Origin: Sulfurovum sp.
Lineage (GTDB): Bacteria > Campylobacterota > Campylobacteria > Campylobacterales > Sulfurovaceae
Reading direction: 5' to 3'
Assembly: GCA_011391015.1 (NCBI GenBank)
Contig: JAABRH010000002.1
Location: forward strand, 1 to 64,000
Length of the DNA: 64,000 bases
Shown: one piece after another, positions 1 to 64,000 of the stretch
How positions within the stretch are numbered: the first letter of the stretch is position 1
Layout: the number at the start of each line of letters is the position of its first letter
Translations under genes and position numbers: made by a program
Notes under the pieces: generated by a model
What the model saw: the letters and a program-made list of their open reading frames with translations, nothing else
The model's database searches: none
What the model was told of the DNA's origin: nothing

Positions 1-48
1 ATGCAGGACATGATGGCACAGATGAAAGGCGGGAGTATACCACGCTAA
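1..48 (+). CDS. ffh: C-terminal end of signal recognition particle protein Ffh (truncated by window start)
   Basis: Frame 1 reads MQDMMAQMKGGSIPR*; an Met-rich M-domain tail immediately upstream of rpsP is typical of ffh. Confidence 0.6.
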   Translation: MQDMMAQMKGGSIPR

Positions 49-260
49 AAAATGAATTAATCGGGAAGTTTGTATCATATACACACCCTTGAACGTACCT
101 TGTGTACGGGTTAATACAATTTTTATAATTTTTATGGTAAAATCGCGTTCCAAAAGTGTTGATGAGTGCTTTAGTCATTAAAAAGCAGTTGTCAGTACTT
201 AGCGCGCTCTTAAAGAGGCATATGCCTGCTTTGGGAAATATTATATTAAAAGGATAGACC

Positions 261-491
261 ATGACAATGATCAGAATGACAAGAATGGGTAGAAAGAAAA
301 AACCATTTTACCGAATCGTAGTAACAGACAGCAGAAAAAGAAGAGATGGTGGTTGGATTGAAGCAATCGGTCACTACAATCCGGTAAGTGTTAACAAAGA
401 ACTTACGCTTGATGCAGAAAGATTAAACTACTGGCTAAGTGTTGGTGCACAAATGAGCCCAACTGTAGCGAGACTATCAGGCAAAAAATAG
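261..491 (+). CDS. rpsP: 30S ribosomal protein S16
   Basis: [41 protein letters not shown] is the S16 signature; followed by khpA-rimM-trmD-rplS. Confidence 0.97.
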
Positions 492-496
492 TCCTC

Positions 497-739
497 ATGG
501 TTCAAGATTTTTTGCTCTCTTATACCAAACTCTTGGTAAACAACCCTGAAGATGTCTCCATAGAGATATCTCAGGTTGATGAGAACTTCGATGAGATTAC
601 TATTTTTGCAAACAATGAAGACATCGGTAAACTCATCGGCAAAGAAGGACGCATGATCAACTCTATCAAAACAGTCATTTCAGGTTGTAAAGCCAAAGGC
701 GGTAAAAACTACCGCGTGAATGTAAAAGCTGTTGAATAA
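497..739 (+). CDS. khpA: KH domain RNA-binding protein (KhpA/YlqC family)
   Basis: KH motif IGKLIGKEGRMINSIKTVISG between rpsP and rimM. Confidence 0.9.
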   Translation: MVQDFLLSYTKLLVNNPEDVSIEISQVDENFDEITIFANNEDIGKLIGKEGRMINSIKTVISGCKAKGGKNYRVNVKAVE

Positions 740-742
740 TTG

Positions 743-1270
743 ATGCCAAACGATAGTTCACTTATCGCTCAAATAGGACGTACTATCGGACTATGGGGCG
801 ACCTTAAATTTCATCTTCACACCGATTTTCCAGAACAATTTAAAATAGGTACAAGCTATCAAAGTGACCGAGGCAGTCTTGTCATCTCAGATATCAATAT
901 GACTCGTGGTACGATTCGTTTTGTGGGGTATGAAAGTATTGATGCTGCAAAAAAATTGACTAATGCTAAAATCTATGCGACGATTGAGCAAACCAAAGCA
1001 AATTGTGATTTGAAGCAGGGTGAGTATTTTTGGTTCGATCTGATAGGATGCTCAGTAAAACAAGATGATATTGTGTTGGGTGTTGTAGAAGAGGTTCAGC
1101 GTATGGCAGATACAGATTATCTCAGCATTAAAACCAGTGATGCTCTGATAGAGCAAGGATTGGCAAAACACTTTTTACTCCCTTACATAGACCGCTATAT
1201 TGTAAGCGTCGATATAGATGCAAAAATGGTCTACACCAAAGATGCAAAAGATATACTAGAAGCCAGTTGA
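743..1270 (+). CDS. rimM: 16S rRNA processing protein RimM
   Basis: Position between khpA and trmD; PRC-barrel-like C-terminus; ATG at 743. Confidence 0.9.
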   Translation: MPNDSSLIAQIGRTIGLWGDLKFHLHTDFPEQFKIGTSYQSDRGSLVISDINMTRGTIRFVGYESIDAAKKLTNAKIYATIEQTKANCDLKQGEYFWFDLIGCSVKQDDIVLGVVEEVQRMADTDYLSIKTSDALIEQGLAKHFLLPYIDRYIVSVDIDAKMVYTKDAKDILEAS

Positions 1271-1275
1271 GCATC

Positions 1276-1971
1276 ATGCACTTTTCTTTTGTAACCCTTT
1301 TCCCTGAACTCATTAAGGGGTATTTCACGCAGAGTATCCTCAAGCGGGCTATCGAAGATGAAAAAATTGCAGTTGATTTCTATAATCCCCGTGATGTGAC
1401 GACAGACAAGCATAACCGGGTAGATGCACCGATGATAGGCGGCGGAGCAGGTATGCTGATGTCTCCGCAGCCATTGATGGATACACTTGGCAGCATTAAA
1501 AAAAACAATCCAAGCGCGTATATTGTTTTTGTCTCTCCTGTGGCTAAACCGTTTATGCAAAATGATGCAAAACGTTTAGCTAAAAAAGAGCATCTTGTTT
1601 TGGTCAGTGGAAGATATGAGGGCATCGATGAGCGTGTGATAGAAGCGTATGCAGATGAGCTTTTTTCCATAGGAGATTACATCTTAACAGGTGGAGAGTT
1701 GGCAAGTTTGGTTCTGTGTGATGCGATTAGCCGTAACGTAGAAGGGGTATTGGGCAATAGTGATTCTTTGAGTGTGGAAAGTTTTGAATCGTCGCTTTTG
1801 GAAGCCCCTTCTTTTACGAAACCTATAAATTATGAGGGTGCAGAGGTTATTTCAGAATTTCTAAAGGGTAATCATAGTAAAATCACGGACTTAAAAAGAG
1901 GGCTGGCTTTGTGTAAAACAAAGTATTTTAGGCCGGACTTATACAAAAAAGGTATAACAGATGAGAAATAA
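1276..1971 (+). CDS. trmD: tRNA (guanine-N1-)-methyltransferase
   Basis: [24 protein letters not shown] and [12 protein letters not shown] motifs. Confidence 0.97.
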
Positions 1972-2320
1972 ATACATCGAAAGCTTCGAGCAAGCACAGA
2001 TAGAAAGCAAAAATATCCCAGCATTTAGAGCGGGTGATACACTTAGGGTAGCCGTTAACATTAAAGAAGGTGAAAAAACAAGAGTTCAGAACTTTGAAGG
2101 TTTATGCATCGCACTTAGAGGCCAAGGAACAGGTAAAACATTTATGGTAAGAAAAATCGGTGCCAACAGTGTTGGTGTTGAGAGAATCTTCCCTCTTTAT
2201 TCAAACTCTATCGAAAGTATTGAAGTACTTAGAAGAGGTAGAATCAGAAGAGCTAAACTGTTCTATCTTAGAGACCTTAAAGGTAAAGCAGCACGTATCA
2301 AAGAGCTTAGAAGAAAGTAA
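1961..2320 (+). CDS. rplS: 50S ribosomal protein L19
   Basis: [26 protein letters not shown] and [20 protein letters not shown]. Confidence 0.97.
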
Positions 2321-2345
2321 TCTTTTTCGCTTTGTATCTCTAAAC

Positions 2346-2369
2346 GTATGACAAATTTTTTTGTCATAC
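2346..2369. terminator. Stem-loop between convergent rplS and smpB
   Basis: Perfect inverted repeat GTATGACAAA-TTTT-TTTGTCATAC. Confidence 0.6.
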
Positions 2370-2444
2370 AATTTTCATGCAACCCTTCCTACAAATTTTT
2401 TAAAAAATCTTTATTTTACAATCAGAGAACATTACACCTGAAAT

Positions 2445-2954
2445 TTAGTATTCTCTATTTTTAATGGAGTGTTGGGCTTCGCGGTCAAGGGTTTTGGCTT
2501 TCATGTCTGCGCGTTTGTCGTGGAGTTGTTTTCCTTTGGCGATGGCGATGCTGACTTTGGCGAGGTTTTTTTCGTTAAAATATATCATCAACGGTACAAT
2601 CGTATAGCCGTCTTTATGGACTTTTGCGTAGAGTTTTCCCAGTTCTTTTTTGTGTAGCAACAGTTTTCTTGGCACACGCGTGTCTGGGACATACTGTTTG
2701 ACCGTGGTTTCAAGATGGGCAATGTGTGCATTGAGGATGTGGAGTTCACCTTGGATAAAACGACAATACGAATCGGCAAGATTGGCGCGTTTTGCCCGTA
2801 GCGCTTTGACTTCAGCACCCACCAATACAATACCTGCTTCAAATTTTTCAAGTATCTCATAGTCATGTCCGGCTTTTTTGTTTTGCGCGACGATGTTGAT
2901 GCCCAAGTCTATCCTTTGGAGTATGTTTTTCGCATTATAACATAAATTATGCAA
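2445..2954 (-). CDS. smpB: SsrA-binding protein SmpB (true start probably internal, near 2906)
   Basis: NKKAGHDYEILEKFEAGIVLVGAEVKALRAKRANLADSYC. Confidence 0.95.
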   Translation of the reverse strand: MHNLCYNAKNILQRIDLGINIVAQNKKAGHDYEILEKFEAGIVLVGAEVKALRAKRANLADSYCRFIQGELHILNAHIAHLETTVKQYVPDTRVPRKLLLHKKELGKLYAKVHKDGYTIVPLMIYFNEKNLAKVSIAIAKGKQLHDKRADMKAKTLDREAQHSIKNREY

Positions 2955-3001
2955 GAGGCTTTGCTGTGCTATAATGGCGTAATAATTTGGGGAGTGAAGC
3001 G

Positions 3002-3574
3002 ATGGAGAATCAACTTAAAAGATTGGTGTATGGGTTGATTGGCTTAGTTTTTTTCACTTTCACTTTTGTGAATGCAGAAGAAAATTTACCCTATCTTATG
3101 CCGCAATACAATGCACCTAAAAGCCCCATCAAAAAACTCGAAACAGATAAAATCATCATTGGCGCGGTTGAAAATGTCCGAATCGTTCCTCCCAACATTG
3201 TACTTAAAGCACGCATTGACACAGGAGCAAAAACGACCTCTGTCGATGCGCGCAACATCACCCCGTTTATGCATGAAGGGCAACAGTGGGTTCGCTTTGA
3301 CTGTATCTCCGGTACCAAGGCGTACACTATCAAAAAAAGAGTGGTCTCCACAGTACAGATCAAGCGTCACAACAAAAGCCCCCAAACGCGTTTTGTAGTA
3401 AAGATGCGTATCACGCTAGGGGATGTGTCGCGTATGATTGAAGTAAATTTGAACAATCGTGATGCTTATACGTATCCTGTACTGATAGGACGTAATTTCT
3501 TACGTGATACCTTTATTGTAGATATTGTTAAGCGGTACCGATATGCACCTAAAGAATATCGAAGTAAAAAGTAA
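3002..3574 (+). CDS. Retropepsin-like ATP-dependent zinc protease family protein, with signal peptide
   Basis: RIDTGAKTTSVDARNI and PVLIGRNFL motifs, hydrophobic N-terminus. Confidence 0.8.
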   Translation: MENQLKRLVYGLIGLVFFTFTFVNAEENLPYLMPQYNAPKSPIKKLETDKIIIGAVENVRIVPPNIVLKARIDTGAKTTSVDARNITPFMHEGQQWVRFDCISGTKAYTIKKRVVSTVQIKRHNKSPQTRFVVKMRITLGDVSRMIEVNLNNRDAYTYPVLIGRNFLRDTFIVDIVKRYRYAPKEYRSKK

Positions 3575-3583
3575 AGGTGATAG

Positions 3584-5356
3584 ATGAGTGAAAAGACATT
3601 TATAAAAGGTAAAGTGTGGGATTTGGAAACGTCTATTGCTTCCATGACAGATAAGTTGAGTGCTTTAGGGATACATATAGAAGAGGCATCGTGGAAAAAT
3701 CCTATCCCTTATGTCTATTCGGTACATATTCATGACAGCTCTTGCAGATTGATGTTTACTAACGGTAAAGGCGCGTGTGAAAAATCTTCACGGGCAAGTG
3801 CTTTGGGTGAGTTTTTTGAGAGGATTTCGTGTAATTATTTTTTTGCAGACTATTATTTGGGTGAGGCTATTGCGAATGCGTCCTTTGTACATTACCCTGA
3901 CGAACGGTGGTTTGATGTCGCTCTAGAGGAGAGACCCAAAGGGCTGCTTGATGAAGCTTTGTGGGAATTTTATAATCCGCAAGACGAATTGCGTGTGGAA
4001 CAACTTTTTGATTTAAACTCTGGTTCAGGTGAACGGGGTATTTGTGCTCTGCCTTTTGTGCGTCAGTCTGATGATGTAACGATTTATTTCCCTGTGAATA
4101 TCATTGGCAATCTCTACGTCAGTAACGGCATGTCAGCAGGCAATACGATGAATGAAGCCAAAGTACAGGCACTTTCAGAGATTTGTGAACGCTATGTTAA
4201 AAACAAAGTCATCGCCGAGGGGATTTGTCTGCCGATGATTCCCGATACGGTACTTCAGCGCTTTCCTCACATCAACGCTTCTGTTGAGGCATTTTTGGCA
4301 AAAGGCTATCATTTGCGTATTGCAGATGCGTCTCTTGGGGGTGTATTTCCGGTCATTTCAGTGACGCTGATGAACCCCGATGATGCCTCTGTTTTTGCTT
4401 CTTTTGGAGCACACCCTTGTTTTGAAGTGGCGTTGGAGCGAACGATAACAGAGCTTTTACAAGGCAGAGAACTTGCAGATATCAACGGAAGCAATGAGTT
4501 TCAAGCCCCTAGTTTTAACAAAGATGAAGTCGCTGATCCTGATAATCTGGAGACACATTTTATCAATGCTACCGGTTTGCTCTCGTATGACTTTTTTAAA
4601 GAGAGCGCTGATTATCAATTTGTGGACTGGAATGTAGATACAGATACCCATGGTGAGTTGGACTATTTAATCGAAGTCATTCATGGGTTAGGGCATGATA
4701 TCTATGTTGCAGAATATGCGCATCTGGGTGTCAATACCTGTCGTATCCTAGTGCCGGGTATGTCCGAGATCTATCCCGTGGATGATTTGGTGTGGAATAA
4801 CAATAACGAAGGGGCACTGTACCGCGAAAGTATTTTAAATCTTAGACATTTAGAGCGTCAGCAATGGCGGGAAATATTGGATAGTCTGACTGAGGCGGAG
4901 TATAATGATATGCAAAAGGTAGCAGAGTTTATCGGGGTGGCACCTGATCTTGGTACTGTGTGGGCAACTTTGCAGCTGGGTGAACTCAAAGCGATGCTCT
5001 GCGTAGCTCTGGGCGAGTATGAAGAAGCAAATGAGTGGCATAACTGGTGTATCCACATCGCGCAGATACCTGTGGATAGAAAAAAATACTATCGATGTTT
5101 GCATGCGCTTGTTGAGATCAAAATGGATAAAGAAAGAATGCCGGAGCAGTATAGGGATGCATTGGAAAAACTCTATACACCTGAGCTGGTGGCGAGATCA
5201 CTTAATGTAATCGAAGGCAGAGAACACTTTTATGGACTGCATACACCGGGGCTTAGTTTGGAAGGTTTTATGAGACATCAGGGGCTTCTTGAAGGGTATG
5301 AAAAAGTTGCTCAGGCAAAAGCAGTACGTTGGCAAAACAAGGAAGCGCATGCGTGA
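3584..5356 (+). CDS. ycaO: YcaO domain protein (E. coli YcaO-like, with C-terminal TPR-like region)
   Basis: [27 protein letters not shown] and [13 protein letters not shown] motifs; overall length 590 aa. Confidence 0.85.
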
Positions 5357-5582
5357 TGCACATCCAAACAACCCACTGCACGGCATTACACTTAAGCAGA
5401 TACTTGAAGAATTGCAGGCACATTATGGCTGGGAACTGTTAGCTCAGTTTGTGAACATACGCTGTTTTGCACATGAGCCCAGCATCAACTCTTGTCTGAA
5501 ATTTTTGCGAAAAACGCCGTGGGCGCGGGCTAAAGTGGAAGCCGTTTATCTGGTCATGATTGCCAAAAAAGAGAAGCCATAA
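5349..5582 (+). CDS. VF530 family DNA-binding protein
   Basis: [31 protein letters not shown]..[24 protein letters not shown] family signature; ATG at 5349. Confidence 0.85.
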
Positions 5583-6539
5583 TCAATACGCTTTAAGGGC
5601 TTGGTTGATTTGGATGTATGCCTGAAGTGGCGTGGTTTCAAAGTAGGGGATATTGTACTTTTGCGCAAAGGCTTTGGTGATTTTTTGTACTTTTAGAAGG
5701 TGAAAGCGCGGGGCTTTAGGGAAGAGATGGTGTTCTATCTGGGTATTGAGTCCGCCATAAAACCAGTGTATGAAACTGCCGCCTTTTAAAGAGCGGCTTC
5801 CCCTCATCTGCAGCTCAAGCCAAGAGAAATCTTTGGCTTCTTCTTCATGGAATGTCTCGCAGCCTAAATGGTTGGTGATAAATCCAAACGCCAGCCATGG
5901 CGAGAGTACAAAGTTGAGTGTCAGGGCTACGATGAGTGTATCCGTAGTGCCTATTTGATAGAGCAATGTTCCCCATATCAGTGGCCAATGCAAAAGCATG
6001 AGCGCCAGTTCGCCCCAGAGTTTACGTGTGATGACAAATTTGTAAGATTGTGCGATAAATGCAGGAAACATAAAAAAGAGCGCCCCCCAAAAGATGATAT
6101 GTTTATATTTTTTGATGAAGGGTTTGTTTCCTCTGTTTGGTGTAAACGCACCGTCAAGCGCACGGATATCAGCATCTTTTTCGATGATATTGCAGTAGGT
6201 GTGGTGATTGACATTGTGTTTATAGTCCCACCATGAGGAGGAGTTTGAGAGTATCAGTGCAGAAAATGGGTAGGAGAGTTTTTTGGAAAGCGCTTTATTT
6301 TTAAAGTACTGCATATGCAGAATATCATGAGAAACAAACACAGAACGTGTAAAGACCAAAGTTAAAAAAAGCCCTAAAAGTACGGGATTCCAAAGCGGAG
6401 CACTCACAAGTGCCAGCACAACAGAGACAAGAATGGCACTCATCTCAACTGAACCGCGAACAGGTACACGTTTGAGCAGACCGGCATTGCGTACTTGTTC
6501 TTTGAGTTCATCAAACAGATGGGGATGAAAAGGTGTCAT
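5583..6539 (-). CDS. Fatty acid desaturase
   Basis: Histidine boxes HDILH, HNVNHH and QIEHH; multiple TM segments. Confidence 0.92.
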   Translation of the reverse strand: MTPFHPHLFDELKEQVRNAGLLKRVPVRGSVEMSAILVSVVLALVSAPLWNPVLLGLFLTLVFTRSVFVSHDILHMQYFKNKALSKKLSYPFSALILSNSSSWWDYKHNVNHHTYCNIIEKDADIRALDGAFTPNRGNKPFIKKYKHIIFWGALFFMFPAFIAQSYKFVITRKLWGELALMLLHWPLIWGTLLYQIGTTDTLIVALTLNFVLSPWLAFGFITNHLGCETFHEEEAKDFSWLELQMRGSRSLKGGSFIHWFYGGLNTQIEHHLFPKAPRFHLLKVQKITKAFAQKYNIPYFETTPLQAYIQINQALKAY

Positions 6540-6586
6540 AGTGCTTACTTTGTATATAAAATGGGAGTGATTATAACGGTTAAAGT

Positions 6587-7486
6587 TTAAGAATTTCTGT
6601 TTTTGACCCTAAAAAAGGTACTGCCACTGCCTGAAAAAAACCATCCTTTAGGAGCTAAGGCCTGCAGTTGCGCATAAGCCATACATGCAGCGCCATAGAG
6701 ATCATTCAGCAGCAGAGGATCTGAGATGGTGTTAAGCAAGGTCTCTGAGCCCATATGTTCCCACCCCAAAAAGCTATTTTGATTGATATTTGCCAGAAAG
6801 TTTTCTTTAAAGGTTCGATAGACAAGGGAAGTATCGCACCCGATATCAGGGGTAAAAAGTTCCAAGCTGAGCGGTTCTTCATCAAACGGTTGGACTATGT
6901 CTCCAAATCCGCTGACATTTGCGCTGGAATAGTTGTAGATAAAAAAGGCAAAATCAGCCCCTATACTGCTGCCTATGCGTGCGAGTTCTTGGGTACTGAT
7001 AAGAAGATTGCAGACTGCTTTAACCAAAAGCATAAATGCTGCCCCGTCAGAACTGCCTCCACCAAGTCCAGCTTGGGAAGGGATGCGTTTGGTGACAACT
7101 ACTTTATGATGGTAGAAAAAGTTGAGGATGTCAAGATCGCCCGTGTGTTCATTGAGTGCTTTGTAGGCTTTGTAGATGGTGTTGGATTCAAGTGGAATGC
7201 CATCACAGCCTTCTAGGGTGAAGGTGTCGCACTCACAGGGTACAAAAGAGATGGTGTCATAAAGATCTTCTATGCGCATAAACCGTGAGAGTAGGGTGTG
7301 ATATCCCTCTTTGTGCCCGGTTATTTTTAAAAAGATATTGACTTTGGCATAGGCTTTGATGCTGTAGATAGAACCCTCTATGCTGACGGGCAATGTTTGG
7401 CCGGTAGTTTTATTTTTGTGCACCTTTTTTAAGAGAGTGTCTTCTTCCCAATACCCTGCCTCATCACCGCCTGCAAACCCGCCCAT
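6587..7486 (-). CDS. ispE: 4-diphosphocytidyl-2-C-methyl-D-erythritol kinase (start uncertain, N-terminus of ORF is unusually long)
   Basis: AYAKVNIFLKITGHKEGYHTLLSRF and PSQAGLGGGSSDGAA. Confidence 0.92.
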   Translation of the reverse strand: MGGFAGGDEAGYWEEDTLLKKVHKNKTTGQTLPVSIEGSIYSIKAYAKVNIFLKITGHKEGYHTLLSRFMRIEDLYDTISFVPCECDTFTLEGCDGIPLESNTIYKAYKALNEHTGDLDILNFFYHHKVVVTKRIPSQAGLGGGSSDGAAFMLLVKAVCNLLISTQELARIGSSIGADFAFFIYNYSSANVSGFGDIVQPFDEEPLSLELFTPDIGCDTSLVYRTFKENFLANINQNSFLGWEHMGSETLLNTISDPLLLNDLYGAACMAYAQLQALAPKGWFFSGSGSTFFRVKNRNS

Positions 7487-7561
7487 ATTAACCCTTTCTT
7501 GTAAAAATCGTAGGATAATTATACTGTTTTTAGCATTTAACTTTTGGCAAGTGCTTTCTAC

Positions 7562-8392
7562 TCAGGTTTCTTCAAACTTAGCCAGTCGGTTCAAACGATA
7601 ATGTACCTCTTTGTTGGCTATCTCAATGATAGAAAAAAATTCTGAGGTCTCAATCAGGTAGGTACCGTCTTCTTTTATCTCAAAATCATCCACACTGAGC
7701 TTTTTACCCAGCTCAATCTGCTCTTCTTCTGCTTTAAAACGATTAAGCGGTATGGACAGATGGGTAAAAGGATTAAGTGCTTTTTCTTCATCATAGTAAA
7801 ACTGACCCTCATGCACACGGTGCAGGCTTGAAAGCGTGGCATCTACGCCTAGTTTATCGGCAAGCAGAGCTCCAAGAGAGCGTATGTACGTGCCTTCGCT
7901 GACTGTCGCCTCAAAGTGGACAAAAGGGTGGGTGTAGTGCAACAGTTTGATAGAGTAAATGGTGGAAGTGATGCTTTTGAGTGTCACCTCTTTGCCTTCA
8001 CGTGCCAAGGCATAGGCACGTTTGCCATCTACTCTTTTTGCACTGAATTTGGGCGGATAATAGGTAAGTTCACCTTCGAGTGAAACAAGAGCTTCTTTGA
8101 TGGTTTTTTCTTCAAGCGGAGGTACTTCTTTAATGCTGTCTACATTTTCGATGTCAAGACTGCAAGAATTAGCCCCCAGCCATAGGGTTGCTCGGTAGGT
8201 TTTTGGGGTTTTGGCTAGGTACTGAAAAAGCTTGGTGTACTGACCCGTGGCAACGATGAGACAGCCCGTGGCAAATGGATCCAGTGTACCCGAAAACCCT
8301 ACTTTTTTGGTTTTGTATTTTCTTTTAACATACCCCATGTAGCCATTGGAAGTACGAAAGATAGGTTTATTTACAACAAATAGTCTGTTCAT
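7562..8392 (-). CDS. truB: tRNA pseudouridine(55) synthase
   Basis: KKVGFSGTLDPFATGCLIVATGQYTK. Confidence 0.95.
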   Translation of the reverse strand: MNRLFVVNKPIFRTSNGYMGYVKRKYKTKKVGFSGTLDPFATGCLIVATGQYTKLFQYLAKTPKTYRATLWLGANSCSLDIENVDSIKEVPPLEEKTIKEALVSLEGELTYYPPKFSAKRVDGKRAYALAREGKEVTLKSITSTIYSIKLLHYTHPFVHFEATVSEGTYIRSLGALLADKLGVDATLSSLHRVHEGQFYYDEEKALNPFTHLSIPLNRFKAEEEQIELGKKLSVDDFEIKEDGTYLIETSEFFSIIEIANKEVHYRLNRLAKFEET

Positions 8393-8540
8393 ACTGTCGT
8401 CTTAACCATTTCTGTCGTAGCGAACACCCTTGAAAGCGAAGCGATTTGAGAGCTGTGACGATTTTTGCCTACTTTTATAAAAAAGTAGAAAGGAAAATAG
8501 AAACTATAAACAGATTTTGGTTGCATAATAGGATACTGCT

Positions 8541-10607
8541 TTATATGCTTTGGACAAAAGAGCTTAAAATCTCTTTTTTGTTCCCGCCAAAGTTAATAAG
8601 CAGCTTATACTCTTTACCCGATTTGTTCGCCTCTTGCACACGACCTATGCCAAAAATCTTATGTTTGACAAGATCCCCTTTTTTAAAGGCTGAACTTTTA
8701 GTAATCTTCAGGCTGGTATCTTGGATGAGTCCTGCTTCACCCAAAAATCGGCTTTTGTCTATCATCTTGCGGCGGCCTTTGTAGAAACGGCTATCGACAT
8801 AACACAAGGTCAGATCAGATTTGGCTCTGGTGATAGCCACATAACCCAAACGGCGCTCCTCTTCCATATTGGTGCCTTCACCAAGCAGCGGAAAAAATTC
8901 CTCTTCTAACCCGATGACAAAAAGATGTTCAAACTCCAAGCCTTTGGCAGCGTGGATACTCATGATGGTAATCGCATTTTCTTCTATCTGGTCTTGATCG
9001 CTTTGAAGTGAGATGTCATTGAGAAATTCATCCAGACTCAGTTCAGGGTTTTTCAATATGGCATCTCTAAAGTATCCGTAAAACTCATCGATGTTTAAGA
9101 TGCGTTCAAAACCATCCGGCATCGGTGCATAATGGTTTTTAAATCCGATTCTCTCTTCAAAAAGGGTGATGAAATTACCCGGTGCGTGGTGTATCTCTTC
9201 TTGCAGTAACTCTATATCTTCTACCATTTTTCCCAGTGCGGTTAAGACTTTTTTGCTGGCAATAGAAGCAAGTTGGTCAGTCAGTGAGGTTTTGATGTAC
9301 TTAAAGAGCGAAGAGCCTGCATCATACGCTGCTTTTTGCAGTTTTTCAATGGATGCTTTGCCGATACCTCTTTTGGGTTTATTGATGATGCGCAGGAGCG
9401 AAAAGTCATCATGCGGGTTGGAAAGCACCCGAAGGTAAGAGATAAGATCTTTGATCTCAGCACGTTCATAAAAGCGCATCCCTCCGATAAGTTTAAAACT
9501 CAATCCCTCTTTGCCAAATCCTTCTTCCAGTGAACGTGAAAGGGCATTGATTCGGTAGAGTACAGCGATCTCATCAGGATTGGCACCGGACTCCAGAAGG
9601 TTTTTGATGGCGCGTGCAATGGCTCTTGCTTCCATCGACTCATCAAGCGAGTGAAGCAGTTTGACCTCTTGTCCTTCACCTTTGTGTGACGTGAGTTTTT
9701 TGCCCAGTCGTGTAGAGTTGTGTTCGATGAGGGTATTGGCTGCATGAAGGATGGGTTGGGTGGAGCGGTAGTTGGTTTCAAGTTTGACTGTTTTACATAC
9801 GCTAAAGTTATCGGCAAACTCCAAGATGTTGCGGATATTTGCACCTCTCCAACCATAGATGCTCTGGTCGTCATCTCCTACAACACAGAGGTTGTTGTGC
9901 TCTGAAGCAAGTAGCTGCAGAAGCTGAAACTGCAGCTCGTTGGTATCTTGGTATTCATCGACCATGATGTAGCGGTACCGTTTGCTTGTTTGGCGTCTGA
10001 TTTCATCATCCTGCTTGAGTATCTGGTAGCTCAGCATCAAAAGATCATCAAAATCAACCAAATTGTTTTCTTCGATATTGGCCTGATATTTCGCATAAAT
10101 GGCTGCGATTTGTTTGTAATCAGGCAGTTCTGCTTTTTCCAAAACGACTTCAGGGGAGAGGATAGAGTTTTTGTATTTTGAAATTTCTGAAGCGATAAAT
10201 GCGATGTTGAGTTCACTTTTGAGTTCTTTGGCTATGGAACGTAAAAGTCGTTTCTTGTCATCACTGTCTATGATTACAAAGGCATTGCTTCTGCCTAGTT
10301 TTTCGATGTGGAATTTTAAAAAAAGTAAACCAAACTTATGGAAAGTACACAGAAGCGGAGGATAGGAGAGCGAGTTGGGCATCAACTTGAGTGCGCGTTC
10401 TCTCATTTCGGCTGCGGCTTTGTTGGTAAAAGTAAGGGTAAGGGTATTGGCAGGGTCTATACCCACTTCGCCTACGAGATACGCCAGTCTAGCAGTCAGG
10501 GTTTTTGTTTTCCCGCTTCCTGCACCCGCAAGGATAAGCATCGCACCATCTATGTGCTCAACGGCTTCACGCTGTGATGGATTGAGAGAATGTAGTAGTG
10601 TTTCCAT
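8541..10607 (-). CDS. UvrD/Rep-type superfamily 1 DNA helicase
   Basis: LNPSQREAVEHIDGAMLILAGAGSGKTKTL, VDEYQDTN, GDDDQSIYGWRGA motifs. Confidence 0.95.
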   Translation of the reverse strand: METLLHSLNPSQREAVEHIDGAMLILAGAGSGKTKTLTARLAYLVGEVGIDPANTLTLTFTNKAAAEMRERALKLMPNSLSYPPLLCTFHKFGLLFLKFHIEKLGRSNAFVIIDSDDKKRLLRSIAKELKSELNIAFIASEISKYKNSILSPEVVLEKAELPDYKQIAAIYAKYQANIEENNLVDFDDLLMLSYQILKQDDEIRRQTSKRYRYIMVDEYQDTNELQFQLLQLLASEHNNLCVVGDDDQSIYGWRGANIRNILEFADNFSVCKTVKLETNYRSTQPILHAANTLIEHNSTRLGKKLTSHKGEGQEVKLLHSLDESMEARAIARAIKNLLESGANPDEIAVLYRINALSRSLEEGFGKEGLSFKLIGGMRFYERAEIKDLISYLRVLSNPHDDFSLLRIINKPKRGIGKASIEKLQKAAYDAGSSLFKYIKTSLTDQLASIASKKVLTALGKMVEDIELLQEEIHHAPGNFITLFEERIGFKNHYAPMPDGFERILNIDEFYGYFRDAILKNPELSLDEFLNDISLQSDQDQIEENAITIMSIHAAKGLEFEHLFVIGLEEEFFPLLGEGTNMEEERRLGYVAITRAKSDLTLCYVDSRFYKGRRKMIDKSRFLGEAGLIQDTSLKITKSSAFKKGDLVKHKIFGIGRVQEANKSGKEYKLLINFGGNKKEILSSFVQSI

Positions 10608-10811
10608 TAGGGTTTTTGCTCCTGCTTAGTGTATTGATTATACCTTTTAAATGATTAGAATCGACATAAACAGTGTGTATTAACCTTTGATGCGTAAAAT
10701 AAAAATTATTCTAATAAGTACTACTTATGTTTAATTAAGTATAATTTGATATAATATAATTAATAACTAATCTATGTATAGTTGCATAAGAAAAATAAAG
10801 GAAAAAAATTC

Positions 10812-11714
10812 ATGTTAAAAGATTTTGTAAAATTAGAAACATTTTTAACCGTAGCACGCGAAAGAAGTTTCTCTAAAGCCTCTTCAAAGTTGGGGATTTC
10901 TCAGCCGGCTGTCACACAGCAGATAAAATTTATCGAAAAATATCTGGGTGCAAAGATTATTGAGCGTAAAAAAAACGGTATCAAACTGACCAATGAGGGT
11001 GAAGAGCTCTATAAGGTTGCAACCAGACTTGAAAAAGAGATACACTCTGCCGAGCAGGATGTCTTAAAAATCATCAATAAAGAAATTACATTTAGACTGG
11101 GCGCATCCTATACGATAGGAACCTATATCATTCCTGGGCAATGCCTCAACACAGTAGGTGAAGCCATCCATAACAGTGTGCAACTCGATATCGATGTGAG
11201 TGATAAGATAGTGGAGAAACTTAAAGACAGAAAACTCGATGTGGGCTTGATTGAATCACCGATTATGGATAGTGATTTGATTTACAGAGAATGGCTTGAA
11301 GATGAGCTGGTTTTGGTGAGTAACGTGCCTATCCCAAAAATCGTTAAGACTGAAGAGCTTTATACTTTTGATTGGATTTGCCGTAATGAGACTTCGCATA
11401 CACGAAAAGTGGTTGCCGAAGTGTTTGAAGAGCTAGGTGTTTCTTGTAAAAATTTTAATGTGCTTTCTGAAGTAAGCAACACTACCACTGTTCTACAAAC
11501 CATCAAAAAAAGTGATAGAAATCCAGAGAGACCTGTCGTGTCCATCTTGTCAAAATATGCCATCATGGATGAAGTGGCAAACGGAGAGCTTTTTGAGGCA
11601 AGACTCAGAGGCTATACGATGTCAAGAAACTTTTATATCGTCTACTCCAAAGAAAATAAGCACAATGCCTATGTGGATCAAGTGGTCAATTTTATCTTAG
11701 CGGGTCACTGCTAA
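10812..11714 (+). CDS. LysR family transcriptional regulator
   Basis: N-terminal HTH LETFLTVARERSFSKASSKLGISQPAVTQQIKFIEKYLGAKIIER. Confidence 0.93.
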   Translation: MLKDFVKLETFLTVARERSFSKASSKLGISQPAVTQQIKFIEKYLGAKIIERKKNGIKLTNEGEELYKVATRLEKEIHSAEQDVLKIINKEITFRLGASYTIGTYIIPGQCLNTVGEAIHNSVQLDIDVSDKIVEKLKDRKLDVGLIESPIMDSDLIYREWLEDELVLVSNVPIPKIVKTEELYTFDWICRNETSHTRKVVAEVFEELGVSCKNFNVLSEVSNTTTVLQTIKKSDRNPERPVVSILSKYAIMDEVANGELFEARLRGYTMSRNFYIVYSKENKHNAYVDQVVNFILAGHC

Positions 11715-12196
11715 GATTGTTTTTTGCTCCCGAGAAGTTTTTTATTTTCAGGGTTTTTTAAAAGTGCTTCCATAGATGTTTTTTTGGAGGCATTTTTGTT
11801 TGAATCGTTTAGCAGGCTTGCTTCTTTATTCTCTGGTGGTTTAGGGTCTGCAAAGTTAATCACAATCGGATTGTCGCCTACAAAAATTTGTCTAATCGCA
11901 AGCAGAGGCACTGAGACGACTGAGCCAAAATTTTCACTTCCGAATCCTGCTTCAAAAACACAGTATTCCTCTTGTATATGGGCACTTTCAAAGGTAAATC
12001 CACCGAGTATAAAGAGTACTGTATGGTCAAAATTATCTTTGATGGAACGAGGAAGTTCTGGTGTAAAGGTAATATATTTTACTTCGCAGGCAAGTGCAAA
12101 TTCTTGATCACTTTCAAATAAATAGTTAATCGTTTTAGAGAGGTGTTCCTGCATCAAGGTACGATACTGTGGAGTATTAAAGAGGTTTTTACTCAT
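11711..12196 (-). CDS. Probable SspB-like ClpXP adaptor/stringent starvation B family protein
   Basis: YITFTPELPRSIKDNFDHTVLFILGGFTF...FEAGFGSENFGSVVSVPLLAIRQIFVGDNPIVINF resembles the SspB core (..F.A.FGG....VSVPLAAVLAIY.. / ..FGGVPARLVVPFAALTRFADPSVQFGLQF); disordered charged C-terminal tail. Confidence 0.6.
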   Translation of the reverse strand: MSKNLFNTPQYRTLMQEHLSKTINYLFESDQEFALACEVKYITFTPELPRSIKDNFDHTVLFILGGFTFESAHIQEEYCVFEAGFGSENFGSVVSVPLLAIRQIFVGDNPIVINFADPKPPENKEASLLNDSNKNASKKTSMEALLKNPENKKLLGSKKQS

Positions 12197-12207
12197 AAGG
12201 CTTGCCT

Positions 12208-12810
12208 TTACTTGTCGTAGATATTGAAGTGATTTAAGATGTTAAATCCTATCATAGCATTCATTAGAGCTACTTGTTTAAAAGAAGAGAGATCTTCTTT
12301 TTTGATGGCTGCGGGGTTTAAAAAACCTTCGTCTATCAGTTTGGCTCTCATGGTGCCTTTAAGCAGCGGTTTCTGGGGTGTAACCCAGTGTTTTCCATCA
12401 TAGAATGCAACATTGGCGATGGTGGTATCGGTGAGGTACCCTTCTTTTTCTATCAGTACTTCATCGACATCCGGGTTGGATGAGAGCAGTGCATCAAGGG
12501 CAGACCGGTCGGCATATTTGACCCCATACTCTAAGTTTGAAGGTACAATCTTCAACGCATTGATTGTTTTAGGGATATAGGGAAAGTACTCTACCGTTTG
12601 CACCGTGTGTGCATAGCGTATGCGACAACGATAGAGACCGTGTCGGGGTGGATGAATTACACTTAAAAGATCAAGTGTGTCGGTGCTGCCAAAAAGCTGT
12701 TGACGGCTTTGATTGCAACGGGCTTGATGGTATGTTAGATTGTGTATCTGGGCATCTTCTATTTTGATGCTTTCAAGCAGAAGAGGTGTTTCGGTCTTGA
12801 CTTGCTTCAT
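12208..12810 (-). CDS. Class IV aminotransferase, PabC-like (aminodeoxychorismate lyase-like)
   Basis: DEVLIEKEGYLTDTTIANVAFYDGKHWVTPQKPLLKGTMRAKLI. Confidence 0.85.
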   Translation of the reverse strand: MKQVKTETPLLLESIKIEDAQIHNLTYHQARCNQSRQQLFGSTDTLDLLSVIHPPRHGLYRCRIRYAHTVQTVEYFPYIPKTINALKIVPSNLEYGVKYADRSALDALLSSNPDVDEVLIEKEGYLTDTTIANVAFYDGKHWVTPQKPLLKGTMRAKLIDEGFLNPAAIKKEDLSSFKQVALMNAMIGFNILNHFNIYDK

Positions 12811-13730
12811 AAGCAGCCAAAAAGTTCCGTGGAAAGATAACGTTCAGCGCTATCACAAAGGATGGTGACAATCGTTTTGCCTTTGTTTTCAGGTCTGCTT
12901 GCAAGGGTGTACGCAGCATGCAGATTGGCACCTGCGGAGATACCGATGAGCAGTCCTTCGGTTTTGGCAATCTTTTGTGCCATTGCAAAAGAGTCCTCAT
13001 CGCTCACACAGAGGATTTCATCGTAGATATTTGTGTTCAGTATCTGGGGTACAAATCCTGCACCGATACCTTGGATTTTATGGGGTCCTGCTTTTTTGCC
13101 ACTCAGTACCGCTGAGGCAGAGGGTTCGACAGCGACTATTTTGATAGCAGGGAGGTGTGCTTTGAGTACCTCGGCAGTACCTGTGAGTGTACCGCCTGTA
13201 CCTACTGAGGCGACAAAGATATCTATATTTTTTTCTGTATCTTTGAGTATCTCCGGTGCAGTGGTATTGCGGTGGATGCTGGGGTTGTGCGGGTTGTTGA
13301 ACTGTTGTAGGACTTTGGCATTGTCAAGCTCTTTTTCCAAAGAAGCTGCTTTGTTTATGGCGCCGGACATCCCTTCGGTTGCGGGGGTAAGTACCAGTTT
13401 GGCACCTAAGTGTGTCAGGATTCTTCTGCGTTCTATACTCATCGATTCGGGCATGGTTAAGATTAGTTTTAAGCCTTTAGCCGCACATATTGCTGCCAAG
13501 CCTATGCCTGTATTGCCGCTTGTGGGTTCTATGATGGTTGTGGAGTGATTGATCTCTCCCGATTTAAGCGCTTCATTGATCATATTGAATGCGATACGGT
13601 CTTTGACCGAACTGGTGGGATTCATAAATTCGCATTTTCCCAAGATGGTAACCCCGGTTTCACCCGAAAGTGAGTTGATTCTCACTATGGGGGTATTGCC
13701 TATCAGTTCTTCTATGTTGTTTGCAATCAT
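12807..13730 (-). CDS. cysK: Cysteine synthase A
   Basis: ELIGNTPIVRINSL, EPTSGNTGIGLA, VGTGGTLTGTAEVL. Confidence 0.96.
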   Translation of the reverse strand: MIANNIEELIGNTPIVRINSLSGETGVTILGKCEFMNPTSSVKDRIAFNMINEALKSGEINHSTTIIEPTSGNTGIGLAAICAAKGLKLILTMPESMSIERRRILTHLGAKLVLTPATEGMSGAINKAASLEKELDNAKVLQQFNNPHNPSIHRNTTAPEILKDTEKNIDIFVASVGTGGTLTGTAEVLKAHLPAIKIVAVEPSASAVLSGKKAGPHKIQGIGAGFVPQILNTNIYDEILCVSDEDSFAMAQKIAKTEGLLIGISAGANLHAAYTLASRPENKGKTIVTILCDSAERYLSTELFGCL

Positions 13731-13746
13731 CTGTAGCCCCTTTATA

Positions 13747-14763
13747 TTAGCTGTTAACTTCTTCTATAGTATATGCAATTTCTTCTCCAGCATACATCGG
13801 TACAACACCTTTGTAGTCTGAAGGGACGTGAAAACTTTGTTTTTTAAGCCTTACGGTTTTCACCAAAGGTTTAAGTTTGTAAATCCTTTGGGCATTGCCA
13901 GAGATAAATGACTGAAGATGCTCAAGAGGTGCGTTTTCTTTTTCAAAAAGTTCAGCCAAAATCTGTAATGCAAGGGGTGCGGTAAACACTCCTGCAGCGC
14001 AACCGCAAGACTCTTTTGCGTGTTTTGGGTGGGGTGCTGAGTCTGATCCGAACATCACTTTGGGGTGACCTGAAAGTACAGCATCCAGCAGAGCTTCTTT
14101 GTCTTCTGGGCGTTTGGCGATAGGTTTGCAAAAAAGATGCGGTCTGAGCATACCGCCTGCTAAATCATCTAGGGTGATCAGCAGATGGTGCACGGTAATA
14201 GTGGCATAGAGATTTTCAAACCGCTCAAGTGCAGCAACACTCTCTTTGGTAGTGATATGTTCCATAATGATGACGAGTTTAGGAAATGCGCGTGCCAGTT
14301 TTTCATAGATACTTACAAATTCTGCTTCTCTGTCCATCACAAACCCATTGGTCTCACCATGGACACATAAGGGGATACCCAGTTCACTCATTGCTTCAAG
14401 AGCAGGACGCAACTCTTCCACATCAAACCCGCTCACGCCGCCTTCAGAATTGGTGGTGATACCTGCAGGATAAAGCTTGATAGCGGTAATCTCTTCTTTA
14501 ATAGATGTCAAAAAAGCTTTGTCGTAAGAGGGTTTGAAAAAGAGTGTCATGTAGGGTGTAAACGTCTCATTTCCGATGGCAGCCATGATACGCTGTTTAT
14601 ATGCTATGACCTCGTCTTTGGTGCTTAAAGGCGGTACAAGGTTAGGCATGATGAGGGCGCCTGCAAAAGTATGGGCACTCTCTTTGGCAATGTTCTTGAG
14701 CATCTCCCCATCTCTGAGGTGCAAGTGCATATCAAGCGGGCTTAGAAGCGTTAATGACATCAA
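13747..14763 (-). CDS. pyrC: Dihydroorotase
   Basis: DMHLHLRDGEMLKNIAKESA and MFGSDSAPHPKHAKESCGCAAGVF. Confidence 0.96.
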   Translation of the reverse strand: MMSLTLLSPLDMHLHLRDGEMLKNIAKESAHTFAGALIMPNLVPPLSTKDEVIAYKQRIMAAIGNETFTPYMTLFFKPSYDKAFLTSIKEEITAIKLYPAGITTNSEGGVSGFDVEELRPALEAMSELGIPLCVHGETNGFVMDREAEFVSIYEKLARAFPKLVIIMEHITTKESVAALERFENLYATITVHHLLITLDDLAGGMLRPHLFCKPIAKRPEDKEALLDAVLSGHPKVMFGSDSAPHPKHAKESCGCAAGVFTAPLALQILAELFEKENAPLEHLQSFISGNAQRIYKLKPLVKTVRLKKQSFHVPSDYKGVVPMYAGEEIAYTIEEVNS

Positions 14764-15124
14764 AATCCTTTATTATAGCGTAGCGTGTATTGGTTTTATC
14801 GGTACTTTTTGGTACCAGCCAATAAATGATGTTGATTTTGCCACAAAAAGGTTTAAGTCTGAGTAAACAGCTGTGTTTGTGCGGCATAAACGTTACAACG
14901 GGGTAATCTATGCCACCTTCAAAGAAGGGATTGCAGCGTAAAATGCGCAGGGAACTCTCTATCAATGCTCTATGCGGGGCATTGAACTCTAACTGCCACG
15001 CGGCATACTCCGAACAACTCGGATAATAGCGACACGATGCAGGCAGCATTTTCGAGATATATTGATACCCTTTGATAGGAGCTTGAAAAATTTTTTTAAC
15101 AGAAAATGCTGGCGCAGATTGCAT
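14732..15124 (-). CDS. yidD: Membrane protein insertion efficiency factor YidD
   Basis: IKGYQYISKMLPASCRYYPSCSEYAAWQLEFN..RILRCNPFFEGGIDYP. Confidence 0.93.
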   Translation of the reverse strand: MQSAPAFSVKKIFQAPIKGYQYISKMLPASCRYYPSCSEYAAWQLEFNAPHRALIESSLRILRCNPFFEGGIDYPVVTFMPHKHSCLLRLKPFCGKINIIYWLVPKSTDKTNTRYAIIKDFDVINASKPA

Positions 15125-15263
15125 GATATCCCTTATGTCTAAGCGTAGCGTTGATTATAGTTGAATTGTGTCACTGTGTCAATTTTTACCCTTTGGTTCC
15201 GTGTTTTCAAAGCGTCTATAGAGAAGAAGCTAAGAAGAAGCATACTTGGCTATAATCACCCCT

Positions 15264-16631
15264 ATGAACACGATACAACAGACATTTTTAATCTCAGCAG
15301 ACATTGGGCGCTGGCTCGAAAAACAGACAGTTGCTACAGACAAGATAGAACAGTTTTATGTCAAGCCCGATATCGGCACACACTGTTACTATGCTAAACA
15401 CTTTCCCGACACCTATACTAAAGTCACCATAAGCAAAGAAGAGGGTGAAATGGTAGTGCCTGTGAGCAAAGAGGTTTATCTTGCACACAGTGACCAACGT
15501 GTGGGTATCAAGCTGGTTAAAAATGTGAGTACGGTCTGCATTGCAGATGAAGTGTTTGAATTTAGAATGTACGAAAGAGGTCTTGAAGGGCTTTGTATCC
15601 TTGTTGCAACCTTTAAAAATGAAAAATCCGCGCGTGAATCTGAAGTCTTAGAGACATTACAACCTTTCATACTCAAGCAGATCAGCAAAGATGCAAAATA
15701 CACCGAAGAAGCGTTGAGTCTCTATGGTAAACCGATGGAGTACAACCTCGATAAATTGTATGAGAAAATCGATGCGTTTGAAGCCTCCAACCTCTTCTTT
15801 TGGCAAGTTCCCACACGGCTCTATGTGCGTGACGGTGTGGCACTCATACTTTATAAAAACATTCGTCTCCTCAATTATTATAAAGTAGCGTTTCAAAACA
15901 AACATAGCAGTGCAACGCTGCATCGTTTGCGTGTGCTGTTACGCCGAACCGCTACCATTTTGGAGACATTTTCAGATCTTTTCAGCCCTTATGTACAGCG
16001 TTTTTGTGTCAATTTGTTGTTGCGCTATCATGAAGAGACCAAATTTTTACGTTATCTCTATTTTCTGGATGAACTGTGTGCTACACGGGAAGATGCCAAG
16101 ATGAGTCTCTACAGTGAACTCAATAGCCTTACAAAACAAGAAGAAAGAGCCGTGATGCAAATGCTGCTTTCAAGACCGTTTGTGCATTTGATTCAGATAC
16201 TCTCACGAGAGTTGCATGAGGGTGAGATTCAACGCTTTACTTCTTTGCAGCAAGAGGTGAAAATTGCGGTAAAAAAACATTTGAGACGATTTGAAAAGTT
16301 GTTGGCGCAAACCAAAGAAGGCTATGATGAGCCACTGCTTGAACAGCTTTATGCCGCTTTGGACACGTTGCAGACACATTTGGAGGATTTTTTCCATATT
16401 ATCGGTGAAAAAGAGGTGCAGACGATTGTCGATGAGTTAAACATCCTGCTCAAACCCTTGCGTGAATGGCGCAACTGCAAAGAGCGCGCACTCATTTTGA
16501 CACACATCAAAAAACACGCAAGCAACACCGCGCTGGACACCGACCCACTTTTGTGCGAACATGAAGCGATGCTAGAAGAAAAGATAGAAGCAGCGCTTAA
16601 ACTGCTCAGAAGTTCAACGTTTTATATCTGA
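15264..16631 (+). CDS. CYTH-like/CHAD domain protein
   Basis: C-terminal half HRLRVLLRRTATILETF...EETKFLRYLYFLDEL and RNCKERALIL is CHAD-like; N-terminal CYTH-like half. Confidence 0.75.
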   Translation: MNTIQQTFLISADIGRWLEKQTVATDKIEQFYVKPDIGTHCYYAKHFPDTYTKVTISKEEGEMVVPVSKEVYLAHSDQRVGIKLVKNVSTVCIADEVFEFRMYERGLEGLCILVATFKNEKSARESEVLETLQPFILKQISKDAKYTEEALSLYGKPMEYNLDKLYEKIDAFEASNLFFWQVPTRLYVRDGVALILYKNIRLLNYYKVAFQNKHSSATLHRLRVLLRRTATILETFSDLFSPYVQRFCVNLLLRYHEETKFLRYLYFLDELCATREDAKMSLYSELNSLTKQEERAVMQMLLSRPFVHLIQILSRELHEGEIQRFTSLQQEVKIAVKKHLRRFEKLLAQTKEGYDEPLLEQLYAALDTLQTHLEDFFHIIGEKEVQTIVDELNILLKPLREWRNCKERALILTHIKKHASNTALDTDPLLCEHEAMLEEKIEAALKLLRSSTFYI

Positions 16632-16646
16632 TGTCAATGAATCAGT

Positions 16647-16931
16647 CTATAGACTCGGTAAGTTTTCTTTGTAGATAGTGAGAACAAGAATATCTTTTTC
16701 TTGTATTTGATAAAGAATGGTGTAGTGTTGATGTACCAATTTGCGTATATCCTTACCAAACTCTTCTGCTGGTCTACCCATTTTGGGGAATGTAGTCAGT
16801 GACACGATAATATGTTTTTTTAACGCAAGAATAAATCCAATCGTTATTTTTTTTGACTCACTTTGGAGATATATAAAATCAGCAATTTCCTCGAGACGCT
16901 CATAAAATTTCGGCGTGAATTTAATCTTCAT
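16647..16931 (-). CDS. RelE/ParE family toxin
   Basis: FTPKFYERLEEIADFIYLQSESKK..FPKMGRPAEEFGKDIRKLVHQHYTILYQIQEKDILVLTIY. Confidence 0.87.
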   Translation of the reverse strand: MKIKFTPKFYERLEEIADFIYLQSESKKITIGFILALKKHIIVSLTTFPKMGRPAEEFGKDIRKLVHQHYTILYQIQEKDILVLTIYKENLPSL

Positions 16932-17205
16932 ATTTGCTCAGTAGTACATCAAAGACTTCATCGGCTTCCATAAGGTCATTCATCTCCACTTGACGCAGAG
17001 CTTCCTGTACATCCCGTTTGACTTGCATGTGTGTACGGTTATACTCATCCATGGAGAGTATGACGACCGATTTATCATTTTTGGTCGTGATGATGACCTC
17101 TTCGTTGTTGTCGCACACAGCATCGATGATGGCTTTGAGGTTATTTCTGGCGTGAGAGTAGTTGACTGCCTGCATAAAAAATCCTTTTGTACAATATATT
17201 GACAA
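16921..17205 (-). CDS. Phd/YefM family antitoxin
   Basis: AVNYSHARNNLKAIIDAVCDNNEEVIITTKNDKSVVILSMDEYN; overlaps toxin start. Confidence 0.92.
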   Translation of the reverse strand: MSIYCTKGFFMQAVNYSHARNNLKAIIDAVCDNNEEVIITTKNDKSVVILSMDEYNRTHMQVKRDVQEALRQVEMNDLMEADEVFDVLLSKYED

Positions 17206-17255
17206 GTTTAGCTTAAATGTTAGTGGGTGTCAAGGCGGAGTTTGGGTAAAAAGAC

Positions 17256-18563
17256 TTATTTTTTCAAGACCAAACCATCATTAATCACATACGACTGGGA
17301 CATATTGACAGCATGGTAGATGGTCGTGCCGTACTTTTTACTGTAGTACTGTAAGAGGAGTTTTTGGAGTGTGGGTTCGGTGGAGGGGGTGAACCAGCCA
17401 TTGTTACTGAGGACTATCATGTTTTGTGGTCTGTTGCCATTTGCATCTTTGGTATAGAGTATCTCTGAAGTTGCCTCAAAACAGATGGCATTGCGGTAAC
17501 GCACACCGTCTATGAGGTAGTCAGTCGTGTGAGAGCTTGCTTTGTAGTCCACGGCACCATCATAGAAGACTTTGTTGACCCAGTCACTTAGAAAATCGGG
17601 CAGAGGATTGCTCTCGCCAAAAGGAACGAGCACCACTTTGTTGGCAACGGTGATGGTGTTGTTGGTAAAGATATACGTAGAGTTTCTAGGTGTTTTGCCA
17701 TCCCAGTACAGCCCTCCAGTGACGATGGAGATCTGTTTGGCTTTTTCTTGCAGGGCATCCATGAGCTCTTGTGAATGGTTTAAAAAAACAGGAAATACAG
17801 ACTCAGGCAAGACAACCAGCCTTTTTTTTGTTTCTATGGCAGTATCGATAGCACTCAGGAGTGTTTGAAAGTGTGCTGTCTGCATATTCTCATCCCATTT
17901 GTCGTGGACGGTGGTATGGGTGGTTACCAGTGCAATGTTTTGTTCAAGTGGTGCTATGGCATGCATACGCGGTTCATAGGCAAAAAGCAGTAGTAGGAGG
18001 TAGTAAAAGCGTTGAGTATGGATGCTTAGACTGATACCCAGTAGCACGAGTGCGTATTGCCACTTTTCTATGCCAAGATAACTTTCTATAAACATCAGTT
18101 CGGGTTTGAGCCAGTCAAAAGAGAAGGGATGAAGCATGCTTAAGCCCAAAAGCCATACTGCTTTGTAGTAAACGGCAGGTAAAAAAACTTTAGTTGTGAG
18201 CACTTCGCCAAGCCATGCACCCAGCCAAAAGAGCAGTCCATAGGTAAGCATAATAATGACTAGCTCAATCGGCACAGCCCAAATCATCCCGTAGTGCCAA
18301 AGGCTCAGAACAATCCACCAAAACCACAGCAGTCCAATGCCAGCTCCCGCGATAAACCACACTTTTTTGTCTGCTTGAAGCAGCAGATAGAGCGCGGTGA
18401 GTCCTAAAAGCGTGTTGATAAATGGGTGAGAGAGACCCCAATAGGCAAGGTAGATAAAAGCAGAACCCAAAAGAGAAATGAGCAAGCCTCTTGTTAGTAC
18501 AAAGGTGTTAAAATAATCGCTCATTTTACTTACAAAGGCTTTCCATGGAACAACTCGGCTCAT
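17256..18563 (-). CDS. lnt: Apolipoprotein N-acyltransferase
   Basis: Multi-TM N-terminus, LVVLPESVFPVFL, VLVPFGESNPLP, NAICFEATSE, VLSNNGWFTPSTEP. Confidence 0.92.
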   Translation of the reverse strand: MSRVVPWKAFVSKMSDYFNTFVLTRGLLISLLGSAFIYLAYWGLSHPFINTLLGLTALYLLLQADKKVWFIAGAGIGLLWFWWIVLSLWHYGMIWAVPIELVIIMLTYGLLFWLGAWLGEVLTTKVFLPAVYYKAVWLLGLSMLHPFSFDWLKPELMFIESYLGIEKWQYALVLLGISLSIHTQRFYYLLLLLFAYEPRMHAIAPLEQNIALVTTHTTVHDKWDENMQTAHFQTLLSAIDTAIETKKRLVVLPESVFPVFLNHSQELMDALQEKAKQISIVTGGLYWDGKTPRNSTYIFTNNTITVANKVVLVPFGESNPLPDFLSDWVNKVFYDGAVDYKASSHTTDYLIDGVRYRNAICFEATSEILYTKDANGNRPQNMIVLSNNGWFTPSTEPTLQKLLLQYYSKKYGTTIYHAVNMSQSYVINDGLVLKK

Positions 18564-18817
18564 TTTTACCTCTTATTGTTTTATTTGCAATTTTTTATTT
18601 CCTCATCATCAGACCACAGCAGCAGCATCAAAAAGCGCATAAAGCAATGCTTGAAAGTTTGGCAAAAGGTGATACCATCGTCACAACAGGCGGTCTTATA
18701 GCGGTGATTGTGAAGCCTGAAGCAGATTTTATCAAAATCAAATTAAACGAGGATACGATTGTAAAACTGGATAGAGCGTATGTCGCAAAAAAGGTTGAGT
18801 CTGGTGAAGTCGCTTAA
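18545..18817 (+). CDS. yajC: Preprotein translocase subunit YajC
   Basis: IFYFLIIRPQQQHQKAHKAMLESLAKGDTIVTTGGLIA; upstream of secD. Confidence 0.96.
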   Translation: MEQLGSFLPLIVLFAIFYFLIIRPQQQHQKAHKAMLESLAKGDTIVTTGGLIAVIVKPEADFIKIKLNEDTIVKLDRAYVAKKVESGEVA

Positions 18818-20384
18818 TTTCAGAATCATACTCTTTATCTTTGCCTTCATCTTCGGGGTTGTTTTTTCTATCCCTTCTTTGACGCAAAGTGAGAGCGGAA
18901 AAAAAATCACTCTGGGGCTTGACCTTCAAGGTGGGTTGCATATGCTTTTGGGTGTCAAAAGTGAGATCGCTATTGAGTCTCGCATCAAATCTATGGCAGC
19001 ATCCGTGAAGTATCTCTTTGACGATGAAGAGATCATCTTTGACGGCTTGCGTGTCCAAGAGGGTGGAAAAGTCACCTTTGAACTGCTTGATAGTGATGAT
19101 ACAGAACGAGCGAAAGCACTACTCAAAAAAGAGCTTGAAGGTATCGTCTTAGAGGAAAATGGTCTTGTATTTACGGTGAGTATGACACCTGAAGAAGTGA
19201 CGCGTACCACACAAAATGCCATCTCTCAGGCTGTAGATACCATTAGAAATAGACTCAATGAGTTTGGACTGGCAGAGCCTATCGTGGCAAAGCAAGGTGA
19301 AGACAAAATTTTGGTTGAGGTACCAGGTATCAAAACACAAGAAGATGAACAGCGTATCCGTGAACTAATCGCGCGCGCGGCACACTTGCAGCTGATGGCA
19401 GTGGATGAAGAACGCATCGCACGTGTCAACACGATGAGTAGTGATGAAGCTAAAAGCTTCGGTGATGTGATACTCAGCGATGTTGCTTCGCCGGAAAAAT
19501 ATCTGCTTCGTTCTATCCCCGTACTTGACGGCTCGATGCTCACCGATGCAAAAGTCGGGTTCGATGAGAACAATCAACCCGTTATCAACTTTACGCTCAA
19601 CGGACAAGGTGCTAAAATCTTTGGCGATTTTACAGCCGTAAGTGTAGGTAAGCGTATGGCGGTTGTACTAGATAACAAGGTCTATTCTGCGCCTAACATC
19701 AACGAGCGCATTGGCGGTGGGCGTGTGCAGATAAGCGGAAGTTTTACCATAGCTGAAGCACATGATCTTGCTATCGCATTGCGTTCTGGTGCGTTGCTGG
19801 CTCCCGTGTATGTGATGGAAAAACGCTCTGTGGGTCCGAGTTTGGGTGCTGACAGTATCAAAGCAAGTTCTATCGCTCTTGCTAGCGGTCTTGGGCTTGT
19901 GGTGTTGTTTATGATATTTTACTATGGTATGGCAGGGATTATTGCCAATGTAGCATTGGTTGTAAACCTCTTTTTGATACTTGCTACCATGTCACTGGTT
20001 GGCGCAACGCTCACGCTTCCGGGTATGGCAGGTATTGTTTTGATTGTCGGTATGGCGGTGGATGCCAACGTGATTATCAATGAGCGTATCCGTGAACTGT
20101 TGCGTGAAGGAAAATCGATAGCCAAGTCGATAGAGGAGGGATATGCTAATGCCTTTACTGCCATCTGGGATGCGAACATAACAACACTGATAGCTGCTAC
20201 GATGCTGTATGTGTACGGTACAGGTGCGATTAAAGGCTTTGCCATTACGATGACTATCGGTATCTTGGCTTCTATGCTGACGGCTATAGTGGGTACACAT
20301 GGCATCTACCAATGGCTCTTACCGCAAATGGATAAGAAGAAAACCTTTTTTTGGTTTGGTATGAGAAATGAAGGGGCACAATAA
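18780..20384 (+). CDS. secD: Protein translocase subunit SecD
   Basis: LGLDLQGGLHMLLGV, GMAVDANVIINERIREELR-type motif. Confidence 0.97.
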   Translation: MSQKRLSLVKSLNFRIILFIFAFIFGVVFSIPSLTQSESGKKITLGLDLQGGLHMLLGVKSEIAIESRIKSMAASVKYLFDDEEIIFDGLRVQEGGKVTFELLDSDDTERAKALLKKELEGIVLEENGLVFTVSMTPEEVTRTTQNAISQAVDTIRNRLNEFGLAEPIVAKQGEDKILVEVPGIKTQEDEQRIRELIARAAHLQLMAVDEERIARVNTMSSDEAKSFGDVILSDVASPEKYLLRSIPVLDGSMLTDAKVGFDENNQPVINFTLNGQGAKIFGDFTAVSVGKRMAVVLDNKVYSAPNINERIGGGRVQISGSFTIAEAHDLAIALRSGALLAPVYVMEKRSVGPSLGADSIKASSIALASGLGLVVLFMIFYYGMAGIIANVALVVNLFLILATMSLVGATLTLPGMAGIVLIVGMAVDANVIINERIRELLREGKSIAKSIEEGYANAFTAIWDANITTLIAATMLYVYGTGAIKGFAITMTIGILASMLTAIVGTHGIYQWLLPQMDKKKTFFWFGMRNEGAQ

Positions 20385-21355
20385 TGGAACTGTTTAAATA
20401 TACAAAACCTATGTCACTGATGAGCAAAAGCAAGCGTTTTGGCTTGCTTTCATTGACTGTGTTTACACTTGCTTTGGTTGTGCTTTTCACAAAAGGGCTG
20501 AACTACGGTATAGACTTTGCAGGCGGTACACTTATACAGGTCAAGTATGATACCAAAGCACCGATCAATGAAGTAAGAGAAGCACTCAAAGCAAACAAAG
20601 AGTACGAGAGTGCATCGGTTACGTTTTTTGGCAGCGACGAAGAGATAGTCATCCGCACTAAAGTTAGTTCTGGGGCGCTCGGTGTAGATATAGGCGACAC
20701 AGTACGCGGTTTGCTCAAAGATACGGGCAATTTTGAAGTAAGACGTGTTGATATGGTGGGTGCAGCTGTAGGCTCTGAGCTTCGTGAACAGGGAGTGCTT
20801 GCGATGGTGCTTTCTCTTCTTGGTATTCTTATCTATGTCTCTGTGAGATTTGAGTGGCGTTTTGCTTTGGCTTCTATCTTGGCACTGATTCATGATGCTA
20901 CGATTACCTTGGGGCTGATTGCTTTTTTTGAGTTTGAAGTCAATCTTGATATCCTAGCGGCAATCCTTACATTGCTGGGCTACTCCATTAACGATACCAT
21001 CATTGTCTTTGACCGTATCCGTGAAGGGATCAATACCATCAAAGATTCAAAATTGGAAACGATTATTGATGAGTCTGTAACACGTACTTTGTCACGAACG
21101 ACTTTGACTTCGATGACCACGTTCCTGGTGATATTGACTCTTTATCTCTTTGGCGGTGAGATTATCCACGGGTTTAGTTTTACCTTGCTAGTAGGTGTCA
21201 TTATCGGGACGTACTCTTCCATCTTTGTTGCTTCACCTATCTTGATGTGGCTTGGGTTTTCTGCATCCAATTACAGAGAAAAAGAAGCTACCAAACTCAA
21301 AAGAGAGAAAGAGAAAGAAAAAATGCGTGCCATGTATGAGAGTGGTACGTTATAA
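20384..21355 (+). CDS. secF: Protein translocase subunit SecF
   Basis: GIDFAGGTLIQVKY and GYSINDTIIVFDRIRE. Confidence 0.97.
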   Translation: MELFKYTKPMSLMSKSKRFGLLSLTVFTLALVVLFTKGLNYGIDFAGGTLIQVKYDTKAPINEVREALKANKEYESASVTFFGSDEEIVIRTKVSSGALGVDIGDTVRGLLKDTGNFEVRRVDMVGAAVGSELREQGVLAMVLSLLGILIYVSVRFEWRFALASILALIHDATITLGLIAFFEFEVNLDILAAILTLLGYSINDTIIVFDRIREGINTIKDSKLETIIDESVTRTLSRTTLTSMTTFLVILTLYLFGGEIIHGFSFTLLVGVIIGTYSSIFVASPILMWLGFSASNYREKEATKLKREKEKEKMRAMYESGTL

Positions 21356-21394
21356 TCTCAAGCATGTTTATAGGACTTAAATTTTAAGGAGTTT

Positions 21395-21736
21395 TTGATG
21401 AATTGGGGCAAAGTTTTTTATATGTTTTTCACATTGATGTCTCTCACGACATCTGCGGCATTTTTGTATGAGCATTCTATTGTTGCATTGTTTATTGCAG
21501 GTTCGGTGAATGTCATCTCCACCTTGTTGAAAATTGGTGTGCGAAATCTGCTTTCAGCAGAGCTTTTGGCAGGCTCTTTGGTGGCAGACCTGCATCTTTT
21601 GCCTGCATTTTTTGCATTTCAGTTTTACGGTAATGATCTCTTGGCGACAGGGTTGGTGATAGGTGCCGTGATTGCAAATTTATATACCATTGTCATCTCG
21701 ATGATAGAAAGTGCCAAAGAAAAGGCGGATTTTTAA
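21395..21736 (+). CDS. Small conserved membrane protein of unknown function
   Basis: 112 aa ORF with 3-4 hydrophobic segments and RBS-like AAGGAG upstream. Confidence 0.65.
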   Translation: MMNWGKVFYMFFTLMSLTTSAAFLYEHSIVALFIAGSVNVISTLLKIGVRNLLSAELLAGSLVADLHLLPAFFAFQFYGNDLLATGLVIGAVIANLYTIVISMIESAKEKADF

Positions 21737-21776
21737 GTCTGCTTGGGTATGGTGCATCACATCATAGTGTAAAGGA

Positions 21777-23897
21777 ATGATCATGGTGCAAATGCCCACA
21801 CTTCACGGCAGCAATACCCAAGAAAAACGCAAAGAAATCCAAACCTATTTTCAACTCTGTTATCAGCGTTATGAATCGCTCTTTAGGCTTATAGCAGATC
21901 AAAATGCCTACTATCAAAAAGCAGATCCGCTTCGTCACCCGCTTATCTTTTATTACGGGCATACCGCTACTTTTTTCATCAACAAACTCAAACTGGCTAA
22001 GATCATTGACAGACGCATTGATGCTGAGTTGGAATCCTTGTTTGCTGTGGGTGTTGATGAGATGAGTTGGGATGATTTGAATGAAACGCATTATGAGTGG
22101 CCTAGCTTTGAAAGAGTACAGACGTACCGAGATGAGGTGTTTGCCTTGGTGCAAGAAGTGATGGAGTCACTGCCTCTTACGCTTCCTATTACCCAAGAGT
22201 CTCCATGGTGGGTGATATTGATGGGCATCGAACATGAAAATATCCATCTGGAAACTTCTTCAGTGCTCATGCGTCAGCTGCCTTTAGAGTGTGTACGAGA
22301 AGATGCTGCATGGCGAGTGTGTGGCAATGACACGGATGTGCCACAGAATACATGGGTTGAAGTTTCTAAAGGAAGTGTGCTCTTGGGTAAAACCAAAGAG
22401 GCAAAACTCTTTGGCTGGGACAACGAATATGGTAGGCATGAGGCACACATACCGTCATTTAAAGCAGCAAAATACCTCACTTCCAATTCAGAATTTTTGG
22501 CGTTTGTTCAGGAGGGAGGCTATGAAACGGATACCTACTGGTGTGAAGAGGGCAGAGCATGGAGGGACTATACAGGCGCAGAACATCCGATGTTTTGGCG
22601 AAAGTCTGCACAGGGATATACTTTACGAACCCTAAGTAAAGAGATAGTCTTGCCTTTAAGCTGGCCGGTTGAGGTCAATCACCTTGAAGCCAGTGCATTT
22701 TGCAAGTGGAAGAGCCAAAAAGAAGGGGTACGGGTAGTCTTACCCACAGAAGATGAATATGTCAGGCTTCGTGATGTAAGTGGCGTACCTGCTTATCTGG
22801 AGTGGACGGGTGCAGGCGAAAGTATTGCTGCTATCAATTTGGAGGGTTTTGCCTCAAGTGTTCCTGTTGATACCCATAAACACGGTGACTTTTATGACAT
22901 CATAGGCAACGTGTGGCAACACTCGCGTACCCATATGTACCCTTTTGACGGCTTTAAGGTGCATCCGATTTATGATGATTTTACCGTACCCACTTTTGAT
23001 GCCAAACACAACCTCATAAACGGCGGTTCATGGATCAGCTGCGGCAATCTTGCCACACAAAAAAGCCGTTACGGTTTTAGAAGACATTTTTACCAACATG
23101 CAGGATTTAGAATGATAGAAAGCAATTATGACGAGAAGATAGCGACCAATATTTATAATACCGACACAAGTATCACACAGTATTGCCATTTTGGCTGGGG
23201 CGAGAATGTTTTGGGTGTAGAAAATTACCCGGCAACCTGTGCCCGTACAGCGTTGGCTTATATGAAAGAGAAGCCCAGAAGAAAAGCCTTGGATATCGGT
23301 TGTGCTATAGGACGCAGCAGTTTTGAGTTGGCACGCGGTTTTGATGAAGTCATAGGCGTAGATTTTTCTGCACGCTTCATCCAAGAGGCGCAGGTGCTTA
23401 AAGACGAAGGCATCTTGCGGTATAGCATAAAAACCGAAGGAGATTTAGAACAGTTTCATGAGGTCAATCTTGAGACTTTTGATCTTAGTCAAACACGACA
23501 GAAAGTCACCTTTTGGCAAGCAGATGCGTGTAATCTAAAACCAATGTACATAGGATTTGATCTGATCTTTGGCGGCAATCTCATAGACAGACTCTATGAC
23601 CCGCAAAAATTTTTAGAAGATGTTGCACACCGTTTAACAGAAGATGGCTTACTCATTTTAACTTCGCCTTATACATGGCAGGAAGAGTCCACCCCGAAAG
23701 AAAAATGGATAGGTGGATATAAAAGAGACGGTGAATCTGTCACGACACTTCAGGGCTTGGAAGAGATACTGGGGAGAGATTTTGTACTGCTTGACACTCA
23801 GGATATTCCTTTTGTGATACAGGAAACGGCTAGAAAACACCAACACACGATCGCGCAGATGAGCGTTTGGCAAAAGAGAGTCGATGCAACCCTTTGA
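21777..23897 (+). CDS. ovoA: OvoA: 5-histidylcysteine sulfoxide synthase / 4-mercaptohistidine N1-methyltransferase
   Basis: DinB-like iron site HENIHLE (HX3HXE), FGE-sulfatase-type domain (NGGSWISCGN..RYGFRRHF), C-terminal SAM methyltransferase (KALDIGCAIGRSSFELARGF). Confidence 0.9.
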   Translation: MIMVQMPTLHGSNTQEKRKEIQTYFQLCYQRYESLFRLIADQNAYYQKADPLRHPLIFYYGHTATFFINKLKLAKIIDRRIDAELESLFAVGVDEMSWDDLNETHYEWPSFERVQTYRDEVFALVQEVMESLPLTLPITQESPWWVILMGIEHENIHLETSSVLMRQLPLECVREDAAWRVCGNDTDVPQNTWVEVSKGSVLLGKTKEAKLFGWDNEYGRHEAHIPSFKAAKYLTSNSEFLAFVQEGGYETDTYWCEEGRAWRDYTGAEHPMFWRKSAQGYTLRTLSKEIVLPLSWPVEVNHLEASAFCKWKSQKEGVRVVLPTEDEYVRLRDVSGVPAYLEWTGAGESIAAINLEGFASSVPVDTHKHGDFYDIIGNVWQHSRTHMYPFDGFKVHPIYDDFTVPTFDAKHNLINGGSWISCGNLATQKSRYGFRRHFYQHAGFRMIESNYDEKIATNIYNTDTSITQYCHFGWGENVLGVENYPATCARTALAYMKEKPRRKALDIGCAIGRSSFELARGFDEVIGVDFSARFIQEAQVLKDEGILRYSIKTEGDLEQFHEVNLETFDLSQTRQKVTFWQADACNLKPMYIGFDLIFGGNLIDRLYDPQKFLEDVAHRLTEDGLLILTSPYTWQEESTPKEKWIGGYKRDGESVTTLQGLEEILGRDFVLLDTQDIPFVIQETARKHQHTIAQMSVWQKRVDATL

Positions 23898-25044
23898 AGC
23901 TATAGACCGCGACGGTACATACACTGTTAAGTATGACGGGGCCAAACAGAAGTTCGGTACAGACGATCTGCTTCCTTTGTGGGTAGCCGATATGGATCTG
24001 GCTTCCCCGTTTTGTGTGCAGGAAGCACTGCAAAAACGAGCCTTGCACCCTATTTACGGTTATACTGTCTATCCGCCGCGTTATTATGAAAGCATTATGG
24101 CATGGATGCAAAAACGTCATGGCTTTAAGGTACAAAAAGAGTGGATAGTGCCCTGTTATGGGGTTGTGCCTTCACTGGGTTTTGCTATTTCTGCTTACAG
24201 TAAAGAAGGAGATAGCATCCTCATCCAAACCCCTCTGTATCCACCTTTTGCTTCAAGTATCAAACACAAAAGAAGAGTGATATTGGATAATACACTGGTG
24301 TATGAAAACGGACAGTATGCAATCGATTTTGATGATTTTGAAGCCAAAGCATCTAAAGCCACACTGTTTTTGCTCTGCTCACCTCATAACCCCACAGGCA
24401 GAGCGTGGCGCAAAGAAGAGTTGGAGCGGATGATAGCCATTTGTACCAGCTATGATGTGCCTATCATAGCTGACGAGATTCATGCCGATATCGTTTATGA
24501 GAGAGTGCACCAACCTTTGGGTACGTTTGAGCAAATAGCCAAGCGGTGTATTGTCCTCAATGCCCCATCAAAAACATTCAATATCGCCGGGCTTAATACC
24601 TCTTATGCTATTATTCCTGATTCAAAATTGCGTCATGCCTATGAAGTGGAGCAGGCTAAATCAGGCATCAGTAACGGCAATCCTTTTGGTATAGAAGCAC
24701 TCATGGCTGCGTATGAAAAGGGTGAAGTCTGGCTTGAAGAACTCAAGAAGTATTTGAAGGAAAACAGAGCCTATGTGGCAACATTTCTTGCGCAACACAA
24801 GATCCCTATCGTGCCTGTACCTACAGAAGCTACCTATCTGATGTGGCTGGATTGTAAAGGATTGGGACTGGAACATCAAGAATTGGTGGACTTTTTTGTA
24901 AAAAAGGCAAAAGTAGGACTCAATGACGGAGAGAGTTTTGGAAAGGCAGGGAAAGGGTTTATGCGTTTAAACCTAGGCACCTCCCGCAAGGTATTGCAAG
25001 AGGCGATGTACAGAATATTTAACGCGTATAAGGATAGAGAGTGA
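23884..25044 (+). CDS. PLP-dependent C-S lyase, PatB/MalY type (candidate OvoB-role sulfoxide lyase)
   Basis: PLWVADMDLASPFCVQEAL, CSPHNPTGRAW, NAPSKTFNIAGL; start overlaps ovoA stop. Confidence 0.88.
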   Translation: MQPFEAIDRDGTYTVKYDGAKQKFGTDDLLPLWVADMDLASPFCVQEALQKRALHPIYGYTVYPPRYYESIMAWMQKRHGFKVQKEWIVPCYGVVPSLGFAISAYSKEGDSILIQTPLYPPFASSIKHKRRVILDNTLVYENGQYAIDFDDFEAKASKATLFLLCSPHNPTGRAWRKEELERMIAICTSYDVPIIADEIHADIVYERVHQPLGTFEQIAKRCIVLNAPSKTFNIAGLNTSYAIIPDSKLRHAYEVEQAKSGISNGNPFGIEALMAAYEKGEVWLEELKKYLKENRAYVATFLAQHKIPIVPVPTEATYLMWLDCKGLGLEHQELVDFFVKKAKVGLNDGESFGKAGKGFMRLNLGTSRKVLQEAMYRIFNAYKDRE

Positions 25045-26774
25045 GAGGGATTGTTGTACTATATGTGGTGTTGTCAGCTTGGCTGTTGGCGATGCCTGCA
25101 GGCATTGAAGCCCAGCTTAGAAAATCAGGACTTAACAATAAAGATGTGAGTATTTACATCAAAGAAACAGGTAGCAACGGTAACATCGTAGCCACCCATC
25201 GTGAGAGCCAGTCACGCATACCTGCTTCAGTTATCAAGGTGATGACGACGTATGCATCGGTGTTGAAATTGGGTTTTGACTATCGGTTTCCTACACAGTT
25301 TTACAGAAGCGGAGCTCTGCGAAACGGTGTACTTGAGGGTGATTTGGTCATCAAAGGGTTTGGTGATCCTACTCTTAGGGATCATGATTTAGGCAGTATA
25401 GTCAAGCGCATTAAAGAGCAGGGTATTCGAAAAATAAAGGGCAATATCGTCATCGACAGAAGCTACTTTGATGTGGGAAGCAAAGACAACTCAGGCTTTG
25501 ATAAAAATACCTATAGCCCCTACAACGCGATGCCCGATGGTATGATGTTCAATGAACGAATCAGTACGGTCTGTGTAACGCCTAGAAAAAATCAGGTTAG
25601 CCAAAAAACAATCGATGGAAGCTATAAAGTCATCAATCGGCTCAAGCCTGTCAATCAGCCTTGTTCGGGAAGATACGCATGGCCGGCAGTGAAAGTTGAC
25701 AAAAGTACCAATACACCGGTCGTTTCATTCTATGGGCCTATCTCAAACCGCTGTGGTACGAGCAATATCTGTCAGGTGATCACTAAGCCGTATCTCTCTT
25801 TTTACTATGCGCTTAAAGAGAGGCTGCAAAAAAATGGGGTACAGGTCAATGGCAAGATGCGTTTGCGCACTGTTCCTCAAAATGCGACCATGCTTTTTAC
25901 ACACTACTCAGACCCTTTGGAATCCATCATCTCAACCACGGCTAAAAAGAGTAACAATCTATACGCAAGACATTTAATGCTCTATCTGGGGGCACAAATG
26001 TACGGTGCACCTGCAAGACTCAATAAAGGCAGAAATGCTGTAGTGGAGATTTTGAAGAAAAGTGGCGCGATTGAGGGAAATATCAAGATAGATAACGGAA
26101 GCGGACTCTCACGTATTGCACGCATTACAGCCAAAGAGCTTGGAGATATGTTGGATGATGCCCATACACGTTACGGCAAACGCTGGATGAAAACACTTTC
26201 CATAGCAGGCGTGGACGGTACGATAAAAAGACGTTTTGCAGGCAGCATTGTACGGGGCAAAGCGTGGATGAAAACAGGTACGGTGAATGGGGTAAAAAAT
26301 ATCGCAGGCTATGTGCAGAGCAGGTCGGGTCAGCTTTATACGGTCGTCATACTGGTGGAGACACGAAACGGTACATGGCGGGGTGCACAGCTTCAAAATG
26401 ACATCATCAAATGGCTGGCTGGCTACAGTGGCGGTAGATTGGGAACTAAACCAAAAGCAGGTCAAAAAAGGGTTCAAAAAGCTGTCGATGCACCTTTAGC
26501 TGAAACACAGACCAATGCATCCTCTCCAGCAGCTCAAGAAGTCTCAAGCCAGCATGAGACCCGTTATTTTGTGCAGGCAGGCTCTTTTGAGAAAGTTCCC
26601 CAGAAGGAGTATCTGATGCGTATTGAGCGTTTGGGACTGAGTTATAAAGTATTGCAGCATGCCGGCAAATATAAAGTGTTGGTAGGTCCTTATGCCGCTG
26701 AGAGTCCGGCAAGAAGCGCTTTGCAGAAAATACGTCAGCACGTCAGTAAACAAGCTTTTATCCTCAAGTTTTAA
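25041..26774 (+). CDS. dacB: D-alanyl-D-alanine carboxypeptidase/endopeptidase (PBP4) with C-terminal SPOR domain
   Basis: RIPASVIKVMTTYASVLKLG, KSNNLYARHLM (SxN), KAWMKTGTVNGV (KTG); C-terminal YFVQAGSFEKVPQ..YKVLVGPYAAESPA. Confidence 0.92.
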   Translation: MRGIVVLYVVLSAWLLAMPAGIEAQLRKSGLNNKDVSIYIKETGSNGNIVATHRESQSRIPASVIKVMTTYASVLKLGFDYRFPTQFYRSGALRNGVLEGDLVIKGFGDPTLRDHDLGSIVKRIKEQGIRKIKGNIVIDRSYFDVGSKDNSGFDKNTYSPYNAMPDGMMFNERISTVCVTPRKNQVSQKTIDGSYKVINRLKPVNQPCSGRYAWPAVKVDKSTNTPVVSFYGPISNRCGTSNICQVITKPYLSFYYALKERLQKNGVQVNGKMRLRTVPQNATMLFTHYSDPLESIISTTAKKSNNLYARHLMLYLGAQMYGAPARLNKGRNAVVEILKKSGAIEGNIKIDNGSGLSRIARITAKELGDMLDDAHTRYGKRWMKTLSIAGVDGTIKRRFAGSIVRGKAWMKTGTVNGVKNIAGYVQSRSGQLYTVVILVETRNGTWRGAQLQNDIIKWLAGYSGGRLGTKPKAGQKRVQKAVDAPLAETQTNASSPAAQEVSSQHETRYFVQAGSFEKVPQKEYLMRIERLGLSYKVLQHAGKYKVLVGPYAAESPARSALQKIRQHVSKQAFILKF

Positions 26775-26836
26775 GCGCGAGTTTGAAAGCTTTAACGCCA
26801 AGTTGGCTATAATCAGTTTAAAAAATCAGGGTTGTT

Positions 26837-27973
26837 ATGCACTTTATGAACTTCGAAACCTATCCCTTTGAGAAGCTGGCTGCTTTACTGGAGGGTGTGA
26901 CCCCAAACAGTGCTTATGAAGAGTTGAGCCTCACCATCGGTGAGCCACAGTTTGATACACCGACATTTATCTTGGGTGCACTCAATGCACACAGTCCACT
27001 GCTTAATAAGTACCCCAAAACAGCAGGTGAAAGTGTTTTAAGAGAGGCGATGTTGTGTTATCTTCAGACCCGTTTTGCGATAAAGATTGAAGATACGCAG
27101 ATTATCCCTACTTTTGGCACAAGAGAAGTGTTGTTTAACTTCCCTCAATTTTTACTCCATGAAATCAAAGACCCCGTAATGGTCTATCCCAATCCTTTTT
27201 ATCAGATCTACGAAGGTGCAGCAAAGGCATGCAGGGCAGAAGTGATCTATCTCAATTTGGATGCCGGCAATGACTTTCAGCCTCAAATAGATGAAGCAGC
27301 ATTAAACAGGGCAGACTTTGTCATCCTCAACTCTCCCAATAATCCGACTTCTTCGGTGATGCAGATGGAGTCTTTAAAAGAATGGGTGAGGTTGGCATTA
27401 AAACATGATTTTGTCTTGATGAATGATGAGTGTTACATTGATTTGTATCTCAATGAGCCATTACCTTCTTTGCTTAATGCCAGTATAGAAGTCGGCAATA
27501 CGTCGTTTAAAAATATTTTGGTTCTCAACTCTGTCTCCAAGCGTTCCTCCGCACCGGGATTGCGTTCAGGATTCATTGCAGGGGATGCCCAGATGCTTAA
27601 AGCCTATATGGTATACAGAACCTATGTGGGCTGTGCGTCACCGCTTCCTTTGCAGTATGCTGCGGCTGCGGCATGGGCAGACCAAGAGCATGTGGATACG
27701 TTTAGAGAAAAGTACAAAGAGAACTTTCGTATCGCCAAAGCAATTTTGGGTGTAGAGATGCCTGAAGCGACATTTTACATCTGGCTCAAAGTTGAAGATG
27801 AGATTGCCTTTACGCTGAAGCTTTACAAAGAGTATAATCTCAAAGTCATACCGGGTTCTTTCTTGGGACGAGAGGGCGAAGGTCAAAACTATGTCAGGTT
27901 GGCGCTGGTGTACGAAGCCGATAAAACCACTGAAGCACTTACACGCATAAAACACTGTTTGGAGAAAAAATGA
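26837..27973 (+). CDS. dapC: Succinyldiaminopimelate transaminase-like class I aminotransferase
   Basis: LTIGEPQFDTPTFI, NSPNNPTSSVMQ, SVSKRSSAPGLRSGFIAGD. Confidence 0.87.
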   Translation: MHFMNFETYPFEKLAALLEGVTPNSAYEELSLTIGEPQFDTPTFILGALNAHSPLLNKYPKTAGESVLREAMLCYLQTRFAIKIEDTQIIPTFGTREVLFNFPQFLLHEIKDPVMVYPNPFYQIYEGAAKACRAEVIYLNLDAGNDFQPQIDEAALNRADFVILNSPNNPTSSVMQMESLKEWVRLALKHDFVLMNDECYIDLYLNEPLPSLLNASIEVGNTSFKNILVLNSVSKRSSAPGLRSGFIAGDAQMLKAYMVYRTYVGCASPLPLQYAAAAAWADQEHVDTFREKYKENFRIAKAILGVEMPEATFYIWLKVEDEIAFTLKLYKEYNLKVIPGSFLGREGEGQNYVRLALVYEADKTTEALTRIKHCLEKK

Positions 27974-28566
27974 AAATAGACCCTGAAATCCATGTTGAAG
28001 AACTCAAAAAAGACCCCGAATTTTTAGCCAATATCGCACGACTGGAGCGCGAATGTAAAAATGAAGAGAGTATTGCCAAAGGGTATCAACTCTTGGATGC
28101 GCAACTCATCATCGAAGCACCCGAAGAGGAGATCAATGAGATCTTTACCTTTATCGTCAATACCGCTTTTGACAGGCTGGCAGAAAAACTGACCACGTCG
28201 GTCTTGTTTGATATGAACAATGACGAAGACAGAGCAACGGCAAGAGCCATCTATGAGCATGGTATCCAACGCTACAGCGAAAATGATAAAAAAGGTGCCA
28301 AAGAGATTTTTCTTGTCCTATACTACACGATGGAACACAAGGGATTGAAAGACGCAATGATGGTGCATGCTACAGCTGTGATGGCAGGGCATGATTTTGA
28401 AGATTTTATCGAAAATCTTGTAGATGTGGAAGAGGTAGATGCGCATGATCCGCTGGCATTTTTTATCCAAACCTTTACAGAGCCTACAGAAATTTTGCTA
28501 CAAAAGTATGCCAAGCAGGTTGAAGTGGCACACAAAGAGTTACGCAGTTTAGATGAGAGTAAATAA
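27970..28566 (+). CDS. Conserved hypothetical protein
   Basis: 198 aa ORF, start overlaps the dapC-like stop. Confidence 0.7.
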   Translation: MKIDPEIHVEELKKDPEFLANIARLERECKNEESIAKGYQLLDAQLIIEAPEEEINEIFTFIVNTAFDRLAEKLTTSVLFDMNNDEDRATARAIYEHGIQRYSENDKKGAKEIFLVLYYTMEHKGLKDAMMVHATAVMAGHDFEDFIENLVDVEEVDAHDPLAFFIQTFTEPTEILLQKYAKQVEVAHKELRSLDESK

Positions 28567-28567
28567 G

Positions 28568-29890
28568 ATGAAAAAACTCAAAATACACTTTATCGGCATC
28601 GGCGGTATCGGGCTTTCTGCGTTGGCAAAGTTTTTAGCCAATGACGGACATAAAATCTCCGGTTCAGACATCAAACAAAGTGAAATCACCAACGATTTGG
28701 CAACCAACTTTGATGCCAAGATTACCATACCGCACCATGAAGATGCCGTAGAGGGGGTTGACAGGGTCATCTACTCGGCGGCTGTTCGTCCCACTAACCC
28801 TGAGTACCAAAGAGCAAAAGCATTGGGCATTGAACTGCTTTCGCGCAAAGAGGCACTCAAAAGCATTTTGGGTGAAAAGGAGGTCTATGCTGTAGGTGGT
28901 GCACACGGAAAGAGTACCACTTCAGCGATGCTTGCTTCCATCGTACCCGCTTCCAACGCACTCATAGGGGCTATCTCCAAAGAGTTTGGCTCCAACGTAC
29001 GGAGTTATGCGAACAACAAAGTCGTATTTGAAGCCGATGAGAGTGATGAAAGTTTTTTAAACTCCAACCCCTATCTTGCTATCGTCACCAATGTAGAACC
29101 TGAACATATGGAGTATTATGGCTACGATGAAGAACGGTTTTACAACGCCTATAAAAACTTTTTGTCTTTAGCCAAGATACGCATCATCAATGCAGAAGAT
29201 ACGTTTTTGAGCTCTTTGGAGATGGATAGCGTGAAGCTTTACCCCTCTAAAGATATTAAAAATATCCATTTTACTCTCGTAGACGGCAAGCCGCACACGC
29301 AGTTTGAACTTTTGGATTTGGGTCTCTTTGAAGTGCTTGGTTTGGGTAATCATATCGCACTGGATGCTGCGTTGGCAATCTTGGGTGCCTTGGCATTGGG
29401 TGAACCGTTAGAAGCGATACGCAGCAATCTGCTTCACTATAAAGGTATCAAAAAACGTTTTGACATCATCCAGGATAAAGAATCGTGTGTGGTAATCGAT
29501 GATTATGGACATCATCCCACGGAGATAAGAGCCACCATTTCCTCGCTGCAGGTCTATAAACAATTACGGGGTTTTAGCACGCTTCATGTCATCTGGCAAC
29601 CCCATAAGTACAGCCGAACCCTCGATAACTTGCATGGCTTTGTGGAGTGTTTTGAGGGAGTGGATGAACTGGTGATTTTACCGATCTGGTCAGCAGGTGA
29701 ACTTGAAGTTGACATCGACCTCAAAGGGGCATTTAGCAGGTACAAACTGCATATGGCAGATGCCGTGACAAAAAAAGACGGGGTGGTAAAGATACTTAAA
29801 GAGGGATACGTGATGCAAGAGTATGGCGATGGACTGATTGTTGCATTTGGTGCAGGTGATATCACTTATCAGATACGCGGAGAACACTAG
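28568..29890 (+). CDS. murC: UDP-N-acetylmuramate--L-alanine ligase
   Basis: HFIGIGGIGLSALAKFL, GAHGKSTTSAMLA, VVIDDYGHHPTEIRATI. Confidence 0.97.
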   Translation: MKKLKIHFIGIGGIGLSALAKFLANDGHKISGSDIKQSEITNDLATNFDAKITIPHHEDAVEGVDRVIYSAAVRPTNPEYQRAKALGIELLSRKEALKSILGEKEVYAVGGAHGKSTTSAMLASIVPASNALIGAISKEFGSNVRSYANNKVVFEADESDESFLNSNPYLAIVTNVEPEHMEYYGYDEERFYNAYKNFLSLAKIRIINAEDTFLSSLEMDSVKLYPSKDIKNIHFTLVDGKPHTQFELLDLGLFEVLGLGNHIALDAALAILGALALGEPLEAIRSNLLHYKGIKKRFDIIQDKESCVVIDDYGHHPTEIRATISSLQVYKQLRGFSTLHVIWQPHKYSRTLDNLHGFVECFEGVDELVILPIWSAGELEVDIDLKGAFSRYKLHMADAVTKKDGVVKILKEGYVMQEYGDGLIVAFGAGDITYQIRGEH

Positions 29891-29893
29891 GCG

Positions 29894-32116
29894 ATGCGCT
29901 CACAAGGAAAGAGCGAGACATCCATCGTCCAAAAACTGGATTTAGATGGTTATATCGGACAGTTTAAACACTTCCTTGCAAGGGATAAGTCTGTAGCTAT
30001 GCAAGGCGATATCAACCAGCATTACCGCTACATACAGGCACTCTCCTCGGTACAGTTTCCTCCTCCCCCAAATGTTCCAGTATTAGACAAGGAGCTTGCA
30101 CGTATACATCTACAGGCAGTGTTGGGTCTGGATGAGATTTATGCGTTTGTCAAGATGATTTCCTACTTCAATACCTTACATGCACAGCATTTCCCCGAAC
30201 CGATTCATGCATGGATACATGCCATCGAGATACCCGACGAGATACGCGAAGTGATGGCATATTTTACACAGGAAGGCGAACTCAATGCTGAGCGTGACCC
30301 TGAACTTTACAGCCTTGAGCGTGCCATCAAACAGAACAAAAGTGAGATTAAAGAGACACTCTACAAGCTCGCCCACTCTTCAAAACTCCAACCCTATCTT
30401 GTCGATACACAGGTGCATTTTAATGGTGGAGAAGAGACTTTGCTGGTACGCGGCGGCTTCAACCACGTCATTAAAGCGAGTGTTGTGGCACGCAGTACGG
30501 CAGGATTTTTTTATATCATCCCCCAAAGTATCACCCATCTAAAAGAAAAAGAATCTGCGTTACTTTCAAATAAAGAAGAGATAATCTACAAGTATTGCAA
30601 ACGGTTTTCTGCTGTGTTTTTTACATGGGAGCGTTTTTTGGTATTTATCAACAAAGAGTATGACCGGTTTGATCACTATCAAGCGCGCGTGAGTTTTGCA
30701 AGAGTAAGAGAGTATGAGTTTGTACTCCCTAGCAAGAAAAAAGGCATCAGACTGCACGATTTTGCACACCCTGCCATAGAAAATCCTGTACCTATCAGCA
30801 TCAACTTTTCTAAACGCATCATGTTGGTAACGGGTGTGAATGCAGGGGGAAAAACGATGCTGCTCAAGTCTATGCTGAGTGCGGTGTATCTGAGTAAATA
30901 CCTGCTTCCCTTCCGCTGTGATGCAGCCAGAACAGAGGTGGGACACTACAGGCACATAGAAGCCGTCATCGATGACCCGCAATCGGTTAAAAATGACATC
31001 TCTACCTTTGCAGGACGTATGCAGGAGTTTGCAACACTTTTTACCAAAGAAGACGCCATTGTGGGAGTCGATGAGATAGAACTGGGTACAGACTCAGATG
31101 AAGCGGCTTCGTTGTTCAGGGTCATGCTTGAAGCTTTGGCGCACAAAGGCATCTCATTTGTCGTGACGACACACCATAAGCGGCTGGCTGCGCTGATGGC
31201 AGCCGATGAGGATGTAGAGCTTATCGCTGCACTGTATGATGAAGAGCGTCGGACACCTACCTATACCTTTTTACAGGGCAGTATCGGTAAGAGTTATGCC
31301 TTTGAGACGGCACAGCGCTACGGGATTCCTGCTTCTATTGTTGCCAAAGCAAAAGAGGTTTACGGAGAGGACAAGGAAAATCTCAATGAGTTGATCGAAA
31401 AATCGACTTCACTTGAGCGTGAGTTGCGGCTCAAGATAGCAAAGATCGATGAAGAGGTACACTCCGTTGAACGCAGCAAAGAGAAGCTCAAAGCAGAGGA
31501 GTTCAGACTGCAAGAGAGCCACAGAAAAGCACTGGCGACACTTGAAAACCGTTACAATGCGGCGATAAAAAAAGCAAGAGAAGCACTCAAAGTCCAAGAA
31601 TCCACAGAGGGAAGACGTTTGCTCAATGTTGCACATCAGCACAAAGATTTTAAACAAAAAGAGGTCAAACCCTCAGAACTCATACCGCTCAAAGAAGGTG
31701 ATAAGGTCAAATACCGTTCCCATAAAGCAGAACTTCTCACTCTGCACGGTAGTGACGCAACAATCACGGTGGATGGTTTAAAGATGAGAGTCCCTCTGTC
31801 ACAGCTTAAAAGAAGAGGGGATGTACCTTTGCAAAGCAGCCAAAGTAAACCAAAAGAGAGTAAGGTGACGGTTGAGAAAACAGGGGCTGCTGTGTCTATT
31901 AAACTGCTTGGCATGTATGCCGATGAAGCCCTCGATACAATCGATAAATTTCTTTCAGATGCGTTGGTCAACGGCTTGCATGAGGTACAGATTATCCATG
32001 GAACGGGTGGAGGGGTATTGTCCAAACTGGTAGGTGAGTATCTTAAAAAGCATCCCAAAATAGCAAAATTTTATAAAATGCCCGGAAACTTAGGGATAAC
32101 GGTTGTGGAACTCTAA
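29894..32116 (+). CDS. mutS2: MutS2 family protein
   Basis: LVTGVNAGGKTMLLKSML (Walker A), C-terminal Smr domain LLGMYADEALDTIDKFLSDAL..VQIIHGTGGGVLSKLVGEYLKKHP. Confidence 0.95.
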   Translation: MRSQGKSETSIVQKLDLDGYIGQFKHFLARDKSVAMQGDINQHYRYIQALSSVQFPPPPNVPVLDKELARIHLQAVLGLDEIYAFVKMISYFNTLHAQHFPEPIHAWIHAIEIPDEIREVMAYFTQEGELNAERDPELYSLERAIKQNKSEIKETLYKLAHSSKLQPYLVDTQVHFNGGEETLLVRGGFNHVIKASVVARSTAGFFYIIPQSITHLKEKESALLSNKEEIIYKYCKRFSAVFFTWERFLVFINKEYDRFDHYQARVSFARVREYEFVLPSKKKGIRLHDFAHPAIENPVPISINFSKRIMLVTGVNAGGKTMLLKSMLSAVYLSKYLLPFRCDAARTEVGHYRHIEAVIDDPQSVKNDISTFAGRMQEFATLFTKEDAIVGVDEIELGTDSDEAASLFRVMLEALAHKGISFVVTTHHKRLAALMAADEDVELIAALYDEERRTPTYTFLQGSIGKSYAFETAQRYGIPASIVAKAKEVYGEDKENLNELIEKSTSLERELRLKIAKIDEEVHSVERSKEKLKAEEFRLQESHRKALATLENRYNAAIKKAREALKVQESTEGRRLLNVAHQHKDFKQKEVKPSELIPLKEGDKVKYRSHKAELLTLHGSDATITVDGLKMRVPLSQLKRRGDVPLQSSQSKPKESKVTVEKTGAAVSIKLLGMYADEALDTIDKFLSDALVNGLHEVQIIHGTGGGVLSKLVGEYLKKHPKIAKFYKMPGNLGITVVEL

Positions 32117-32156
32117 CCCCTCTTTTAACTCCAAAAGGTATAATAGTAGCATTAAA

Positions 32157-32753
32157 ATGTTGCAGGAGAACCAAGTGGGCATTAAGGATGAGGTAAGATT
32201 TGTAAAAACAGAGTTGAGTGGAGATGAAAAAGTACTTGAGAGTGCTTTTAAGCTTGAGTCACTCTATGCAAAACACAAGTCGAAACTATGGGCAGTTGTT
32301 GCAGGCATTGTTTTGTTTTTTGGTGTTCGCGGAGCGATGGATGCGATGCATGAAGCCAAGCTTGTTAAGGCAAATGAAGCATTTTTGGCACTGCAGAAAA
32401 ACAGTGGTGACGCCAAAGCACTAGAGACACTCAAAGAGAACAATCTTGGACTTTTTGAACTCTACAGCTATGCACAGGGTGCGGCAAAACAAGATGCAAA
32501 AGCCTTGGAAGCGCTAAGTTCCAGTACCAATGTCATCATTGCAGATGCAAGCAGCTACACAGCAGGGATACTTGTTAAAAAACCGGTCGATTCCAAACTG
32601 TACCATGAACTGGCACTTTTTGTAGAAGCCTATTTGGCAATTGGTGCAGGCGATGTGAAACAAGCAAAAGCAAAACTTGATCTTATCGATGAACGTTCAC
32701 CTCTTGCGGTTGTTTCAGGATTTTTAAAACACTCCATGATAAAGGCAGACTAA
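32157..32753 (+). CDS. Conserved hypothetical membrane protein with TPR-like/YfgM-like C-terminus
   Basis: Single TM followed by helical repeats. Confidence 0.6.
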   Translation: MLQENQVGIKDEVRFVKTELSGDEKVLESAFKLESLYAKHKSKLWAVVAGIVLFFGVRGAMDAMHEAKLVKANEAFLALQKNSGDAKALETLKENNLGLFELYSYAQGAAKQDAKALEALSSSTNVIIADASSYTAGILVKKPVDSKLYHELALFVEAYLAIGAGDVKQAKAKLDLIDERSPLAVVSGFLKHSMIKAD

Positions 32754-33772
32754 TGAAGGGTTTAATGGGTATCGTATTTCTAACACTTGCTATCGTTTTT
32801 TCCGGATGTACCAGTAAACAGTACTTTGAACCGGAACAGACATTCTCAGCCTCCAGTGCTTCTGCTTCGTATGGCGGAAAGATGGTAGATATCAGTCGTG
32901 ATGGGGGGACGCTTGAAGGCAGCCGTTATATCGGCAGAGGCGGTATCAGCACCCTTGCTTTGGGTGAAGGTTTCAGATTTATCAATGAAAATGAGACCTA
33001 TGTATTAGCAGCTAACGCAGAAGGTGTTCTTAAGATTATCGATAAAAAAACCAAACAAACGGTGCAGGAGACCTCTTTGTCCTCACGCATACCTGTCGTC
33101 TCTGCAAGTATCAGAGGAGGCGTTATAGCGTATATCCTCGATAACAACAGTTTTGGTATCTATAAAATGGCAGACAAATCAAAAGTGATGGAGAGCCGTT
33201 CTGAAAAAACGTTTGCCATCGACACCAGAGCAGCTAGTCCTATTTTTATAGACAATCTTATCGTGATGCCGATGCTTGACGGTAAACTCATCATAGTCGA
33301 TACCGCCGATACACAAAATGCAAAAGTCGTGTATATCAGCAATGAACCGATTTTCAATAACGTGATCTATCTCTCCCGTATGGGCAACACGATGATAGCC
33401 GCAACTTCTAAAAGACTCATTACCTTAGGGGATACGGGCAGACAAGAGTACAGTGCAAATATCTCCGAAGTAACAGTCGATAACGACAGAATTTATCTCT
33501 TTACCAAAGAGGGAGAAGTATTTGCTTTGGATAGTCATCTTAAACCACTGGTTACACAGAAGTTCAAATTTGCACACTACTCTGCTGTTGCAGCGTTTAA
33601 CGGCAGGGTGTATGCGCTTGAACAGCAAGGTTCACTCATTGTTATGAACAGTGCACTCAGCAAATCTAAGATTTATGATGTCGGCAAGGTTGAAGAGCCT
33701 GCATTTATTTCAGGTACAAAACTCTACAAAGATGGTGATGTCATCGAGTTGTCAAAACTAGGCTATGAATAG
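32753..33772 (+). CDS. Lipoprotein with PQQ-type beta-propeller-like repeats
   Basis: Lipobox IVFSGCTSKQ; repeated propeller-like strands. Confidence 0.75.
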   Translation: MKGLMGIVFLTLAIVFSGCTSKQYFEPEQTFSASSASASYGGKMVDISRDGGTLEGSRYIGRGGISTLALGEGFRFINENETYVLAANAEGVLKIIDKKTKQTVQETSLSSRIPVVSASIRGGVIAYILDNNSFGIYKMADKSKVMESRSEKTFAIDTRAASPIFIDNLIVMPMLDGKLIIVDTADTQNAKVVYISNEPIFNNVIYLSRMGNTMIAATSKRLITLGDTGRQEYSANISEVTVDNDRIYLFTKEGEVFALDSHLKPLVTQKFKFAHYSAVAAFNGRVYALEQQGSLIVMNSALSKSKIYDVGKVEEPAFISGTKLYKDGDVIELSKLGYE

Positions 33773-34589
33773 TCTGTTTCTTGCGTTTGAAGAGTACCTC
33801 AGTGTAACCAAAGCACTGGATGGACATACGGTCTCTTCTTATCTTAGTGACCTTGTTCAGCTTGAAACGCATACCCAGAAAGTACTGACCGCTTTAGACA
33901 CTACTGATGTACTCTCTTTTTTAGCTACTTTTGAGAACAAACGAACACTCAACCGAAAACTCTCTTCTATTAATGCGTTTTTTCATTTTTGCCATAAAAA
34001 AGAGTTTGCCCACGGAAAGATCAAGATCCCTATGGCAAAAGTACCCCGTAATTTACCCAAATACATGGACAGTGCTGAGATACTGTACCGTTTAAATCAG
34101 ATTGACCGAAGTAAGGTCATGGGATTGCGTGATTATGCGCTGATACTTTTTTTGTATGCAAGCGGGTGTCGCATCTCTGAAGCCCTGAGTGTAGAGCGAA
34201 GAGACATTGTGGATGGGTGGCTAAAAATTCGTTTTGCCAAAGGGGAAAAAGAGCGTGTGGTTCCGCTTGCACCCATTGCACTTGAAGCGCTTGAAGGGTA
34301 TCTGAACGCACAAGGTATGTCGAACCGTTCACTCTGGCTCAATTATAAAGGTGAGGTACTGAGCCGTATTTCAGCATATAAGATTGTGATGAAGTATTTG
34401 GGTGTCTCACCGCATGTTTTAAGACATTCTTTTGCCTCTTCTTTGATTATAGGCGGTGCAGATTTGCGTGTCGTTCAAGAGTTACTCGGGCACAGTTCAC
34501 TTGAGACTACACAGATTTATACCCACATTCAAAAGCAAAATCTTGCAGATACGATGCATACCTACCATCCACTCAGGGGTGTATCATGA
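33765..34589 (+). CDS. Tyrosine recombinase, Xer (XerH-like)
   Basis: LFLYASGCRISEALSVERRDI, HVLRHSFASSLIIGGADLRVVQELLGHSSLETTQIYTH. Confidence 0.93.
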   Translation: MNSLFLAFEEYLSVTKALDGHTVSSYLSDLVQLETHTQKVLTALDTTDVLSFLATFENKRTLNRKLSSINAFFHFCHKKEFAHGKIKIPMAKVPRNLPKYMDSAEILYRLNQIDRSKVMGLRDYALILFLYASGCRISEALSVERRDIVDGWLKIRFAKGEKERVVPLAPIALEALEGYLNAQGMSNRSLWLNYKGEVLSRISAYKIVMKYLGVSPHVLRHSFASSLIIGGADLRVVQELLGHSSLETTQIYTHIQKQNLADTMHTYHPLRGVS

Positions 34590-34915
34590 AGCGTGTGGTT
34601 GAGACGCTTGCAGCACACACCATTGTGTTCAAATCTTTACGAGAGATATTGCCAAAAGAACTGGGTTCGCGTAAAAAAGTATCGCTTTATGTGGGAGTGG
34701 ATCTCAAAAGCTATTATGCTTTAGTGATCCAGGTGGAGAAAAAGAGCAGGGTACTTCAAAAAGAAGCCGCTGAACTGATGCTGCTGCATGAAAAAGTGGA
34801 AGCCTACATCGATGCCAAGGTGACAAAAAAATATATCATCATCAAAGCACCTTTGTGCTCTCAAGCCAAAAAACTGCTTCAGGATCAGGGTTGGAAAGTG
34901 TGGCATGAAGACTAA
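34586..34915 (+). CDS. Conserved hypothetical protein
   Basis: 109 aa ORF overlapping both neighbours. Confidence 0.7.
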   Translation: MKRVVETLAAHTIVFKSLREILPKELGSRKKVSLYVGVDLKSYYALVIQVEKKSRVLQKEAAELMLLHEKVEAYIDAKVTKKYIIIKAPLCSQAKKLLQDQGWKVWHED

Positions 34916-35540
34916 ACCTTTGCTTGCCGATATTGGCAATACACATTTTCATATCTATAATGGTACTCTTGTTGAGCATCTTTCTCATGAAGATGCCATA
35001 GAAAAATACAGTAAAACTGCACTCTCTTATATCAGTGTCAAGCACGCGCTAAATCACTCCATAGAGTCTATTGCGTTATGGAAAAATATCTCCAAAGAGA
35101 TACAGCTCCACGGTGCGTATGAGACGATGGGGGTTGACAGAAAAGCTTTGTGTCTAAGCCATGAAGAAGGTGTTTTTGTGGATGCAGGTTCAGCCATTAC
35201 GGTGGATGTGATGCATGAGGGGAAGTACAGAGGAGGGTTTATCGTCCCGGGGATTCGGGCGATGCTTCAAGCGTATGCGCAAATCTCTCCGGTGCTTACA
35301 GCGGAGTTCAATGCAAATGTCTCTTTAGAGCACCTGCCAACGACAACCAAAGATGGGATAAGCTATGGTATAATCGCGCCCATAAAAACACTCATCGATA
35401 GGTATCGTGAGGGTAAAAAACTTTATATCACCGGTGGAGATGGAAAACTACTGTCCCATTTTTTTCAAGATGCCATGTATGATGAAGCATTGGTATTTTA
35501 CGGGATGCAAAAAGCGATGAAGGAAATACAGATATGTTAA
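34905..35540 (+). CDS. coaX: Type III pantothenate kinase
   Basis: LLADIGNTHFHIYNG and FVDAGSAITVDVMHEGKYRGGFIVPG. Confidence 0.93.
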   Translation: MKTKPLLADIGNTHFHIYNGTLVEHLSHEDAIEKYSKTALSYISVKHALNHSIESIALWKNISKEIQLHGAYETMGVDRKALCLSHEEGVFVDAGSAITVDVMHEGKYRGGFIVPGIRAMLQAYAQISPVLTAEFNANVSLEHLPTTTKDGISYGIIAPIKTLIDRYREGKKLYITGGDGKLLSHFFQDAMYDEALVFYGMQKAMKEIQIC

Positions 35541-36154
35541 CCATAGCACTTCCAAAAGGAAGAATAGCAGAAGAGACACTAGAGATTTTTGCCGAAATCT
35601 TTGGCGGAGAGTTCAAGTTTGAAGGCAGAGAACTGATACTGGACAAAGGCGGTTTTCGCTTTCTCAATGTGCGTAATCAGGATGTTCCCACCTATGTGGA
35701 ACATGGCGCAGCCGATCTGGGTGTCGTGGGTTTGGATGTGATTACCGAGAAAGAGCTGGACATCATCCAGCTTCTTGATATGCAGCTGGGTAAATGCAAA
35801 GTAGCCATAGGTATCAAAAATGAAGAGGAACTCGACTGGTCACGCCCGCATATCAAAGTGGCAACTAAAATGGTCAATATTACCAAAAATTATTTTGCCC
35901 AAAAAGCTGTTGGGGTGGAAGTAGTCAAACTCTATGGTTCCATTGAGCTTGCTCCGCTTGTGGGCTTGGCTGATGCTATCGTGGATATCGTGGAGACTGG
36001 TTCTACGATGCGCGAGAACGGATTGAAAGTGGCTGAAAATATCATGGATTCCTCAGCACATCTCATCTCCAATAAAAACAGTTTTTATGCCAAAAAAGAA
36101 GAGATTTTGTTTTTGTATGAAAAAATCCGCGCCATCGTAGAGAACCGTGGCTGA
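35534..36154 (+). CDS. hisG: ATP phosphoribosyltransferase, short form
   Basis: LTIALPKGRIAEETLEIF, EHGAADLGVVGLDVI, VDIVETGSTMRENGL. Confidence 0.97.
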   Translation: MLTIALPKGRIAEETLEIFAEIFGGEFKFEGRELILDKGGFRFLNVRNQDVPTYVEHGAADLGVVGLDVITEKELDIIQLLDMQLGKCKVAIGIKNEEELDWSRPHIKVATKMVNITKNYFAQKAVGVEVVKLYGSIELAPLVGLADAIVDIVETGSTMRENGLKVAENIMDSSAHLISNKNSFYAKKEEILFLYEKIRAIVENRG

Positions 36155-36860
36155 TTCACTCTCGCCTGCGCTTGATCTCTATGCCAAAGTAGAAGACCTG
36201 CTGGGCATCAAAGATGCTGCTCCGACGCTTTATGCACATTACCTTCTCTTTTTACAGACTCTAGAGTTTGAGACACTTTTAGATGTGGGATGCGGTTCGG
36301 GAGATTTTTTACGGCAGATGCAGGGTGCGTTAGAGATACCATCGGCCAAAGGTATCGACCTTAGCCCCTTGATGGTAGCCAAAACACGCGAACAGGGCTT
36401 TGAAGCACAGTGTATGGGTATGTGTGAGGTGGACGGAAGTTACGATGTCATCACGGCAGTGTTCGATATGCTCAACTATTTGGACAAAACACAACTTAAA
36501 GACTTTTTAGCCTGCATCAACACACACCTCAATGCAGGCGGATACTTTTTGTGCGATACCAATACGCTTTATGGTTTTGAAAATGTTGCAGTTGGCTCGT
36601 TTATTGTTGATGACACAGATCGGTTTTTGACTATAGACAGCGATTTTGATCAAGGTGAGTATATCTCCGAGTTTACACTCTTTGAACAAAAAGAGACACT
36701 GTTTGAAAAGTCACAGGAGACCATAAGGCAATATTATCATGCCCCCCAAGAGCTCATCGCTTTGAGTGGTTTGGAACTGATAGAGTCTGAGGATGTTTTT
36801 TTGTATGGCTTTGAATCCGCAGATAAAACTTTTTTTGTTTTTAGAAAAATGCAAGAGTAA
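36147..36860 (+). CDS. Class I SAM-dependent methyltransferase
   Basis: LLDVGCGSGDFLRQM motif. Confidence 0.9.
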   Translation: MADSLSPALDLYAKVEDLLGIKDAAPTLYAHYLLFLQTLEFETLLDVGCGSGDFLRQMQGALEIPSAKGIDLSPLMVAKTREQGFEAQCMGMCEVDGSYDVITAVFDMLNYLDKTQLKDFLACINTHLNAGGYFLCDTNTLYGFENVAVGSFIVDDTDRFLTIDSDFDQGEYISEFTLFEQKETLFEKSQETIRQYYHAPQELIALSGLELIESEDVFLYGFESADKTFFVFRKMQE

Positions 36861-36876
36861 AGGGCAGGATACACGT

Positions 36877-37248
36877 ATGGACATCGAACAGATTATAGAA
36901 GAAAAAAACCTCAAGCGCACCCATGCACGAAAAGAGTTGTTGGAGATACTCAGCCAAGAGAATAAGCCTGTTTCGTTTGAAGATGTCAAAGACAGACTAC
37001 ATATGGATAAAGCGACCTTTTACAGAAATGTAGCTAAATTTGAAAGCGAACTCATCGTCAACAGTTTTGAATCAAACGATAAAAAAAAGTACTATGAACT
37101 AGCCCATACCCCTCATGCCCATATCATCTGCACTGTATGCAACAGTATCGAATGCCTCAAAGAACTCCCACCAATCAAACTTGATGGATACAAAATCGAT
37201 ACGATGGTCATCAAAGGGGTATGTAAGAAGTGTAATGCAAGAAAATAA
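36877..37248 (+). CDS. Fur family transcriptional regulator
   Basis: HTH MDKATFYRNVAKFES; HIICTVCNSIECL and CKKCNARK zinc CxxC motifs; ATG at 36877. Confidence 0.92.
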   Translation: MDIEQIIEEKNLKRTHARKELLEILSQENKPVSFEDVKDRLHMDKATFYRNVAKFESELIVNSFESNDKKKYYELAHTPHAHIICTVCNSIECLKELPPIKLDGYKIDTMVIKGVCKKCNARK

Positions 37249-37325
37249 AGGTGATATAAAGATAGATTAAAATAGAAAATCTTCCCCATGAAAGAGGAAG
37301 AGAAGAAGGGTAAGATGAGCTGAAC

Positions 37326-37589
37326 TTATCTTACGTTTTCGAATGGGTTTTCAACGACATTCTTTCTGTCTACGATGTATGGAATCAAAGCCGTTTGTCT
37401 TGCTCTTTTGATAGCAATCGTTACAAGCTCTTGGTGTCTTTTACAGTTGCCGGTCAATCTTCTTGGCATGATTTTAAATCTCTCACTGAGTGAGTATTTG
37501 AGTACGCCCAAATCTTTGTAGTCTATGATGTCTATTTTCAATTCGCAATATTTGCAAAATCTTTTTTTAAATTTTCTTCTTTCTGCCAT
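37326..37589 (-). CDS. rpsR: 30S ribosomal protein S18
   Basis: [34 protein letters not shown]. Confidence 0.97.
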
Positions 37590-37598
37590 GGTGTTCTC

Positions 37599-38096
37599 CT
37601 AAAACGGTATTTCATCTTCATTGATGTCTATTTCTGGGATGTTTGACGTAGCTTGTGGTGCAGTTCTGGGTGCTGAAGGTGCAGGCTGACTATAGTGGTC
37701 AGTGGAAGGGACTTCATACTCAGATTCATTCTGTTGTCCATATCCATTGCCACCCATAGGCGCTGCTTCGTCTTTGCTTCCTAGCATCTGAAGGTTTTCC
37801 ACAGTGACTGAGTGTTTGCTTCTTTTGCTGCCGTCCTGCGCTGTCCACTGATCCAGCTTCAATCGTCCATCTACTAAAACCTTGCTACCTTTACGTAAAT
37901 ACTGGTTTGCTATCTCAGCGGTTCTACCAAAAAAAGTGATGTCAATAAAAAGAATTTCTTCTTTTTGCGTGCCATCTTGAGCTTTAAATTTTCGTGATGT
38001 AGCTATGGCAGTATTGCCTATCGCACTCCCACCCGGTGTGTATTTAATCTCAATGTCTCTTGTAAGGTTTCCGGCTAAAATAATCTTGTTGTACAT
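37599..38096 (-). CDS. ssb: Single-stranded DNA-binding protein
   Basis: MYNKIILAGNLTRDIEIKYTPGGSAIGN and acidic tail EDEIPF. Confidence 0.97.
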   Translation of the reverse strand: MYNKIILAGNLTRDIEIKYTPGGSAIGNTAIATSRKFKAQDGTQKEEILFIDITFFGRTAEIANQYLRKGSKVLVDGRLKLDQWTAQDGSKRSKHSVTVENLQMLGSKDEAAPMGGNGYGQQNESEYEVPSTDHYSQPAPSAPRTAPQATSNIPEIDINEDEIPF

Positions 38097-38121
38097 AAGG
38101 TTGCTCCTAATCTATGGTTGA

Positions 38122-38526
38122 TTATGCTTCTGGTGCTTCTGTAACGTCTGGTACTTCGGTAACTTCAGCTGCTTTTGCTTCAGGTGCAACTTTTTTGTTT
38201 GCATTGGCAACAAGTTTGTCAAATTGAGCAATCTCTTTGTTTTTGCTGTATTTTACAGTTAAGAATTTAATGATATCTTCATTGTTCTTAATGTTTCTCT
38301 CAAGCTCTTCGATAGTCGCACCGGCAGCTTTATAAAATAGAACCGTGTAGTACCCTCTTGCATGTTTATCAACTGTATACGCTAGTTTTCTCATACCCAT
38401 ATCGTGCGTACCGACAAGTTCGGCACCTTCTTTTGCAAGTACATCTTTTACTTTCGTAATCTGTGCTGCAATCTCTTCTTCTGTCAGTGTAGGTTTAACT
38501 ACAAACAATGTTTCATAACAAGTCAT
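38122..38526 (-). CDS. rpsF: 30S ribosomal protein S6
   Basis: MTCYETLFVVKPTLTEEEIAAQI..MGMRKLAYTVDKHARGYY; start at 38526. Confidence 0.96.
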   Translation of the reverse strand: MTCYETLFVVKPTLTEEEIAAQITKVKDVLAKEGAELVGTHDMGMRKLAYTVDKHARGYYTVLFYKAAGATIEELERNIKNNEDIIKFLTVKYSKNKEIAQFDKLVANANKKVAPEAKAAEVTEVPDVTEAPEA

Positions 38527-38727
38527 GTTATCTCCTTTTGGTTTAGTAGCCCATATCTGCAATGCATCAGGCATTGTCCAAAAATGAGCAAGAATTTTGG
38601 AAGCGATATTATACCTAAAAAGTGCTTAACACAATCTAACACAACCCATCCTCAAGGTCCAGAGTAAAGCATGTAGTCTATGGTGCGTATGACGAACAAA
38701 ATAAAGAGGTCTACAGTATGTAGTATA

Positions 38728-38742
38728 TTGTTACACGCAACA
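38728..38742. promoter_or_regulatory. Imperfect inverted repeat TTGTTACACGCAACA upstream of the Rieske gene, related to 39829-39844
   Basis: TGTTAC-AC-GCAACA, one arm mismatch. Confidence 0.35.
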
Positions 38743-38906
38743 TAAAGCCTAGTGTATCTATAGACATTATTTACTCTAAAATACGGGCTATTTTGGTTAT
38801 TAGGGTATTGATGACGTTTTTTCTTATATTGTAATTTTATTCTGTGTTATTTTGTTACATAAACAAAAAAATTGATTTAATTCGTCAAAATAACTGTTCT
38901 TTTACT

Positions 38907-38965
38907 AAAAAAATATGACACATTATATTTGCTTTATGAATATTAAAGACATTAATAATAAATAC
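38907..38965 (+). promoter_or_regulatory. Promoter-region block shared with 39883-39938
   Basis: AAAAATATGACACATTATATTTGCTTTATGAATATTAAAGACATTAATAATA aligned to the block upstream of the FccB-like gene. Confidence 0.5.
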
Positions 38966-39030
38966 AAAAAATCATTAACAAGGATGATTTTTTATCGGGC
39001 ACATTAAAATCATTAACAAGGGAATTACAG

Positions 39031-39756
39031 ATGCAAAGAAGAAATTTTTTACGTTTATCGGCTACATCAGCCATGGCAGTGGCGGTTGCTCCTTCTCTCA
39101 TTACACAAAAGCTGTATGCAGAAGACGGAAGCTTATTTCAGACATTTGAAAAAGTACAACTCAAAGATGCACAGGGCAATCCGATGAAAGCGGCTGCATT
39201 AGCGCAAGAAGAAAATTATATCTTTTTCTACCCATATGCGGGAACACCCGCTCTTGCAGTTAATCTTGCGACACCAACAGATAAAGAGGTCAAGCTCAAA
39301 GCTGAAGATGGAACGGAATATATCTACAAGGGTGGTGTGGGCGCAAAAGGAACAATCGTAGCCTACAGCGCTATCTGTCCTCATCAGCTCACCTATCCGC
39401 AGGCTTCGATGTCCATGTTTCAGTACGTAGGAGAAAAAGGCAAGACTTTAGCCTATGACAAAGGCGGTGTATTTGTCTGTACCTCACACCTTTCGGCTTT
39501 TGAGCCAAAGCAGGGTGGAAAAGTGGTAGGCGGACCAGCAAGTCAAGGGTTGGCATCCATCGTTTTGGAGATCGATCCAGATGATACCCTTTGGGCAGTC
39601 GGTGTACTGGGTCCAGTCAAATTTCAGGACTTTTTTGATGCATTCAAAAAAGAGCTCAAAGAAGTTTACGGAAGAAACGGTGCAAAAGAGTTGGTCAAAA
39701 CAGAGACAAAAGTACAGCCGCTAAAAAACTTTACGGCAGAAATCATCCAGTCGTAA
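39031..39756 (+). CDS. Tat-signal-type Rieske [2Fe-2S] protein
   Basis: N-terminal MQRRNFLRLSATSAMAVAVAPSL; cluster ligand motifs CPH (CPHQ) and CTSH. Confidence 0.8.
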   Translation: MQRRNFLRLSATSAMAVAVAPSLITQKLYAEDGSLFQTFEKVQLKDAQGNPMKAAALAQEENYIFFYPYAGTPALAVNLATPTDKEVKLKAEDGTEYIYKGGVGAKGTIVAYSAICPHQLTYPQASMSMFQYVGEKGKTLAYDKGGVFVCTSHLSAFEPKQGGKVVGGPASQGLASIVLEIDPDDTLWAVGVLGPVKFQDFFDAFKKELKEVYGRNGAKELVKTETKVQPLKNFTAEIIQS

Positions 39757-39828
39757 GCACAAAGCTATAAGATATGATAAACAATATCATATCTTATTAT
39801 TAACTTATTTTTTTTGCCTTGTACCATT

Positions 39829-39844
39829 TGGTTACACGTAACCA
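39829..39844. promoter_or_regulatory. Inverted repeat TGGTTAC-AC-GTAACCA upstream of the FccB-like gene
   Basis: 7-bp perfect arms with 2-bp spacer. Confidence 0.45.
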
Positions 39845-39954
39845 TTAAACCCCATTTTCCCGTTCTAGTTTTGGAAAGATTAGAAAAATATGGCATAATC
39901 AATATGCTTTAGTAATATAAAGACATTAACAATATTTTAAATAGGAGATACATT

Positions 39955-41319
39955 ATGGCTATGAACAGAAGAGATACATTCAAGCTAGCAGGAATCGCAG
40001 CAGTCACAGCAGCTATGCCAGGCGTGGCAATGGCAAGCGAAAAAGCTGAAGCGGTTAAAAAAACCAACGGTAAATCAGTTGTCGTCATAGGTGGAGGGTT
40101 TGGTGGACTTACGATTGCAAAAGCACTCAAAAAACTTGATAAAAGTCTTGAAGTAACAGTAATCGAGAAAAACAATATGTTTGTGGCTTGTCCATTTAGT
40201 AACACACTTTTGGGCGGACTTGACAATGTGGCTTTAGATAATTTTGTGGGAGATTATTATCAGCCTTCAGCAACACATGGTTACAGCTTTGTCAATGCAA
40301 CCGTAACGGCTATCGATAAAGCAGCTAAAACGGTCACAACTACTGAAGGGAGTATGTCATATGATATTCTTGTACTTTCTCCGGGTATCGCGTATGATTA
40401 TGCAGGGCAATTTCCAAAATGGTCCAAAGAAAAAATTGCAGAGGTTTCACAGGCTTGTCCGGCTGGTTTGATGCCTGGCAATGAGCATATTGCCCTTAAA
40501 AGACAACTTGAAGGTATGGATGATGGCAATATCATCATCGTGCCTCCGGCAAAAGGAAAATTCAGATGTCCTCCTGCACCGTATGAGCGAACCTCTATGG
40601 TGGCAAACTATATGAAAAATGAAGGTATAAAAGGAAAAGTCATCGTTCTAGACAACAAAGACGGTGCTTTTGCAAAAGCTGCAGCATTTAAAGAGTCGTG
40701 GGCGGATCTTTTCCCGGATATCATCGAGTACAAAGGCACAACTGAAGTAACCGACATAGACCCAAAAGCCAAAACAATCACCTATATAGAATATGCAAAT
40801 ATCGATGATACAAAAGGTGTAGTAAAGACTGAAAAGTATGAAGTGTGTAACTTTATGCCAAACAACAAATGCTCGCCAGTTATCGAAATGGCAGGCATTA
40901 AAACCAATGATGCGGGCTATGCAATCATGGATGGTGTAAGTTTCAGATCTGCAACTGATAAAAATATTTATGTTATCGGGGATGCAGTAACTCACGGTAT
41001 TCCACCAAGTGGACAAGCAGCTATCTGGTGCGCACATAGAGCAGCAAGACAAATCGTCGATCAGATGAACGGCAAAGCCAATGACCCGGCAGCAGGACTT
41101 CCTGCAAATGCGGCAAACGTATGTTACTCAATGGTAGGCGGAAAACCTGAAGAAGCGATTATGGTAACCCATGAATTTATCGTCGGACCAAACAATACTA
41201 TGGGAAGTGTAGCGAGCGTGCCTAAGCCAAAAGATGGAAATGGTAAATTTAGATCTGCTGGTACAGCCAAAGCCACGAGAGAGTGGTTTAAAGGTGTCAT
41301 GAGAGAGATGTTTGCCTAG
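39955..41319 (+). CDS. FAD-dependent flavocytochrome c sulfide dehydrogenase-type flavoprotein (FccB/SoxF-like), Tat-signal type
   Basis: MNRRDTFKLAGIAAVTAAMPGVAMA; VVVIGGGFGGLTIAKAL; ACPFSNTLLGG; FCSD flavin-binding-type C-terminus CYSMVGGKPEEAI. Confidence 0.88.
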   Translation: MAMNRRDTFKLAGIAAVTAAMPGVAMASEKAEAVKKTNGKSVVVIGGGFGGLTIAKALKKLDKSLEVTVIEKNNMFVACPFSNTLLGGLDNVALDNFVGDYYQPSATHGYSFVNATVTAIDKAAKTVTTTEGSMSYDILVLSPGIAYDYAGQFPKWSKEKIAEVSQACPAGLMPGNEHIALKRQLEGMDDGNIIIVPPAKGKFRCPPAPYERTSMVANYMKNEGIKGKVIVLDNKDGAFAKAAAFKESWADLFPDIIEYKGTTEVTDIDPKAKTITYIEYANIDDTKGVVKTEKYEVCNFMPNNKCSPVIEMAGIKTNDAGYAIMDGVSFRSATDKNIYVIGDAVTHGIPPSGQAAIWCAHRAARQIVDQMNGKANDPAAGLPANAANVCYSMVGGKPEEAIMVTHEFIVGPNNTMGSVASVPKPKDGNGKFRSAGTAKATREWFKGVMREMFA

Positions 41320-41333
41320 TCCTCTTCGTCACG

Positions 41334-41363
41334 CTGAACTCACCGTATAGCGGGTGGGTTCAG
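41334..41363. terminator. Stem-loop downstream of the FccB-like gene
   Basis: CTGAACTCACC-gtatagcg-GGTGGGTTCAG, 10 of 11 Watson-Crick/wobble pairs. Confidence 0.5.
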
Positions 41364-41387
41364 ATATCTTTCTTCAACTTTTACTTT

Positions 41388-42365
41388 CTACAAATAACTC
41401 TGCAACTTGATAAATATCCCATACAGCAACACTTCTTTTTGTGTAGAGGAGGCTTTTTTGAGACTGATTTCACTCTCTAAGAGATGCTCAAAGATTTTCA
41501 GCAGTGAGGCAGATTTGACACGCAATGCCAGTTGTGCTTTTTGATCTTCTATGGGTTTGGGCAGTTTATAGCCCAGTATGGCTGCAGAATCGACATGCCC
41601 GTGCAATTTGATATAGGCATGAAAAAGAAAAATCTGATTGATAAAATACTGTGTAGCACGAAGCAGTGAAGCCTCATCTTCTCCCAAATCAAGCAGTTTG
41701 CTGATGGTTGTTGTGATAGGTTTTTTGTTAAACAGATCAATCAGCAACTGTTCTGTTGCCAAAGGAGAAGTGGAATAGACCAGTCTGTCTATATCTTTAC
41801 TGGTGACCTTCATCTCTAAAATCGCCAGTTTGTCCAATTCGTTCATACACAATGCCAGATTGTTATTGAGTATCATCATGAGATGCTGCAGGGCATAGTG
41901 GTCTATATCTAGCCGTATGTTTTGTGCTTTTTGCTGCAATGCTGCAATGCCCTCAGCAGGGTTCGGTTCAAAAAACCGCACCCAAACACCGCCATTTTTT
42001 TCGGCAAATGACGTTTGCATACTTTTGGCATCGTTGGCTGAACCGTGGTAGAGGTACAAAAAGTAGTTATCAGGATTTTTGTTGGCAAGCCCTATGAGGA
42101 CATCGAGTTCTTTTTTGGGTATCTTTTTATCATGTTTGACAACAAGCAGGTTGGTGCCCCCAAAGAGTGAAGTTTGAGAGAGGAAACCCTTTGCCTGTTC
42201 AAAATTCCACTCATCAAAATAGAGCGTCAGCATACTCTCTTTGGCATCGGTTTTATCTCTGTAGATGTTGAGATAAAAGTCAAAAAGATAGTCGTTTTCA
42301 CCATACAACAACACCGCGCTAGGAAGTGCTTGTTTGAGCTTTTGGTCAAACTCTCTTTGGTACAT
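41388..42365 (-). CDS. holA: DNA polymerase III subunit delta
   Basis: VLLYGENDYLFDFYL..QTSLFGGTNLLVVKHDKKIPK; next to rnr. Confidence 0.85.
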   Translation of the reverse strand: MYQREFDQKLKQALPSAVLLYGENDYLFDFYLNIYRDKTDAKESMLTLYFDEWNFEQAKGFLSQTSLFGGTNLLVVKHDKKIPKKELDVLIGLANKNPDNYFLYLYHGSANDAKSMQTSFAEKNGGVWVRFFEPNPAEGIAALQQKAQNIRLDIDHYALQHLMMILNNNLALCMNELDKLAILEMKVTSKDIDRLVYSTSPLATEQLLIDLFNKKPITTTISKLLDLGEDEASLLRATQYFINQIFLFHAYIKLHGHVDSAAILGYKLPKPIEDQKAQLALRVKSASLLKIFEHLLESEISLKKASSTQKEVLLYGIFIKLQSYL

Positions 42366-44335
42366 CAGACAAGCTCCGTGATATCTTTGCTCAGCTTCTC
42401 AACCAATTCAGCCAAAATGACGGCTTGAGGGATGTTGGCTTCCGTGAGCCTCACTTTGATATGGTCAAACAGCATTACCTCTTTACCCATAAGGGTTACT
42501 GTTACACCTTTGATCTCTCCTTTGAGGACTGCTTTGGCACTTTCACCTGCTTCGATGATCTCTGCTTCATAGATGTCACCCAGGTGTTCGGCTGCCCAGC
42601 GTGCAAATTTACGGTCTCTAAAATCCCACTCTGCTTTGGTCGCTTCGCGTTCTAGATCTGAGACTCTTGCACACAGTGGCTCGATGTTTCGTAGCAGATA
42701 ACCCGCTTCTTCTTCCTCTTGGCGTAGTTGTGTTTTGATGAGACGGTGTAAGATGAGGTCGGAGTATCTTCGGATAGGAGAGGTGAAGTGGCTGTAGTGG
42801 CTAAATCCTAGACCAAAGTGTCCTACATTGTGCGCAGCGTACGAGGCTCTTCGCAAAGATTTGATGATCATAGCATCTAATTCAGAGGCAAGGTTGAGTT
42901 TGGCTGCTTCTTTTTGGATAGCGCGTATTAGAGCAGGCGAATCCTCATACTCTTCTACATAAAGTCCTATACTTGCCAGCTCTGTAAGCAGGGCTTCCAT
43001 TTTGGCAAGCTGTGGTGGTTCATGGATACGAAAAATACTATCTCCTTCACCTGTAAACCGTTTTGCGGCTGCTTGGTTGGCAAGCAGCATACACTCTTCG
43101 ATGAGTGAGTGTGAGGGTGTGCCTGTTTCTATCTGTGTGCTTAGAAGCAGATGGTTCGCATCGATGCTGAGTTTGGTCTCCTCTGATCTAAAGTCAAACC
43201 CGTTTTTGAGCCGTTCATGATGCAATCTGGCGGTGATTTTTTGCAAAGGAAGCAGCCAAGTGAGGATTTGGGCAACGATACCGGTGCTCTCTTTGCCGTT
43301 CGTGTCGATGATTGTATCGATGGTGTCATAGTTAAAGCGATACTTGGAGTGGATGATGGCTTCAAAAAATGTCTCCTCAAGCGGCTTGAGTGTATTTTGG
43401 TCCAAAACGATTTTTGATACAAAGGCGAGTCTGTCCACATTGGGTTTGAGTGAACAGATATTTTCGCTGAGTTCACGCGGTAGCATTGGAAAGGACTTGT
43501 GCGGCAAATAGGTCGTAAATCCACGCTTTTTTGCTTCTTTATCTATAGGGGTAAAAAAAGGTACATAGTGACTCACATCGGCAATGGCAACATAGAGTGT
43601 ATAGCTTGCCATGTCAAAATAGATGGCATCATCAAAATCTTTTGCCGTCACAGGGTCGATGGTACAAAAGTCCAAATGCGTCAGGTCGGTACGCTCCGGG
43701 TGCTCGCTTTTGGTCACTTCAGATTCTACTTCCAGCGCATCTTTGAGACACTCTTGCGGAAAAGCATCTTGACGCTCATACAGGGCAAGGGAGATTTTTT
43801 CATCTACTTTAGGGTCATCCAGTGTCCCCATGACTTCCAGGACTTTGTCATTGTCTATATCTACCTTGAGGACAGTACCAAGTTTAAATGCCTTAAGATC
43901 CATACCTTCCATCACAGCATTGGTGTATTCACCCGTGCGGATATTTTTGGTGGAGAAATTGCCTTGATCGTCTCTGTGTGTGTACGCGATGATAAAGAGA
44001 TGGGCTTTGGTGATGACACGTATGATTTTCCCGCTTGCTCTTCCGCGTTTGGCGATGATGCGTTTAGCAACGACGGTATCACCTTGTCTGGCATCTGCCA
44101 AATGATCAGGTTCAATTAGCAAATCTTTCTGCTCTTTTTGTTCTGCTTCGATGTAGCCTTTGCCGTCTTTGCCGAGGTACAGTGTACCTACACGATACAG
44201 ACTTCCTAGCCTCCAAAGCCCGTTTACTTCTTCTACTGCACCTAAGTGCTGAAGCGCCTGAAAATGGTTTGCATCTTCTTGTTCGATGTCACTGGGAAGG
44301 CATCCAACCAGCAGCTGTATAGCAAAGGGTGACAT
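42365..44335 (-). CDS. rnr: Ribonuclease R family (RNB) exoribonuclease
   Basis: CTIDPVTAKDFDDAIYFD, IADVSHYVPFFTPIDKEAKKRGFTTYLPHKSFPMLP, HFTSPIRRYSDLILHRLI. Confidence 0.95.
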   Translation of the reverse strand: MSPFAIQLLVGCLPSDIEQEDANHFQALQHLGAVEEVNGLWRLGSLYRVGTLYLGKDGKGYIEAEQKEQKDLLIEPDHLADARQGDTVVAKRIIAKRGRASGKIIRVITKAHLFIIAYTHRDDQGNFSTKNIRTGEYTNAVMEGMDLKAFKLGTVLKVDIDNDKVLEVMGTLDDPKVDEKISLALYERQDAFPQECLKDALEVESEVTKSEHPERTDLTHLDFCTIDPVTAKDFDDAIYFDMASYTLYVAIADVSHYVPFFTPIDKEAKKRGFTTYLPHKSFPMLPRELSENICSLKPNVDRLAFVSKIVLDQNTLKPLEETFFEAIIHSKYRFNYDTIDTIIDTNGKESTGIVAQILTWLLPLQKITARLHHERLKNGFDFRSEETKLSIDANHLLLSTQIETGTPSHSLIEECMLLANQAAAKRFTGEGDSIFRIHEPPQLAKMEALLTELASIGLYVEEYEDSPALIRAIQKEAAKLNLASELDAMIIKSLRRASYAAHNVGHFGLGFSHYSHFTSPIRRYSDLILHRLIKTQLRQEEEEAGYLLRNIEPLCARVSDLEREATKAEWDFRDRKFARWAAEHLGDIYEAEIIEAGESAKAVLKGEIKGVTVTLMGKEVMLFDHIKVRLTEANIPQAVILAELVEKLSKDITELV

Positions 44336-44423
44336 TTAGTTACCCCCTAAAGAGGGGTTGAAGATGGGCAGGCAAAGAGGAGTGTGTAGGTTATTTTTCA
44401 TAAGGTGCATTATAGCACAGATT

Positions 44424-45251
44424 TTATTTGAGCGCTTCGAGTCTGGCTATGCGTTGTTCAGTGCTGGGGTGGGTACTAAATAGCTGTTGCAAGGAAAGAT
44501 TTTGCCCCGAAAAAGGGTTGATGATGAACATATGCGCTGTTTGGGGGTCTGCATCATGCATCACCGTACCTCTTGCGTAACTGTCCAGTTTACTCAGCGC
44601 ACTTTGCAGCCACTCAGGATGCCCTGTCATATGCGCTGAGCCTTCATCTGCCATAAATTCACGGTTACGGCTCACGGTCATCTGTATGATGGTCGCTGCC
44701 AAAGGCATGATAATCATCAGCGCAATCATCACAACAGGGTTGGGACGGTCTTTGTCACCTCCAAAAAACATACCAAAATTGGCCAGCATCGCTATAGCAC
44801 CTGCGATGGTTGCAGTGACAGTACCGATGAGCATATCGTAATGTTTGATGTGGCTTAATTCATGCGCGATAACTGCTTCTACTTCCTCTTCGCTCATCAG
44901 ATCTAGCAAGCCTTCGGTGACTGCAACGGCAGCATGTTCATAGTCTCTACCCGTGGCAAAGGCATTGGGCTGTGCTTCAGGGATGATGTAGAGTGCCGGC
45001 ATCGGCAGATTGGCTCGCTGTGTAAGTCTCTCTACTATTTCATACAGTCCTGTGGCATGGTCACGCTCTACAGGAATGGCATGATAATGTTTGAGCACCT
45101 GCGTATCACTATAATAATACGCATAAAAGTTCATCCCAGCAGCCACTAAAAAAGCGATAAGCATACCACTCTGCCCGCCTATCATCCCGCCAAACCAGAT
45201 AAAGATGAGTGTCAGACCTATCATCAGCGCATAGGTTTTAAATTGTTCCAT
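44424..45251 (-). CDS. htpX: Zinc metalloprotease HtpX
   Basis: [21 protein letters not shown] (HExxH) and [15 protein letters not shown]. Confidence 0.96.
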
Positions 45252-45316
45252 GAGGTGTGTCCTTTTTGTTTTAATATAACACTGTCACGCAAACAGAAGG
45301 TAAATGTATGCAACTC

Positions 45317-46210
45317 CTACTTTTTAAACACATTCCCCAACATCCCTTTAATAGCACCTTGCAAATCTGCAGGGTAGATGACAAATTTGGAGTTGTCGCT
45401 TTTGCTGATTTGCTCCAGTGAAGTGATATACCTGTCTCCGAGCAGGAACATAGCAGGAAGTTCTTGGTCTTTGATGTTTTCACTGATCATGCGGATGGCT
45501 TCGGCTGAGGCGTTGGCAAGGGCGATTTGGGCTTGGGCTTCTCGTTTGGCGGCTTCAAGTTTACCGTCTGCTTCCAAGATGGCAGCATTTTTGTTCCCCT
45601 CTGCAGTGGTTTCGATGGCTCTTCGCTCTCTCTCAGCCGCGGCTTGTCTCTCCATAGAGGCTTGCATCGATTTGCTGGGTGCGATGTCCTGTATCTCGAC
45701 TGATTTGACCGTTACGCCCCAGTCTGCCACATCATCGACGATCTCGCTTTTGAGTCTGGTTTTTATCTGGTCGCGGTTAGAGAGCGCTTCATCCAGTGTC
45801 ATTGCTCCCAAAATGGAACGCAGGGTTGTCATGACCAGCTGCTGGATCGCCAGTCTAAAATCTTCGATGCCGTAGAGTGCATCTCTAGGGCTTGTGACAC
45901 GTATGAATGTGACCGCATTGGTTAAAATGACAGCATTATCTCGGGTGATAACTTCTTGTTGGGGGATATCCAGGATGATGTCTCTTGTCGTGATACGCTG
46001 ACGTACCGATTCGATGTAAGGTACGATGATGTTAAGTCCAGGAGTGAGTGTGCGTGAAAACTTACCCAAACGCTCCACAACCCACTCTTCACCCTGAGGT
46101 ACGATGTTGATGCCTTTATAGAGTGTTACAAGCAAGGCTACAAATAAGATGATGACGATAGAAAATGCTTCCATGTGAGTTCCTTTATGCTGTGGTGTGT
46201 AGCGGTTCAA
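45317..46210 (-). CDS. SPFH/stomatin-like protein (QmcA type)
   Basis: IVPQGEEWVVERLGKFSRTLTPGLNIIVPYIESVRQRITTRDIILDIPQQEVITRDN. Confidence 0.95.
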   Translation of the reverse strand: MNRYTPQHKGTHMEAFSIVIILFVALLVTLYKGINIVPQGEEWVVERLGKFSRTLTPGLNIIVPYIESVRQRITTRDIILDIPQQEVITRDNAVILTNAVTFIRVTSPRDALYGIEDFRLAIQQLVMTTLRSILGAMTLDEALSNRDQIKTRLKSEIVDDVADWGVTVKSVEIQDIAPSKSMQASMERQAAAERERRAIETTAEGNKNAAILEADGKLEAAKREAQAQIALANASAEAIRMISENIKDQELPAMFLLGDRYITSLEQISKSDNSKFVIYPADLQGAIKGMLGNVFKK

Positions 46211-46718
46211 CTTCTATGAGCTGACCGCTTATCTGTACGATTTGAACACGGGTGTTCACTTCTATGGCTATTTTTGAAGTGGCGTGCCATGTGGTGTTGC
46301 CAAGTACGGGAGTATCAAAGGTGACTTTGCCTCTGCTGTGCGGTTCTATGGCTTGGGTGACAGTGCCAAGTGTGTCAAGTCTGTAGTTGGATTGACCGCT
46401 TTGGGTGAGAGGTTTTTGTCTAAACCACTTAAACCAGCCGGCAATAATAAGGATGGCAAGTACCATCCAGATACTCAACTCTTGCGTAAACGTAGTCATC
46501 ATCAAAAGGTCTATTGCCCCTACTATAACAGCCGCTGCGCCCAGTCCCAAGATGAAAAATGTAGCCAAGCTCATATCTACAATCAGTAAAATGATGCCAA
46601 AAACTATCCAATGCCACCATAAAATGCTTTCGTTCAGAAATTCAATCAACGTTACTCCTTTGAAAAGGTTTAAATTTATTATACCATAAGTGTTTTGTTT
46701 GGGATAGGATTTAAACAC
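46185..46718 (-). CDS. NfeD family protein
   Basis: TM N-terminus and OB-like C-terminus; overlaps the SPFH gene. Confidence 0.88.
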   Translation of the reverse strand: MFKSYPKQNTYGIINLNLFKGVTLIEFLNESILWWHWIVFGIILLIVDMSLATFFILGLGAAAVIVGAIDLLMMTTFTQELSIWMVLAILIIAGWFKWFRQKPLTQSGQSNYRLDTLGTVTQAIEPHSRGKVTFDTPVLGNTTWHATSKIAIEVNTRVQIVQISGQLIEVEPLHTTA

Positions 46719-46768
46719 ATAAGTTTTATTTGGATATAATCGCCAAAATTTTCATACATGAAGGATAA

Positions 46769-47797
<1,029 letters not shown>

Positions 47798-47894
47798 TTT
47801 TCTTTTATGCTTGTCTGTATCTTTTAGATGCGGGCAGGTACTCTTCTGTAATTCTTCAAACTTTTAGCTATAATCTTCCAAAATTTACTCTATA

Positions 47895-48974
47895 GTGATA
47901 GATATGGCAACACAACAAAAAAGACCCTCTCAAACCAACAGACGTAAAAAAACTACCCAGTCATCAAACCTCAAGAAACATATCACTATTTTTTTAGGTG
48001 TTTGTTTGATGGTTTTCTTGGTGGCTTTGGGGTATAGTTTAGGCAAAAATGACTCTGCGCTGAGTACTTCAGGTGGCTCAGTAAAAAAAATCGCCGTTTC
48101 AGCACCCTTGCAGACAATGACACAAAAGGTAGAAGCCAATCTCTCTAACCCTATACCTTTAAAACAGGAAACACCCAAAGAGAGTGCCGGTACAACACAG
48201 ACAGATACAAAGTCAGAGAATAACGCAAGTGTCAAAATCACTCCTGGGGATACACAAAATAAAGTGGTATCTGCCAAATCAACAAATGCCAATTCCACAC
48301 GATTGGCCTATAGAGGGGCTAAACCAAAATTGGTCATAATCATCGATGATGTGACAAGCCCAAAGCAGTTGGCTGCTATCAGAGCACTGCCCATCAAGGT
48401 TACACCCTCATTGTTTCCCCCTTATGCGCTTTCAAAATCAAATCATACTTTGGCAAAAGGCTTAAAGCACTACATGATACACCTTCCCATGGAATCAGGA
48501 AAAGCGTATGATAAACAGTCGGGCACCATAAGAGTGAGTGACTCTGAGGAAACAATGCGTGCTAGAGCCAAAGAGCTTCGAAAACTCTTTCCTGCAGCAC
48601 GGTATGTGAATAACCATACAGGCTCAGTCTTTACCAAAAATGAGCCTGCTATGAAGAGGCTCTATGAGGCATTACGAAATGAAGGTTTTGTCTTTGTCGA
48701 TAGTCGCACAGCAGCCAAAACAACGGTGCAGAAGATAGCGCATGCCTTTGGTGATGTCTATGTTGCCAGAGATGTATTTTTAGATAACAAGAAAAGTATA
48801 TCTGCCATCCATACACAGCTCAAACAAGCGATTAAAGAAGCGAAAAAAAATGGCTATGCTATCGCCATAGGGCATCCTTATGACGTAACGATGAGCGCAC
48901 TTATGGACATAAAAGGTCTATTGGATGAAGTGGAAGTGGTGTATATTGATGCTATCTACAGGCAACATAACTAA
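47895..48974 (+). CDS. Divergent polysaccharide deacetylase family protein
   Basis: KLVIIIDDVTSPKQ, KHYMIHLPMESG, YVNNHTGSVFT, FVFVDSRTAAKT, AIGHPYDVTMSAL. Confidence 0.88.
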   Translation: MIDMATQQKRPSQTNRRKKTTQSSNLKKHITIFLGVCLMVFLVALGYSLGKNDSALSTSGGSVKKIAVSAPLQTMTQKVEANLSNPIPLKQETPKESAGTTQTDTKSENNASVKITPGDTQNKVVSAKSTNANSTRLAYRGAKPKLVIIIDDVTSPKQLAAIRALPIKVTPSLFPPYALSKSNHTLAKGLKHYMIHLPMESGKAYDKQSGTIRVSDSEETMRARAKELRKLFPAARYVNNHTGSVFTKNEPAMKRLYEALRNEGFVFVDSRTAAKTTVQKIAHAFGDVYVARDVFLDNKKSISAIHTQLKQAIKEAKKNGYAIAIGHPYDVTMSALMDIKGLLDEVEVVYIDAIYRQHN

Positions 48975-49049
48975 GGTCAAGATATGACAATTTGAAATAT
49001 TTTTTCAAAGATGTGCTTGCGTATGCTATCCTAATCAATAAGGCATAGA

Positions 49050-49412
49050 ATGAGCCAGCAGCTTATACAGTATCTTCCTTTTTTGGAGAAGATGAAAAAA
49101 TATCCTTCCTCACTCTTTTATAAGGGCAGTCTGACTTTGTTGGAGAGACCCAAAGTATTCATAGTCGGAACCAGAAAACCTTCAGCCTATACACGGCAGT
49201 TTACAGACATGCTTGCAAAGGCTTTAGCCAAACGAGGGGTGTGTGTAGTCAGTGGTGCAGCGATGGGTGTAGATGCGATCGCACATACGGGTGCCGGAGA
49301 GGGAAATACCATAGCAGTAGTCACTAATGGCGTAGATATCCGTTACCCTGCTATCAATAAAAATCTGATTGAGGCGATTGAAAAGCAGGGTATACTGCCA
49401 CTAAAAAACTAG
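49050..49412 (+). pseudogene. dprA: DprA N-terminal fragment (DNA-processing protein A)
   Basis: FIVGTRKPSAYTRQFTDMLAKALAKRGVCVVSGAAMGVDAIAHTGAGEGNTIAVVTNGVDIRYPAINKNLIEAIEKQG; stops in inserted DNA. Confidence 0.9.
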
Positions 49413-49417
49413 ACAAC
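49391..49417 (+). repeat. Left 27-bp terminal inverted repeat of the dprA-splitting insertion
   Basis: TATACTGCCACTAAAAAACTAGACAAC; 21/27 identical to reverse complement of 52169-52195, including first 11 bp and last 7 bp. Confidence 0.7.
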
Positions 49418-49454
49418 AATCCAGAGAAGTTTGAGCAGTAAAATCACTATAAAT

Positions 49455-49877
49455 TTAGTCTACTTTGCGTCCTGCATAATAGTTTATTTTCCAACCACTC
49501 TCTTCTTTTGAAAGATAAAGTTTCTTCATCTTGTCTTCTTCCCTATAATCAACTGTCTGTCGCTTATCTCCGTTCCAAGAAGTAGATACGATTTTGATTT
49601 GTCGCGAAGGTTTTCTTGTTGCAAGGTCAGCCGAAAGTCGGCTTTCCACTGCAACAAGAGAAGCGGAGTCTTCTTCTATTTTTCCTAGTTGCTCTTTAAA
49701 CTCAGCATCTCTAAAGGACAATCTAAGCCCAAAAGTCTCAAGAGTCATAAAGTAGGATTTCTCCGTCATTAACTCCCTAACCGTGCCAAGATCACCACTA
49801 TACAGTGCATGATAATAAAGTCCAACTACTTCTCTTGCTGATAGAATCGTAAAGGAAGAAAATCTAGCCTCTGACAT
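49455..49877 (-). CDS. Hypothetical protein
   Basis: 140 aa ORF, SnoaL/DUF4878-like appearance only; directly downstream of DUF2202 gene. Confidence 0.6.
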   Translation of the reverse strand: MSEARFSSFTILSAREVVGLYYHALYSGDLGTVRELMTEKSYFMTLETFGLRLSFRDAEFKEQLGKIEEDSASLVAVESRLSADLATRKPSRQIKIVSTSWNGDKRQTVDYREEDKMKKLYLSKEESGWKINYYAGRKVD

Positions 49878-49886
49878 TTAAAATTC

Positions 49887-50450
49887 TTACGCTCTTGCAA
49901 TCGCAGAACGGAATGCATCAAGGTGGCTCAGGCTACCTTCTTTGAGGTTATTATACACATTTACTACATCGCTTGGCATGCCAACAGAAGCTTCTTCTAG
50001 GTCTTTAATGTCTGTAACTTCAATAAGCTCACCAACTTTAAGTGCATCAAGGAGCGAAGCTGAACCTTCTGCAACGCAAGTGTCGTATAGCTCTTGAAGT
50101 ACAGGTAAAACGAAGTTTCCTACACTACTTTCATTTACTCCAACAATACTTACGCCATACTTTGTACACAATCCTCTTGCAGAATCAATGTGTCTTTGCT
50201 CTGAAAGCTGAATAGAAGCAAATGTATTTTCATTTGGGTACATTTCCCCAAGAGTAATATACACATCTCTTGCTACTTTTTCTTCCTGATAGATAAAGAA
50301 TAAGTGATCCTTTTGAGCATTCGTCATAGGTGTTACTGTTGCTGTTCTTCCTTTGGCTGATGCTGCTGTTGATAGCATTGTTGCTCCAACAATTCCTGTT
50401 GTGACCATTTTCCCCAAGAATGCTCTACGTGTATTTCCATTTTGTTCCAT
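49887..50450 (-). CDS. DUF2202 ferritin-like protein with Tat-type signal
   Basis: NTRRAFLGKMVTTGIVG; LFFIYQEEKVARDVYITLGEMYPNENTFASIQLSEQRHIDSARGLCTKYG. Confidence 0.88.
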   Translation of the reverse strand: MEQNGNTRRAFLGKMVTTGIVGATMLSTAASAKGRTATVTPMTNAQKDHLFFIYQEEKVARDVYITLGEMYPNENTFASIQLSEQRHIDSARGLCTKYGVSIVGVNESSVGNFVLPVLQELYDTCVAEGSASLLDALKVGELIEVTDIKDLEEASVGMPSDVVNVYNNLKEGSLSHLDAFRSAIARA

Positions 50451-50720
50451 TTATTCTTCCTCCTATATTGTTTTGCTTTTTACAGCAAAAATATTTTAAC
50501 ATAATTTATATATAAAATTTATTTATTACTAAATATAAAAAAAAAATAATATTTATCAGCCATCCAGATCAATCAAAAGGCCAAGAGGCTTGTATGTTTG
50601 ATGTGCTGTGTAAGTCACCGAATTATTATTTCTTTTCGAAAAGTGAAGATAGAATGCCAGATATAAATTTAAGAAAAAATTAATATAGAATCAAAAACGT
50701 TAGCACTATATTTTTGTAAC

Positions 50721-50740
50721 GTAAACTACAATTAGTTTAC
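50721..50740. repeat. Perfect 8-bp inverted repeat with 4-bp spacer
   Basis: GTAAACTA-CAAT-TAGTTTAC. Confidence 0.6.
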
Positions 50741-50778
50741 AAAAAAAGACCCAAAGTTGTCACAATTGTTTTACAAAA

Positions 50779-50872
50779 GTCGAGTCTCGATGGTGTTTTA
50801 CAGGGACTTAATCTCTTGCCTAACTAGCTCATGAGCCGGAGGTCGAGGGTTTGAGTCCCTCTCTTGACGCCA
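50779..50872 (+). tRNA. tRNA-like sequence (degenerate; class II length, possible Leu-TAA, or a tRNA 3' fragment/att remnant)
   Basis: GTCGAGT/TCTTGAC acceptor-like pairing (6 of 7 incl. wobble), CAGGGACTTAATCTCTTG anticodon-arm-like, perfect T-arm GAGGG-TTTGAGT-CCCTC (50845-50861), encoded CCA at 50870-50872; D-arm poor. Confidence 0.4.
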
Positions 50873-50972
50873 TCAAAATTATGAACAATCCCCTTATTTA
50901 CTTAACTTTCTGAAGATTAATCAAAATTATTCACATAGTCATATTTTCATTTTATTGAGCCGCGTGTCTAAC

Positions 50973-51005
50973 TTTTTGTCCCAAAGTTATCCCGTTTTTT
51001 GCCCC
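50973..51005 (+). repeat. Short phased direct repeats, arm-site-like
   Basis: TTTTTGTCCC aaagTTATCCCG TTTTTTGCCCC; CCC cores spaced 11-12 bp; gtcccaaagttatc (50978) matches gacccaaagttgtc at 50748 in 12/14. Confidence 0.4.
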
Positions 51006-51117
51006 TGTAATTTTCATTCTTTATAAAAAAGAAAAAGAATACTATTTTAGATCAAATGTATTATCTAGAGTAGTTAGGTTGTATGAGGAGAGCATTATCT
51101 TTCCTCATGAAGTCCCT

Positions 51118-51990
51118 TTATTTACTTTGGTATGTTGTGCTGTTCACTAACTTTAATTGCCAAGAAGCTTCACCCATAATCAGTTTATATTGCAGTTGAC
51201 GTGTACCACCTTTTGGACAGCAATTTGCATCGCCTTCATTATAGACGGGGAAACGTCTTGCAAAACTATTTTCAATGAGGCTAAACTCGTCATGTCCCAT
51301 ATATCCAGCACTGTTTTTCTTATCATATTCCAGTGGTGGAAGATATATCTCAGAAAGTGACTTTTTGTTATTGGCACTATAGGCAACTAGATTGCCGTAT
51401 GCTCCACTGCCAGAAGAGTTGACATACACATAGATCTCTGGAGAACCATCTGCATTAATATCTCCTATCTCAGCACCTGTTACAGTACCATCTATTTCTT
51501 GTTTGATGACACGGTTGTCGACCTGAAGACCGCTAGGCGTAATAGTTAATTGATTGATAGAACCTTCATTAGTGGCTACGATGTGAAAGGTAATGCCTTG
51601 GAGTGAAAATGTTTTATCAAATTGTTGGGGGCTTTGCAAAGACTGTTCTTCGATATCTGCAAGGTGATACTTGTTTTTGATCTCTTGGATACGCTCTTTG
51701 TAAATATCCGTCATATAGGCTTTTGCATCTTCAACTTTCCAACACTCATTCCTTCCTTTAATCCAGCCTCTTTGATAGGCTTTTAACATATCTTCTTTAG
51801 GAGCTTTTATTAAAGCTTGTTTGTAGACATCAGAGAGTTCTCTATCAAGACTCATAAGAGTATCAGAACTACAGATAATCGCTTCACAACTTTCTTTGTC
51901 TACTTTAGAACAGTCAAAACTAGGTTGACCTGCATAAAGAGATGATGTCGATAATACCATTATAAAAAAAATACTTTTAGTCCGTTTCAT
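51118..51990 (-). CDS. Secreted LprI-N (DUF1311)-type protein fused to a PliI-like C-terminal domain; probable lysozyme inhibitor
   Basis: Signal peptide; FDCSKVDKESCEAIICSSDTLMSLDRELSDVYKQAL..YQRGWIKGRNECW (LprI type); C-terminal FARRFPVYNEGDANCCPKGGTRQLQYKLIMGEASWQLK (PliI-like). Confidence 0.7.
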   Translation of the reverse strand: MKRTKSIFFIMVLSTSSLYAGQPSFDCSKVDKESCEAIICSSDTLMSLDRELSDVYKQALIKAPKEDMLKAYQRGWIKGRNECWKVEDAKAYMTDIYKERIQEIKNKYHLADIEEQSLQSPQQFDKTFSLQGITFHIVATNEGSINQLTITPSGLQVDNRVIKQEIDGTVTGAEIGDINADGSPEIYVYVNSSGSGAYGNLVAYSANNKKSLSEIYLPPLEYDKKNSAGYMGHDEFSLIENSFARRFPVYNEGDANCCPKGGTRQLQYKLIMGEASWQLKLVNSTTYQSK

Positions 51991-52168
51991 GTCCTCTCCT
52001 ATATTTAGCTGTTATTAACGTCTTCATATTCTATACTACAAATACTTTACAATCATGAAAGATTTCATTCAGCACTTGACTATGACAAACCTATGAATGT
52101 GTATCTTAGAGGAGTAGAAAAAAGTGCTTAGATCTTTAAACAGCGGTTGGAATATAGGTTCTCAAAAA

Positions 52169-52195
52169 GTTGTCTTGATAAATGGTGGCAGTATA
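52169..52195 (-). repeat. Right 27-bp terminal inverted repeat
   Basis: GTTGTCTTGATAAATGGTGGCAGTATA. Confidence 0.7.
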
Positions 52196-52256
52196 ATTTA
52201 TTGTTTGGTAGTTTAATTATACTTTTATTCTTTTGTAACAAAATTTAGTGGTTTGA

Positions 52257-52589
52257 AATGAGTTGGTAGTGGCACTGGGTGAGATACTTGTCATCGCTGA
52301 AGCCGAGCTTGATAGCGGTTCGATGCGCTCAGCGGAGTATGCCTTGGCGATGGGGAAAAAGATATTTGTTCTACCCCATAGACTCGGTGAGAGTTCGGGT
52401 ACCAATGCCTTGCTTCAGTCATATCAGGCGACCCCTATCTATGACATCGAAACATTTGCCTCACAGTTTGGCGCTGCAGTGGATGAGTGTGTCCAAAAAG
52501 ATGATTTTTTTTACTTTTGTCAGGGTGCGCCTACTTTTGATGAAACGTTGGCTCAGTTTGGAGACAGAGTCTATGAGGCAGAGCTTTAA
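52257..52589 (+). pseudogene. dprA: DprA C-terminal fragment
   Basis: NELVVALGEILVIAEAELDSGSMRSAEYALAMGKKIFVLPHRLGESSGTNALLQ continues the Rossmann fold missing from 49050-49412. Confidence 0.88.
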
Positions 52590-52627
52590 GGCATCGTCAC
52601 GATACAAAACGGTATCGTGAGATTTGC

Positions 52628-53182
52628 TTAGAGCGTTGTCTGGGCTGGTTTTTCATCCAGTTTGGAGAGTTGTGAAATGAGTTCTTCAAGAGAAGCCTCA
52701 GGAAGCATACCGGCTTGAACAAATTGTACGTCACCTTTTGTGTCAAGTGCCACAAGGAACGGAATGCTTCCGTTCCATTGGGCTCTTTGGGAGATATAAT
52801 CTACAAGGTCCCCCGCTTTCTCTTCAGATACTGCGATGTAGTTAATCCCCTTTTCTTTCACAAAAGTTGTCACCTCGGCAGTGTTCAAGCCTTGTACTTC
52901 TATGGCTACAATGGCAAGTTTGTCTTTGTATTTGTTCTGCAGGCTCACAAGGTGCGGGATGGAAGCCAAACATGGAGGGCATTTGTGACCGAAAAATTCC
53001 AAAAAGACGATTTTTCCTTCGAGTCCTTTGATCTTAAGTCCCTGTTCTGTACCTGTGACATCATAGCTAAGTCCATTAATGTCAGTCATTGTCATTTGCA
53101 TTAAAGGGCTTTTGCTCTGGGCTGCCTGCGCAGAAGCCAAGAAGGAAAAAAGCACAAGAGCCGTCATTATTTTTTTCATCAA
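52628..53182 (-). CDS. TlpA/thioredoxin-like protein with CPPC motif, secreted
   Basis: GKIVFLEFFGHKCPPCLASIPHLVSLQNKYKDKLAIVAIEV; signal peptide. Confidence 0.9.
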   Translation of the reverse strand: MMKKIMTALVLFSFLASAQAAQSKSPLMQMTMTDINGLSYDVTGTEQGLKIKGLEGKIVFLEFFGHKCPPCLASIPHLVSLQNKYKDKLAIVAIEVQGLNTAEVTTFVKEKGINYIAVSEEKAGDLVDYISQRAQWNGSIPFLVALDTKGDVQFVQAGMLPEASLEELISQLSKLDEKPAQTTL

Positions 53183-53267
53183 TAAACCTTTGTATGTAAT
53201 TTGTTCAATTATACACTACCCAAGATGTATAAAACGTGTAGTGGAGCCTAAAAAAGTGAAGATTTTT

Positions 53268-53362
53268 ATAAGAGCATCATAAATCTAAAAAGGGAGGAGG
53301 GAAATGATGTAAAATAAACCTAAAAATTAAGGGAGAAAAGGTTTATGAACTGATGCTCTTAT
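53268..53362. repeat. 95-bp element bounded by 12-bp perfect inverted repeats
   Basis: ATAAGAGCATCA (53268-53279) and TGATGCTCTTAT (53351-53362); inner AAACCT...AGGTTT. Confidence 0.6.
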
Positions 53363-53458
53363 GAAAGAAGTATAGTCCTCGAAAGTAAACCGTATGCAAA
53401 TGAAAAGAGTTACACTATAATACAAGCGAACAAGTGAAGTTTTTTTAAAGGATAGGGT

Positions 53459-54547
53459 GTGGTGAAAAAAGTTTTAGTGTCGATGGTAATTTTGTGTGCA
53501 AATATATATGCACAAGAACCTATGCTTGAGAAGAAAATCGGTCCAATGCTGATGGTGGGATTTCATGGAACCCATGCACCTAAAGAGAGCCAGATTTGTA
53601 AAGATATCAAACGTTATGATTTGGGTGGCGTCATTTTGTTTGACTACAACCCTGTGGATAAAACAAAACCGAAAAATATCGCATCCAAACAACAATTAAC
53701 ACACTTAACACAAGAACTGCAAGCGTGTAGTCGCGATGGTAAGTTACTCATTGCCGTCGATCAGGAAGGGGGTAGGGTACAGCGTCTCAAGAGTACCTAT
53801 GGCTTTTATGGTCAGTTTCCGCAGGCTTCACAGATTACCAAGATGGACAAAGAGGCGATATTCCAAACGTACACTCACATGGGCAAAGAGCTACAGAGTG
53901 TCGGCATTAACTATAATCTAGCACCTGTGGTGGATCTTGATATCAATGCACGCAATCATGTCATCCATGGCTTGGGTCGCTCATTTGGAAAAGACCCTAA
54001 AACCGTAGCGAGCTATGCGCGTGTTTTTATGAAAGCGATGCGTGACAATCATATCTTAACCTCAATCAAACATTTTCCAGGGCATGGCTCATCAGTGGGC
54101 GATACCCATAAGGGTTTTGTGGATGTCACCAAACTGTATCAAGAAAGTGAAATGGAACCCTACAGACTTTTAAAAAAGGATGCGGATACCGTGATGGTTG
54201 CCCATGTGTTTAACCGAAATTTTGATGCAGAGTACCCGGCGAGTCTTTCCCAAAAAACCATCACGGGTGTGTTGCGTTCAGAGCTTGGCTATGAGGGAGT
54301 GGTGATAACCGATGATTTGCAAATGGGAGCGATTTCTCAAAAGTATGGTCTGCGAAACACACTTAAACTTGCCATTAACGCGGGGGACGATATCTTGCTA
54401 GTAGGCAATCAACTCGATCCCCAACAGGTAGTATCGGTCAAAACACTGGTAGATACCATCGCTTCACTTGTAAAATCAGGTGAAGTGAAGATGCAGAGCA
54501 TTGAAGCATCAAACAGACGCATCAATGTTTTAAAGCAAAAACTATGA
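53459..54547 (+). CDS. nagZ: Beta-N-acetylhexosaminidase, glycoside hydrolase family 3
   Basis: LIAVDQEGGRVQRLK, IKHFPGHGSSVGDTHKGFVDV, VITDDLQMGAISQKYG. Confidence 0.93.
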   Translation: MVKKVLVSMVILCANIYAQEPMLEKKIGPMLMVGFHGTHAPKESQICKDIKRYDLGGVILFDYNPVDKTKPKNIASKQQLTHLTQELQACSRDGKLLIAVDQEGGRVQRLKSTYGFYGQFPQASQITKMDKEAIFQTYTHMGKELQSVGINYNLAPVVDLDINARNHVIHGLGRSFGKDPKTVASYARVFMKAMRDNHILTSIKHFPGHGSSVGDTHKGFVDVTKLYQESEMEPYRLLKKDADTVMVAHVFNRNFDAEYPASLSQKTITGVLRSELGYEGVVITDDLQMGAISQKYGLRNTLKLAINAGDDILLVGNQLDPQQVVSVKTLVDTIASLVKSGEVKMQSIEASNRRINVLKQKL

Positions 54548-54934
54548 AGAAGTGTGAAGATAGCGTTCTAAAATAATCTTTGCAGCGATGGAATCAAGTC
54601 TTCCATCTTTGGTATGTCTAAACTGACCTTGAGTCAGTTCTTTTGCCTCAAGGCTTGAACTTTGTTCATCCTGATAGACTACGGGTATAAGCAGGTTAAG
54701 CAACATGACAAAATGCTCAATGCGTCTTTGCATCTCTTCAGAATTGTCTGCATCTTTTGGCAATCCTACAACCAGTTTTTCTATTTGCCATTCTTTGAGA
54801 AATTGATTAATATCCCTTGCAGCCTGATTGCGGTTTTTTCGCAGGATGGCATTTTGGGGCATAACAATCTTCCCATCAAGGCAGAGTGCTACACCGATAC
54901 GTTTGAGTCCTACATCTATACTGGCTAAATTCAT
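54542..54934 (-). CDS. ruvX: Holliday junction resolvase-like protein RuvX/YqgF
   Basis: ASIDVGLKRIGVALCLDGKIVMPQNAI and DEQSSSLEAKE. Confidence 0.93.
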   Translation of the reverse strand: MNLASIDVGLKRIGVALCLDGKIVMPQNAILRKNRNQAARDINQFLKEWQIEKLVVGLPKDADNSEEMQRRIEHFVMLLNLLIPVVYQDEQSSSLEAKELTQGQFRHTKDGRLDSIAAKIILERYLHTSS

Positions 54935-55126
54935 GCAAAATTATAGCCAAATAGGCTTGTGGGATGCTACACCACAAATGATTCGATTGGGTGTTTTAAT
55001 GTAAAAAATTTATAATACTTTATAATTTTATTTCTCATAATAAGTAAAAATATAAAATGCTTTGCTAGAATAAGAGATGAAAAAAAGTGAAGAAGCGTGT
55101 AAAACTAAATAAACAAGGGTACAGAA

Positions 55127-57298
55127 ATGGACATAAATAAGGGCAGTATAGTCGCATCAAGTTTAAGTATGATGACGTTTGCGCAGGCAGGCGAGGGATC
55201 TGGTGTAGAAACATTTTGGATATGGATTGCACTGTTTGCACTAGGTGCTGTGGGTGTGGCTATTTTGTTTATTTCATCACAGCAAGCCAATAAAATGCAA
55301 GAAATGCATCAAATGATGTTAGATAAACAGCTTCAAATGGAAAAAAATCAAAATATTTTATTGACCAATATGAGTGAAAATATCCACAATATGGCAAAAC
55401 TGGCAGTAGAAAAAGTACAAAAAAATTCAGAAAATTCAACGACCTCGCTCAAGTATGGGGGAGAAATTTTAGCTAACGTTGAAAACAGACTTTTGGATGT
55501 TACCAATGATTTGATTGATTTTTTAAGACTCAAGTCAAGAAAGATAGAGATCATCAATGAAGAGTTCAACATTAATAACGTACTCAATGAACTCGCAGGT
55601 TCAATCTGTTCCGAGTTCTCAGGCAGTCATGTTGAGCTGATTTTTGATATCGATAAAAACATACCAAGACGTTTGGTTGGAGATTCGCTTCATTTGGGAC
55701 AAATTTTGAACAGTATATTGGGTCATATTATGAACCAGCCAAGTTTGGATGAGGTGAAGCTAGAGATATCGATGTTTGATACCTTTGAAGCGCGAGCAGA
55801 GCTGCAATTTCAGTTTGTTGATATAAGTGCAGGACTGGACGCTGAAGCCTTAAATAATCTTTTTATTCCCTATTATGATGAAAAAACAGGTGTGTATGTA
55901 GGTCTGGGTCTTTTTGTAGCCAATGAATTGATTGGTATGATGGGCGGAGAATTCTCTGTGCAGAGTACGGTTGGCAGAGGAAGCACCTATACGCTTTCTT
56001 TGCCTTTTGATGTGGCAGAAAAAACCAATCTAAGAATGTATAGATTGCCAGATAAAATTCTGATTGAGAAAAAAGTTTTTATTGTGGACAGCAATTACAA
56101 TTCAGCGTTGGCGATTAAAAAAATGTTTGCCTATTTTAGACATGAAGTGAAAGTGCTCTCCAAAGAGGAGTTTATGAAAAATATTCCCAATCTTACACCT
56201 TATGATATTATTATCTTGCATGAGAGTCTTTTTACCGTAAGGTTGGTTGAATACTTTAACAAAATAAAGCTTGGCAAAGAGCTTAAAGTTATAGCTCTCA
56301 ATTCTTTGCTTCAGTCTGATAAAAAGAGTTTTGTCAATGAAGTCATTGATGTTTATCTTTTTAAACCGCTTAACCAAGAGCGTGTGTTTGAAATGATTGT
56401 CAATATGTATGATATTAAGAGTTCTGTGTATATGCCTGAAGAGAAAAAAGAGGTCACTAAACGTGCGCAGACACATAAAACACATATTGTTGAGACAAAA
56501 GGAGTCACGCAAAACTCTTTCAAAGATTTTTCTGGCAAAAATATTTTGATTGTCGAAGACAATATCATCAATCAAAAAGTACTCATTAATCTCTTTCATC
56601 CCTCGGGCGTCAATATTAGCATTGCCAACAATGGACAAGAAGCAGTCAATATTGTCAAAAGTGGAAAAGTAGTCTTTGATCTGGTACTTATGGATATCAA
56701 CATGCCAATCATGGATGGATATACTGCTACACAGATGATTCGCCTTGATAGTAAGTTTGACGGTCTTCCTATTGTTGCCTTTACTGCCTTGGTCTTGGAC
56801 AGCGAAATACAAAAAATGTTCAATAGTGGTATCAATGCATTCTTGGCAAAGCCACTGAACGTTGGTAAACTCTACACGGCTCTTGCAACCTACCTTTTAG
56901 ATACGCCTGTTGTGAAAGTACAAGAAAAAGAAGCCCAGCCCACAGAAAAGATCAGTTATACAGGTATCAATATTGAAGACGGTATTAAACATGCCAACAA
57001 CAGTGAGGCGCTTTATATGGAAGTGCTTAAAGAGTTCATGGAAGCGTATGGACAGAGTGATGCCATTTTTGAAAAATTGGTGCGTGAACATCGATACGAG
57101 CAGGTAAGAATGCTTTGCGTGGATATGCGTGGTCTGACTGCAACGATAGGCGCAAAAGATATGCATGTGCTTATCACCGATATCCTACAGCAGATTCTTT
57201 ATAAAAAATATGAATTATTGGTAAACTACAAAGAAAAATATATTTTCGAAATTCAAACACTCAACAAATCTATACAAAAATATCTTACCGCTGCCTGA
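55127..57298 (+). CDS. Hybrid histidine kinase-like protein: TM, degenerate HisKA, HATPase, pseudo-receiver, receiver, degenerate HPt
   Basis: LLTNMSENIHNMAKLAVEKV; GLGLFVANELIGMMGGEFSVQSTVGRGSTYTLSLPF; ILIVEDNIINQKVLINLF..DLVLMDINMPIMDGY; RMLCVDMRGLTATIGAKDM. Confidence 0.88.
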   Translation: MDINKGSIVASSLSMMTFAQAGEGSGVETFWIWIALFALGAVGVAILFISSQQANKMQEMHQMMLDKQLQMEKNQNILLTNMSENIHNMAKLAVEKVQKNSENSTTSLKYGGEILANVENRLLDVTNDLIDFLRLKSRKIEIINEEFNINNVLNELAGSICSEFSGSHVELIFDIDKNIPRRLVGDSLHLGQILNSILGHIMNQPSLDEVKLEISMFDTFEARAELQFQFVDISAGLDAEALNNLFIPYYDEKTGVYVGLGLFVANELIGMMGGEFSVQSTVGRGSTYTLSLPFDVAEKTNLRMYRLPDKILIEKKVFIVDSNYNSALAIKKMFAYFRHEVKVLSKEEFMKNIPNLTPYDIIILHESLFTVRLVEYFNKIKLGKELKVIALNSLLQSDKKSFVNEVIDVYLFKPLNQERVFEMIVNMYDIKSSVYMPEEKKEVTKRAQTHKTHIVETKGVTQNSFKDFSGKNILIVEDNIINQKVLINLFHPSGVNISIANNGQEAVNIVKSGKVVFDLVLMDINMPIMDGYTATQMIRLDSKFDGLPIVAFTALVLDSEIQKMFNSGINAFLAKPLNVGKLYTALATYLLDTPVVKVQEKEAQPTEKISYTGINIEDGIKHANNSEALYMEVLKEFMEAYGQSDAIFEKLVREHRYEQVRMLCVDMRGLTATIGAKDMHVLITDILQQILYKKYELLVNYKEKYIFEIQTLNKSIQKYLTAA

Positions 57299-57300
57299 TT

Positions 57301-57329
57301 GTTTTGGAAGTCTTTTTGACATCCAAAAC
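57301..57329. terminator. Stem-loop between convergent histidine kinase and NlpC/P60 genes
   Basis: GTTTTGGAAGTC-TTTTT-GACATCCAAAAC, 11 of 12 pairs. Confidence 0.6.
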
Positions 57330-57337
57330 GATTTCTT

Positions 57338-58270
57338 TTAACGGATTTCTGCGATGAACGCATCTTGTTGGATGTTCTCTTTTACAGAAGGCAATACTTG
57401 CAGAGCCTGTTCTTTTTGCTTATAAGGACCTATGAGCAATTTGGAGATTTGTCTGCCGCCCAGAGGAAATCGTATAATTTTGTAATGATAACCTGCACTT
57501 GTAATCTTGAGAAGCAATGCTTTTTTGGGTTCCCCCGAAAATGAACCGATCTGCACAAAATAATTGCCTGTACGGCTTGGTATTATCGGTCTCCGTGGTG
57601 AGACAGAGCTTGCTATTGGAGCGATAGGCGGCAGTGATGTCGGTACTTTTTGCTGTGTTTTCCATGGTTTGATCGCTTTGCTACCCACTTTTCCTTTGCT
57701 AGGCAGGACTCTTCTACAGACACGCAGTCTTTGTTTGTAATAGGCAGTCGTGTTCAGATTTGAGTAAATGACTTCATAGTCTTTGGTACTGGCATGCGTA
57801 AACCAGCCATTGCCCATATAGACCCCAACATGCGTGATGTTTCCTTTGGGTCTTGTGTCTGTATCAAAAAAGATGAGATCACCATAGACCAATTCATTGA
57901 CGCTGATGGCTTTCCCGCATCGTGCCTGCTCTCTTGCAACGCGTGGTATCTCTATGCCCATAGAGCCGTAGAGGTAGTAGGTGTAACCTGAGCAGTCAAA
58001 GTTGTTCGGTCCTTCCTCTGCCCATACATATGGGCTACCTTGCAGTTCTTTGACCATTTTATGCAGATTTTTTTTGTTTGGCGTGTATTTGACCTTGGGT
58101 TTTACGATGGCATAATTGGGTTTTCTGGGGTGATGGTGAGGTTTTTGTCCACAGGCACCGAGTATAAACATCAGTAACAAAGCCAACAGGGCATACATAG
58201 CGTTGAGGTGAGGCATACTTTCTCTTTGGGATATACTTTTGTGTATCATACTCTTTTTCGTCTCAAACAT
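57338..58270 (-). CDS. NlpC/P60 family hydrolase with C-terminal SPOR domain, lipoprotein-like
   Basis: SPYVWAEEGPNNFDCSGYTYYLYGSMGIEIPRVAREQ, THVGVYMGNGWFTHAS; YFVQIGSFSGEPKK. Confidence 0.92.
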   Translation of the reverse strand: MFETKKSMIHKSISQRESMPHLNAMYALLALLLMFILGACGQKPHHHPRKPNYAIVKPKVKYTPNKKNLHKMVKELQGSPYVWAEEGPNNFDCSGYTYYLYGSMGIEIPRVAREQARCGKAISVNELVYGDLIFFDTDTRPKGNITHVGVYMGNGWFTHASTKDYEVIYSNLNTTAYYKQRLRVCRRVLPSKGKVGSKAIKPWKTQQKVPTSLPPIAPIASSVSPRRPIIPSRTGNYFVQIGSFSGEPKKALLLKITSAGYHYKIIRFPLGGRQISKLLIGPYKQKEQALQVLPSVKENIQQDAFIAEIR

Positions 58271-58921
58271 CTAGTGTGGCACCGCTTTTTTTGGTAGTTT
58301 CATGCCTGCTTTCCATGGTGTTGTATGGGCAGTGCTTGTTGTTTCCATCTTTTTAAGAGGCACGTCACAATTCATATATTTGGCACGTTGATCTCTACTC
58401 ATATACCGTCTGCAGACTTTCATGCGTTGTGCATACACAGGTTCTTTTTCAAAATGGCTTATGGTCACTTTTCTGTCTTTACTGCTGGCATGGGCAAACC
58501 ATCCTCCACCCAGATAGATACCTACGTGGGTGATGCGTGTACTTCTTTTGTTGGTTGAGCCAAAAAAGATCAAATCGCCGTAATGCAGTTGCTCAAAAGG
58601 AACTTTTTTCCCCATTTTGGCTTGCTCTCTTGCCACACGCGGAATGTCCATACCCATAGAACCGTAAATGTTGTAAGTCAGTCCGGAGCAGTCAAAAGCA
58701 TCAGGCCCTTCTTCTGCCCACACATAGGGTTTACCAAGATAAGAATAAAGAAGTTCCTGAATGTTTTTTCGGTTGGGTTTACAGATGGTGTCAGGCTTGA
58801 TAATATCGTAATTGGGGTAGCTGTAAGGTTTTGGTACTGGCTTTGGGGAGTCACTGCATCCGCTAAAAAGCAAAAGCGTGAAAAACAGGGCTATCATGTA
58901 ATATAAAAAGTTTTTCATCAT
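58271..58921 (-). CDS. NlpC/P60 family hydrolase, lipoprotein
   Basis: LLFSGCSDS lipobox; KPYVWAEEGPDAFDCSGLTYNIYGSMGMDIPRVAREQ; tandem paralogue of the preceding gene. Confidence 0.92.
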   Translation of the reverse strand: MMKNFLYYMIALFFTLLLFSGCSDSPKPVPKPYSYPNYDIIKPDTICKPNRKNIQELLYSYLGKPYVWAEEGPDAFDCSGLTYNIYGSMGMDIPRVAREQAKMGKKVPFEQLHYGDLIFFGSTNKRSTRITHVGIYLGGGWFAHASSKDRKVTISHFEKEPVYAQRMKVCRRYMSRDQRAKYMNCDVPLKKMETTSTAHTTPWKAGMKLPKKAVPH

Positions 58922-58930
58922 TCGACCTTT

Positions 58931-59962
58931 TTAGAGTATGAGCATCGCATCGCCATAAGAGAAAAATCGATAGTGCTTTTCTATAGCCTCTTTATATAAT
59001 TGTAACGTTTTTTCTCTTCCTATGAAAGAGCTAACCAGCATGATGAGGGTGCTTTTTGGCAAATGAAAATTGGTGAGCAGATGGGTGACCCTTTGTGGGG
59101 GATTTGCAGGGTTCAAAAAAAGGTCACACTCTCCCTGTATTTTTTTTGTCCGTACAAAATACTCAATCGTTCTTGTGACGGTTGTTCCGATAGCCAAAAT
59201 AGGTGTTGAACTGTCTAAAATGGCTGCAGATGTTTGTGGAATATCAAAATACTCAGCATGCATCGGATGATCTAAGATATCTTCAGCCTCTACGGGTTTA
59301 AAAGTGCCTGCCCCTACATGAAGTGTGAGAGTATGGGTTGGGTGTTTTTCCCCCAGTGCAGCAAAAAGTTCAGGTGTAAAATGCAGGGATGCCGTAGGTG
59401 CAGCGACTGCCCCTGCATTTTTGGCAAAGAGAGTCTGATAGTCTGTTTCATCCTCTTTGTTATCTTCTCTTTGCATATACGGTGGCAGCGGGATATGCCC
59501 TATTTCATCCAAGATAAGTACCAGCTCTTCAAAGCGGAGTGTTTGTCCATTTTGGGAAAAAGTAACGATGCGTGTACCATCTTCATTGCAATTTTTTACA
59601 GTGGCACAAAGATTTGCATCAAAGAACAGTTCTGTGCCGATCTGCACTTTTCCTCTAATCAACACCAAAAAATGTTCTGCATCAAGGGGCTTATTGAAAA
59701 GAAGTTCTACTTTTCCGCCGCCTTGCTGATGGGTGCGTTCTTTGTATCCAAAAATACGTGCTTTGATTACACGGGTATCATTGAGAAAAACAGCACACTC
59801 TGCAGGGATAAAGTCTAAAAGATTTTTAAAGATGGTGTGGGTAATGGTATCGGTTTTTCTGTCATATACTAAAAGTTTTGCATGGTCCCTGGGGTGAACA
59901 GGTGTCGTGGCTATATACTCTGGGGGAAGTATATAGTCATAATTTTTTGTCTGCAAATCCAT
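58931..59962 (-). CDS. queA: tRNA preQ1(34) S-adenosylmethionine ribosyltransferase-isomerase
   Basis: YDYILPPEYIATTPVHPRDHAKLLVYDR and LTLHVGAGTFKPVEAEDILDHPMHAEYF. Confidence 0.97.
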   Translation of the reverse strand: MDLQTKNYDYILPPEYIATTPVHPRDHAKLLVYDRKTDTITHTIFKNLLDFIPAECAVFLNDTRVIKARIFGYKERTHQQGGGKVELLFNKPLDAEHFLVLIRGKVQIGTELFFDANLCATVKNCNEDGTRIVTFSQNGQTLRFEELVLILDEIGHIPLPPYMQREDNKEDETDYQTLFAKNAGAVAAPTASLHFTPELFAALGEKHPTHTLTLHVGAGTFKPVEAEDILDHPMHAEYFDIPQTSAAILDSSTPILAIGTTVTRTIEYFVRTKKIQGECDLFLNPANPPQRVTHLLTNFHLPKSTLIMLVSSFIGREKTLQLYKEAIEKHYRFFSYGDAMLIL

Positions 59963-59965
59963 AAA

Positions 59966-60745
59966 TTAATCGTCTTTGTCGCTTATATCTTCGATATCAT
60001 CTTCATCTTCTTTGTGAGGATTGACGATGCGTACAATGAGGATGGAAAGTCCATATAACAGTACAAGTGGTATCGCCATAAGAAGCTGTGTCAAGACATC
60101 AGGCGGTGTCAGTATGGCAGCAACTACAAAGATAATCACTACGGCATACTTGAAAAAATCTTTCAATGTTTTGTCTGTAACGAGTCCTAACAGTGCTAAA
60201 AAATAGGCAAAAACAGGAAGCTCAAACGCGATACCAAAGCCCATCATCATCTTGGTAAAAAATCCGACATAGTCCTCGATATTGATAAGCGGAGTGTAAA
60301 GAAAAGAGCCAAAAGCAATGAGAAACTGAAATCCAAAAGGTGTCACCACATAGTATGAAAACATGACACCTATGACAAACATGACTGTTCCGCCTACTAC
60401 AAAAGGAAGAATCATCTTTTTCTCATTGCTGTAGAGACCAGGTGCGACAAAGAGCCAAAGCTGGTAAAGTATAAATGGCAATGCGCCCAAAAGTGCAGCA
60501 AAAAATGACACTTTCAGGGCTACAAAAAATGCACCCCCAACCTGATGGGTGGTGACCATACCGTCTGCGGCTTTTTTTGAAAGATGGGCAACCTGAGCGA
60601 GTGCTTCATTGAGCGGTGCGGTGACCCATGTCAGTATGGCATCGTGGAAGGTAAATGCAATCATAAACGCGATAAAGACAGAAAGTACAGAAAGCCCCAG
60701 TCTTTTGCGTAGTTCTACAAGGTGGGGTCTGAGTTCACTAAACAT
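59966..60745 (-). CDS. tatC: Sec-independent protein translocase TatC
   Basis: ELRPHLVELRKRLGLSVLSVFIAF..FVAPGLYSNEKKMILPFV..MMMGFGIAFELPVF. Confidence 0.97.
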   Translation of the reverse strand: MFSELRPHLVELRKRLGLSVLSVFIAFMIAFTFHDAILTWVTAPLNEALAQVAHLSKKAADGMVTTHQVGGAFFVALKVSFFAALLGALPFILYQLWLFVAPGLYSNEKKMILPFVVGGTVMFVIGVMFSYYVVTPFGFQFLIAFGSFLYTPLINIEDYVGFFTKMMMGFGIAFELPVFAYFLALLGLVTDKTLKDFFKYAVVIIFVVAAILTPPDVLTQLLMAIPLVLLYGLSILIVRIVNPHKEDEDDIEDISDKDD

Positions 60746-61176
60746 TACGCTTCCCCTTTGGATGGGCTTGTTTTGTCTTTTTTCTTAAAAGTGACCGTGT
60801 CATTTTTGGGCTCGATTTGTGTGGCGACTGACTCTGCTGTGCCATGTTCCTTTTGTTGTGCATAGGTTTGGGGTGACTCTGTGGAGATTTCGGTTTCGTA
60901 GGTGGTATTTGCAAAAGAGTCAAAGTCTATATTTTTAAAATTTTTGAGTTCATTGGTTGCCTCATCAAGCTGTTTTTTGTAACTGAGTGCTTCTTCTTTG
61001 AGTTCTGCTATTTTCATCTCCTCTTCAAGCGAGCTTTTTGCTTCCCCAATCGTTTTTTTGACGCTTTTGATGAACTTCGCCATATCAACAAGCGCCGTAG
61101 GGAGCTTGTCCGGACCCAAAAAGAGAACAGCAATGATAGCGATAAGCAGTAATTCAGTAAAGCCGATGCCAAACAT
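60745..61176 (-). CDS. tatB: Sec-independent protein translocase TatB
   Basis: MFGIGFTELLLIAIIAVLFLGPDKLPTALVDMAKFIKSVKK. Confidence 0.95.
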   Translation of the reverse strand: MFGIGFTELLLIAIIAVLFLGPDKLPTALVDMAKFIKSVKKTIGEAKSSLEEEMKIAELKEEALSYKKQLDEATNELKNFKNIDFDSFANTTYETEISTESPQTYAQQKEHGTAESVATQIEPKNDTVTFKKKDKTSPSKGEA

Positions 61177-61214
61177 AGTTAGCCTTTGAGTAGTATTTGC
61201 TGTATTTTATCAAA

Positions 61215-62270
61215 TTATCCTAAAATGTAGAGCGCGAGTGCATCGCTGAGAAAGAAATTGGTATTGTGGTAATGTGTTGTATCACAGCGCAGTTTATTCT
61301 CTTTGCACAGATACTCCGCCTTTTGTCTCATTGACTCGTTAAGAAGCGTTTTTGCAATTCCCGTTGTACTTCGCAGCCCTAAAAATATCTTTTCTGTGAG
61401 CAGTTCATCCGGACTTAGATGTTCTTCTGTCGCATACAAAGGGTCTGCCACATAGGCTTCAATGCCAGTATGAGGATAAAAGCGTCTCTCTTTGAGAAAT
61501 CCTACCGCACCTGCACCTGCACCGATATAGTCCTTGAGTTGCCAGTAACCTTGGTTATGCCTGCTTTGATAAGTGCCGAAATTGGAGATTTCATACGCTT
61601 TAAACCCCCTTTTTTCTATCTCCTGCGCGACATAAAAAGCAAGATTTTCATCTTCCTGCCTGACTTCCGGTGTGTGTGAAAACTTTGTACCGTCTTCTAT
61701 CGTGAGTTCGTAGGCAGAGATATGGTCTATGGGCAAGGTAAATGCCTCATTGATGTCATGAAGGAGTAACGTTTTGGTATCACCTTGATAGTTGTAGATC
61801 AGATCCAGTGAAAGATGTTCAAACCCCAATTCTTTGGCATGGAGGATGGCTTCTTTGGCTTGCTCTGGGTTATGTGCGCGGTTGAGAGCTTTGAGTTTTT
61901 GGGCATTAAAGCTCTGCACACCAAAACTGACACGATTTACACCAAGATCCTTCATACCCGCCAGCCATGACCTGCTGGCTGAATTTGGGTTTGCTTCTGT
62001 GGTGATCTCTGTATTTTTCTTCAAATAAGGCCCAAGAAGGGTAAAAATGGGTGCGTAGAGTTCAGGTGAAACCGTCGAAGGGGTGCCACCACCGATGAAC
62101 AATGTCTCGATGCTCTGGGGTGTTGCGCCAAAGCGTTCCAGTTCAAATGCAAGCTGTTTGTACAGCGCTTCCATGTAGCGGCTTTGGGTGTCAAATTTGT
62201 CCACATAGGTATTAAAACTACAGTAGTGACATTTTGAATCGCAGTAAGGGATGTGGATGTAGGCTAACAA
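61215..62270 (-). CDS. hemW: Heme chaperone HemW / oxygen-independent coproporphyrinogen III oxidase-like radical SAM protein
   Basis: YIHIPYCDSKCHYCSFNTYV, FIGGGTPSTVSPE. Confidence 0.95.
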   Translation of the reverse strand: MLAYIHIPYCDSKCHYCSFNTYVDKFDTQSRYMEALYKQLAFELERFGATPQSIETLFIGGGTPSTVSPELYAPIFTLLGPYLKKNTEITTEANPNSASRSWLAGMKDLGVNRVSFGVQSFNAQKLKALNRAHNPEQAKEAILHAKELGFEHLSLDLIYNYQGDTKTLLLHDINEAFTLPIDHISAYELTIEDGTKFSHTPEVRQEDENLAFYVAQEIEKRGFKAYEISNFGTYQSRHNQGYWQLKDYIGAGAGAVGFLKERRFYPHTGIEAYVADPLYATEEHLSPDELLTEKIFLGLRSTTGIAKTLLNESMRQKAEYLCKENKLRCDTTHYHNTNFFLSDALALYILG

Positions 62271-62363
62271 ATCATTTTCTCGCTTTTTCGGATGGTTTCA
62301 AATGATTATAACCACATTTTTGGTAGAATAATACTAGAAAAAAATATATATAGTTTGATTGAA

Positions 62364-62849
62364 ATGAGTAAAAGTATGCAAGCAAAAAAGACCTATAGGC
62401 CAAATGTTGCAGCTGTGATACTCTCTTCCAAATATCCAGATAAGTGTGAGTTTTTTGTTGCGCACAGGAGTGATATTAAGAATGCGTGGCAGTTTCCGCA
62501 AGGGGGCATCGATGAAGGTGAAACACCCAGAGAAGCCCTGAAGCGGGAATTGCTTGAAGAGATAGGTTGTAATCATGTAGAAGTGTTGGGAGAGTTTCCC
62601 GAATGGATAACGTACGACTTTCCTAAAAACTCGCGAGGCAAAACTTATCCGTATGACGGACAGACGCAAAAGTATTTTCTGGTGCGCCTCAAAGAGAGTG
62701 CCACTATCAATCTGGAAGCGTATGACATCCCAGAGTTTGAAGAGTATGCTTTTGTAGAGTATGAAGAGTTGTTTAAAAAAGTCACCTACTTTAAACGAAA
62801 AGTCTATCGCAGAGTGATTGACTATTTTAAAGAAGAAGGTTTAATTTAA
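62364..62849 (+). CDS. rppH: RNA pyrophosphohydrolase (Nudix)
   Basis: AWQFPQGGIDEGETPREALKRELLEEIG Nudix box; YRPNVAAVILS. Confidence 0.94.
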   Translation: MSKSMQAKKTYRPNVAAVILSSKYPDKCEFFVAHRSDIKNAWQFPQGGIDEGETPREALKRELLEEIGCNHVEVLGEFPEWITYDFPKNSRGKTYPYDGQTQKYFLVRLKESATINLEAYDIPEFEEYAFVEYEELFKKVTYFKRKVYRRVIDYFKEEGLI

Positions 62850-62854
62850 ACTGT

Positions 62855-62906
62855 TCCAGTGACAACGTAGTTTTGTGGGTTTTACCCATAAAACGTTATA
62901 ATTCAA
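62855..62906 (+). repeat. Imperfect direct repeat unit 1 with internal hairpin, rppH-lysC intergenic
   Basis: CCAGTGACAACGTAGTTTTGTGGGTTTTACCCATAAAACGTTATAATTCAAT. Confidence 0.7.
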
Positions 62907-62966
62907 TAGTTAAAACGGTGCACAGAAAAGCTGCGACTAGTCGCATGAGCCTCCTGCTGAAGCAGT

Positions 62967-63017
62967 CCCAGTGACTACGCAGCTTTTTGGGCTTGCCCAA
63001 TAAAGCGTTATATTAAA
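62967..63017 (+). repeat. Imperfect direct repeat unit 2 with internal hairpin, lysC leader
   Basis: CCCAGTGACTACGCAGCTTTTTGGGCTTGCCCAATAAAGCGTTATATTAAA. Confidence 0.7.
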
Positions 63018-63034
63018 TAAAAAAGGTTAGAGAG

Positions 63035-64000
63035 ATGTTGGTTGTACATAAGTATGGCGGTACAAGTGTTGGCGATCTGGAACGTATTGAGAACGTTGCC
63101 AATCGTGTGATAAAAGCAAGAGAAGCGGGTCAGGATATCGTGGTAGTGGTCTCAGCCATGAGCGGTGAGACTAATAAACTGATAAGCTTTGCAGAGCATT
63201 TTACGCTAACACCAGCCAAAAAAGAGATGGATATGCTTTTGAGTTCGGGTGAAAGAGTCACCGCAGCACTGCTTTCTATTGCCTTGCAGGCAAAAGGGTT
63301 TGATGCGGTTGCCATGTCGGGACGTCAAGCGGGTATCGTCACCGATGATGTTCATACGTATGCACGGATTGAGTCGATTGATCCTTCTGCGATGCTTTCT
63401 GCGATTCAAGAAGGTAAAATCGTCATTGTGGCAGGATTTCAAGGCATTAACAAAGACGGTTCGGTCACGACGCTTGGTCGAGGTGGTTCTGACCTTTCTG
63501 CGGTTGCTCTAGCCGGTGCACTAAAAGCAGATCAGTGTGAGATTTACTCCGATGTAGATGGTATCTACACTACTGATCCGCGCATAGAGCCAAAAGCAAA
63601 GAAACTCGATACTATCTCGTATGATGAAATGCTTGAGCTTTCATCACTTGGGGCAAAAGTGTTGCAGAACCGTTCAGTAGAGTTGGCAAAAAAGTTAAAC
63701 ATAAAGCTCTATGCAAAAAGCAGTTTTTCAGATAACGAAGGTACATTGATAACAGAGGAGAGTGAAAATATGGAAGAGGTATTGGTATCGGGTGTAGTAC
63801 TCGATAAAAATCAGGCAAGAGTAACCCTTAGAGGCGTTTCAGATAGACCGGGTATCGCGGCTGAGATCTTTACAATGTTGGCACAGGAGCATATCAATGT
63901 TGATATGATAATCCAAAACGTGGGCACTGATGGTACCACCAACCTTGGGTTTACCGTGCCTCAAAGCGAACATCTCAATGCCAAGAGAGTTATGGAGAGT
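63035..64000 (+). CDS. lysC: Aspartate kinase (truncated by window end)
   Basis: MLVVHKYGGTSVGDLERIENVANRV; GRGGSDLSAVALAGALKADQCEIYSDVDGIYTTDPR; ACT domain onset. Confidence 0.97.
   Translation, partial: MLVVHKYGGTSVGDLERIENVANRVIKAREAGQDIVVVVSAMSGETNKLISFAEHFTLTPAKKEMDMLLSSGERVTAALLSIALQAKGFDAVAMSGRQAGIVTDDVHTYARIESIDPSAMLSAIQEGKIVIVAGFQGINKDGSVTTLGRGGSDLSAVALAGALKADQCEIYSDVDGIYTTDPRIEPKAKKLDTISYDEMLELSSLGAKVLQNRSVELAKKLNIKLYAKSSFSDNEGTLITEESENMEEVLVSGVVLDKNQARVTLRGVSDRPGIAAEIFTMLAQEHINVDMIIQNVGTDGTTNLGFTVPQSEHLNAKRVMES

Follow-up and report, generated by a model that had tools for sequence, protein, structure and literature searches.

A 2.8-kb insertion with IS3-family ends in dprA of Sulfurovum: a non-autonomous mobile-element derivative or scar

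Transporter insertion sequences (tIS) normally retain their transposase, and IS231 is a member of the IS4 family. A tIS is defined as an IS copy to which passenger genes have been added (PMC3129680, PMC9330008). The mobile insertion cassette MIC231 carries IS231 ends, according to the summary of Chen et al. 1999 in PMC6542083, and ISApl1-mcr-1, as outlined in PMC5821093, is a composite transposon from which the IS copies have disappeared. We have analysed a 64-kb stretch of Sulfurovum DNA (the window) in which a 2.8-kb insertion splits the DNA-uptake gene dprA. The insertion is an unusual but recognisable non-autonomous derivative, or scar, of a mobile element.

The left terminal inverted repeat (IRL), TATACTGCCACTAAAAAACTAGACAAC, lies at 49391-49417 on the forward strand. 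The right repeat (IRR) occupies 52169-52195 on the reverse strand, matches the inverse of the left at 21 of 27 positions and shares an identical 11-bp tip, just as the first-pass annotation had described. A weight matrix built from related IS ends, the two window repeats among them, gives the repeats scores of 37.9 and 39.4, against 16.2 for the highest-scoring other 27-mer in the window; the pair stands far above background and is not a chance occurrence. Allowing up to two mismatches, the repeat pattern is found in 30 of 400 Campylobacterales genomes, among which the reversed control pattern has no match, and the degenerate IRL pattern matched one other contig in a collection of 85,462 species, which carries a complete IS3 element (G191). 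Other Campylobacterales contain intact relatives of about 1.33-1.37 kb, each with a single transposase ORF of about 385-420 aa; that of G224 matches the NCBIfam model transpos_IS3 (NF033516) at 1.5e-90 and contains HTH_Tnp_1, HTH_21 and rve domains. These full-length elements, with cognate repeats and a transposase, name the family as IS3. As in the window element, their left end is A-rich and their right end differs from it, and it is a near certainty that a single IS3-family lineage supplied both the left end at 49391 and the right end at 52195.

The TA at both outer edges had been taken as compatible with TA-target insertion. We reject an insertion of this (IS630/Tc-like) kind, because the TA belongs to a TATA tip that is part of the repeat in intact relatives, and these duplicate 3 bp; no TA is duplicated outside the repeat. 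In G391 and G164, the 3-bp duplications (GAA, TAT, TAA, AAC, and TTT) stand directly outside the TATA tip of five intact copies, and the complete element G191:C240 has no perfect duplication at the boundaries tested. The window element is flanked by GGG on the left and ATT on the right and has no 3-bp duplication; the earlier remark that no longer target duplication is visible was correct.

The element had been described as lacking a transposase. Nearly all of the gene is indeed gone, but its last 27 codons and stop are kept at 52048-52131 on the forward strand; positions 52048-52128 translate to YNHERFHSALDYDKPMNVYLRGVEKSA, which is followed by the stop and is 67% identical to the C-terminus of the G191 transposase (tblastn, 1.7e-8), the OrfB end of an IS3-family enzyme. 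Such a C-terminus beside the IRR speaks for the origin of the element and, with 27 codons left, not for function. The stop falls 37 bp before the right repeat, as in intact elements, so that genuine IS right-end sequence extends over about 150 bp; the IRR with the transposase end is 86% identical to another stretch of the same genome (G000:C18:20900-21054). On the left, no IS sequence is recognisable beyond the 27-bp repeat. The rest of the transposase gene has been lost, and unrelated DNA stands in its place between the two ends.

The IRR carries an outward TTGATA at the usual position of the -35 box of a junction promoter, and the IRL tip TATACT can, judging from its sequence, supply the -10 box of such a promoter once the ends meet in a circle. 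When the IRR and IRL of the window are joined with a 3-bp spacer, the arrangement is TTGATA-18 bp-TATACT; joined ends in relatives give TTGACA-18-TATACT (G391) and TTGATT-18-TATAAT (G085), and the G191 pair fits less well. A corresponding arrangement has been described for the circle promoter of IS911 (PMC9330008), which the window junction matches. The predicted promoter would explain both the conserved tip and the mid-repeat difference between the two ends.

The 5' part of dprA (49050-49390, forward strand; Pfam DNA_processg_A, 3.7e-33) has 113 full codons, no internal stop and 86-89% identity to the dprA of G026 and of G399. These are the closest of the relatives tested, and in both the gene is uninterrupted (the G399 assembly is 99% complete). 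Comparison with these empty sites fixes the left boundary exactly: homology stops at 49390 against G026, and one coincidental base later against G399, so that the left tip lies where dprA homology ends, as had been proposed. The right boundary is 48 bp away from the repeat. The first-pass annotation had recorded about 60 bp of AT-rich, non-dprA sequence after the right repeat; the tract is present and AT-rich, and its length is 48 bp (52196-52243), where it replaces 48 bp of dprA (47 in G399) before homology resumes at 52244. It has no match elsewhere in its own genome. Against the dprA of G399 it is identical at 20 of 47 positions (mean after shuffling 13; p about 0.01). Over the same stretch G399 and G026 agree with each other at 45 of 47, which makes it unlikely that the tract is drifted dprA, although its length equals that of the dprA it replaces and it shows a slight excess of identity. 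The 3' part of dprA (52244-52631, forward strand) contains, in alignment to relatives, two in-frame stops, TGA at 52254-52256 and TAA at 52587-52589. Against G026, dN/dS is 0.09 for the 5' part and 0.14 for the 3' part; the two halves are only mildly decayed, and both stops lie in the 3' part. No other DprA-family match occurs in the assembly, which is 85% complete. This points to the loss of the one dprA copy found there, and natural transformation is probably impaired.

Three cargo genes lie between the ends, all on the reverse strand, and Pfam agrees with the earlier calls (hypothetical, DUF2202, and LprI/PliI-like). The first (49455-49877), the hypothetical one, encodes a 140-aa protein with weak DUF4829 similarity, below the curated cut-off. 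The second (49887-50450) encodes a 187-aa DUF2202 protein (4.1e-30) with a twin-arginine-like N-terminus, NTRRAFLGK. The third (51118-51990) encodes a 290-aa secreted-type protein with PliI (lysozyme-inhibitor; 1.4e-6) and LprI (2.4e-5) domains. The DUF4829-like gene adjoins the DUF2202 gene in G003 and G027 as well, with DNA homology across both, and DUF2202 homologues occur in 53 of the 78 genomes of the genus (the best is 73% identical); they are widespread accessory genes of the genus. The LprI/PliI-like gene has 74% DNA identity to G024, where it occupies another genome location; in relatives it adjoins a conserved secreted-protein gene, away from the dprA context. None of the three has a DNA match in G399 or G026, and both insertion and cargo are missing from the nearest sampled relative (about 88% DNA identity). 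IS ends thus enclose genes unrelated to transposition, the arrangement of a mobile insertion cassette. Window positions 51051-51153 share 102 of 103 bases (99%) with a contig end, G000:C11:2169-2271. We note that this match gives the 3' side of the lprI-like gene a second context on the 2.3-kb contig C11, as a duplicate or a strain variant. A contig that ends in sequence common to the cargo, in a draft of 111 contigs, is what a chimeric contig might produce; however, both parts of dprA align colinearly with G026 and G399 (86-89% identity), the left junction sits exactly on the IS tip, and two matching ends stand in the correct orientation, so we consider an assembly artefact very improbable.

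Between the DUF2202 and LprI/PliI-like genes lies a feature that the first-pass annotation did not list, an att-type remnant at 50615-51002. It consists of the 3' part of tRNA-Met(CAT) (about 50828-50873, by alignment to tRNA-Met) flanked by arm-like repeats, GACCCAAAGTTGTC and GTCCCAAAGTTATCCCG; the unit is common to contig C84 (87% match to G000:C84:3844-4229), and no integrase lies near the remnant in the window. Further copies are found in G003:C2 and G027:C6 (loci L042 and L043). The tRNA-Met 3' half with about 130 bp is copied 3-4 kb from the intact gene beside groEL; between copies and intact gene there are small genes, with no integrase among the larger ORFs listed. These sequences mark tRNA-Met(CAT) as an apparent hotspot of integration in the genus.

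The genome is a metagenome-assembled draft of 111 contigs, a type of assembly from which repeats are often missing. Outside the window the repeat pattern occurs at C42:3894 and C18:20905, which brings the census to three right ends and one left end; this 85%-complete assembly yielded neither another copy with both ends nor a complete cognate IS3 transposase, only a 48-residue IS3 fragment on C19. The insertion is precise at its left end only and is seen as a single copy. The end on C42 is a 37-bp solo right end just downstream of an MFS transporter gene (G000:C42:3894-3930, G399:C28:28493-28529); we rejected it as a second cargo element, since it is an old scar that is colinear with G399 over 10.7 kb and present in two species. 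A common inner breakpoint of the right-end remnants was likewise rejected, as the C18 copy and one on an Aliarcobacter plasmid reach further into the transposase than the window copy does. The latter (L037, NZ_CP099557.1, 2748-3153) is a truncated IS3 right end with a Tn3-type resolvase gene on one side and blaVEB on the other, in a plasmid of Aliarcobacter cryaerophilus from chicken meat; it was the only match among plasmids, and viral contigs and phage records gave none. The window element is probably inert now.

Three right ends do mean that the IS once multiplied here, and two IS3 copies around the cargo could have moved on their outermost ends and then lost their inner parts by deletion: the IRL and IRR are outermost, and the transposase remnant is on the right. 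However, there is one IRL, one IRR, no inner end and no left IS trace beyond 27 bp, nothing that amounts to two recognisable IS copies flanking the cargo. We think such a compound-transposon remnant unlikely, although it is hard to distinguish from a single trans-mobilised unit once the inner parts have gone.

Two accounts remain close to one another. In the first, the IS ends and cargo would have been put together elsewhere, the resulting MIC-like derivative would have entered dprA once, as a non-autonomous element served in trans by an IS3 transposase through the circle (IRR-IRL junction) pathway, and the right flank would have been altered afterwards, a change that exchanged 48 bp and removed any 3-bp duplication. 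The exact coincidence of the left junction with the IS tip, the circle-promoter arrangement of the joined ends and the uninterrupted, cargo-free sites of G026 and G399 favour this account; the 48 foreign base pairs between IRR and dprA, the missing duplication and the lack of left IS sequence beyond the repeat count against it, as do the single copy and the missing cognate transposase in the assembly, and the patchy cargo could have come in steps. In the second, dprA at first received an ordinary IS3 element; recombination and insertions (the att element, the cargo genes) subsequently replaced or enlarged the interior of that element, and illegitimate recombination rewrote the right flank, so that the pair of ends was never mobile with cargo. 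This fits the unclean right junction without a duplication, the mosaic interior (the att-type unit common to C84, the 51051-51153 tract common to the C11 end) and the other right ends of the genome, which are plain decay scars. However, it needs several events before much decay of dprA, whose limited extent leaves little time for many separate events in situ, and the nearest sampled relatives show no intermediate. On balance we favour the single trans-mobilised insertion, tentatively and at a little under an even chance, over assembly in situ, a close rival that is a distinct possibility. The fuller proposal, that a transposase-free IS3-family cargo transposon with several accessory genes (the secreted lysozyme-inhibitor-like gene and the tRNA-Met integration-site piece included) moved as one unit in trans and disrupted the only DprA gene found, is somewhat more doubtful. 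The first-pass annotation had suggested a non-autonomous, trans-mobilised transposon or a composite remnant. The kind of element was broadly right, and the family is IS3; movement as one unit is not proven, given the lack of a target duplication, the unclean right junction, and the absence of a second copy or cognate transposase from the assembly.

If the element did move in one piece, the IS3 family of Campylobacterota would join the IS groups with MIC-type gene mobilisation, and accessory genes would be seen to travel with no transposase of their own. If it did not, it is an instructive IS scar.

Compared with known systems, the window element resembles the single-ORF IS3 insertion sequences of about 1.35 kb (G191:C240 and the G391 copies, for example) in its repeat and TATA tip, the asymmetry of IRL and IRR, the transposase C-terminus adjoining the IRR and the spacing of the junction promoter; it differs from them in having 27 transposase codons, about 2.6 kb of cargo and no 3-bp duplication. 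Like mobile insertion cassettes of the MIC231 type, it has IS ends around unrelated genes and no functional transposase, but its ends are of the IS3 family, a single copy is seen, and its trans-mobilisation is putative. It shares with tIS the presence of passenger genes inside one IS, but unlike them has lost its transposase. With the ISApl1-mcr-1 type, as far as PMC5821093 outlines it, it shares a cargo possibly moved by IS copies that are now lost or reduced; unlike that type, the window element has no full or inner IS copies and is bounded by two outer ends only.
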